DNA from: a virus
Direction: 5' to 3' (one strand)
Length of the DNA stretch: 35,890 nucleotides
Virus record (IMG/VR): IMGVR_UViG_3300035670_000715
Coordinates: 1-35,890 of that record
The notes under the pieces were generated by a model that saw only the letters and a program-made list of their open reading frames with translations, did no database searches and was not told the DNA's origin. Both the position numbers and the translations under genes were made by a program. Numbering within the stretch: the stretch's first letter is position 1; the number at the start of each line of letters is the position of its first letter. Below are positions 1-35,890 of the stretch, in pieces.

Positions 1-1232
1 TGATCTCCAACATCTGTTTCTAGATCTCCGATTCTTGTCTCGTGATCAGAAAGCGTATTGTTGATTGTAGTTGGATCAAATGGAGGAACCGATTCTAGTG
101 TTGAAATTCTTGTCTCATGATCAGAAATCGAACCTTCTGCTGTGTCTAGTCTGCCGTCGAGACCAGTGATTCCAGATTCTGCGTCGGTCATTCTCTGTTT
201 GAACGCAGAATCAATATCAACAACAAATCCTTCGTCGGTGTTTCCTGTTACACTGATATAATCTGTAGTTCCAGAAGTCAGTGGATCACTGTTATCAAAA
301 ACTTCTATTGTCGTTGAATCCTTGAACAAAATTCCATCACCAACGTTGATGAAAACGGTTTTTTCTGCGTCTTGTACATAACCAGCAGAAATAACTCTGT
401 AGTAATTTCCAATAGAAGGCGTTGGTGTTATAGAAGAAATCAAGAAAGGATCAAGCTGTGTAGGACCAGCTGTGATAGTTCCTTTGTACAAGAATGGAGA
501 AGTGATATTGGTTTCTAATGTAGAAACTCTGTTTTCCAGATCTTGAATTGAATTTGAATTTGATTCAACTCCATCCATTGCATCAGAGGAGATAGTCTCT
601 ACGTTGGTGATTCTTTGATAGGTAGTCTCGCTAAGATCTATCGACCAACCCCTAGAAACGATGGTTGACCCAGAAACATTTTCATCTTGTGTTACAGAAA
701 CACCATCTGATCCAACAATAACAAAATCGCTGGATTTTACAACAAGGAAAGCAGTTTCAGTTACGATTATTAAATCGCCAACATCACAAAATGCTGAGAA
801 AAGAACACCGCTTGTTATGAACCAACCTGAAGAAGATACTCTGTATAAAGAATTTTCAGCAAATCCAGTAAACCCATTCATGACTACAGGGTTTTGTTGA
901 GTAGAACCTCCAATAACATCACCAAAGAATTTTAGAGAATTTTCTTGTAGCGCAGTAATTAGATTGGTTTGTTCAGTTGTTAGTTCTTGCAAATCTTCTG
1001 TGGAAATTTCTAGCGAAGATATTCTACCATCAAATCCACTAACAGCTATATTCAAAGAATTGACTGTTTGTTGAGTTGTTGTGAGTTCTTGTTCTACCCC
1101 ATTAACTGCCGTTCCAACAGCCTGAGTGTGAGTTTTCAGAGAGGAAAGGTTTGCGTCGCCTTCTGCAAATGTAAGTGGCAACGACTTCACGTTCCTGAGA
1201 GTTAGATTTATTTGTGGGAACTGAGTAGCCAT
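1..1232 (-). CDS. Tail fibre protein, truncated by the window edge
   Basis: An open frame begins at the ATG at 1232 and runs off the left edge after about 410 codons, so the C-terminus is missing. Near the N-terminus is PLTFAEGDANLSSL, the same type of motif (LTFxExDxNFxxL) that opens the next fibre gene and many T4-like fibre proteins. The visible part alternates short beta-rich modules (for example around NYYRVISAGY) with heptad-like stretches such as SDHETRIGDLE and SISDHETRISTLES. That pattern fits a trimeric fibre shaft with coiled-coil linkers. It is the last gene of the visible fibre cluster, 17 bases after the preceding gene. A fibre role is inferred from composition and neighbours; the receptor-binding end cannot be seen. 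Confidence 0.8.
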   Translation of the reverse strand, partial: MATQFPQINLTLRNVKSLPLTFAEGDANLSSLKTHTQAVGTAVNGVEQELTTTQQTVNSLNIAVSGFDGRISSLEISTEDLQELTTEQTNLITALQENSLKFFGDVIGGSTQQNPVVMNGFTGFAENSLYRVSSSGWFITSGVLFSAFCDVGDLIIVTETAFLVVKSSDFVIVGSDGVSVTQDENVSGSTIVSRGWSIDLSETTYQRITNVETISSDAMDGVESNSNSIQDLENRVSTLETNITSPFLYKGTITAGPTQLDPFLISSITPTPSIGNYYRVISAGYVQDAEKTVFINVGDGILFKDSTTIEVFDNSDPLTSGTTDYISVTGNTDEGFVVDIDSAFKQRMTDAESGITGLDGRLDTAEGSISDHETRISTLESVPPFDPTTINNTLSDHETRIGDLETDVGD

Positions 1233-1249
1233 TATTTGTTATTCCTTCA

Positions 1250-2254
1250 TTACAGTGGAATATTTAGAATCTGGTGAACAAATCGCCTTACCCATTGAGC
1301 AGTTACCAAGATTCTTCCACCTTCCGCATCATAACCGCCTCCATACATAATTCCAGCATTTATATTCTCTGGAGTTGAACCAGGAGCCATGCATAAGTTT
1401 TCTCTAACAGTAAAACTAGATCCTTGTCCATGACCGTGTACTGTAAAGAAATTGGAACCGCCGTGTGGTGTAGCCCAAGTCATTTTTGAATAGTCCCAGG
1501 ATCTTGCAACTACACAAATAGTACCTTCGTTCCACATAGACTGAGCTGCATTATTTCTAGCAGCATCTATAAGAATAGCTGGTACGTTTCTTTTTGGAGA
1601 ATCGTTTCCTCCTCTTCTATAACCACGAATGAGGGCTTGTCCATACTCGTCTGTGTTACCAATATAAAGATACACATGTTTATTAGCAGCACCCCTCCAA
1701 ACACCATTTACATTTTCTCCATCAAATCCAGGAGATTCCAATATACCCAGTTGAGAATACCAATGACCACCAACCCAAGGCGCTCCAGCAAGCTTTCCTT
1801 GCTTGGTTCCATGAATCCATTCCGTATCCCCAAAACTTAGATTGAAAGAAACTCTTGGGGCTGAACTCCACCCTGCATCCAAGACATTATTACCAAAGAA
1901 CTGTATTGAGTTATGGTTGTCTAAATTTTCATCGCTCCATGCGCTTGTATCGATCCTTACATTAAAATCTTTATCTGTCGAGTCTGTGGTGTGAAAATCC
2001 AAATATTTTCCTAGTTCTGTGCCACCATCACTTGCTCTGACTCTTAGCAATCCATCATTGAACCAATTTTTAGGTTGTGGGTACACATTTGGAGCATATA
2101 CGCCAGTGTGATTGTGAGATTCTAATACAACTAATCCGTTGTTTACTGCACCTATATTGTCCCTTAGATTTTTGAAGTTGTTGTCAACTTCTTCGAAAGT
2201 CAACTCTCTGTTGGTTTCTGTTCTAAACTTCAGATTAAAATTCAAATTTGCCAT
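1250..2254 (-). CDS. Tail fibre protein
   Basis: This 334-residue protein starts with a short N-terminal segment containing LTFEEVDNNFKNL, a motif common at the start of T4-like fibre proteins. It then shares a module with the 635-residue fibre encoded upstream: an NWFNDGLLRV-type strand, KYLDFHTTDST and a later SPGFDG motif occur in both in the same order. The two are therefore probably paralogous fibre or spike parts. The C-terminal end (GGRILVTAQWVRR) is unlike that of the 635-residue protein, so the two may recognise different ligands or occupy different places on the fibre. It begins 13 bases after the chaperone-like gene, in one transcription unit. The exact position in the virion is not determinable here. 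Confidence 0.8.
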   Translation of the reverse strand: MANLNFNLKFRTETNRELTFEEVDNNFKNLRDNIGAVNNGLVVLESHNHTGVYAPNVYPQPKNWFNDGLLRVRASDGGTELGKYLDFHTTDSTDKDFNVRIDTSAWSDENLDNHNSIQFFGNNVLDAGWSSAPRVSFNLSFGDTEWIHGTKQGKLAGAPWVGGHWYSQLGILESPGFDGENVNGVWRGAANKHVYLYIGNTDEYGQALIRGYRRGGNDSPKRNVPAILIDAARNNAAQSMWNEGTICVVARSWDYSKMTWATPHGGSNFFTVHGHGQGSSFTVRENLCMAPGSTPENINAGIMYGGGYDAEGGRILVTAQWVRRFVHQILNIPL

Positions 2255-2267
2255 TTTCTGTTATCTC

Positions 2268-2564
2268 TCAAAATACTGGCTTGTCTGGAAAAACAACAGA
2301 ATCAGGATATCCTTCTTGATCAGTGATGTCCCTCAGCGCTTGTCTGTATATTTTCCACACTTTTTGTTGCTCTTTTGTGAATGGAGAATCTGGAAGAACA
2401 GTCCAATCGGTTTCTTTCAGAAGAATATTTCTTCTTTGCTCCACTGAAATGGGAGAGTTTAACTTCGCAAAAGAAGCTGCAATAGCTGCCTCGTCTGGTG
2501 GTTCTACAGAAAATTTAGAATAGTCTGTATGTATTACTGGATTATGAATAAAATCTCTGTTCAC
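2268..2564 (-). CDS. Phage tail (fibre) assembly chaperone-like protein
   Basis: A 98-residue protein whose C-terminal half reads RNILLKETDWTVLPDSP, then a Trp/Tyr-rich QxxWKxYRQALRDI segment ending in PDSVVFPDKP. This is the signature of the small phage tail assembly chaperone family I recall as Pfam PF16778, which usually sits beside tail fibre genes. It should act in the host cytoplasm to fold or trimerise a neighbouring fibre. The start is a GTG at 2564, chosen because GGAGAA lies about 8 bases upstream; an overlapping GTG two bases earlier runs straight into a stop. It is placed between two paralogous fibre genes, so either could be the client. Confidence 0.8.
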   Translation of the reverse strand: MNRDFIHNPVIHTDYSKFSVEPPDEAAIAASFAKLNSPISVEQRRNILLKETDWTVLPDSPFTKEQQKVWKIYRQALRDITDQEGYPDSVVFPDKPVF

Positions 2565-2610
2565 ACGATTCTCCGAAAGTGGATAAAACTTTTCAAATAG
2601 TATCTATAAC

Positions 2611-2622
2611 AAAGTTTAACCA
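2611..2622 (-). promoter_or_regulatory. Weak late-promoter-like site upstream of the chaperone and fibre genes
   Basis: The minus strand reads GGTTAAACTTTG about 50 bases upstream of the GTG at 2564. It differs from the GTTAAATA octamer found at other late genes of this window by an A-to-C/T change near its end. Position and orientation fit a late promoter, but the match is imperfect. Confidence 0.25.
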
Positions 2623-2626
2623 CAGA

Positions 2627-4534
2627 TTAGTATCCTATTGCAATGTAGTTTACAGTTCTAATTCCATCTATGTTTGCGTCTCTGTCCACAGTAAAAGAAT
2701 TGGCGTTCCAAGTATATGCGTTTATGCTCCACAATACACTGGCTACCTTTACGTTTGTTGTGACACTTATACAACCGTTTGGAAACGGAGTTGGAAAGTT
2801 CACCACCTGAGCTACATCAACATTAGAATCAAACGTACCCCATTGAATAACCAAGCCACCAGGAAGTTTTGTATATCCATTGGTTGAGAAGCTGTTGGTA
2901 CCATTAACATATTCTTTTGTGGTTAGAAGTCTTTCTGTTCCGCTAATATTGTATCCAGCTAAAGAAGCGGCAGGTGCGTGGACATGGTTTCCATAAATTG
3001 CAAGGGTTTCTGTTCCACTAGAATTCGTAAACGATAAACCAGGAACGCTGAGATAACTATAAGAATGTATTCTGTAACCGTATCCAGAATCAGAACCCCC
3101 AGATATACCAGAATTATACAAATCAATTGTGCTTGACGTCTTTAATGTTCCATCTCCCTTAACCACTAGCCTTGCTGTTCCGTTGTCATACACACCGAAT
3201 ATGTTGTCGTTTGCATTATTTCCAGTTCCGATGCCTCCAGCTGCCAATCCAAACGCATTGACAGAAATCTTCGCCCATTCCCAATTAAACATTCCGTCGT
3301 CGTTCTTGACGCCTTCAAGAAGAAGGGCTGGTTCCTCTGGGACTCCTGATTTTTTGAACAAACCTCTGAATCTTGCCCCACCATTGACGTGCCTCATGGT
3401 GTTTGTACAATAATCGTTTCCATCAAACCCAGGAGAATTTATAAATGCAGGATCTTCAACAGAAAGTGCCTCTGACTTTAGAATTAGATGGTATCCACCA
3501 GCACCAGTTTTTGATGTAAGTTGAACATTTCCTGCTACTAGATCAAAATTTACACAAGTCGAATCGCCTGGTTTCGAAAACCCTAAAAATGTTCCATCGT
3601 ATGAAGTTCCTATTCTTGCATCTGCGTCAGAAGTTCCACTATTCTGCGAATGGAAATCAAGAAATCCTCCTATCTCAGCAACTCCAGTTGTCTTTACCTT
3701 TACGAATCCATTGTTCCACCAGTTTCCAGAAACTGGTGTGAACTGATCAATGTTTCCTTTGTGAAGAATTCTGTGTTTGTTTGCACCGAACGAATAACCA
3801 CCAACAGCGAAGTCGTTAATATCCCCAGCAAGACCGAAATAACCAGCGAAATCGTTTCCAACATGGAAACGCATCATAGCATCTTTGTCATATTGGTATT
3901 GCTTGACTTCGAGACCAGTGAATGTCATAGAAGTGTTGGAAGCGACAAAATTATCTTCAGTTTTGAAAACGAACAAACCACCAGCAGCCTCGTTGGAAAC
4001 ATTCTTCCTAAATGCTGTATCGACTAGATTCTGAATTCTAGTTTGTTCTGTTGACAGGGTTGACTGTACGGAATTTATGCTATTGGTTAGAATGATGTCT
4101 TTTTCATCGACATATTTTTTACTTGTTAGGTGAGAATCTGTTGTGGGTGTCAGAGTATGTACTCTGACAGTAGAAAACATACTGCCAGTGAATGAATTCA
4201 ATAGATCGAATTTCAACCAAGCCAATCCATTAAATCCATTTACCCAACTGACGCCACCCATTCCAAAAAAGTTGCTAGTGACTTCACCAGTCGTAGGATT
4301 CACGGATCCGAAAATCTGAGTAAGTTTATATTGACCAGGTGGAACATAGATCGGAAACCCTGATGCCTGTGCTGCAGCAAACGCAGCTGTGTCGTTGTTG
4401 ATACCATCCCCGACTGCACCAAATTCTTGTGGTGTCTTGAAAAGATTATTGGCAGCAGAAGTTTCGTCGACAAGAGCATTGAACTGTTGCCGCCAATAAT
4501 CGAAAGTATTTCCAAGCGTAATTTTAGATGCCAT
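2627..4534 (-). CDS. Tail fibre/tailspike protein with receptor-binding C-terminal domain
   Basis: This 635-residue protein has three visible parts. Residues about 36-75 carry EFGAVGDGINNDTAAF and IYVPPGQYKL, the opening strand of the pectate-lyase/tailspike beta-helix family; the rest of that helix is not obvious, so it is short or vestigial. The middle holds a module shared with the 334-residue fibre (GGFLDFHSQNSG, NSPGFDGNDY) bounded by two T(S/T)KxYV hinge motifs. The last ~90 residues, from NGYTKLPGGLVIQWGTF to NYIAIGY, match the common fibre tip domain I recall as the gp53-like C-terminal domain, which forms the receptor-binding trimer in other phages. A GTTAAATA late promoter lies just upstream. 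It is the best candidate in this window for the host-recognition protein. Confidence 0.88.
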   Translation of the reverse strand: MASKITLGNTFDYWRQQFNALVDETSAANNLFKTPQEFGAVGDGINNDTAAFAAAQASGFPIYVPPGQYKLTQIFGSVNPTTGEVTSNFFGMGGVSWVNGFNGLAWLKFDLLNSFTGSMFSTVRVHTLTPTTDSHLTSKKYVDEKDIILTNSINSVQSTLSTEQTRIQNLVDTAFRKNVSNEAAGGLFVFKTEDNFVASNTSMTFTGLEVKQYQYDKDAMMRFHVGNDFAGYFGLAGDINDFAVGGYSFGANKHRILHKGNIDQFTPVSGNWWNNGFVKVKTTGVAEIGGFLDFHSQNSGTSDADARIGTSYDGTFLGFSKPGDSTCVNFDLVAGNVQLTSKTGAGGYHLILKSEALSVEDPAFINSPGFDGNDYCTNTMRHVNGGARFRGLFKKSGVPEEPALLLEGVKNDDGMFNWEWAKISVNAFGLAAGGIGTGNNANDNIFGVYDNGTARLVVKGDGTLKTSSTIDLYNSGISGGSDSGYGYRIHSYSYLSVPGLSFTNSSGTETLAIYGNHVHAPAASLAGYNISGTERLLTTKEYVNGTNSFSTNGYTKLPGGLVIQWGTFDSNVDVAQVVNFPTPFPNGCISVTTNVKVASVLWSINAYTWNANSFTVDRDANIDGIRTVNYIAIGY

Positions 4535-4568
4535 CTCAAAAAATCTCTTTGTTAATCAAACGATAACT

Positions 4569-6737
4569 TTATTTAACCGTGAAAGAAGTGGACGTACATA
4601 CCTTGTCTTCGACCAACTTCATTGTTCTGGAGCATACTGTTACTGTATGGTCCCCAACTGCAAGACCGTATAGATCAACAGAACCACGCTGCATCCAGAA
4701 ACTCCAAGGGTTGTTGTCTAGTTTGTACTTATACTGAGTCAACCCTGTCGCAGTGCTTGATAGCATAATCACAACAGGAAGGTTCTTGTCGTATGTTGCA
4801 TTAGCAGACACTATGGTAGAAGGGGCAGGTTCTACTACAGTAGAACCGTCAATGATTGTGATGTTTGTTCCAACAACGCCATTAGAAGGAACCCAGAGTT
4901 CGCCGATGTTGATCTTGAGACCTTCAAACGATGGAAGAGGAATTCTGGCAGCGGCTTTCTGAATGTACGGGAGAGTTAGTTTGGTGATGCTGTCAACGAA
5001 ACTCTGCGCCAGATTCTCAGAGAGAACCAAAGTTCCTTGTTCGATCTTCTTGATTCTGATCTGTGGGAATCCAACAAACTCAAGACCAAGCATTCCGCTG
5101 TCATCAACGCCGATGTTAACGAAGGCTTCGACGTCAACAACAGCACCCATCATTGTCTTGTACTGCAATGTAGAATCCATAATCGCATCTAGTCGAACAT
5201 AGAAGTCTTGCATCTTGAACTTTGCAATTCCTTTGGAAGATTTGACGAAGTCAATCACAGGAGCAGAAACAGGTCTGGTGATTAGTTTGATTTGCCCTTG
5301 TGTCTGAGTCGGAACTCCGATTACATCTTTCTCGGAAAGGTTCAACGACAGCAAGCCAGAAGAAGTCGCTGCTGCAAGAATCTGGTTCACCATATCTTGA
5401 GAGATCATTGCTCCAACGTCCATTGTTTTCCCGCTTGGTGAAGTATTTGAAGCAGCAGGAACATCAGCAACACCAATCCAGTGACTGCCTAGAAGTTTTG
5501 GACCATTGGTTGTTAGATTGTACGACCTAGCAGAGAGTTTCAGGTCAAGGAAAGACGCATTAGAAGAAAACGACTCAGGAACGATGTCTGGCTTGATCTG
5601 GCTTCCGTTGATGTCAACATAAATGGTCTTAGGGAATGTGTCAACGAACTCAGCAAGTTTTGGAGGCAGAATTTGCTTGATCTGGTTTGACAGGATTATT
5701 TCGAACAGCCAGTTAAACGCATCGTAGAAGATAGACGCAAACCCATCGGGAAAGCCCGAGATATCGGTTCTGAGCGTGTCTAGCTGCACGTTAAGGCTAG
5801 GTATACCCACGTTGACAACACCGTTGGAGATTGAAACTGTAGCCTTTCCAGTGAAGGAGGCAGAATCGAGCATAATGTTGCCAGACTTGGAAAGTGTTGG
5901 AAGCCCCCACATCCAGAAATCGTATGAGAATGTTCCATTTGCCCAGACGTCATAGAAAGTTCCAGAAACGTCGAACGTGTTAGCAGTCGCAGTTGGGGTT
6001 AGATTGAGAACTGCTCTACCAACCTTTGCGTCGTTTGCGTCGATTCTATATGTGTCTAGGAGAAGTTTGTCTTCTTTGATTGGATTGAAGTTTTTGACCA
6101 TCTGACCCAATGCAGGAGAAGCAAGAACTTTTGCAGTCTGGTCGACCATGAACTTCAGACCGTTCTTGTTGATCCTGACAGAAACAGAGTTCTTTGCGAT
6201 AACAGTGTTGTCAGCAAACTTCTGAGTGTTCTTGTAACCATTTACGTCTTCGGTCGAGAAAGAATAAAAAGTTCTCTTTGCAGTTGTGATCGAGAAGTTG
6301 TTTGTTGAATCTAGCGCAACAGCAACACCGTCTATTGTGACAGTCTTGACACCAGAAGCGTCTTCAACAAACCCAGATATTTGAACTGAAGTTCCTATTG
6401 TTGTCTGTGTAATATGAACGACTGGACCAGTGGTGTCATATAAAAACTTGACTGAAGGAGTCGTAGGAGTTTTGATATGAACGAAGTTCTCGTTCTCTTG
6501 GAGATACTGTTTGATAGACTCGCCAGATACCGTTGCCCCTGTATCAGTTACAGAAAAGAACGAAGATATATCAGTGTTGTTGATAGAGACAACAAGTTTG
6601 TCTGGCTTGCCCTTGGGAAAAGAAAGAGTAATATCTGGTGGGGTCAGATAAACTTTTCCTTGGTTGGGATTGGTGACAGTTACAGTTTTACAAGCAGTGA
6701 TCATGAACACGAGACACAGGAGTATAACTCTTTTCAT
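4569..6737 (-). CDS. Large predicted lipoprotein, TULIP-like core flanked by Ig-like domains
   Basis: A 722-residue protein with a short signal peptide (MKRVILLCLVFM) and lipobox ITAC, giving lipidation at Cys16. Residues about 100-170 look like a bacterial Ig-like domain (DTTGPVVHI, VEDASGVKTVTIDG). The long middle has repeated amphipathic strands and a helix, and a segment LPSFEGLKINIGELWV that resembles lipid-binding TULIP (BPI/SMP) proteins. The end resembles a Y_Y_Y or Ig-like domain (QYKYKLDNNPWSFW). The TULIP reading is a visual impression only. It has its own late promoter, lies between gp8 and the fibre genes, and should be placed in the host envelope late in infection. Roles to consider are blocking superinfection, altering LPS, or aiding lysis. 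The ATG at 6737 was chosen over a GTG one codon earlier because GAGGA sits 8 bases upstream. Confidence 0.75.
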   Translation of the reverse strand: MKRVILLCLVFMITACKTVTVTNPNQGKVYLTPPDITLSFPKGKPDKLVVSINNTDISSFFSVTDTGATVSGESIKQYLQENENFVHIKTPTTPSVKFLYDTTGPVVHITQTTIGTSVQISGFVEDASGVKTVTIDGVAVALDSTNNFSITTAKRTFYSFSTEDVNGYKNTQKFADNTVIAKNSVSVRINKNGLKFMVDQTAKVLASPALGQMVKNFNPIKEDKLLLDTYRIDANDAKVGRAVLNLTPTATANTFDVSGTFYDVWANGTFSYDFWMWGLPTLSKSGNIMLDSASFTGKATVSISNGVVNVGIPSLNVQLDTLRTDISGFPDGFASIFYDAFNWLFEIILSNQIKQILPPKLAEFVDTFPKTIYVDINGSQIKPDIVPESFSSNASFLDLKLSARSYNLTTNGPKLLGSHWIGVADVPAASNTSPSGKTMDVGAMISQDMVNQILAAATSSGLLSLNLSEKDVIGVPTQTQGQIKLITRPVSAPVIDFVKSSKGIAKFKMQDFYVRLDAIMDSTLQYKTMMGAVVDVEAFVNIGVDDSGMLGLEFVGFPQIRIKKIEQGTLVLSENLAQSFVDSITKLTLPYIQKAAARIPLPSFEGLKINIGELWVPSNGVVGTNITIIDGSTVVEPAPSTIVSANATYDKNLPVVIMLSSTATGLTQYKYKLDNNPWSFWMQRGSVDLYGLAVGDHTVTVCSRTMKLVEDKVCTSTSFTVK
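4570..4577 (-). promoter_or_regulatory. Late promoter -10 element (GTTAAATA) for the fibre genes
   Basis: The minus strand carries GTTAAATA ending about 36 bases before the fibre ATG at 4534. It resembles the T4 late -10 sequence TATAAATA, which is read by RNA polymerase with gp55. The same octamer occurs upstream of several other late genes here. The element overlaps the 3' end of the lipoprotein gene. Confidence 0.6.
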
Positions 6738-6764
6738 CACACAATCCTCGATAGGAGTTTAAGA

Positions 6765-7850
6765 TTAGAATTCTAGAACTATATTTAACGCCTCTACCTG
6801 ACCTGGAGATCTTTGAATTGGTGAGCGATATTCTACCGAGAGAACATCCCCTCTGTAACGCAAGGGGCTTGATACAATAGAAGAAGCAACGCCAGATGTA
6901 GACCCAGATTGAATTACCGAACCAACAGTTATTGTTTGATTGTGCCCAACGAGATCAACATATTGCTGCGCTCCTTCTGTTCCAGTTCCAATCACATAGC
7001 TGTTGAAGTTTGTCTGAGATTGAATAGAAACTTGTTGTCCTATTACAAATGCACCAGTTGGAGCAACGTTGAATCTAACTCTTGTTCTCATGTTATAGAA
7101 ATCTGCTGTTGCTGGCGAATTTCCGTTTGTTTGTAGCGTTAGATTACGAACAATCCCAAATGCGCGATAGTCTATATTAGTAGGAAGCTTTCCTACCTCG
7201 TCTCCTTCGAATCTAGCAGCAACAATAACATAATATGCACCAAGTTCTTTTGGGATGTTTGATGCATGTCCACCATCAGGCATGTTTTCTGTGTTGTTAA
7301 CAGAATCCACATTAGAGTCTATAGAAGAATTCGGGCAATACATGAATTTAGGAGTGAGAAATTTCTCTGCGATATCCCCAGAGATTGTGTACATGTATTT
7401 CCACTTATACCCATCAGAAGTCTGGAAGACGTCTTTGGTTAACAAGTCAGGCATGATAGTTGAAAGAATTTCTACTCCTTGATTATTTCTGTTGTCGATG
7501 CACTTGTAGACATTTCCATCTGGAGTGTAGACATAAAATTCTTTCTTGAGAATGTCTGCGTCTGTCTTGGAGTATCGAATATACTTTATACCAGAAGTCC
7601 AGTTGTATCTTCTGACAGCAATGGAAACGTCGACTTCTCTAATCTTCTTCACAGCGATCATTTGTTTGAATTGATCGGCATTCACCAACGTATCAGTGTC
7701 AGTTGGAGTTGGTGGAATTAGATCAGAATATTGTCCATCCCATGCATAGTGTCTTCCAATGTATGTGTATACAGAAGAACTAGAAATAGAAGATACGAAA
7801 TTCGCTGCGCTTGAGCATCTGAAGTTCGATGTTATGATGTTTGATGGCAT
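6765..7850 (-). CDS. 8: Baseplate wedge subunit gp8
   Basis: This 361-residue protein is slightly longer than T4 gp8 (334). It shares gp8 features: an early ITSNFR segment, a Tyr/Trp/Pro-rich AWDGQYSDLIPPTPTDTD region matching PWSSNENEVGFAPPYPTD in T4, then VYKCIDNRNNQG, TSDGYKWKYMYTISGD, and a final PIQRSPGQVEALNIVLEF that parallels the T4 ending PPIIMAMDQTEEINILFTF. In T4 gp8 dimerises in the wedge and binds gp10, gp7 and gp6. It follows the 1068-residue gene with a late promoter in the 51-base gap and precedes the lipoprotein, rather than gp9 as in T4. Confidence 0.85.
   Translation of the reverse strand: MPSNIITSNFRCSSAANFVSSISSSSVYTYIGRHYAWDGQYSDLIPPTPTDTDTLVNADQFKQMIAVKKIREVDVSIAVRRYNWTSGIKYIRYSKTDADILKKEFYVYTPDGNVYKCIDNRNNQGVEILSTIMPDLLTKDVFQTSDGYKWKYMYTISGDIAEKFLTPKFMYCPNSSIDSNVDSVNNTENMPDGGHASNIPKELGAYYVIVAARFEGDEVGKLPTNIDYRAFGIVRNLTLQTNGNSPATADFYNMRTRVRFNVAPTGAFVIGQQVSIQSQTNFNSYVIGTGTEGAQQYVDLVGHNQTITVGSVIQSGSTSGVASSIVSSPLRYRGDVLSVEYRSPIQRSPGQVEALNIVLEF
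6782..6789 (-). promoter_or_regulatory. Late promoter -10 element (GTTAAATA) for the lipoprotein
   Basis: GTTAAATA on the minus strand lies about 45 bases upstream of the ATG at 6737, inside the last codons of gp8. The octamer is identical to those at 4570, 15801 and 19942. It gives the lipoprotein gene a start for late transcription separate from the baseplate operon. Confidence 0.6.
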
Positions 7851-7891
7851 TGTATATCGTTCCTACTAGAATTGTGGTATGTCGATGACTG

Positions 7892-7899
7892 TATTTAAT
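7892..7899 (-). promoter_or_regulatory. Late promoter -10 element (ATTAAATA) for gp8
   Basis: The minus strand reads TATTAAATAC in the gap between the 1068-residue gene and gp8, ending about 42 bases before the gp8 ATG. It differs from GTTAAATA at the first base. Spacing matches the other late sites. Confidence 0.55.
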
Positions 7900-7901
7900 A
7901 C

Positions 7902-10900
7902 TTAAATTGATACTACAGAAACAGCTGGTAGAGCGAGAACATTACCAGCAGAGTCTCCGACAAAAAGTTTCACAGATTGGATCGGAGCCAGTGGATCGCT
8001 GGAATTAGCTGTAAACCAATTTGATGTAGCGACTGTGTGTGGTATTTCTCCAAATCCATATGTCTGCAATAATTGTACAATTTTCTTGTACTTAGAAGCG
8101 TAGTTCTTCGAACAAACCCTGAGTGTTGTTTGAATCTTGTTTGAATCGACCTTCTTCGTTTTCATATAAATCTTACTTCCGATGCGGTTCAAACCATATC
8201 CATTTGTGTTACCTGGGGCTGGCAAAGTCAATACAGAACTTCTAGTCAACTGACTTGGACAATATATCTCTACGGATTCATCTTCTAAAAGATCACGAGA
8301 AAGGGTTATGTGAACTGTCAAATCTACGAAATCTATATCCCCATTAGTTCCAAAATTAAAGTTTACCAATTCTGGCAGACCAATAGAACCATCAGTAACT
8401 CCATTAGATCTTCTCTCATCTTTTATTTTAGTGCGATCAACAGAGACAACATTGTTGTTAAACTTCACGGCATTATTTTGATTTCCAGAAGCATATTGTA
8501 TGTTCGTTATCTGTATTGGAGGTATGGTATTCCTGAAGACATACGGTTGATCTATCACGATAGTCTCGTTGCCGATATAATCAACAATCTTCACAACAAC
8601 ATTGTTATTCCCTTCTACGAGAGTGCATCGATCCCATATAAAAGCGAGTTTTCCAGATTTTGGTTGGTCGATGGTTTTGTATTCTGGTACACCACCAGTA
8701 CCAGATGGCATTCTGTGTGACCTGTAACCATTTTCATTTACGTCAGAAGAATTTGCAAAGGAAAACCCAGGTTGAGTGTATCCTTCAGATGCATAGTTGA
8801 ATTCAGAAGATACTAGATTCGAAGCTTTGTATGCAACAATGGCTTTGTGTCCCAACGTAGTAGAGACCAGATTATTACCTTTTATTGTCTTGAATTCTTT
8901 TATTTTATCTGCTAGTTGTGCAATGGGAAATGTTTCTATGTAGACCCAAGTTTTTCCTCCATCAACAGAACCGTAAACAGTATCATCAGCCTCTAGCTCA
9001 TTCTCTAACACACCTATGATGTTTTGGTGTTTATATGACGTAGAAAATTTTTGTTGGTTGAAACCAGCAGCGAGCCCATAAAAAGGAAACTCACCAATAG
9101 GTTTGGAAGGATCGATATTTGGTATAAACGAAAACTCGGTCTTCACACCATTTGCAGTTCTGATAGTTGGTTTATCCCAATCCTCAAACAAACTTGCAGA
9201 GCCAGTTCCAACTTCTGGATAGTCCCAATGAGTAGAAGGGACTGGATAATAAGATTCTTTCGATTCATCTCTGGTTACAGAAATAGAATCGTCTGGGAGA
9301 GCATCTAGAACATAGTTTTCTAATCCAACATAATCACTTCCAGATGCTTTATAAGAAACTAGAAATTTCCACCAAAAGTTGGTGTACCAGTCGGGATAGG
9401 AATAAGCTTTTCCATTAGACAACTTTGCAGCGTGTCTATACATGAATGGCTCGATGCTTCCTTTGTTGTTCGACCCAACAGACTTTACGAATATTGTTTT
9501 CGAACCAGTTTTCGCTCCTACATTTCCAGCAACGTCCACAGTTCTAAAACAAACTTTGTTGATTCCCTCTTTTAGATCAACATTCCAATTAAACTGTGTT
9601 CTGTCAGCAGAAATAGAATTGGCTGGTATTTTTATCCAATTTTTGCCATCGTCTAGAGAACCTTCTATCAAACAGGAAGCGTCAAACTTCCTAGAGAACT
9701 TACCAGTTATTACCTGGGCTCTAGTTTTTGTATTATAGTCTCCGACCTTATTCAGAATTGAAGTTACTTCTATAGTATGAGTCAAAGCATTGGGGGAAAA
9801 TCTATAAGGCACGGAAGTTTTGCAATTTACAGTTTTCCCAAACTTATCAATATACTTGAATAGAATTCTTGAATTTTGTTCTTTCAGAGTCAATTCTGAA
9901 GAAATGAATTCTCTTCCAGTTATGTTGGAAGATTTTATTTCTGTCCAAGACTTGCCGTCATCGATTGATATGAAAAATCTCTCACCAGACTTCAACGAAT
10001 AATCCAACCGACCACGAATTTTTTGTTTTTCGACTTTCGTGATTAGATCTCGATCTTTTGACGTCAAATCATTTCCTGTGTCTTCAGAGAATTGGATTGA
10101 TTTTTCGATAACATCTTTTACAGTTGACGCAGAAGTTCCAGACAACAAGAAATTTGGAGTCTTGAACTTTACTTCTATATCACCAGACATCTTGCAATCA
10201 GAAATAGCTGTTGCGGTCGCTGGTTTGTATTGTTGATCGGCGGCAGTGGAACGAATCCTCATGATCGTTCCAGCTTCCTTGAAGTATTTTTGGTATTGTT
10301 CCAAGATCGATCTATATTTCGATGGAACAGTATTCAAAAAAGACAAAAGTTCATAATGTCTTGTACCACAACTAATCTGGAACAAAATGTCCCCAGCAGA
10401 AGAATCAGTATATTGCGTCAAAAGAGGCAAGGCTTTCTCGTACGAATAAAATACTTGCTTGGGCTCTTTGTTAGGGAGAGTTTCTCTCGAAACAAGCTGA
10501 CACTCAAGTTTTCTTGTTTTTGTGTCAAGAAGCATACAAAGGACATATCTTTTGATGTCCTCGAACTTATGCTCATCAAAGCTACACATTCCATAAAACT
10601 GAAGACCATTTTCTTCCTCTATGGTAGAATATTCTATAGATGCCTTTTCTAGATTTGGATCGTATAGATCACCAAATAAAAATGAAGCGGAAACGTCTAT
10701 AGAGAACGTCCTGAGGTCTGGTCCAGAACCATTTCCTTTAAGAAGATCTACTATTTTTTTGTTGGTTGCGTCTGTTGGAAGGGTTGTGTTGGAAACGACG
10801 TTCTTTATGATTTCTCTTGCTTTGGTTATATCTGGATAGATGTGTTCTATCTCTACTTCCAGATAGATTTTTTCTGTACAGGATCTGGAAATGTACTTCG

Positions 10901-11108
10901 AAGAAAGTGTTATTCCACTGAAATATTTTGATGCTATCCCCGCCGCTGATTCGAAACTCTTTGTGTCTGAATAGAATCCTCTTATGATTCTATTGGTTTT
11001 TGTTTTCTTGGCGGGGTTTTGCAGGGTGTATCCAAGATCTACGACAGATGAACTGAAGTTGGATCCAACGTCAGAAAACATCTTGTTGTAAATTGTATTG
11101 TTCGACAT
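7902..11108 (-). CDS. Large Ig-like baseplate-associated protein between gp7 and gp8
   Basis: A 1068-residue protein with no counterpart at this place in T4, where gene 7 directly precedes gene 8. Several beta-sandwich modules are visible. Each has a DGGKTW or DGKNWIKI turn (for example SLDDGKNWIKI and GSVDGGKTWVYIE) followed by a GINKVCFRTVDVAGNVG-type strand typical of bacterial Ig-like domains. The N-terminal ~230 residues (YISRSCTEKIYLEVEIEH) look different and may anchor it to the wedge. No transmembrane segment or signal peptide is seen. The gene has its own late promoter and should encode a virion protein, perhaps the wedge periphery or a fibre connector replacing gp9/gp10 functions. 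That role is inferred from position only. Confidence 0.8.
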   Translation of the reverse strand: MSNNTIYNKMFSDVGSNFSSSVVDLGYTLQNPAKKTKTNRIIRGFYSDTKSFESAAGIASKYFSGITLSSKYISRSCTEKIYLEVEIEHIYPDITKAREIIKNVVSNTTLPTDATNKKIVDLLKGNGSGPDLRTFSIDVSASFLFGDLYDPNLEKASIEYSTIEEENGLQFYGMCSFDEHKFEDIKRYVLCMLLDTKTRKLECQLVSRETLPNKEPKQVFYSYEKALPLLTQYTDSSAGDILFQISCGTRHYELLSFLNTVPSKYRSILEQYQKYFKEAGTIMRIRSTAADQQYKPATATAISDCKMSGDIEVKFKTPNFLLSGTSASTVKDVIEKSIQFSEDTGNDLTSKDRDLITKVEKQKIRGRLDYSLKSGERFFISIDDGKSWTEIKSSNITGREFISSELTLKEQNSRILFKYIDKFGKTVNCKTSVPYRFSPNALTHTIEVTSILNKVGDYNTKTRAQVITGKFSRKFDASCLIEGSLDDGKNWIKIPANSISADRTQFNWNVDLKEGINKVCFRTVDVAGNVGAKTGSKTIFVKSVGSNNKGSIEPFMYRHAAKLSNGKAYSYPDWYTNFWWKFLVSYKASGSDYVGLENYVLDALPDDSISVTRDESKESYYPVPSTHWDYPEVGTGSASLFEDWDKPTIRTANGVKTEFSFIPNIDPSKPIGEFPFYGLAAGFNQQKFSTSYKHQNIIGVLENELEADDTVYGSVDGGKTWVYIETFPIAQLADKIKEFKTIKGNNLVSTTLGHKAIVAYKASNLVSSEFNYASEGYTQPGFSFANSSDVNENGYRSHRMPSGTGGVPEYKTIDQPKSGKLAFIWDRCTLVEGNNNVVVKIVDYIGNETIVIDQPYVFRNTIPPIQITNIQYASGNQNNAVKFNNNVVSVDRTKIKDERRSNGVTDGSIGLPELVNFNFGTNGDIDFVDLTVHITLSRDLLEDESVEIYCPSQLTRSSVLTLPAPGNTNGYGLNRIGSKIYMKTKKVDSNKIQTTLRVCSKNYASKYKKIVQLLQTYGFGEIPHTVATSNWFTANSSDPLAPIQSVKLFVGDSAGNVLALPAVSVVSI

Positions 11109-11144
11109 AATTTGTTCCCAAACAGATATTGAATATTCTTGAGT

Positions 11145-11152
11145 TATTTACC
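11145..11152 (-). promoter_or_regulatory. Late promoter -10 element (GGTAAATA)
   Basis: GGTAAATA on the minus strand lies in the 49-base gap between the gp7-like gene and the 1068-residue gene, about 37 bases before the ATG at 11108. It is a one-base variant of GTTAAATA. Confidence 0.5.
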
Positions 11153-11157
11153 CACGA

Positions 11158-13485
11158 TCAAGCAACACCGATATTGCTCTCCACACAGGTAACAATCAAG
11201 TCTTGATTCAACAAATAAATCGGACAGTCTTTGATTGACTCTATTGCGTCGCTTACTTCTATGGAAGATCCGATAGTCTTCGTAGAGTATTCGTACAGGT
11301 CAGTTTTTATCTCTGCGTCTTCTTTTATGAAAGTCTGACCAACATATTCTTCTACCAAAGAAACAATAGAACCGATTACGCTATCCAAAGAAGAACTGGA
11401 AGCTACAATTTGTGCTTCGTATTGTGTTCCAACTGGATGCACACAAGCTCTGTATATCTTGTCCCATACCCTAGGAGAAATTGCTGTTTTTATCTTGTAC
11501 CTATAGACAACTTCTTCTGAGGTGAGCTTGTAAACGTCAGCATCGTCTACTTCTGTTGCTGGAGAAGTGTCCCATGGAAGAACTGGAATCTTGAACGGAT
11601 CGAAATCATAAGAGAACGGGCTAAATTGTTCAGAAGAAACCTGTTGTTGTGTTGCAAAGTTCTCTGGGATATCGTACACCATCTGAGAAACTCTAGAAGC
11701 AAACCTCAAGTTTATTTGTGGAATAAATCTTCCAGAAGAACCAACACGAATTCCAGAACTGTGTTCTATGTCATCGAATACTGGTATTTCTGGAAGAGAG
11801 GTCAATGTGTTAGTTTTTCCAGAATACCAGCCATTAGCATTACCAACATAGCAGACATTGTCAACTAGATCCAACAAGAATCTTATCGTTTTAGTGCCAC
11901 CCAAAGATGGGATGCTTGAAGTTATGAGAGTCGAAACACCCTGATCGAAGAACTTAACGAATCCATTGAGAATCTGAACACCCCAAGAACCAACGAATGT
12001 ACCAAGTTGTACGTTTATGTTAGGTGCAGTGGATTCCGAAGTAATTATACCAACAGTGTATTGAGAATCTGTGTTGAATTTTGAGTTGAAATCAAAGTTG
12101 GTTGTTCCATGGTTCGTAGAATCATCTATGAACTGAGTTTCGAAATATATTCTTCCGAAGGTTTTGGAATCAGAACTTCTTGCCAAGACCAGAGAATACT
12201 CTGCTGGGTTTTGTGAATTGACTACGCTATTATAGTACCCACCTTCTGTTCCTTCTTCTTGTTCTACGAAGTATCCGAAGAAATCAGTAGGATCTGTTGA
12301 GCTTCTTTCTTCGAAATATTCTCCAAAACTTCCGCTTCCAGAAATTTCAGAATTGTTTGATTCGTATGCAAGGGTTTGCGCTCCATTGTTCAGCGTTTTG
12401 CTTGCATCCCAGAAAGAGACTGCACCCGCTTTGAACCAAAGAATCGCACCAGAACCACTTGAATATATCCTTCCACCGTACAGAAGATCAGAATAATCTG
12501 GTTGTGCTCTGTCGTCAATTTTCAAGTATGCGTTGAAGCCATATCCGTTATTGGTTATCTGTATCCCAGTAATTCCACCATTTGTGTTGACAGAAGTTAT
12601 TACTGCAACGCCAGACTGGATTTCGTTTCCAGTGGTTAGAATAATAGTTTCACCAATTCTATAACCAGTACCAGATTGTTGTATCTCGTATTCTGTGACT
12701 ATCCCATTCGTATGAAACGAAAGCGTTGAGTCCACGTAATAAAAATTCTGGGTTTGATTTCCATAGTCCAAGTTAAGATTTGGGCTAGAAAAGAAAATAA
12801 TTTCTTCTGGAGTAAATTGGTACGAAACTTTATCCCCAGAAACGAAATATCCACCAGTTAGGTTGATAAATTCTAACTCTAAAATCAATTTTCCAGTTAT
12901 TTCTTGAGAGGATATCTTTTGTAGTTGGGCAACTGTTCCAAATGTTGAACGAAAATATCTACCAATACAAGCATTCAACACAGCAAGTTTCTGTTCTACA
13001 AACCCTTCGCTTAATAATATGTGCGTTTTTATTTTGTAATATGTCTTTGCATAGAAAGTCTCTCTCCTACTAGAAGGAAACTCTACTTCTACTTCCTCTC
13101 CATAAATCGTTCTGAAAAAGTTCTTAATGGAATCCACAGAACCTTTGCAAGCCAACACTTCTCTGATGGACTTTATGAAAAGGTCTTCTCTCAATACCTT
13201 TTCTACTGGGTAGGATTTGGCATATTCTTGTGAGTATAGTTCGTACAAGTCTTTCGCGAATGAATCGAATTGAGAATCGGCAGGGCTTGTTCTGTCGGCA
13301 AAGTAATCAACAGATTCGTTCAACATCCCGAATTTATGAAGGATGTTGTTTACGTTTCCGTTCTGTTCCATCCAGTCATAGTAAGCTTCAAGAAACCCTA
13401 CGAACGAGGGATAGTTTTCTTGTATGAACTGTGGGACAATATTCCCTATACCAAGACTTTGAGACAATTCTTGAGTTGTATGCAT
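11158..13485 (-). CDS. 7: Baseplate wedge protein, gp7-like, with a SPRY-like insertion
   Basis: This 775-residue protein corresponds to the C-terminal part of T4 gp7 (1032 residues). Residues 104-136 (IKSIREVLACKGSVDSIKNF and IYGEEVEVEF) align with the T4 segment containing FYSTKGIEASYKFLFKVLYN and EEVEIE, and RACVHPVG near residue 680 matches RFVHPVG in T4. Residues about 440-600 look like a SPRY/concanavalin-type beta sandwich: FGRIYFETQF, YTVGII, WGVQILNGFVKFF, TIRFLLDLVDNVCYVGNANG. Such a domain is absent from T4 gp7 and could bind sugar or protein at the tail periphery. gp7 is the central wedge subunit that nucleates wedge assembly with gp10 and gp8. The gene follows gp6 by three bases. 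Confidence 0.78.
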   Translation of the reverse strand: MHTTQELSQSLGIGNIVPQFIQENYPSFVGFLEAYYDWMEQNGNVNNILHKFGMLNESVDYFADRTSPADSQFDSFAKDLYELYSQEYAKSYPVEKVLREDLFIKSIREVLACKGSVDSIKNFFRTIYGEEVEVEFPSSRRETFYAKTYYKIKTHILLSEGFVEQKLAVLNACIGRYFRSTFGTVAQLQKISSQEITGKLILELEFINLTGGYFVSGDKVSYQFTPEEIIFFSSPNLNLDYGNQTQNFYYVDSTLSFHTNGIVTEYEIQQSGTGYRIGETIILTTGNEIQSGVAVITSVNTNGGITGIQITNNGYGFNAYLKIDDRAQPDYSDLLYGGRIYSSGSGAILWFKAGAVSFWDASKTLNNGAQTLAYESNNSEISGSGSFGEYFEERSSTDPTDFFGYFVEQEEGTEGGYYNSVVNSQNPAEYSLVLARSSDSKTFGRIYFETQFIDDSTNHGTTNFDFNSKFNTDSQYTVGIITSESTAPNINVQLGTFVGSWGVQILNGFVKFFDQGVSTLITSSIPSLGGTKTIRFLLDLVDNVCYVGNANGWYSGKTNTLTSLPEIPVFDDIEHSSGIRVGSSGRFIPQINLRFASRVSQMVYDIPENFATQQQVSSEQFSPFSYDFDPFKIPVLPWDTSPATEVDDADVYKLTSEEVVYRYKIKTAISPRVWDKIYRACVHPVGTQYEAQIVASSSSLDSVIGSIVSLVEEYVGQTFIKEDAEIKTDLYEYSTKTIGSSIEVSDAIESIKDCPIYLLNQDLIVTCVESNIGVA

Positions 13486-13488
13486 TTG

Positions 13489-15345
13489 TTAATCCGCCAG
13501 AACTTGGATTTTAATATCAGTCTCTCTAAGAACAGCAAGGAGGTTCTTTCCGAAGTCAATGTCTCTGTAAGTTGGTTCCGCTGAGACCACCAATCTGTTG
13601 TTTGCAGAGATTCCCTGGGCTTGGGAAATATCAAATGTAGAAAAATCACTGAATGTTACCACACCAGAATTTCTGTCAATGGTTCCAACTTTGATTGGGT
13701 CGCCTTCCAAATCAGTCCAAACATAATCGATTCCATTATCTTTGTACCACAGATACAGTTCGTTAGACTGAGCAGAAATTGAAGAAACGATTCTATCGCT
13801 AAAATATGCATCGTTCCTGGTTACTCCGTTGTTACTATATGTGAATGTAGTAGATATAACAGAATATTGTTTCACAGGAATACCGAATACAATTCCACCT
13901 ATAGCATCAGAAGCTGATACCTTTTCTTGGTATATCTGTATAGAAAGATCGTTCGAATTAACGTACAAAGGAGATGCACTGTCTATTGCAGTGGAAAGCT
14001 TGGAGTATCTTAGTGTGGTCTGGAATTTGCTGATGTTATCGGTATAGTATTTCTTGATATTTGCTTTCGTTGCAGCAAGTATTGGATCTGTGGTTGCAGT
14101 TTTGGTAGAATCGTAATACACGACACAATTGATTCGTAGGAAAATGAACTGTGGGTCTGTTACTTCTGGGAATATAGTAACAGTAGAGTATTTTGTCCGA
14201 AGAGCATTCTGAACATAAGTTTTTTCTAGAGGAGTTCTTGTAACAATAACGCCTTGGCTCAGGCGATCCAATTCTTCCTTTGTGACCCAAGTCAGAAACA
14301 CATAACCAAGCCTAGGAGCATTTAATTCTTCTTCTCCACCCCAGACAGCAACTGTGTGAGCAGATGGAACGAGTTTGTATAACAGTGTCTTGAAGTCGTT
14401 TGCAGTGACTGCTCTTCCCTGGGATTCGAACTCAAGAGGAGCGTTTGCTCTGATAGACTCTATCGATTCAATGTCAACAGCACCATATGACTTCGCATCC
14501 GGATTAGTCACTGTAACAACATCGGCTGAAGAGATGGCATCAGCAAATGTGAAGCTGGAAGCATTATTTCCGGCAGTTCCAGAAGAGGTGAAGTATGTTA
14601 CTGTTATAGTAGATCCGTTTGCTGGTCTTTTCCCTATGATGTTGTCGCCGAAGAAAATTCTGGTTTTTTGACCGATGACTTCTTCGGTGAAGTAAACTTG
14701 GCTCTGGGAATCTAGATTCATAAACGTAGAAGAAGAATTCCATATTTCAACAGTAGAACCGCTAGTGATTAGAACTTCCAGCCGATCTGTTTGCACGTCT
14801 TTATTTGGAAGAACAACACCAGTTTCAGCTTCTGTCATAGTAAATGTTTGGGTGAACTTTTTCCCTTCAAATACTCCAACAAGACCGAAATATGTGATAG
14901 AAGAATCTTGGTTTGATTCCTGCACCAGATCGAAAGCTTCCATTGTATAGAACGTCATGTTAGTGTCTTCGTTGGCACCCTTGATCATGGTGTGCTTCGG
15001 AATCGTCATTTTGTTCTCGGTGAACCATGATTTTGGCGTCGCTCTCAACCCAAGAACAGCAACAGATCCTTTGGAGGAATATGGAGTGTATCCAAGGTTC
15101 TTTGCAAGAGCAACGACGTTTTCTCTGCGCTGAGCGGTCGCGAGGAATCTCTCAGAAGCGTGCATGTTCAAATAGAAAGCGTTGTACTGAGTGTTATATG
15201 CAAGAACATTCAACAACGTATTGATTGCAGTTCCTTCGAAGTCGAAACCGACGAAAGCTTCTTGTGTAGAAAGATACTGCTTTAATGAATCCTTGATCTC
15301 TTCGAAATCAAGCTCAGAGAAATTCTTGTACTGGTAATCACTCAT
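13489..15345 (-). CDS. 6: Baseplate wedge subunit gp6
   Basis: A 618-residue protein, close to T4 gp6 (660). The N-terminus shows DFEGTAINTLLNVLAYNTQYNAFYLNMHASE (quoted in two parts: DFEGTAINTLLNVL and AYNTQYNAFYLNMH), the conserved start of gp6/J-like wedge proteins. Further on are RANAPLEFESQGRAVTANDF and FLRINCVVYY, also typical of baseplate J-like folds. gp6 dimers form the inner ring that joins the six wedges and controls the sheath contraction trigger. The start codon overlaps the gp25 stop as ATGA, so the two are probably translationally coupled. Confidence 0.93.
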   Translation of the reverse strand: MSDYQYKNFSELDFEEIKDSLKQYLSTQEAFVGFDFEGTAINTLLNVLAYNTQYNAFYLNMHASERFLATAQRRENVVALAKNLGYTPYSSKGSVAVLGLRATPKSWFTENKMTIPKHTMIKGANEDTNMTFYTMEAFDLVQESNQDSSITYFGLVGVFEGKKFTQTFTMTEAETGVVLPNKDVQTDRLEVLITSGSTVEIWNSSSTFMNLDSQSQVYFTEEVIGQKTRIFFGDNIIGKRPANGSTITVTYFTSSGTAGNNASSFTFADAISSADVVTVTNPDAKSYGAVDIESIESIRANAPLEFESQGRAVTANDFKTLLYKLVPSAHTVAVWGGEEELNAPRLGYVFLTWVTKEELDRLSQGVIVTRTPLEKTYVQNALRTKYSTVTIFPEVTDPQFIFLRINCVVYYDSTKTATTDPILAATKANIKKYYTDNISKFQTTLRYSKLSTAIDSASPLYVNSNDLSIQIYQEKVSASDAIGGIVFGIPVKQYSVISTTFTYSNNGVTRNDAYFSDRIVSSISAQSNELYLWYKDNGIDYVWTDLEGDPIKVGTIDRNSGVVTFSDFSTFDISQAQGISANNRLVVSAEPTYRDIDFGKNLLAVLRETDIKIQVLAD

Positions 15346-15737
15346 TGTAATCTATCCAAAGAAATTGATACGTTGTAGGTCTTAGAAGAAACCACGATTT
15401 TGTACGTTATGTCAATTATGTAACTGTTTGACTCGGCGTCATCTTTTATCCCAAGACCAATTAAAGTAATTCTTGGTTCGAAGTTCTTGATCGTTGAAAC
15501 GATTTTATCTTTGAGCGTAAGTGTAACGATCTCAGAAACTGGTTCGAATAACATCTCCCGTATCCCAGAACCAACAACCGAATTAAATGGAACTTCGCCA
15601 TAGTCTGTCAAGAGTAGATTTTTTAGAGATTGAGCGACAGCCAGCTCGTTTGTGAGAACAGCAAGATCCTCGCTAATAGGATTAGCTTGGAAATTCATAT
15701 TAAAGTCTTTGTAGACGACTACTGGTTTTTCTGCCAT
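15342..15737 (-). CDS. 25: Baseplate wedge subunit gp25
   Basis: At 131 residues this matches the length of T4 gp25 (132). It carries NFEPRITLIGL near residue 90; the EPR motif is diagnostic of the gp25/HsiF family. VGSGIREMLFEP upstream is also typical. gp25 joins gp6 and gp53 at the wedge core and contacts the first sheath ring. It lies immediately upstream of gp6 and overlaps it by four bases, the same order seen in many contractile injection systems but not in T4, where gene 25 is elsewhere. Confidence 0.93.
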   Translation of the reverse strand: MAEKPVVVYKDFNMNFQANPISEDLAVLTNELAVAQSLKNLLLTDYGEVPFNSVVGSGIREMLFEPVSEIVTLTLKDKIVSTIKNFEPRITLIGLGIKDDAESNSYIIDITYKIVVSSKTYNVSISLDRLQ

Positions 15738-15738
15738 T

Positions 15739-16788
15739 TTATGAGAAACTCGTCGAAGAAGCTGTTACGCTAAATGTTCCAGTGGAAACAGTATAGTTAC
15801 TATTTAACGTCTCTGTAGTACCGCCACCCTTGATTGTTGTCTTCGAAGAACCAGTCATAGACATGTTAGTGTTTGCAGTCATGCTGATATTCTTTGATGT
15901 TGTGGTAGAGTCGCCAGTTATAGTTTCTTTGAAGTACCCACCAATTTCCCATTCTACGTTTCCAGCGACAACAAACTTCATATTATTATCTGTCTTGAAT
16001 GTATAGTCGCCTTTGCAGTAAATGTTCCCTTGTGCGTCTATAGTAAGATTGTGCGTCCCTTTGACATATTCGTTTTTGTTTCCAGAAGTCAGATCGAATG
16101 TGTCTTTTGTGGAACGAATAACAATGGTTCCATCCGGATGCATTTCAATGAACGTGCCAGATCTATGAGCAATATGCACACGCTCGGCTCCAGGGCTGTC
16201 ATCGTATTCTACTGTATGCCCAGACTCTGTGACTAGAACTTTGTTGTATGGGTATTTTGCGTTGTACGGAGAAGCTACTTGGTCATAGGTTCCCGTCGGC
16301 GTAGCAATTCCAGTAATTTTTGTAGAATTCTTCTTGGAAAGGATTGTTTCTTGATCTGCCTTTTCATTTCGTGCGAGCCTCGGTGTGTCAGGTTCGTCTA
16401 TCCATCGCGGAAATGGTTTGCCACCAAGAGAGGCTGGAACAGAAGTTCTTGGGTCGAAGAAACCAGTTCCAGATTTGTTTGCATCAATGGGAATCCCAAG
16501 GATAGAGCCAATAACGACAGGATCTTGGGCATAAGAACCATCTCGAAAGTATCCAACTACATGGGAGCCTTCGACAAGAGCAGGAGTTTCTCCAACTCCA
16601 GTTGTTGACGCAGAAGTCACTGGCATCAACACAGATGCCCAATGCAAACCTTCCGTCTTGATTGATGACTTGTCCTGAGTATGGAATCCGAAGATCCTGA
16701 CTCTGACTCTTCCGAGTTTGAGTGGGTCGTTCCTATCTTCGACCACTCCCTCGAACATCACCATTCCATTGTTAGCATATGAAAACAT
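15739..16788 (-). CDS. 5: Baseplate hub spike gp5 without the lysozyme domain
   Basis: A 349-residue protein. FEGVVEDRNDPLKLGRVRVR near residues 12-31 is almost identical to the T4 gp5 OB-fold start, and VTESGHTVEYDDSPGAERV followed by HRSGTFIEMHPDG matches the start of the T4 spike region. The C-terminal ~110 residues are Thr/Ser/Gly-rich repeats fitting the triple-stranded beta-helix. The ~170-residue T4 lysozyme domain that should lie between these parts is missing. I chose the ATG at 16788, which overlaps the stop of the upstream hub gene as TAATG; a longer frame from 16890 would lie inside that gene. The protein forms the needle tip below gp27. Confidence 0.92.
   Translation of the reverse strand: MFSYANNGMVMFEGVVEDRNDPLKLGRVRVRIFGFHTQDKSSIKTEGLHWASVLMPVTSASTTGVGETPALVEGSHVVGYFRDGSYAQDPVVIGSILGIPIDANKSGTGFFDPRTSVPASLGGKPFPRWIDEPDTPRLARNEKADQETILSKKNSTKITGIATPTGTYDQVASPYNAKYPYNKVLVTESGHTVEYDDSPGAERVHIAHRSGTFIEMHPDGTIVIRSTKDTFDLTSGNKNEYVKGTHNLTIDAQGNIYCKGDYTFKTDNNMKFVVAGNVEWEIGGYFKETITGDSTTTSKNISMTANTNMSMTGSSKTTIKGGGTTETLNSNYTVSTGTFSVTASSTSFS
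15801..15808 (-). promoter_or_regulatory. Candidate internal late promoter (GTTAAATA) upstream of gp25
   Basis: GTTAAATA on the minus strand lies within the 3' end of gp5, 63 bases before the gp25 ATG. The octamer is identical to the intergenic late sites, but here it is inside coding sequence, so chance is possible. Confidence 0.4.
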
Positions 16789-18104
16789 TAGACAGATCGC
16801 CTCTTGGTCGGATGGTCTTCTGTATTGGTATCCGAGATAATCTTTGCGTTGATCATATATTTTGACATAGAGAAAACGTGCTCGCACCAATACACGAGAT
16901 ATTTACCGTTGATATAACCGTGTGGTGTATTCGTTTCTTTCTCGTCAATGCTTTTGGAAACATAATTGATTTCTATGGTTTCCCCTATTGTCATCATCCT
17001 AGATTTCTTTTCCCATAGAGAAGAAACGTCGTCTCCTTTGACTGAAATTCTATAATGCTTGGAAAACAACTGTTCCATCATAGAGTTGCTATAATGACAA
17101 ACTTCTTCTATGTCGTTGCAATGACTCACGCTTCCAGCATTGTTGTTGAAATATGAACTCTTTTTTCTTATGGAATTAGAAGGAACGTATGTTATCTTTT
17201 GTTCTGGGTTGGAAATTTTATCCGCATTCGGAACCAACTTAAAATTGTTCATAGAAGAAGTGTCTTTGAAGTTCTTGTTATAATCATAAGTCACTTCTTT
17301 GTATGACTTCACAAGCGGATCGTAGCATACATATTTTGAACCGAGCATTCCATTTTTCATTGCAGTCAGAAGTTCTGGTGCTCCAGAAAGAGGAACGAGA
17401 TCAAGAAGACTGTTCGTTTTCTCTCTGACTCCAGTGTCAACCGTCTGAAGGTTCTTTTGGAAAGTTCCAAGAGGTTTCTTTGCCATCATCTCTTCGACGC
17501 AGGAAAAGTTAAATCCGTGTGAATTCTCGAAGAAGAAATACAACCCAGACTTGTACGAAGGGTGTTGTGTCACAGCAGCAACTTTATTGATTGCTTCTAG
17601 TGGATGGCACTTTGGAATGATAATATGATGCTGACCCTTTGTGTCAGATATCTTTATCTTGGAACCAGTTGTGTCATTGACTTCTTTGAACAGATCTTCG
17701 ACGATTTGTTTGGCTGTCTTGTCTTTGTATGCTCTGTTGATAGACTTCTTGTTGGAGTTCATCATCTCTTCTGTGATGAAGTGCAGTGTCACTATGTTCC
17801 TCATGGAAGCTGCATCAGAAGAAGTTGTTGTTTTGTAAATGATGAAATTCTTTTTGACAGTCTTTGTTTCTGAACCAATCTTGTATTCGAAAACAAGACG
17901 CTCGCCACCAACTATCGGGAGTTTCTTGCATATTTCAGAAGAATCCTTGAACAAAACATGCCCATGAGCCACACCAAGATCAAAAATAGACTCTTCGTAG
18001 GTAAGAGCATCAAAGTTGCCATCGAAATCGTATCGTTTATTACTGTGAGAAGTAATGTACAGATGTTGGATTTGATAATAGCCTTTGGAAATTCTCTCTG
18101 CCAT
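16788..18104 (-). CDS. 27: Baseplate hub subunit, gp27-like
   Basis: A 438-residue protein directly upstream of gp5 and coupled to it by TAATG. T4 gp27 is 391 residues and forms the trimeric ring that carries the gp5 spike. Visible features fit a gpD/gp27-type hub: an early YDFDGNFDALTYEESIFD strand pair, FIIYKTTTSSDAASMRNIVTLHF, and KTAKQIVEDLFKEV in the middle, which is the usual helix of the second tube-like domain. Sequence identity to T4 gp27 is not evident to me, so the call rests mainly on position, size and these hub-like segments. Confidence 0.7.
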   Translation of the reverse strand: MAERISKGYYQIQHLYITSHSNKRYDFDGNFDALTYEESIFDLGVAHGHVLFKDSSEICKKLPIVGGERLVFEYKIGSETKTVKKNFIIYKTTTSSDAASMRNIVTLHFITEEMMNSNKKSINRAYKDKTAKQIVEDLFKEVNDTTGSKIKISDTKGQHHIIIPKCHPLEAINKVAAVTQHPSYKSGLYFFFENSHGFNFSCVEEMMAKKPLGTFQKNLQTVDTGVREKTNSLLDLVPLSGAPELLTAMKNGMLGSKYVCYDPLVKSYKEVTYDYNKNFKDTSSMNNFKLVPNADKISNPEQKITYVPSNSIRKKSSYFNNNAGSVSHCNDIEEVCHYSNSMMEQLFSKHYRISVKGDDVSSLWEKKSRMMTIGETIEINYVSKSIDEKETNTPHGYINGKYLVYWCEHVFSMSKYMINAKIISDTNTEDHPTKRRSV

Positions 18105-18105
18105 T

Positions 18106-18912
18106 TTATTCTTCCAGGTCTGCTTGGAGTTTGTTCATCTGTGAATCGTAGTCCATTCTGAATCTTGTTCCGAACGAATCATCTATTATGTTGACATTTC
18201 GTTTCGCTTCGTTTTGTTCTATCTCGTATTCGAATATAGAGATTTTTATATTTTCTGCTTCGTATGCAAGAACAGAAATTGGAATTGCTCCTGGTGTGTT
18301 TTGATTGACCACATTCCCGTTTTGGTCTCGATATTCTATTATGGTTGTTGTAGCCCAAGTAAACACATCTTGTCTTGTGGGATTTCTATTAGCATTCCCT
18401 GGAATAGAATTGAAATATGCAATGAAACTTGGGTTGGTAGAATACCTGTCCCATGTATACTGCATGTCGTTGAATATATCAATAACATTACCCTCAGAGT
18501 CTCTGTATTCTTTGGTAGTCAATGCAGCCCAGTCATACAGACGTTCTTCTGTTTTCGGCTTGTTTAGTGCGGCGCAGTATGCAGTGAATCTAGGATCTTG
18601 GTTATACTTCTTCCAGAGATATTTTAGTATAACCCATTCTTCTCTTGGAAGTTCGTTGTGTATGTCATAGATTCCACCAGAAAACAGAGCAAGCCAATAC
18701 AACTCGTTGGTGCCATAGTATTTCTCTGAGAATGTATCTGGACGCATTCCATCCAGCCAGGCGTATTTGTAGATGTTAGACATTATCTTTGCAGTTTTAT
18801 ATTTCAAGATGTACTTGATTTGGGTGTTGCAAAGTTCGTGTGTTTCTACCTTTCCATTTATTTCGAATTCGTAGTTTATTCTAGGAAGTTTTTTGAAAAA
18901 TGTAGCAGCCAT
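18106..18912 (-). CDS. 53: Baseplate wedge subunit gp53
   Basis: This 268-residue protein contains GMRPDTFSEKYYGTNELYWL near residues 54-73, matching the T4 gp53 region SPRPEELANAIYGNPQLYWVL. This is the conserved part that binds wedge partners. It is longer than T4 gp53 (196). The extra middle contains two similar WATTTIIEYRDQNGNVVN / WAALTTKEYRDSEGNVID repeats that look duplicated. gp53 caps the wedge and lets six wedges associate around the hub. The gene lies two bases after gp48 and two before the hub gene, in the same operon. Confidence 0.87.
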   Translation of the reverse strand: MAATFFKKLPRINYEFEINGKVETHELCNTQIKYILKYKTAKIMSNIYKYAWLDGMRPDTFSEKYYGTNELYWLALFSGGIYDIHNELPREEWVILKYLWKKYNQDPRFTAYCAALNKPKTEERLYDWAALTTKEYRDSEGNVIDIFNDMQYTWDRYSTNPSFIAYFNSIPGNANRNPTRQDVFTWATTTIIEYRDQNGNVVNQNTPGAIPISVLAYEAENIKISIFEYEIEQNEAKRNVNIIDDSFGTRFRMDYDSQMNKLQADLEE

Positions 18913-18913
18913 T

Positions 18914-19906
18914 TTACACCCTTAAATTCACATCTTCAGCGGTATTCATATACAGTTCTTGGAACGAGAGATCAAGAGTATACACTACTGGTGCTCCAGT
19001 TGATCTAAAAAATAGAGGCGCTCCGTTTTCCGAACCACCATAAGAAACAGAAACATCTGACAGAACGCATGTTTTTATTTTCGGGAGCCATCTAGAAATA
19101 GAACTATTTTCATCAGTGCCTTCACCAACGAATTCGATTCTCCAAACACTTGGATGCTCCAAGGTTTCTAGAGAAATATCAATAGAAGTTCCGAGCACAT
19201 TGTCTGCGCTTAGTTTGCTTCTGGAAGGTCTAGCCCAGTACTGAAAGTTCCTTACAATGCTGTCTATGATTTCCGACTCTGCTGGGTTTCTAGCGATCAT
19301 AGTATATGTGAAGGAGAAATTTCTAAGTGCGGTGTTTTGGTATATGACAGTAGATAGTGGATTTATTGTAAGACCATTAGCCCCATTTCTCCTCAAGACA
19401 TTCCAGTCTTCTCCCATTGTTCCTTGCAACATCTTCACCGCTCCCTTGGCCACAATAGGAGTCAAAACTTGCCCAGAAGCTGACAGAGCGCCTCCAACGT
19501 TGCTAAAGTCTCCTTTCATCGCTCCATTCAGAGCTTCTGCTCCTTTTGACATCGCTTCTTTGATTTGTCCACCTTGGATTTGCCCAGTCCCCCATGCATC
19601 AAACTTTTCATATCCATGAGAATCTACTTCGCTTATTGGTGGAATGGGTAAGAAACAAGAAAACTGCAGGGTGTTTGTCTCCTTCACTTGCATTTCTTGG
19701 TTGCCAACAGTGCTTCCCCACATATACTTGTATGCGGTGAACTTCACTGCCCTGTTGACCTCTGAGGTTTCTTGTAAAATGTCCATAGGATAACCCATCA
19801 CACTTGATTGTCGAAGTGGTTGTTGGGTTGCCGATCCGAGTAATTTCTTTCTTGCTCCCGCTATAGTAGAACGTAGCTTGTTTACTATTTCTGTTGGGTC
19901 AGCCAT
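18914..19906 (-). CDS. 48: Baseplate tail-tube cap gp48
   Basis: A 330-residue protein (T4 gp48: 364). Recognisable parts are VKFTAYKYMWGS, corresponding to LLFTAYNMSSR in T4; LRNFSFTYTMIARNPAES followed by FQYWARPS, parallel to the KVFTWDLTPRSTEDL...YQYFNYFSYG region; HPSVWRIEFVG, parallel to NPTVWMVKNFG; and a final VVYTLDLSFQELYM, parallel to TFTLEITMREII. gp48 sits on the hub and with gp54 starts tail-tube polymerisation. It is the first gene of the minus-strand baseplate operon, about 35 bases downstream of a GTTAAATA late promoter. Confidence 0.78.
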   Translation of the reverse strand: MADPTEIVNKLRSTIAGARKKLLGSATQQPLRQSSVMGYPMDILQETSEVNRAVKFTAYKYMWGSTVGNQEMQVKETNTLQFSCFLPIPPISEVDSHGYEKFDAWGTGQIQGGQIKEAMSKGAEALNGAMKGDFSNVGGALSASGQVLTPIVAKGAVKMLQGTMGEDWNVLRRNGANGLTINPLSTVIYQNTALRNFSFTYTMIARNPAESEIIDSIVRNFQYWARPSRSKLSADNVLGTSIDISLETLEHPSVWRIEFVGEGTDENSSISRWLPKIKTCVLSDVSVSYGGSENGAPLFFRSTGAPVVYTLDLSFQELYMNTAEDVNLRV

Positions 19907-19915
19907 ATATCACCA

Positions 19916-19923
19916 GTTAAATA
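19916..19923 (+). promoter_or_regulatory. Late promoter -10 element (GTTAAATA) for the gp4-to-tape-measure operon
   Basis: GTTAAATA on the plus strand, 30 bases before the gp4 ATG at 19954. A transcript starting 6-8 bases downstream would begin after the ATG at 19924, which argues against that earlier in-frame ATG. Confidence 0.65.
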
Positions 19924-19941
19924 ATGGAATACAATAAGAAG

Positions 19942-19949
19942 TATTTAAC
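19942..19949 (-). promoter_or_regulatory. Late promoter -10 element (GTTAAATA) for the baseplate operon
   Basis: GTTAAATA on the minus strand, about 35 bases before the gp48 ATG at 19906. It lies inside the leader of the plus-strand operon and faces the plus-strand late promoter 18 bases away. Confidence 0.65.
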
Positions 19950-19953
19950 CCCT

Positions 19954-20424
19954 ATGGCATACTCTGGAAAATACGAACCGAAAAATAAGTCGAAATATAA
20001 AGGCGATCCTACGAACATCATATTCCGATCGCTCTGGGAATATCACGTCATGCGTTGGTGCGATTTGAACCCAGACGTGACCAAGTGGGAGAGTGAGGAA
20101 TTTTGTATTCCTTACATCTGCAAGACTGACGGGCAACCGCACAGATACTTCCCAGACTTCCTAATTTCGTTCAGGAACGGCAAAACCGTTCTGGTTGAGG
20201 TAAAGCCTAAACACCAGACGAAACCTCCCGAGAGGAAACGAGGCAAGTCCGAGGAGAAGTTCTTGACAGAGGCACTGACGTATGCCAAGAACATCTCTAA
20301 ATGGGAGGCAGCACAACAGTACTGCAGGAAACAGGGCTATATATTCCAGGTGTGGGACGAAACCACATTGAATTCTATTGGAATAATGACTAACATATCG
20401 AAATATCCCTCGAGGAAGAAGTAG
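19954..20424 (+). CDS. 4: Head completion protein gp4
   Basis: A 156-residue protein (T4 gp4: 150). The N-terminus MAYSGKYEPKNKSKYKGDP is close to T4 MAYSGKWVPKNISKYRGDP, and RYFPDFLISFRNGKTVLVEV followed by KPK matches YFMDIW...FFIEIKPK. The PD-x(n)-ExK arrangement (Pro67-Asp68, Glu82, Lys84) fits a PD-(D/E)XK nuclease fold, as noted for this family. gp4 acts after DNA packaging to complete the head for tail joining. An in-frame ATG at 19924 exists, but the MAYSGK start agrees with T4 and with the late promoter position. The stop is followed directly by the next ATG. Confidence 0.95.
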   Translation: MAYSGKYEPKNKSKYKGDPTNIIFRSLWEYHVMRWCDLNPDVTKWESEEFCIPYICKTDGQPHRYFPDFLISFRNGKTVLVEVKPKHQTKPPERKRGKSEEKFLTEALTYAKNISKWEAAQQYCRKQGYIFQVWDETTLNSIGIMTNISKYPSRKK

Positions 20425-21003
20425 ATGGCAACCGAGAATTACTACCAGTCGTTGATGAAGAAACATACTGGTTCTACCGCAGACCAGAGAAAGAAATCTT
20501 CTATTGATTGGTTCAAGGAAGCTGCGTTTGAAGAAGATAAAATTATCAGAAAATCGTTGAAGCTGAAATCAACGATGCACGCAAGCACGCTAGTTCCTGG
20601 GCAAATGTACTTCTTTGCATACGACGCCAAACACAAAGACACCTTGCCATACTGGGATGCGTTCCCGTTGATATTTCCTCTAGAAGATCAAGGTTCGCAT
20701 TTTCTTGGTTTGAATATGCACTATTTGCAGCCAAACCTAAGAGCAAAGTTATTCGATGTTCTGACCTATGATGGAAAGAACAAACCAAGAGCCAATCAGA
20801 TGGTTCATTCATACAACACATTGAGACAGGCTTCCAAGTTCCAGTTGTTCCAGCCTTGCTTGAAGAAATACTTGAAGTCTCATATGCAATCAAGATTCAT
20901 ACACGTTCCACCAGAATCGTGGGAAGATGCGTTGTTCCTTCCAGTGGCAGACTGGAGAAACGCAACACACAGCCAGGTCTGGAAGAAATCTAGGAGAAAA
21001 TAA
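20425..21003 (+). CDS. Conserved T4-like virion protein, possibly the DNA end protector gp2
   Basis: A 192-residue basic protein. Its core, GQMYFFAYDAKHKDTLPYWD followed by FPLIFPLE and FLGLNMHYLQPNLRAKLFD, is a pattern I recall from marine T4-like phages, often labelled DNA end protector (gp2). In T4 genes 2 and 4 are adjacent, which agrees with the position here, but the T4 protein is longer (274) and I cannot show similarity to it. If the label is right, it would bind packaged DNA ends and block RecBCD after ejection. Near the C-terminus, FIHVPPESWEDALFLPV is also conserved in such proteins as I remember them. Confidence 0.6.
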   Translation: MATENYYQSLMKKHTGSTADQRKKSSIDWFKEAAFEEDKIIRKSLKLKSTMHASTLVPGQMYFFAYDAKHKDTLPYWDAFPLIFPLEDQGSHFLGLNMHYLQPNLRAKLFDVLTYDGKNKPRANQMVHSYNTLRQASKFQLFQPCLKKYLKSHMQSRFIHVPPESWEDALFLPVADWRNATHSQVWKKSRRK

Positions 21004-21005
21004 CA

Positions 21006-22091
21006 ATGGCTTTTTGGGGTGATTTAGTAGCAAAAGCTTCCGATGGAGCCTCTGGGGTTGCCAGCAGTTTTTCCAACTTCAAATTCGATAGCGTTGGTGG
21101 CTTCGTCTCTTCTGTTCTGAATGTCGGAAAAGCAATAAACGATATGTTTAATAAGGGTAAGCCTCCACTATACCCTACATTTAACATAAACGATTTCAGA
21201 TCTTCGTTTTCTGCTGGTGACGACGGAACGATTGCAAGAAACAATTTGTTCGAGGTTATTATAGAACCGCCAATGGCTATGAACTCTGTTGGGAAATCTG
21301 GTGGAAACAGTTCTGGGACAGCATCTCAGCTTCTTGCCAAGAGAATAGAATCAACACAACTACCGTCAAAAACCATAACAACAACAGAACTCAGGACATA
21401 TGGTCCACCAAGAAAAATAGCAACAGGAAACAGTTATTCTGAAATCGATATGACAATGATCATATCAGAATCAATGGCAGAGAGACAATTTATAATAAAC
21501 TGGATGGAATCGATCCAACCTTCGCTTGCAAACGGTCACGATGGAGACATTTCATATTATGACGATTATGCAGGAAACAAATCTAAAATTCTAATCAGAG
21601 TATACGACCAAGATGGAACTTCCCCCAGACTAGAAATCAAACTGATGGAAGCATATCCAATAAACGTGAACGAAGTAAACTTGGATTGGTCTGATAATAA
21701 TTCATATATGAAAATGCGAGTAAAATTTGCATACAGACATTTCACCGAGACATATTACAAGAAAGGAGATCCTCTAAAAGACGAGAGTCTTCTTGGAATG
21801 TTGAGGGGATTCAAAAACGACATCAGAAATACTGTCACTGACATACGGAACCTACGATACAAGTTCAAGACAGAAACTGCAAACCTGAAGGGAATACGTG
21901 ACAGGCTCAGCAGAGACTGGAAAGGTGGCGACCCCCTTTCTAGATTGGAAACTCTTGCTTCTGCTCCCGCCGATCTTCTTGGTGGTTTGAGCGATTCTGT
22001 GTTCAAACTCACAGACAAATCGCAAGGAGGTTCTATTGGTAGCGTTACCGATAAAATAGGATCCAACTTTTCCAAATACTTCTCGTTCTAA
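21006..22091 (+). CDS. 54: Baseplate tail-tube initiator gp54-like
   Basis: A 361-residue protein (T4 gp54: 320) with a tail-tube-type fold visible in residues about 80-250: NLFEVIIEPP, SKTITTTELRTYGPPRKIA, ISESMAERQFIINWMESI, YYDDYAGNKSKILIRVYDQDG, MKMRVKFAYRHF. These strands and the ERxFIxxWM helix are typical of gp19/gp54 tube-like proteins. gp54 binds gp48 and starts polymerisation of gp19. The long tail after residue 255 is basic and helical. It could instead be another tube-fold protein, but gp48 and the tape-measure gene nearby favour gp54. The 45 bases before gp26 hold only its ribosome binding site. Confidence 0.7.
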   Translation: MAFWGDLVAKASDGASGVASSFSNFKFDSVGGFVSSVLNVGKAINDMFNKGKPPLYPTFNINDFRSSFSAGDDGTIARNNLFEVIIEPPMAMNSVGKSGGNSSGTASQLLAKRIESTQLPSKTITTTELRTYGPPRKIATGNSYSEIDMTMIISESMAERQFIINWMESIQPSLANGHDGDISYYDDYAGNKSKILIRVYDQDGTSPRLEIKLMEAYPINVNEVNLDWSDNNSYMKMRVKFAYRHFTETYYKKGDPLKDESLLGMLRGFKNDIRNTVTDIRNLRYKFKTETANLKGIRDRLSRDWKGGDPLSRLETLASAPADLLGGLSDSVFKLTDKSQGGSIGSVTDKIGSNFSKYFSF

Positions 22092-22136
22092 AAACTGGTT
22101 ATATACTGGTATCGTTACTAACATTATGAGGAAATC

Positions 22137-22898
22137 ATGGCTCTTCCAACTATCAAATATCCCACCTTTGCCCTAGAAATTCCATCTACAAAGGAACTGG
22201 TAAAATTCCGACCATTTACCGTTGCCGAAGAAAAAATTCTATTGATGGCTTCTGAGTCTGGGAATTTTGAAGACGTATCAAACGCAATCACAGATGTTCT
22301 CACCGCTTGCTTCCTTGGAAACGTCTCTGTCAAAGACCTCCCAAGTTTTGATATCGAATACATGTTCTTGCATGTAAGAGCGAAATCTGTTTCTGATATC
22401 ATAGAACTGCAATACAGAAATCCAGCTTGCCCCAAAGAAGATGGAGAACGCTGCAAGAAAGTTGTCAAGTTGAACATCAAGATCGAAGATGTAAAAGTCC
22501 AACAAGCCAACAAAGAAGGAAAGTTCGAGATTTTCAATCCAAAAGCCGCTTCCAAATCTGGGACGAAGATCATGCTAACAGATGATCTTGGTGTGATGGT
22601 GTCGTATCCAAACGTCGCCAACATCACAAAGGCTAATACCTTCGAAAGCCCGATAGATCAAATCGAAGATCTGATTTCTTCCTGCATCAATTCTGTGTTT
22701 GATGAAGAAAATGTATACACAGATTTCAGCAAAAAGGAATTCAAAGACTGGTACAGCGGGCTTTTGTCTGGTCAAAAAGACTCTCTGATCGAATTTGTCA
22801 AGAACATGCCACAGCTTCGATATGAAATGAACTATAAGTGCAACACCTGCGGATACGAAGAAAGGATGGTGTTCGAGGGTCTGCAGAGTTTTTTATAA
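22137..22898 (+). CDS. 26: Baseplate hub assembly protein gp26 (T4_baseplate family)
   Basis: A 253-residue protein starting MALPTIKYPTFALEIPST, then VKFRPFTVAEEKILLMA, the hallmark opening of the gp26/T4_baseplate family (recalled as PF12322). T4 gp26 is 208 residues. Cys98, Cys106, Cys235 and Cys238 could form a zinc site, with the last pair in the typical C-terminal YKCNTCGYEERM segment. The protein ends in FEGLQSFL, encoded across the slippery heptamer T TTT TTA just before the TAA. GAGGAAATC gives a good ribosome binding site before the ATG. It is likely to be made in two forms, alone and fused to the gp51-like frame, and to act as a chaperone for the tape-measure protein. Confidence 0.92.
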   Translation: MALPTIKYPTFALEIPSTKELVKFRPFTVAEEKILLMASESGNFEDVSNAITDVLTACFLGNVSVKDLPSFDIEYMFLHVRAKSVSDIIELQYRNPACPKEDGERCKKVVKLNIKIEDVKVQQANKEGKFEIFNPKAASKSGTKIMLTDDLGVMVSYPNVANITKANTFESPIDQIEDLISSCINSVFDEENVYTDFSKKEFKDWYSGLLSGQKDSLIEFVKNMPQLRYEMNYKCNTCGYEERMVFEGLQSFL

Positions 22899-22944
22899 TC
22901 AGCACGTTGTACACCTCTCTTGAGGCTTGGTATCGTACAACGTG
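22889..22944 (+). promoter_or_regulatory. Programmed -1 ribosomal frameshift signal at the gp26/gp51 junction
   Basis: Positions 22889-22895 are T TTT TTA in the gp26 frame, a classical X XXY YYZ slippery heptamer, with the gp26 TAA at 22896-22898. After a seven-base spacer, CACGTTGTAC (22903-22912) and GTACAACGTG (22935-22944) form a perfect 10-bp stem. The 22-base loop can form an inner CCTC/GAGG helix. A -1 slip continues into ATA ATC AGC and stays open to 23077. Slippery site, spacer and stem all have the geometry of known -1 signals. Confidence 0.85.
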
Positions 22945-23077
22945 GGCGTTATCTTACTACTATAGATACTCTCTAACAGAAATAAATGAGTTGATTCCAT
23001 TTGAACGGGATTTATATGTTGCATTGACGAATCAACGACAAGAAGAAGAAAAAGAAGAAAGAGAGAAGAATCAATGA
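22895..23077 (+). CDS. 51: gp51-like hub assembly domain, probably made as a gp26 -1 frameshift extension
   Basis: The 60 codons after the slippery site encode SLEAWYRTTWALSYYYRYSL, TEINELIPFERDLYVALTNQ and a Glu/Lys-rich tail. This matches my memory of the short gp51-type peptide that follows gp26 in marine T4-like phages. The frame has no ATG. The only upstream start is a GTG at 22838, deep inside gp26 and without a ribosome binding site; a TTG at 22907 also lacks one and lies in the stem. Its TGA overlaps the tape-measure ATG as ATGA. The best reading is a 313-residue gp26-gp51 fusion. The coordinates given begin at the first codon read after the slip. Confidence 0.8.
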   Translation: MISTLYTSLEAWYRTTWALSYYYRYSLTEINELIPFERDLYVALTNQRQEEEKEEREKNQ

Positions 23078-25374
23078 GTATAGCAGGTGCTGTGGGCAAG
23101 GGTACTTTGAAGGGGGTTTGGGGAGCCACCAAAGTTGTTGGCTCAGGAGTCATGGGAGCAGGGAAACTTGGTGTAAGCGCTGCCAGCTCAGTTTTGGCTT
23201 CTGGTTCTGACACATACAAAAACCTAGAGCCTACTCTTTCGAAGATAGGAAATTATGATCTACTTTCTATGTTCAAAAAGAAGAAAGGGGATCCTGATGA
23301 TCCACCAGGTAGCCCACCAAGACCATCTCCAACTCCCCCTAGCCCATCGCCTCGTCCGACGCCTTGTCCTTCGCCTTGCCCTAAATTTCCACCAGAAATA
23401 GTAACATTACTGGTAAAGATAGAGAAAAACACCAAAAATACGCTAGGCATCGTAGAAGATATGGCGTTTACCATAAACGACCAAATAGCAGAAATAACAG
23501 AAAAAAGTTATAATGTGCTACAGTTGCACACAAAACTCCTAGAGAAAATCGCTGCAGGAATAGGAGGAAAGAAAGACGAGAAAGGTGGAATTGGGAAGTT
23601 GTTGCTGTTCATTGCACCAGTTTTTGCAATGATCACAAACGCATTCACCAAATTTGGAAAAATGTTCACCACTGGAGGTCTGATAGGAAAGGGGCTTTCT
23701 TGGGCGACAACCGCATTCGGAACATTGTTCACAGACATGAAAAAAGGAATTAAAGGAGCAATCAAGAATCTCGGGGGAGGTATTAAATCGGCGTTCACCA
23801 AAGTCAGAAATGGAATTGGTGGTGCAATGAGTTCTCTTGCAGAAAAGGTTGGTTCTTTGTTCCAAAAGGTAACTGGTAGTTTCAAAGCAGCAGCAGAAAA
23901 GGTTTCCAAGTTCTTTTCCAATATTTTTGGATTTAATGCGGACAAGGGTGCTGCCAAAGCAGCAGAAAAGGGTGCTGCCAAAGCAGCAGAAAAGGGAACT
24001 GTTAAGGCAGCAGAGAAAGCCGCTGCAAAAGGCGTTGGGAAATCTTTAATAAAGAAGATACCTCTTGTTGGTGCAATAGCTGGTCTTGGGTTTGGAGCAC
24101 AACGGGCTTGGGGTGGCGATTGGGCTGGCGCTGGGATGGAAGTGGCTTCTGGTCTGGCTGGAACAGTTCCTGGAATCGGAACAGCTGCATCTCTTGGAAT
24201 TGATGCTGGATTGATCGCTAGAGACATGAAAAAAGAAAGCGATGCTCCTGCTCCAATCACCAAACCTGGACTAGTTCCACCAACCCCAACAACAACTGTT
24301 TCGAAACCAGAAGGAGTTTCGCCAACAGAAAATGGTCAATCTTACAAAGAATTCTTCGACGATGAACTCAAAGACTTTGACGAAGATCTTCACGAAATGG
24401 GGTTGGAAGCAGACAAAGAGAATTTCGAAGACTTGACCGAAACATACAAGGACGGAAGCGATGCAACTGTGGAAAGTATCGACAAACTAAACGAAACAAC
24501 GATGAGCCTACCAGAAAAGCTTGCCGAGTTGTTGAGGTCTGGAATGGACTTCGCGAAGGGAACATACAAAAACATGACAGCCAGCCCAGAGGTTGTCAAG
24601 AAGAACGCAGATTTTGTTGAATCTTTGAAGGAAAAAGACCCGTACATGTATCAGCTTGCCATGAAAGAATCTTCTGGTGGTAAGAATCTGTTCGCGACCA
24701 CTTCTTCTGCTTCTGGCGCATTCCAATTCTTGGATTCTACTTGGCAGGACACTGTCAAGAAGATGGGCAAAGACTACACACTAGAAGACAAGCTGGATCC
24801 AGAAAAGGCATACGAGGTTGCCAAGTTCTTCGACCAACAAAACAGACAAGGTCTTCAGAAAGCAACAGGCAAGGATGTATCCGACAAAGATGCATACATG
24901 GCTCATTTCTTGGGGCAGGGTGGAGCATCTAAGTTCCTTTCCAATTATGATCCTAACAATCCGAATCAAACTGGTGTTGAACTTGCTGGAGCAGATGCAG
25001 CGGAAGCTAACAGAAGCATTTTCTACGATAAGGATGGAAAAGCCAGATCTTCAAAAGATGTATACGCAAGCCTGACAAAGTCGTTTTCTGGAGCAGAAGG
25101 AAACGCAGCAACAACCATGTTGGCTTCTAACAACACCACGAAAACAGAACAGCTTGCCAAGTCCAACACAGAAGCCAAACAAGCAGCAGCGCAAGTTGCC
25201 CCGCAAGTTGCTGTCATTTCGCCTCCTGCACAACAGAGTGCTCCAGCTTCTGGAGGATCTTCTTCCAACACCACAGTTAACAACTATAATGGTGGAACAG
25301 AAGATCCTATCATCAGACGCCTGATGGGCGAGATGGCAATGGCAAGATCTGGTTTTGGAGTAGGATTTGCTTAA
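23074..25374 (+). CDS. Tape-measure/hub protein (gp29 position) with lytic transglycosylase domain
   Basis: A 766-residue protein. Residues 1-60 are Gly/Ala/Val-rich; 70-108 are an extraordinary Pro/Ser stretch (SPPRPSPTPPSPSPRPTPC); 110-400 are helical and hydrophobic with an Ala-Lys-Glu tandem repeat; about 505-690 form an SLT-type lysozyme-fold domain. KESSGGKNLFATTSSASGAF includes the presumed catalytic Glu532, followed by the expected FQFLDSTWQ. Gene position after gp26/gp51 fits the tape measure, gp29 in T4 (590 residues). The enzyme domain would open peptidoglycan during ejection, which would make up for the lysozyme missing from gp5. The start overlaps the gp51-like stop, with AGAGAGAAG upstream. 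Confidence 0.85.
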   Translation: MSIAGAVGKGTLKGVWGATKVVGSGVMGAGKLGVSAASSVLASGSDTYKNLEPTLSKIGNYDLLSMFKKKKGDPDDPPGSPPRPSPTPPSPSPRPTPCPSPCPKFPPEIVTLLVKIEKNTKNTLGIVEDMAFTINDQIAEITEKSYNVLQLHTKLLEKIAAGIGGKKDEKGGIGKLLLFIAPVFAMITNAFTKFGKMFTTGGLIGKGLSWATTAFGTLFTDMKKGIKGAIKNLGGGIKSAFTKVRNGIGGAMSSLAEKVGSLFQKVTGSFKAAAEKVSKFFSNIFGFNADKGAAKAAEKGAAKAAEKGTVKAAEKAAAKGVGKSLIKKIPLVGAIAGLGFGAQRAWGGDWAGAGMEVASGLAGTVPGIGTAASLGIDAGLIARDMKKESDAPAPITKPGLVPPTPTTTVSKPEGVSPTENGQSYKEFFDDELKDFDEDLHEMGLEADKENFEDLTETYKDGSDATVESIDKLNETTMSLPEKLAELLRSGMDFAKGTYKNMTASPEVVKKNADFVESLKEKDPYMYQLAMKESSGGKNLFATTSSASGAFQFLDSTWQDTVKKMGKDYTLEDKLDPEKAYEVAKFFDQQNRQGLQKATGKDVSDKDAYMAHFLGQGGASKFLSNYDPNNPNQTGVELAGADAAEANRSIFYDKDGKARSSKDVYASLTKSFSGAEGNAATTMLASNNTTKTEQLAKSNTEAKQAAAQVAPQVAVISPPAQQSAPASGGSSSNTTVNNYNGGTEDPIIRRLMGEMAMARSGFGVGFA
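23944..24015 (+). repeat. 24-base tandem repeat in the tape-measure gene
   Basis: Two identical 24-base units (23944-23967 and 23968-23991) are followed by a degenerate third (23992-24015). Each encodes KGAAKAAE or a variant. The repeat lies in the helical part, where gain or loss of units would change protein length by eight residues. Confidence 0.85.
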
Positions 25375-25562
25375 CGATTAGCAACAACCATCTTCTTGAT
25401 TTCCTCACGGACAGCGTTAATAGCGTTGTCCCAGGATTTATCATTTCCAGACCACTTCATCGTTCCCAGTTCATTGAATAGATCCTCCAGACCATATATT
25501 TTTCTAGGTGGTGGTGCTGGTTGTGTCACAACTTGTTGTTCTTTAGAAAAAATAGTTTTCAT
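25371..25562 (-). CDS. Small hypothetical protein
   Basis: A 63-residue protein of unknown function. The N-terminal third is Pro/Gln-rich (VVTQPAPPPRKIYG) and the rest is probably helical (LEDLFNELGTMKW, NAINAVREEIKKMV). AGAGG about 8 bases upstream of the ATG supports translation. It follows the seven-helix membrane protein gene by two bases and may work with it. Its stop codon overlaps the stop of the convergent tape-measure gene in the shared TTAA, so there is no room for a terminator between the two operons. Confidence 0.65.
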   Translation of the reverse strand: MKTIFSKEQQVVTQPAPPPRKIYGLEDLFNELGTMKWSGNDKSWDNAINAVREEIKKMVVANR

Positions 25563-25564
25563 TG

Positions 25565-26287
25565 TTAAGCCTCTCTCATAAATTTAGGGAATTGTAAACC
25601 GTACCAAGTATTCACGTACAAGTAGTTTCTGACTTTAGTCTTTACAACTATAGTTAATAGACCTATTGACAGCAAGCACCACACGGCAGCCGTTTCGTTG
25701 AAATCGTTTGTCAGAGCAATAGACAAGAAGAATCCAGTGAATAGATGGTACGTTGTCATCTTCCAAGAGCCATACAAGAACGGAAGAACGAACACAACCC
25801 ACATATAAGGCTGATTGATGAACGTGTATTCTATTGTCGTATTAAAGACTGGGATCTCCCAAGCTATGTGCCAGTCACCAGAGACAGAACATAGGTTCTT
25901 GCTTGTCATAAAGTGATGTTGAGTCGGCTCAGCCCAAGAGAATGGATATATGTCAATTATCATCATAATGGAAACGACAAAACAGGCAGAGTAGACCCAA
26001 GGAGCAATTCGCTTGGTTACATCCTGTGGCATGAAGTACATATAGACCATGTTCGCAAAGAACGGCTGGAACGCTATGTGTAAGTATCCTAACAGAGTCA
26101 ATAATTGATTCGTCGGATTATCACAAAGGTCTATCCAGATGTAGGTAAATCCTTGTAGAAGTTCCATCAAGGAAAACCAGAACAACGGAAGAAACAGTTC
26201 CTTTTTCTCTCCGTTTTTAGCCGCAAGCGCTGTTGTAGCAAAACCAACAGTCGCTAGAGCAAAACTCGCTTCACCACTCCAACACAT
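25565..26287 (-). CDS. Polytopic membrane protein, resembles DUF5765
   Basis: A 240-residue protein with about seven hydrophobic segments (including LFLPLFWFSLMELLQGFTYI, LLTLLGYLHIAFQPFFANMV, WVVFVLPFLYGSWK and AVWCLLSIGLLTIVV). The N-terminal MCWSGEAS, the LGYLHIAFQPFF helix and LCSVSGDWHIAW are strongly patterned. They recall a family of unknown function found in bacteria and large marine viruses that I remember as DUF5765. It should sit in the inner membrane, but no reaction can be assigned. AGGAAGG precedes the ATG. The gene lies just beyond the gp32 terminator, so it is expressed by read-through or from an unseen promoter. Confidence 0.8.
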   Translation of the reverse strand: MCWSGEASFALATVGFATTALAAKNGEKKELFLPLFWFSLMELLQGFTYIWIDLCDNPTNQLLTLLGYLHIAFQPFFANMVYMYFMPQDVTKRIAPWVYSACFVVSIMMIIDIYPFSWAEPTQHHFMTSKNLCSVSGDWHIAWEIPVFNTTIEYTFINQPYMWVVFVLPFLYGSWKMTTYHLFTGFFLSIALTNDFNETAAVWCLLSIGLLTIVVKTKVRNYLYVNTWYGLQFPKFMREA

Positions 26288-26303
26288 AATAAACCTTCCT
26301 GTA

Positions 26304-26335
26304 ATTAAAAGAAAGGGGAGTCGAAACTCCCCTAA
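26304..26335 (-). terminator. Rho-independent terminator after gp32
   Basis: On the minus strand an 8-bp stem AGGGGAGT/ACTCCCCT closes on a TTCG tetraloop and is followed by TTTCTTTTAA. It begins 21 bases after the gp32 stop. UUCG-capped terminators are typical of T4-like phages. Confidence 0.9.
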
Positions 26336-26354
26336 AGTTGCCTACAAATATGTA

Positions 26355-27326
26355 TCAGAGATTCTTGAAGAATTCCAGATCATCGTCGTCAGCAGCATCA
26401 GCTTTTGGCTTGGAAGTCGCTTTGGCAGAAGGTTTTGTATCGACCTCGAAAGGAAGATCATCTTCGGCGGGCTTCTGTTGCTTTGGCGCTGGCTTCTCTT
26501 TCTGCTTCGGGGCAGCTTTCTCCTCGCGAACTGGGTCGTCACCAGCCACAACAGGAATGCCCGAACCAACAGAGTGACCAAGAACTTCTACCAGGCGACG
26601 CTGGAGTTCTTCGTAGGTCTTGAAGTTCTTGTCAGAGACAAATTCTGCAAGAGAGTGGCACTTCGCCCAGATAGCTTCGATCTCGTCGTCATCACCAAGT
26701 TCAGACTGGTTGTGGAAGAACGACTTCTCGTAGTTGGGAACCATGTCCTCGCCAAGCTTGATGGTCTTGATCCGAATCTCGAACAGCGCACCAGTCCAAG
26801 GATCAAAAGGATTCATTGGCTCGTCGCTTTCAAACTGGGGGAACATCTTCTCTTCGAGCATCTTGTGGAACGCTGGTCCATACTTGAAGATCTTGACGGT
26901 TCCGTTCAACTCTGGGCGAATGGGATCGTCGACAATCAGAATGTTTGCATAGTACGAAGTCTTGCGCTTGTACTTGCGTGCCACTTCTTTGTCAGACTCG
27001 ACGCCAGAGTTCCAGAGAGCAGAGTTCATCTGACCGACTGGATCTTGCTTCTTGATGGTCGAAAGAGAATTCTCGATGTACCACTTTCCAGTAGCACCTT
27101 TGAATGCGTGGCTATAAACAGTCACGAAAGGAAATTCTTCGCCTTGGGGTGCAGGAAGGAATCGGATCTTTGCGTATCCAGCGCCTTTTGCTTTGTCGTA
27201 TTGAGGAGTCCAGATGCGCTCGTCGGTATACGACTTGCTTCCAGAGGATTTTGATTGGGAGTTGTCTTTGATTTTAGACAGGACGGAAGCAGATTGTTTT
27301 TTGAGTTCAGCAAGGCTCTTAGCCAT
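26355..27326 (-). CDS. 32: Single-stranded DNA-binding protein gp32
   Basis: A 323-residue protein (T4 gp32: 301). The basic N-terminus with LAELKKQSASVLSKI fits the cooperative self-binding domain. FLPAPQGEEFPFVTVYSHAF, GKWYIEN, KRKTSYYANILIVDDP and KSFFHNQSELGDDDE follow the T4 core in order. The C-terminus is acidic (ADAADDDDLEFFKNL), the part that recruits replication partners. The T4 zinc ligand His64 corresponds to His73, but all three Cys ligands are gone; the only cysteine is far away in AKCHSL. The core domain must therefore fold without that zinc. gp32 coats single-stranded DNA in replication and recombination. It lies between gp59 and a strong terminator, with its own promoter and leader hairpin. 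Confidence 0.96.
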   Translation of the reverse strand: MAKSLAELKKQSASVLSKIKDNSQSKSSGSKSYTDERIWTPQYDKAKGAGYAKIRFLPAPQGEEFPFVTVYSHAFKGATGKWYIENSLSTIKKQDPVGQMNSALWNSGVESDKEVARKYKRKTSYYANILIVDDPIRPELNGTVKIFKYGPAFHKMLEEKMFPQFESDEPMNPFDPWTGALFEIRIKTIKLGEDMVPNYEKSFFHNQSELGDDDEIEAIWAKCHSLAEFVSDKNFKTYEELQRRLVEVLGHSVGSGIPVVAGDDPVREEKAAPKQKEKPAPKQQKPAEDDLPFEVDTKPSAKATSKPKADAADDDDLEFFKNL

Positions 27327-27373
27327 AGTATTTTACCTCGATTTGCGTTTATATGCGATATATGATTTTTTGT

Positions 27374-27393
27374 GTTGTCAGTTTCCCGACAAC
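27374..27393 (-). promoter_or_regulatory. Hairpin in the gp32 leader, possible autoregulatory operator
   Basis: The gp32 leader folds GTTGTC/GACAAC around an 8-base loop, with an alternative CAGTT/AACTG pairing that overlaps it. It is followed by about 38 A/U-rich unstructured bases and then GAGGT before the ATG. In T4 a pseudoknot plus an unstructured A/U leader is where gp32 represses its own translation. The layout here is the same, but a true pseudoknot is not demonstrated. Confidence 0.5.
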
Positions 27394-27395
27394 TG

Positions 27396-27403
27396 TATTT
27401 ATA
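27396..27403 (-). promoter_or_regulatory. Late promoter -10 element (TATAAATA) for gp32
   Basis: The minus strand carries TATAAATA, an exact match to the T4 late -10 consensus, directly before the gp32 leader hairpin and about 70 bases before the ATG. T4 gene 32 also has a late promoter. Confidence 0.7.
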
Positions 27404-27406
27404 ATA

Positions 27407-27997
27407 CTACTTTTTGGTGTTAGAGTAAAGCACTTTCATCCTCTCTTTTAGTGACTGAAGATATATTGGTGTTGGTACACTCACGAACGCATCATACTTG
27501 ATAAGCCTGGAGCAGACGTTTTCGTAGACAACATTGCCATGCCTCTTCAAACAATCTTCTCGATAATCTGGTATCAATTTTGAAAGCAAAGAAACAGTTT
27601 GGGGATGTATCTTCATGCCCATTATTTCTTTGAATATATCAGCTTCTGACAATCTGCCATACTTCTCGCGCAGATACTTGACATCTTCGAAAAAATGAAC
27701 CGTCATCGCATCTCGATACTTCTTGGTCCAAAGATAATTATTCCAAGCCTGTTCGGACAAAATGTCGTTGATCCACACATCTGGATTGATGAACAGATTC
27801 GTCCAGATAAGAGGCTTGATTATTTCTTCTGGATGAGTTTCACATAGTTTGAAGTAGAAATACTTCCCGTTGTCTTCTTGAAATTTTTGAAGAGAGAATC
27901 GTTTTTGGTTAGGGAAATACTTTCGGATGTCGTATCCACGTTGGTTGTAATGCAGCTTACAGTTGTTAAAGTACTGGAAGCACTTCAGACTTTCCAT
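27407..27997 (-). CDS. 59: Helicase loader gp59
   Basis: A 196-residue protein with LHYNQRGYDIRKYF, then KYFYFKLCE and LIWTNLFINPDVWINDI. These correspond to T4 GKYDVIKYN, KYFFQKLSE and LIFISNLVANQDAWIGDI. gp59 (217 residues in T4) loads helicase gp41 onto gp32-coated forks. It sits directly upstream of gp32 as in T4. The frame is open to an ATG at 28036, but I prefer the ATG at 27997 because AAGAGA lies 7 bases upstream and because MESLKCFQYFNNCKLH matches the usual N-terminus. It overlaps the preceding small gene by about 30 bases. Confidence 0.85.
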   Translation of the reverse strand: MESLKCFQYFNNCKLHYNQRGYDIRKYFPNQKRFSLQKFQEDNGKYFYFKLCETHPEEIIKPLIWTNLFINPDVWINDILSEQAWNNYLWTKKYRDAMTVHFFEDVKYLREKYGRLSEADIFKEIMGMKIHPQTVSLLSKLIPDYREDCLKRHGNVVYENVCSRLIKYDAFVSVPTPIYLQSLKERMKVLYSNTKK

Positions 27998-28160
27998 CGG
28001 GTTGTCTCTTTTGAATAAGACGTTTGAAATAATCATGGAGTTTATCCATGAATTTTTGGTCGCTGAGGATTTCTATGGGAAGACCATTACTCACGTCATA
28101 CCCAAGATTCTTAGCTAGATGTACTGCCAACGCATTGGCTTCTTGTGGTGTTACTATCAC
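27966..28160 (-). CDS. Small hypothetical protein upstream of gp59
   Basis: A 64-residue protein of unknown function, predicted helical, with VTPQEANALAVHLAKNLGYD at the N-terminus and FMDKLHDYFKRL later. The start is a GTG two bases after the stop of the 75-residue gene, with only a weak purine-rich site upstream, so translational coupling is likely. It overlaps the gp59 start. Confidence 0.55.
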   Translation of the reverse strand: MIVTPQEANALAVHLAKNLGYDVSNGLPIEILSDQKFMDKLHDYFKRLIQKRQPDGKSEVLPVL

Positions 28161-28162
28161 TT

Positions 28163-28390
28163 CTAGTTCAATTTCTTTTTCTCTTGTTTAGGATCAGACA
28201 TCCATTCTTGGAACATGCTCTCAAGTTTCTCAACAAGAACATACGAGAGGACTGGATTAAACGAATCGTAGATCATCTCGTCCCAAGAATCTTTGGAGAT
28301 GCCTCTTCGAAAAACTCTTTTCTTGCCTGTTTCTTCTTCAAGCATGTCAATGATATAACTCTTGATTTCTACAGAAGAAACGATCATCAT
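28163..28390 (-). CDS. Small hypothetical protein
   Basis: A 75-residue protein of unknown function with a mixed-charge helical sequence (EIKSYIIDMLEEETGKK, VEKLESMFQEWM) and a Lys-rich end. Its ATG overlaps the stop of the 35-residue membrane peptide gene, part of a tight chain of small genes between the RNA ligase and gp59. Confidence 0.65.
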   Translation of the reverse strand: MMIVSSVEIKSYIIDMLEEETGKKRVFRRGISKDSWDEMIYDSFNPVLSYVLVEKLESMFQEWMSDPKQEKKKLN

Positions 28391-28494
28391 TGTTCTTCGC
28401 CTTGTTTACGCATGAACACATATGCGGAAAGAATGGCTGGAACACCAAAGCAAACAACCCAGAGCGAACCTGTTATTTTTTGAAACGTAGTCAT
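28387..28494 (-). CDS. 35-residue single-pass membrane peptide
   Basis: A short open frame starting MTTFQKITGSLW and running through the hydrophobic VVCFGVPAILSAYVF to a charged MRKQGEEQ tail. One membrane helix is predicted. It starts in an ATGA overlap with the upstream 61-residue membrane protein and ends in another ATGA overlap with the next gene. That precise packing supports it as a real gene. Confidence 0.65.
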   Translation of the reverse strand: MTTFQKITGSLWVVCFGVPAILSAYVFMRKQGEEQ

Positions 28495-28676
28495 GGCATA
28501 GTTCTCCATAGCCAAATTGCGAAACTAATTCCCATCAGAGCAAATCCAACGACTCCCACTGGAATGAATATCTTGTCATAGGTGTTATGCATCAGAGAAC
28601 TAGAGAATCCAGATCCCTTTTTGTTTATCACTATGGTAGATATAATCACAAGGACGAAGCCGATTGCTGCTATCAT
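28491..28676 (-). CDS. Small membrane protein with two helices
   Basis: A 61-residue protein with two hydrophobic segments, MIAAIGFVLVIISTIVI and FIPVGVVGFALMGISFAIWL, joined by a short polar loop. Function is unknown. It begins two bases after the RNA ligase stop and overlaps the next membrane peptide. The pair could act together on the inner membrane, for instance in lysis timing or exclusion, but nothing in the sequence decides this. Confidence 0.7.
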   Translation of the reverse strand: MIAAIGFVLVIISTIVINKKGSGFSSSLMHNTYDKIFIPVGVVGFALMGISFAIWLWRTMP

Positions 28677-28678
28677 TG

Positions 28679-29806
28679 CTATTTACCTGTTTTGATGAGC
28701 CAACGATTCGAAATTGCCTTGAACGAAAGAGAGCCTCGGTTCGCACACTTGAACACAACACCTTCTCGTTCAACGTCAGGATTCAACGCAGACTTACCTT
28801 CAGCGAGTTCAAGGCACAGTTCGACAGTGATTTGTGATGGCTCTTCGAAAGAGCAATCAAGACTAGAAAGATGTGGAACATTCTTCATTCCAAAATCGTC
28901 AACAAACTTTTCTCTGACGTCACGAACAAGATAGAACTGGTTGTCAATATCATACATATCAAACACGTACAGTTCCTGACCCGTCAGCTTGTATGGATTG
29001 CCTTGAATACCCTCGCCGATCAACTCACCCTGTAGCGCGAACGAACGACCAGTGCTAGTATGGAATGCAAGCAGAGTTTCTTCGTACTTTGATGCGACCT
29101 TCCAGAAAGAATTGTTCTCGTTGCGACGCATGATCAAATTGCGAGAACATACCTGCATCTTTCCGTCGTGTAGGATAATCGTGCAAGAAGAACCGTCTAG
29201 CTTCTCTTCGACGATAAACTTTGTTGGGGCTTTGACTCCAGCTGATGCAGTCTCAATGTCAATCTCATCGAAGTCAACGTTGCTTGAGATATAGTCTTTG
29301 ATGTCAGCGATACAATTTTGGATGCGTTCTTGATCGGTCTTTGGAACCAGATGCGTTGGAAACACACCGTCAACTTCGCCAGCGAGTTGTGCAGGTACTG
29401 GCGCTTCCCATTTCTGAATTCCTAGTTCTTCTGTGACGTCTTCGCCCTCTTGAGCGTGGCAACGGCGAGTAACAGGAATCAGATATCCACCATCCATTTT
29501 CCTTTCCATTTCAATCAACAAGCCTTGAGAGATTTGTCCTTTCAAGCGAACGGAACGCAGACGCTCTCCCTTGACGCCGTTGTATTCAGAAGGATCCTTG
29601 CCCTTTGACAGGAACGGAGCAAGTTCTGTTGGGATCCAAGAGTCAATCTCACAGTACACCGCAAGATCACCGACACGGTACTTGTCTTTAGAGTCAACAA
29701 CCCACCAACCATCAATACGATAGGCGACGATCTTGTCTGCGCCCTCGATGGATTTGACTTCAGATATACGCTTTACGGTAGCAAGTTTTCTGTTAATAGA
29801 TGCCAC
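28679..29806 (-). CDS. RNA ligase, DRB0094/Rnl5-like
   Basis: A 375-residue ATP-dependent ligase. Motif I is EEKLDGSS with nucleotidylated Lys202; motif III-like FALQGELIGEGIQGN, motif IV REGVVFK and motif V LSFKAISNRWLIK follow in order. About 190 residues lie before motif I, starting with an OB-like region (VAYRIDGWWVVDS, GDLAVYCEIDSWIPTE). That layout is the one I recall for the DRB0094 family, of which Deinococcus RNA ligase is a member, and is unlike T4 Rnl1 or Rnl2. It probably seals nicked or cleaved RNA, perhaps host-damaged tRNA. The start is a GTG at 29806 with GGAG 8 bases upstream. It overlaps the coiled-coil gene by 14 bases. Confidence 0.9.
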   Translation of the reverse strand: MASINRKLATVKRISEVKSIEGADKIVAYRIDGWWVVDSKDKYRVGDLAVYCEIDSWIPTELAPFLSKGKDPSEYNGVKGERLRSVRLKGQISQGLLIEMERKMDGGYLIPVTRRCHAQEGEDVTEELGIQKWEAPVPAQLAGEVDGVFPTHLVPKTDQERIQNCIADIKDYISSNVDFDEIDIETASAGVKAPTKFIVEEKLDGSSCTIILHDGKMQVCSRNLIMRRNENNSFWKVASKYEETLLAFHTSTGRSFALQGELIGEGIQGNPYKLTGQELYVFDMYDIDNQFYLVRDVREKFVDDFGMKNVPHLSSLDCSFEEPSQITVELCLELAEGKSALNPDVEREGVVFKCANRGSLSFKAISNRWLIKTGK

Positions 29807-30128
29807 GAATGCTTCTCCGCATATGTTCTAAAATAATCTTGAGGCGAGATATTTCTTCCGTTTTTTCCACTAAGTGTTTTCTCAGGCGCTCGCTAGATTC
29901 CAAAGACCCTTGTAGTTTGTCTGTCAGATTTATATTGATCTGTCGTTCAGCACGAAGTCGATCCCTCAACAACGCAATTTCGTGCTCTTGGCTTTTGATC
30001 TTTCCCTGCATGCCTACGATATGCATTTCAAGTTTTTCAATCTTGGTGATTCCAGAAGCAATCCTGTCAAGAGATTCACCAATTTCTTTAGACAACTTGA
30101 TGATCTTATCCGTCGTTTCCACGGTCAT
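29793..30128 (-). CDS. Small coiled-coil protein
   Basis: A 111-residue protein, almost entirely helical with heptad spacing (GKIKSQEHEIALLRDRLRAE, LRKHLVEKTEEISRLKIIL). It has no membrane segment and no recognised family. The ATG overlaps the gp33 stop, and the end overlaps the RNA ligase start, so it is translationally linked to both. A structural or adaptor role is possible; none is visible from sequence. Confidence 0.7.
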   Translation of the reverse strand: MTVETTDKIIKLSKEIGESLDRIASGITKIEKLEMHIVGMQGKIKSQEHEIALLRDRLRAERQININLTDKLQGSLESSERLRKHLVEKTEEISRLKIILEHMRRSIRGIY

Positions 30129-30400
30129 ACTCCAAAGAGCGTATTCCCAAGATCGATATTGACAAGTTTAGCCTTGTAAACTTCGTGTTTTAATTTTTCC
30201 ATCAACGGAACAGAGATCAAATTCTTGGCAGACTCATAATCAACATCGTTGTCTTCGCAATAGCTGGAAATGGCTTCCAGATACGTGCATTCGTCAAGAA
30301 CAACAATTCGTTCGATCTCTCGCTGGAACTTCAGAATCTGTTCTTCCTGGACGATCAACGACTCTCCGTTGATCCTTGCGATTTTACTTTTGCCTGCCAT
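30125..30400 (-). CDS. 33: Late transcription coactivator gp33
   Basis: A 91-residue protein (T4 gp33: 112). IERIVVLDECTYLEAISSYC followed by EDNDVDYESAKNLI and LMEKLKHEV parallels T4 IEKMVEEFGMSYLEATTAFL, EENSIPETQFAKFI and IIEKIQSEA. gp33 binds the RNA polymerase beta flap and, with gp55 and the sliding clamp, activates late promoters. The T4 C-terminal clamp-binding tail (LDFLL) is not conserved exactly; the end here is GNTLFGV, which could serve if a hydrophobic anchor is enough. The neighbourhood (DsbA, RNase H, gp59, gp32) agrees with T4. Confidence 0.8.
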   Translation of the reverse strand: MAGKSKIARINGESLIVQEEQILKFQREIERIVVLDECTYLEAISSYCEDNDVDYESAKNLISVPLMEKLKHEVYKAKLVNIDLGNTLFGV

Positions 30401-31064
30401 TGTAAACTCCGATAGCGTTTATTAGGTCTGGATAATGATCTTTTGGTTTCTGTATGAAGACTTGGTCTTCGCCGTTTTCTACTGAGATAAGAGTCACTAG
30501 CTGTGTTGCTCGTAGATCATACATCTCATAGAACATTATAGCGTATGCAGTCTCTTGGATAAAGTAATTTTTTATATATTCTTCTGTCTTTGGTTTTCGT
30601 GACGTCTTGAAGTCAATGACAGACAAAACACCATCGAACTCTCCTATACAGTCTGGTGTTCCAGAAACACCCAGCTTGAGCGATGCCATCGCTTTTTCTT
30701 GCAGGTACACGTTGTTGATTCTATCAAGCAACGGTTTGAATCTGTTGAACCTTGGTCGGATACAAGGCAGGAACACTTTGACTTCTTCGTCTGTCTCGTC
30801 TACTGGCTTGTTCTTGACATAGTTCTCGCACATTTTGTGAAGCTGGGTTCCAGTGATCTTAGCAATGTTAGAGATCCTGTTTGCTTCTTTGTCTCCGACT
30901 CGACGACGCCATTCATCAAGACCTTTGTTCTCAAGGGAACCAAGCACCGTCGTAATAGAGGGGAGAACGTAGTCCTCCCCCTCGCAGACATACACACGCT
31001 TCCCGTCCCGTACAGAACGTACCCAATTGTATTTTGGTTGCGGTGGGGGAACGTGGGTGAACAT
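30384..31064 (-). CDS. PD-(D/E)XK nuclease, RecB/MGME1-like exonuclease
   Basis: A 226-residue protein with the active-site series in order: GTQLHK (His76), YLQEKAMAS (Glu123), GTPDCIG (Asp138), IDFKTSRK (Asp151, Lys153) and QETAYA (Gln170, Tyr174). This arrangement is that of the RecB/lambda-exonuclease/MGME1-type PD-(D/E)XK enzymes, which degrade single- or double-stranded DNA ends. A role in recombination or host DNA turnover is likely. It overlaps gp33 by 17 bases and belongs to the same operon. T4 has no enzyme of this type at this place. Confidence 0.85.
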   Translation of the reverse strand: MFTHVPPPQPKYNWVRSVRDGKRVYVCEGEDYVLPSITTVLGSLENKGLDEWRRRVGDKEANRISNIAKITGTQLHKMCENYVKNKPVDETDEEVKVFLPCIRPRFNRFKPLLDRINNVYLQEKAMASLKLGVSGTPDCIGEFDGVLSVIDFKTSRKPKTEEYIKNYFIQETAYAIMFYEMYDLRATQLVTLISVENGEDQVFIQKPKDHYPDLINAIGVYNGRQK

Positions 31065-31067
31065 AGA

Positions 31068-31304
31068 TTAAATCTCAGACCATTCGATCACAGAATCGTT
31101 CTTGAACGAACGCCATTCTTGCTTCTCGACGTCGAAACAGCGAGTAGTGAACGGGCTTGATGGAGCACCAGTTCCTTTCGGAGATTTCGACTCTGGGATC
31201 AGACTGAAGTTGTTGGTGAAAGTTCCGACACGAACGGATCCATCTTTCTTGGTGAACTTAATCCAAACAGTGCCTTTGTGTAGTGCTTCGTTGATTGTCA
31301 ACAT
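31068..31304 (-). CDS. Small SH3-fold-like protein (DUF2693-type)
   Basis: A 78-residue protein: VWIKFTKKDGSVRVGTFTNN, then TRCFDVEKQEWRSFKNDSV. The K-x-DG turn and the WRSF strand near the C-terminus recall a small SH3-like barrel family common in phages (recalled as DUF2693). Function is unknown. The ATG at 31304 was chosen because AGAGGA lies about 9 bases upstream; a longer frame would intrude on the SET gene. Confidence 0.65.
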   Translation of the reverse strand: MLTINEALHKGTVWIKFTKKDGSVRVGTFTNNFSLIPESKSPKGTGAPSSPFTTRCFDVEKQEWRSFKNDSVIEWSEI

Positions 31305-31320
31305 TTTACTTTCCTCTATT

Positions 31321-31716
31321 TTATTGCAGGTGTGGTAGTTTTGATTGCCAGAGGAGATCATAGTCTTTGTAATTTCCAGTGATCTCCTCTCCTTTGTTGA
31401 TGTCTCTTTTTGCAACCGTTACGACTTCTCCATTGAGTTCGATTGACTCAGTATTAGGATCGTCGCTATGGTTCTCGTATCTGCTTATATCGCAACAGAT
31501 AATCAAGTCACCAGTTTTAGAACACTGGTAGACGTATTTCATCAGACCATAATGTTCTGCTTCGTCGAAGGAAATGACTCTAACAAAGTATGGATTGCTT
31601 TTCCAAACAACTTCGCCTTTCTTTATGTCCTGTCGTGTAAACACACCAAGCCCGAAAGAACGATCAAGGTAAACTTCTTGTTGGTATGTGTAGTTCTCTT
31701 GGGTGAGAGAGATCAT
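31321..31716 (-). CDS. SET-domain protein, putative protein lysine methyltransferase
   Basis: A compact 131-residue SET domain. SFGLGVFTRQDIKKGEVVW at residues 20-38 is the SAM-binding opening, RYENHSDDPNTE (79-90) corresponds to the NHSxxPN motif, and INKGEEITGNYKDY (106-119) to the GEEL(T)xxY motif. Pre-SET and post-SET cysteine clusters are absent, as in other minimal viral SET proteins. It should transfer methyl groups from S-adenosylmethionine to a lysine, but the target is unknown. In a phage this could be a ribosomal protein, RNA polymerase or its own protein. The gene overlaps the next upstream small gene by four bases. Confidence 0.88.
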   Translation of the reverse strand: MISLTQENYTYQQEVYLDRSFGLGVFTRQDIKKGEVVWKSNPYFVRVISFDEAEHYGLMKYVYQCSKTGDLIICCDISRYENHSDDPNTESIELNGEVVTVAKRDINKGEEITGNYKDYDLLWQSKLPHLQ

Positions 31717-31937
31717 TTGGACTTCTTCTTGGTGTTTGCTTGAATAAACTCTTTGATTGATTTTACTTCGGAGAGTTCTTGGCGATACGAGAACACTGCG
31801 ATTCCGTAGTTCACCGAGACAGTAACCTTGGTGCCGCAGTTATAGAAGCGATTGTCGGCGATTTTTTGAAAGCCACGCTTTGTCATCAGGCGATCAAACT
31901 TGGCAAGTTCGGCTTTAGTGACGTCTACTTTTTTCAT
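31713..31937 (-). CDS. Small hypothetical protein
   Basis: A 74-residue basic protein, starting with a helix (TKAELAKFDRLMTKRGFQKI) followed by a small beta portion (NRFYNCGTKVTVSVNYGIAV) and a Lys-rich tail. No family was recognised. Its end overlaps the SET gene start. Confidence 0.65.
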   Translation of the reverse strand: MKKVDVTKAELAKFDRLMTKRGFQKIADNRFYNCGTKVTVSVNYGIAVFSYRQELSEVKSIKEFIQANTKKKSK

Positions 31938-31964
31938 AGCGATATTTCCTATTTTGGATTAGAT

Positions 31965-32222
31965 TCAAGCAGCTTTTTGCATTTTCTGGCGCTTGGCAAG
32001 TTCAAGAGCCACGATTTTGTTGGAGTAATCCACCAGATTGTGATACTCAACTTCCCTGGAAGTAAGTATCGCATACATTGCGTTCAGAACAGATCTGGCT
32101 TTGTCAAGAGATTGGGTTACAAGGCTGAACCCACTATATTCGATTGCGTTCTCGGCGTCAACAATGGATTCGTGAACTACGAACAGCAGGTCTTCGATTT
32201 TGATAGTCTTACGCAGTGCCAT
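31965..32222 (-). CDS. Small helical hypothetical protein
   Basis: An 85-residue, all-helical protein (KTIKIEDLLFVVHESIVDAE, KARSVLNAMYAILTSREV) of unknown function. A GAGGT site precedes the ATG. It is the first gene after the intergenic region with the sigma70-like promoter and so probably heads this part of the early/middle operon. Confidence 0.7.
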   Translation of the reverse strand: MALRKTIKIEDLLFVVHESIVDAENAIEYSGFSLVTQSLDKARSVLNAMYAILTSREVEYHNLVDYSNKIVALELAKRQKMQKAA

Positions 32223-32480
32223 ACTCTTTACCTCACGTTTTCTTTACCTTACAAGAAGAAGTATACCTTATCCGAGCCAGAAGTAAAGGGAATTTTTATA
32301 CCGTTTTGGAATATGGGTTATAGGAGTCCGAACTTTTCGTTATAAGGGGTCTATACGGGAAAGGGTAGGCTGAACTGCAAAGCGCAAGCCTCTAAATTGC
32401 TAAGTTGTTGATTTAGAAAGAAAAGGTCTTCTAAGTGAATTTTTAGATACCCTAATAAAATCAATAACTTAGCGGAGGGG
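32223..32480 (-). other. Structured 258-base intergenic region with a 16-bp inverted repeat
   Basis: No gene fits here. Besides the promoter at 32260-32287, GCTAAGTTGTTGATTT (32399-32414) pairs with AAATCAATAACTTAGC (32458-32473) over 16 bp with one G-U pair, enclosing 43 bases that can form a small TCTAA/TTAGA helix. Between these elements are two near copies of a GTTATA(A)GG(A/G)GTC motif about 24 bases apart and a hairpin around AGGCT/AGCCT. It could be an operator, a small RNA or an insertion boundary. Confidence 0.6.
32260..32287 (-). promoter_or_regulatory. Sigma70-like promoter
   Basis: On the minus strand TTTACT (32287-32282) and TATACT (32265-32260) are separated by 16 bases, matching -35 in 4 of 6 and -10 in 5 of 6 positions. 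It lies about 40 bases before the 85-residue gene and fits an early promoter. Confidence 0.6.
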
Positions 32481-32711
32481 TCAGAGGTCTTGGTATATCC
32501 TCTGGGTGAAGGTTTCGGTGCGGTCGTGGACTGCCTTGGTTACACCCTTCTTGGAGCCTTCAGGTTCTATAAGGTCGCCTACCAGCAGGGCATAGAGAAC
32601 GACGACGGAAAGGAGCGTGGTCACTATGATGTACTCAGCCATCACAGCACCACGCTCGTTTGACTTAATAGTCGGGGAGCGTATTGTGCGGGATTGTTTT
32701 CTTCCACTCAC
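32481..32711 (-). CDS. Flp/TadE-type class IVb prepilin-like protein
   Basis: A 76-residue protein with a basic 21-residue leader ending in NERG, then AVMAEYIIVTTLLSVVVLYA. The Gly followed by Glu at +5 and Tyr at +6 is exactly the Flp motif cut by TadV/CpaA prepilin peptidases, and the hydrophobic helix follows as in Flp pilins. The short C-terminus is charged. The start is a GTG at 32711 with no clear ribosome binding site, and it overlaps the zinc-ribbon gene by 47 bases; an internal ATG at 32642 would lose the leader. Sampled GC is about 55 percent, clearly above nearby genes. This suggests recent transfer from a bacterium with Tad pili. Expression is uncertain. Confidence 0.55.
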   Translation of the reverse strand: MSGRKQSRTIRSPTIKSNERGAVMAEYIIVTTLLSVVVLYALLVGDLIEPEGSKKGVTKAVHDRTETFTQRIYQDL

Positions 32712-32907
32712 GAACCAGTTCCTTGTATTTTTGATTAGGCTTTACTGAGTCTGCGTTGAAAATAACTCCCGAAAGAATTTTCTTTCTTACAGACTCACAC
32801 CCGCATTTTTTGCATGCGTCTTTCTCTGGTTCCTTCATCTTTGCGATGGGCAACTGTTGAGTGAAATAATCACCACACGATTCGCATTGGTACTCATACG
32901 TCGGCAT
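32665..32907 (-). CDS. FmdB-type zinc ribbon protein
   Basis: An 80-residue protein starting MPTYEYQCESCGDYF, with a second pair in ACKKCGCES. This is the CxxC...CxxC zinc ribbon of the FmdB regulatory protein family (recalled as PF09723), often seen in T4-like phages. The C-terminal half is Lys-rich and may bind nucleic acid. It may regulate transcription, but no target is visible. Its 3' end is overlapped by the GC-rich prepilin-like frame. Confidence 0.85.
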   Translation of the reverse strand: MPTYEYQCESCGDYFTQQLPIAKMKEPEKDACKKCGCESVRKKILSGVIFNADSVKPNQKYKELVREWKKTIPHNTLPDY

Positions 32908-32910
32908 AAG

Positions 32911-33111
32911 TCAGTCTCCGTCGTGCCAGTATTTGTCACGATGATTCGATCGGCGATACTCTTTCATGAGTTCCTTCTTCTTTCGATCCTTGTATTCTTC
33001 GACCAGTTCTTCAACCTCCATAAAGTCAGATTCAAATGTTGCTTTACGACCCTGGCGGCGGTGGTATTTCTTTGAAGATTCATCTTCGTAGACTTCTACT
33101 GGAACTTTCAT
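32911..33111 (-). CDS. Small charged hypothetical protein
   Basis: A 66-residue protein rich in Lys, Arg, Glu and Asp (SKKYHRRQGRKATF, VEELVEEYKDRKKKELMKEY). No family was recognised. It starts three bases after the small membrane peptide gene and ends three bases before the zinc-ribbon gene. Confidence 0.65.
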   Translation of the reverse strand: MKVPVEVYEDESSKKYHRRQGRKATFESDFMEVEELVEEYKDRKKKELMKEYRRSNHRDKYWHDGD

Positions 33112-33114
33112 ATA

Positions 33115-33207
33115 TCAATCCGATGTATTACCTTTGATTTGATAACAGAGACTCATTGTCAGGATTATAACAGCGATAGCTGCAACCTGTGATAAGAACA
33201 TACTCAT
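33115..33207 (-). CDS. 30-residue single-pass membrane peptide
   Basis: A short frame, MSMFLSQVAAIAVIILTMSL followed by CYQIKGNTSD. One membrane helix is predicted. GTGAGG lies about 7 bases before the ATG, and the stop is followed closely by the next gene. A TTTATAAAC sequence 25-35 bases upstream could be a promoter element. Function is unknown. Confidence 0.6.
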   Translation of the reverse strand: MSMFLSQVAAIAVIILTMSLCYQIKGNTSD

Positions 33208-33274
33208 AATTATACCTCACACTTTTCATAGTTTATAAACTTCCCTTGTCCACCTTCTCCGTTTTTTCGTCAAC

Positions 33275-33305
33275 TCGGCGACAAAGCTTTTCAGCCTTTC
33301 GCCGA
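33275..33305. other. Hairpin spanning the stop codon of the 172-residue gene
   Basis: TCGGCGA and TCGCCGA form a 7-bp stem that covers the end of the 172-residue gene, with a short inner AAG/CTT helix. On the minus strand it is not followed by a U-run, so it is a poor terminator; it could stabilise mRNA or mark processing. Confidence 0.4.
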
Positions 33306-33809
33306 TTGTTCTTTTGGGACTTCAGGGAGCCACCCTGGGAACGCCTCAGCAAACAAACCGTAATTGACGAATTTCTTGCACCCATACAACTGTTTGTCTT
33401 TCATCATGACCAAGATCTTCGCTTCGTCTTTGAAGACTGACTCAAGTTGCTGGATAAAAATCATTTCACGCTTCACATTGTCACCAATGTACATAGGATG
33501 CCCTTTGATGAAGTAAGGCACCATTTTGTTCTGAAAGAAATTGAACAAAGAAATAGAGCAGAACGTATAGTCTGGTGCTGTGTTTTCTTTGTAAGGAGGA
33601 GTTCCTTCAGGAAGGTCGAATTTGACTGCTGGGTGGAACGTGCATTCAACGAATGCTTGAAGCATTCGAAGATGATCCACACCCTTCGAAGCAAACTCTT
33701 TGATTATGTCGATGCGCTTCTGACGCTGGTTTGGACCAGTTGCGTTTAGAGCCGCAAAGAGCTCTGGAAGATACACTCGACTATTTTTGAAAGTTTTTTC
33801 TGTGCTCAT
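33291..33809 (-). CDS. Conserved T4-like protein of unknown function (DUF6433-type)
   Basis: A 172-residue protein with the pattern LPELFAALNATGPNQRQKRI, VKFDLPEGTPPYKENTAPD, KREMIFIQQLESVFKDEA, MMKDKQLYGCKKFVNYGL and EAFPGWLPE. I recall this arrangement from a family common in T4-like phages (labelled DUF6433), with no known reaction. It is placed between RNase H and small genes in the replication cluster, so a DNA or RNA metabolism role is likely but not shown. Confidence 0.75.
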   Translation of the reverse strand: MSTEKTFKNSRVYLPELFAALNATGPNQRQKRIDIIKEFASKGVDHLRMLQAFVECTFHPAVKFDLPEGTPPYKENTAPDYTFCSISLFNFFQNKMVPYFIKGHPMYIGDNVKREMIFIQQLESVFKDEAKILVMMKDKQLYGCKKFVNYGLFAEAFPGWLPEVPKEQSAKG

Positions 33810-33830
33810 ACAAGTATGTATATCTCGCTG

Positions 33831-34715
33831 TTAGTTAAAATGCTGAATGTCAGTGATCAGATTCTTCAAACGGTTCTTGATAAAGTAGTTAAACAGATCG
33901 TTGGACTTGTCTGACGCAGAGTTATATCTTTCAAGAATAGAGGACTGGACTTCTTCTGGGATCTCTGCAAAGTCAACCATTCGTTTGTTTCGATGCCAGT
34001 TTCTCAAGACAACATCATCCTCGATGAACGATGTTCCTTCTGCTTCGAGCCACTTTTCTAGTTTCTCTTGACGAATTGGCTTCTGACGCTTTCCACCAAC
34101 GAAGGTGTCGTCATCAGAGAATATGTTAGGTACGCCATCGCCAGTATCGCCACGTATAATATGCTCACGCAGATATAAGTCTGGGCGCGATTCACTGATT
34201 TTCTTACCCAATAGTGGTGAGTATTGTTCCACGTTATTGTATGATTGAAGCTGCTTGAAGTCTTTGTCAGCAGACACGATCATAATTTTCTGTGGTTGTT
34301 GGTCGAGAACATTTCCATCCAGTTCGTTCTCTTGCAGATACTTAACAACGACAGCAATGACATCGTCTGCTTCTGCTCGGTCACCATAGACAACCTTGTA
34401 TGGAAAATGCTCATCGAGTTCCTGTTTGATGGTGTCGATTGACTCGAACACAATCTTCCAGTTTATCGCAGAATCTTCTCGTGCTTTCTTGCGGGATGCT
34501 TTGTAATAAGGGAACCAGTCCTTCCTCCAAGAATTCTTCGAATCACAGCAGACGACGATCTGCCCATACCCACGAAACTGTTTCTTGTACGAAAGGATCT
34601 GGTTGAGTGCAAGATGCCGCACAAAGTCAACATTAAGTTCTTCCGAACGCATGTTGCTCTGCGCGACGTGAACTGCGCCAATGATGAGAGGATTGAAGTC
34701 TAGCAAAATAGCCAT
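33831..34715 (-). CDS. rnh: RNase H, FEN-1-family 5' nuclease
   Basis: A 294-residue protein (T4: 305). ILLDFNPLIIGA, FVRHLALNQILSYKKQF, IVVCCDSKNSWRKDWFPYYK, EADDVIAVVVKYL, MIVSADKDFKQL and RGDTGDGVPNI follow T4 RNase H in order and provide the metal-binding acids. It removes RNA primers from lagging-strand fragments together with gp32. Two in-frame ATGs are 6 bases apart (34721 and 34715). I chose the second because a GCGG sequence lies about 9 bases before it, though neither site is strong. It follows DsbA, as in T4. Confidence 0.93.
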   Translation of the reverse strand: MAILLDFNPLIIGAVHVAQSNMRSEELNVDFVRHLALNQILSYKKQFRGYGQIVVCCDSKNSWRKDWFPYYKASRKKAREDSAINWKIVFESIDTIKQELDEHFPYKVVYGDRAEADDVIAVVVKYLQENELDGNVLDQQPQKIMIVSADKDFKQLQSYNNVEQYSPLLGKKISESRPDLYLREHIIRGDTGDGVPNIFSDDDTFVGGKRQKPIRQEKLEKWLEAEGTSFIEDDVVLRNWHRNKRMVDFAEIPEEVQSSILERYNSASDKSNDLFNYFIKNRLKNLITDIQHFN

Positions 34716-34778
34716 GGTCATTTACCGCATTATATTTGAGTATTAATGATAGCTTCAATCCCAACAAAAGTAAAGCAG

Positions 34779-35069
34779 TTATTGAGGGGTGCCGATAACT
34801 TCTTCGTAGAGTTCAACAAGAGTCTCTGTCTTGTTTGAAACTTCTGTTAGGTTTTGCTTATGATAGACACGGATCATTTGCTTGACAATCGCAGGAGGAA
34901 GTTCGTAATCCTCTTTCAAACTGTCACAGATTGCCTTGATAGCGTCTTTCTCTGCGTCGATGCGAACCATCGAGTTTGCTCCCTCGATGATTGCGTTCTT
35001 GATCTTCTGCCGATCCGCAGGAGTAGAAGGAAGAACGATGTTTGCCACTGATGCTTTTTGCTTTGCCAT
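34779..35069 (-). CDS. dsbA: Double-stranded DNA-binding protein DsbA
   Basis: A 96-residue protein (T4 DsbA: 89). The C-terminal half, AICDSLKEDYELPPAIVKQM then IRVYHKQNLTEV and TLVELYEEVIG, matches T4 DIRIRAKDELGVDGKMFNRL, LALYHKDNRDVF and EVVELYDTVF. DsbA is a small DNA-binding protein that stimulates late promoters. The ATG at 35069 was chosen over a TTG further upstream inside the previous gene. Gene order nucleotidase-DsbA-RNase H agrees with the T4 order for the latter two. Confidence 0.88.
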   Translation of the reverse strand: MAKQKASVANIVLPSTPADRQKIKNAIIEGANSMVRIDAEKDAIKAICDSLKEDYELPPAIVKQMIRVYHKQNLTEVSNKTETLVELYEEVIGTPQ

Positions 35070-35070
35070 G

Positions 35071-35610
35071 TTAAATTTTACCTGTATAGAATTCAAGACG
35101 CGATTTTGTTTCTGGAAGATTCTTATGATGTATCACTAGCCCACCTGCATTTGCATAACCTCGCACATTTTTCTCGTAGTCGTCAATCAAAAGAGTAGTG
35201 TGTCTTGCATATTTCTTCTTGAGAGAAGCCGAAGGCAGAATAATAATGTCATCGACTTCTAGGTTGTGTTTTGCTGCCCAACGAATCTTTTGCTCTCTTG
35301 ACTTGGCAAGAAGCCCATCGCTTGGTGCTGCTGAGAGAAGTTCTACTCTGAATCCTCGTGACCGAACAACGCTGACAATCTCAATCCATTCTTCGATGTC
35401 AAATGGTTCTAGCTGGAAGAACATATCGTGTTCGTTGATATGCTCTTTCATCACTCGGAACACTGGGTCGGTTCTATCGTCGTTCGTATGGGCTGCCATC
35501 GAACACCCAGCATTCAGTTCATCGCACGTTTTGCCTGTGACTTGTTTGATGTATCCGTCAAAGTTGGCGATGACACCATCCATATCAAGATGTATAGTTG
35601 AGATTTTCAT
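35071..35610 (-). CDS. 5'(3')-deoxyribonucleotidase, HAD family
   Basis: A 179-residue HAD-fold enzyme: HLDMDGVIANFDGY with the nucleophile Asp9 and acid Asp11, LLSAAPSD as motif II, and LLIDDYEKNVRGY with Asp143-Asp144 as motif IV. The short cap between residues 20 and 75 fits the NT5C family of 5'(3')-deoxyribonucleotidases, which dephosphorylate dNMPs. It probably adjusts nucleotide pools during infection. It ends one base before the DsbA start and is probably co-translated. Confidence 0.85.
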   Translation of the reverse strand: MKISTIHLDMDGVIANFDGYIKQVTGKTCDELNAGCSMAAHTNDDRTDPVFRVMKEHINEHDMFFQLEPFDIEEWIEIVSVVRSRGFRVELLSAAPSDGLLAKSREQKIRWAAKHNLEVDDIIILPSASLKKKYARHTTLLIDDYEKNVRGYANAGGLVIHHKNLPETKSRLEFYTGKI

Positions 35611-35618
35611 TTTGGTAC

Positions 35619-35876
35619 TTATTGTTGGTGAGGAATGTTCTCTAGGAGAGCCACTGCTTCCTTGTCAAACTCTTTCATTTGATTGTAGGGGAGATAATAC
35701 TTGATCACCGTGATCAACGCCTGGACGAGCTCCAGATCAACCTCAAGAGGATGACCTCCCTCGTCGGTTGAAATGTTTAGTTCCAATTCAAGACATTTTT
35801 TCAAGTCTTGAAGGACTATTTGCTCGACTTGCTCTATGTTAAGCATTATAGGAACTTCAAAATTACTCTCTGTCAT
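35619..35876 (-). CDS. Small conserved hypothetical protein
   Basis: An 85-residue acidic protein, LNIEQVEQIVLQDLKKCLEL then DLELVQALITVIKYYLPYNQ. I recall similar small helical proteins (ending with a VLKYY-type helix) in T4-like phages, with no function known. The ATG at 35876 was chosen because GGAG lies 8 bases upstream; an in-frame GTG three codons earlier is less likely. It is the last complete gene before the right edge. Confidence 0.7.
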   Translation of the reverse strand: MTESNFEVPIMLNIEQVEQIVLQDLKKCLELELNISTDEGGHPLEVDLELVQALITVIKYYLPYNQMKEFDKEAVALLENIPHQQ

Positions 35877-35890
35877 TTGTACCACTCCGG

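Follow-up and report, generated by a model that had tools for sequence, protein, structure and literature searches.

A predicted -1 ribosomal frameshift extends gp26 with a gp51-like domain in a divergent T4-like virus and is conserved in sequence among its relatives

Introduction

In phage lambda, a -1 slip at the end of a short tail-assembly chaperone gene adds a small domain to its product, so that gpG and gpGT are both made from a gene lying directly upstream of the tape-measure gene. Frameshifts of this G-T kind are widespread among long-tailed phages. A 2016 review described this G-T frameshifting as widely conserved except in T4 (PMC5009743). In T4, gp26 and gp51 were reviewed in 2010 as hub assembly chaperones, and gp51 is reported to be necessary although the particle does not contain it (PMC3004832). 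One article states that frameshifting is replaced in some T4-like phages by a short gene together with a fusion gene (PMC10885494), and another that poly-T frameshift signals are known in T4-like TAC-N genes (PMC12846349). The latter also describes, for the Vandenendeviridae and Andersonviridae (phage Adele), a conserved -1 frame with a GTTTTT motif just 5' of the tape-measure gene, the downstream part being annotated as a hypothetical gene; its passages on this frameshift give neither stem covariation nor a comparison with T4 (PMC12846349).

Here we analyzed a stretch of 35,890 bases (the window) from an uncultured T4-like virus, which belongs to other phage families than the Vandenendeviridae and Andersonviridae. 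As in lambda, a predicted -1 slip at the end of a short chaperone gene would extend its product by a small domain, and the gene next downstream is a putative tape-measure gene. Unlike lambda, the short gene belongs to the T4 gp26 family (PF12322), the slip site has the form T TTT TTN and is followed by a stem, and the virus is T4-like. Tail assembly chaperone genes of T4-like phages, the same genes as those treated here, were reportedly identified by Vladimirov, Gautam and Davidson (2022, Virology 566:9-15), according to papers that cite their work. An earlier note on this DNA had known of no description of such a frameshift for T4-like gp26/gp51. The idea that it was undescribed is incorrect, because two articles that cite this work refer to the frameshift (PMC10885494, PMC12846349), and the window locus is a divergent example of an already known chaperone frameshift. 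What is added here is family-wide conservation, covariation in the stimulator and the occurrence of Straboviridae with the predicted frameshift beside T4; we found no account of conserved stimulators, or of the contrast within the Straboviridae, in the open-access literature.

Results

The window comprises an entire IMG/VR virus record, probably a genome fragment. Its gene content is T4-like and includes baseplate wedge, hub-lysozyme and tube cap families, gp4-type head closure and gp2-type end protector families, and single-strand binding protein and helicase loader families; a tRNA search of the window found none. The gp4-type head-closure protein (19924-20421) matches PF08722, the N-terminal domain of TnsA-like endonucleases, at E 6.5e-21. 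In the baseplate/tail-fibre region, two large ORFs (7902-11108 and 4569-6740, - strand), which encode 1068 and 723 aa, had no PHROG match at E 0.001.

All features of the chaperone locus lie on the + strand. A tail-tube-like protein (21006-22091; phrog_45 tail tube, E 5.9e-38) is encoded directly 5' of gp26 (22137-22898), the putative short tail-assembly chaperone (TAC-N) of 253 aa and 28.7 kDa. The 3' end of gp26 reads ...GAG GGT CTG CAG AGT TTT TTA TAA, so that the codons divide the slippery heptamer (22889-22895) as T TTT TTA, the X XXY YYZ phase suited to a -1 slip, and the TAA stop (22896-22898) follows immediately. A 7-nt spacer (22896-22902) separates the heptamer from a putative stimulatory stem-loop (22903-22944), whose arms, CACGTTGTAC (22903-22912) and GTACAACGTG (22935-22944), pair at 10/10 positions; inside the loop, 22914-22917 pairs with 22922-22925 as an inner 4-bp hairpin. 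The open stretch of the -1 frame (22838-23077) encodes the gp51-like C-terminal domain (putative TAC-C, 22895-23077), and its TGA stop (23075-23077) shares bases with the ATG of the next gene (23074-23076) in the sequence ATGA. The earlier note had described the in-frame heptamer, the adjoining stop, the 7-base spacer, the perfect 10-bp stem with a second helix in its loop and the ATGA junction (23074-23077), and all of these were confirmed to the base at the positions it gave. Its 313-residue fusion is also of the correct length, but the mass of the predicted slip product is 36.2 kDa rather than the ~35 kDa given there.

The adjoining ORF (23074-25374, 766 aa) is probably the tape measure, judging from its position, its size and PHROG matches that are weak (E 3.5e-7 and 3.8e-6). 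An SLT transglycosylase-like segment near residues 523-583 fell below the cut-off (E 8.5e-4), and the first part of the protein contains a proline/serine-rich stretch. T4 gp29 matched neither this ORF nor anything else among the loci searched. The identity of this ORF as the tape-measure gene, as given in the earlier note, is likely rather than proven.

Profile searches assigned gp26 to PF12322 (T4_baseplate; E 1.5e-53, residues 9-253) and to phrog_150 (E 7.5e-55). The peptide of the -1 frame matched phrog_634 (baseplate hub assembly catalyst) at E 6.5e-14. The N-domain of the gp26 AlphaFold model (pLDDT 91) aligned with 3fgx at Z 8.1. Residues 1-85/1-87 aligned with the HK97 tail assembly chaperone 2ob9 at Z 7.7, and YqbN (3klu) followed at Z 7.1, values below 8 that can reflect a common arrangement; the next entries fell to 4.6 and 3.0 (rank 5), and Foldseek E-values against the PDB were not significant. 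On this model, the gp26 N-domain appears to resemble solved tail-assembly chaperones (HK97, YqbN) most closely. A Foldseek search with the 62-aa -1 domain, a small helical unit, gave no significant match; several of its weak matches, with E above 1, are named tail assembly chaperones, but we do not count them as proof. A PDB sequence search with gp26 and gp51 returned no meaningful relative. The best PDB sequence matches of gp26 (E 0.002) were mRNA-capping triphosphatases, an identity that we rejected for want of supporting context.

Relatives were collected with gp26 as query (79 loci) and with the -1 peptide as query (80 loci), which together gave 106 distinct junctions; removal of near-duplicates and addition of cultured phages resulted in 91 non-redundant junctions. 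Of the 106 distinct junctions, 105 place the gp51-like domain in the -1 frame and 104 carry T TTT TTN in phase where the gp51 frame borders on gp26. In the non-redundant set, gp51 lay in the -1 frame throughout, and T TTT TTN was in phase at 91/91 junctions, compared with ~34 expected when amino acids were held fixed and the codon usage of each locus itself was applied; these junctions share descent and the counts are not independent events. One pattern of the -1-peptide search spans the slip site. However, the heptamer was present in 31/31 junctions recovered via gp26 similarity only, which indicates that the result was not created by the second search. Heptamer conservation exceeds chance by far.

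Only two of the 106 junctions, L018 and L071, were without the heptamer pattern, and in both gp26 seems to be interrupted or incomplete. The gp26 frame of L018 stops early, ahead of the gp51 domain, and in L071 the original search matches gp26 residues 1-86 only.

Upstream of the heptamer, the window carries a putative stimulator, the SD-like sequence GAGGG (22875-22879), at a distance of 9-10 nt. An SD-like motif of at least 4 nt was found 5-20 nt 5' of the heptamer in 63/91 junctions, mostly at a spacing of 8-10 nt, against ~16.5 expected from gp26 controls, an excess that is suggestive only because it follows in part from conserved Glu-Gly/Arg-Gly codons. GAGGG in the window doubles as Glu-Gly codons.

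The window stem has an MFE of -18.4 kcal/mol (z = -2.05), and 8/200 shuffles were equally stable, so that by itself it is only moderately unusual. Across junctions, fold stability 3' of the heptamer had a mean z of -2.0, compared with -0.15 in gp26 control windows (paired test over related sequences, p about 4e-12). A helix beginning 7 nt past the heptamer was the commonest design (24/91); many relatives have weak or otherwise built structures, and stem design differs by lineage. Within one group of 26 sequences, 6/9 pairs showed double-sided changes and 83% of cells paired, whereas pairing fell to 22-36% when the arms were slid by 1-3 columns as a control; in a second group (A3), covariation was no higher than in shuffles. 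The nearest relative, L004 (gp26 55% identical), keeps 10/10 pairs of the window stem with two compensatory changes (G-C versus A-U and U-A versus A-U), a covariation that is not significant against shuffles (126/500) and that serves as a consistency check, because only two sequences are compared. An Rfam scan of 22700-23200 matched none of the known RNA families, although hits up to E 1 were admitted. Thus, alignment of related junctions, a check proposed in the earlier note, bore out conservation of the heptamer and, for the stem, showed covariation in the 26-sequence group but not a universal structure.

T4 itself presents a different arrangement. By blastp, its gp26 and gp51 proteins are paralogous (E 2e-6). 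The match of gp51 to the gp26 family extends along its full length, and its residues 200-245 (of 249) match a profile of the -1 domain, built from the -1 peptides, at E 8e-9. The two genes are separate and in opposite orientation, and the end of T4 gp26 reads GAG TTC TTT and has no heptamer. Since T4 gp51 consists of a gp26-like body and the same C-terminal domain, T4 encodes the homologous short form (gp26) and the long form (gp51) as separate genes. Other Straboviridae, namely Vibrio nt-1, Cronobacter S13 and Aeromonas AS-szw (L175) and AsFcp_2 (L176), retain the heptamer. Because Straboviridae outside the T4 branch (L175, L176, L169 and L174) keep it, the two-gene arrangement of T4 looks derived within this family.

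In the Ackermannviridae, Klebsiella phage T765 (L168) and Salmonella phage Maynard (L173) have an unannotated gp51-like domain in the -1 frame directly after gp26. Both are without an in-phase X XXY YYZ heptamer, and the sequence there is GAG/GAA ATT TTC ATT TAA TTT TTG.

Discussion

We consider it very likely that gp26 is extended to gp26-gp51 by a predicted -1 ribosomal slip and that the two products are G/GT-like chaperones. This reading, already put forward in the earlier note, is favored by the conservation of the heptamer and its phase, the covariation of the stem, the fold resemblance of gp26 and the fusion found in T4 gp51. Most ribosomes would read U UUU UUA and terminate at UAA, yielding the 253-aa short chaperone, and a minority would slip back by one base and continue in the -1 frame to give the 313-aa gp26-gp51. 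Layout, conservation, covariation, homology and fold resemblance are observed, and the occurrence and rate of the slip are inferred; slipping may be aided by the SD-like sequence ~10 nt 5' and by the stem-loop 7 nt 3'. The protein-binding roles are proposed on the model of lambda gpG/gpGT, in which case gp26 alone would coat the tape-measure protein encoded next, and the extra domain of the long form would recruit tube subunits (PMC5009743). By the same analogy, neither form would be expected in the virion.

The deposited records suggest a different reading, in which a free small gp51 arises through termination-reinitiation or has a start codon of its own. Most database records annotate a separate gp51 CDS (e.g., S-RSM4, S-PM2, Cr30 and phiM12), and an ATG overlaps the gp26 stop in 21/91 relatives, such that reinitiation could yield additional free gp51 there. 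That ATG is absent in the window, however, and in 54/91 junctions the stretch between the slip site and the position 30 nt beyond the gp26 stop is free of ATG. An ATG further upstream in the open -1 frame occurs in 3/91 junctions and is lacking in 88/91. The earlier claim that the gp51-like peptide has no ATG thus stands, with the qualification that the -1 frame of the window holds one GTG, at 22838 inside gp26; an upstream start is not conserved. The annotated gp51 starts are whichever start codon comes further down, and some records omit gp51 altogether. These starts remove conserved residues, because conservation in the alignment of -1 peptides (A5) sets in at the slip site, before any start codon, and the alignment is nearly gapless from there on. 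In addition, a free gp51 would leave the fixed heptamer and phase without a reason, and T4 has both parts in one protein, gp51. We regard a free gp51 in place of the fusion as very unlikely.

The two frames might also be joined by transcriptional, rather than ribosomal, slippage on the T-run, for which the runs of 7-8 T at 51/91 junctions would be suitable. The other 40, including the window, have 6 T only, which is a short run for polymerase slippage. Moreover, the run starts at the third codon base, exactly at the heptamer, in 91/91 junctions, and the SD-like sequence and stem flank it at spacings typical of ribosomal frameshifting; this explanation is, in our view, slightly less probable again. 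It could instead be argued that amino acid conservation and AT-rich codon usage alone produced the heptamer and stem in an ordinary overlapping gene pair, as these genomes conserve Phe-Phe or Phe-Leu and often use codons ending in T. Such effects account for the expectation of ~34 junctions but not for the 91 seen, and the stem covariation and SD-like enrichment also argue against them, making this the least probable of the alternatives.

Taken together with the T4 comparison, the predicted ribosomal frameshift may be an ancestral and near-universal trait of T4-like chaperone genes, tuned by a fixed heptamer, by an SD-like element and by a 7-nt-spaced stem that was repeatedly rebuilt, its spacing often kept and its sequence and topology remade. 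The T4 branch would then have swapped to duplication and fusion, with both kinds coexisting in the Straboviridae. We judge this broader history to be evenly balanced between right and wrong.

The 2022 Virology paper already implies much of what is said here, and the gain made lies in breadth, covariation evidence and annotation repair. Hundreds of cyanophage-type records probably present gp51 as a gene of its own and give it a wrong start. Altogether, our results suggest that the T4-like phages, the textbook exception, join the rule of tail-chaperone frameshifting.
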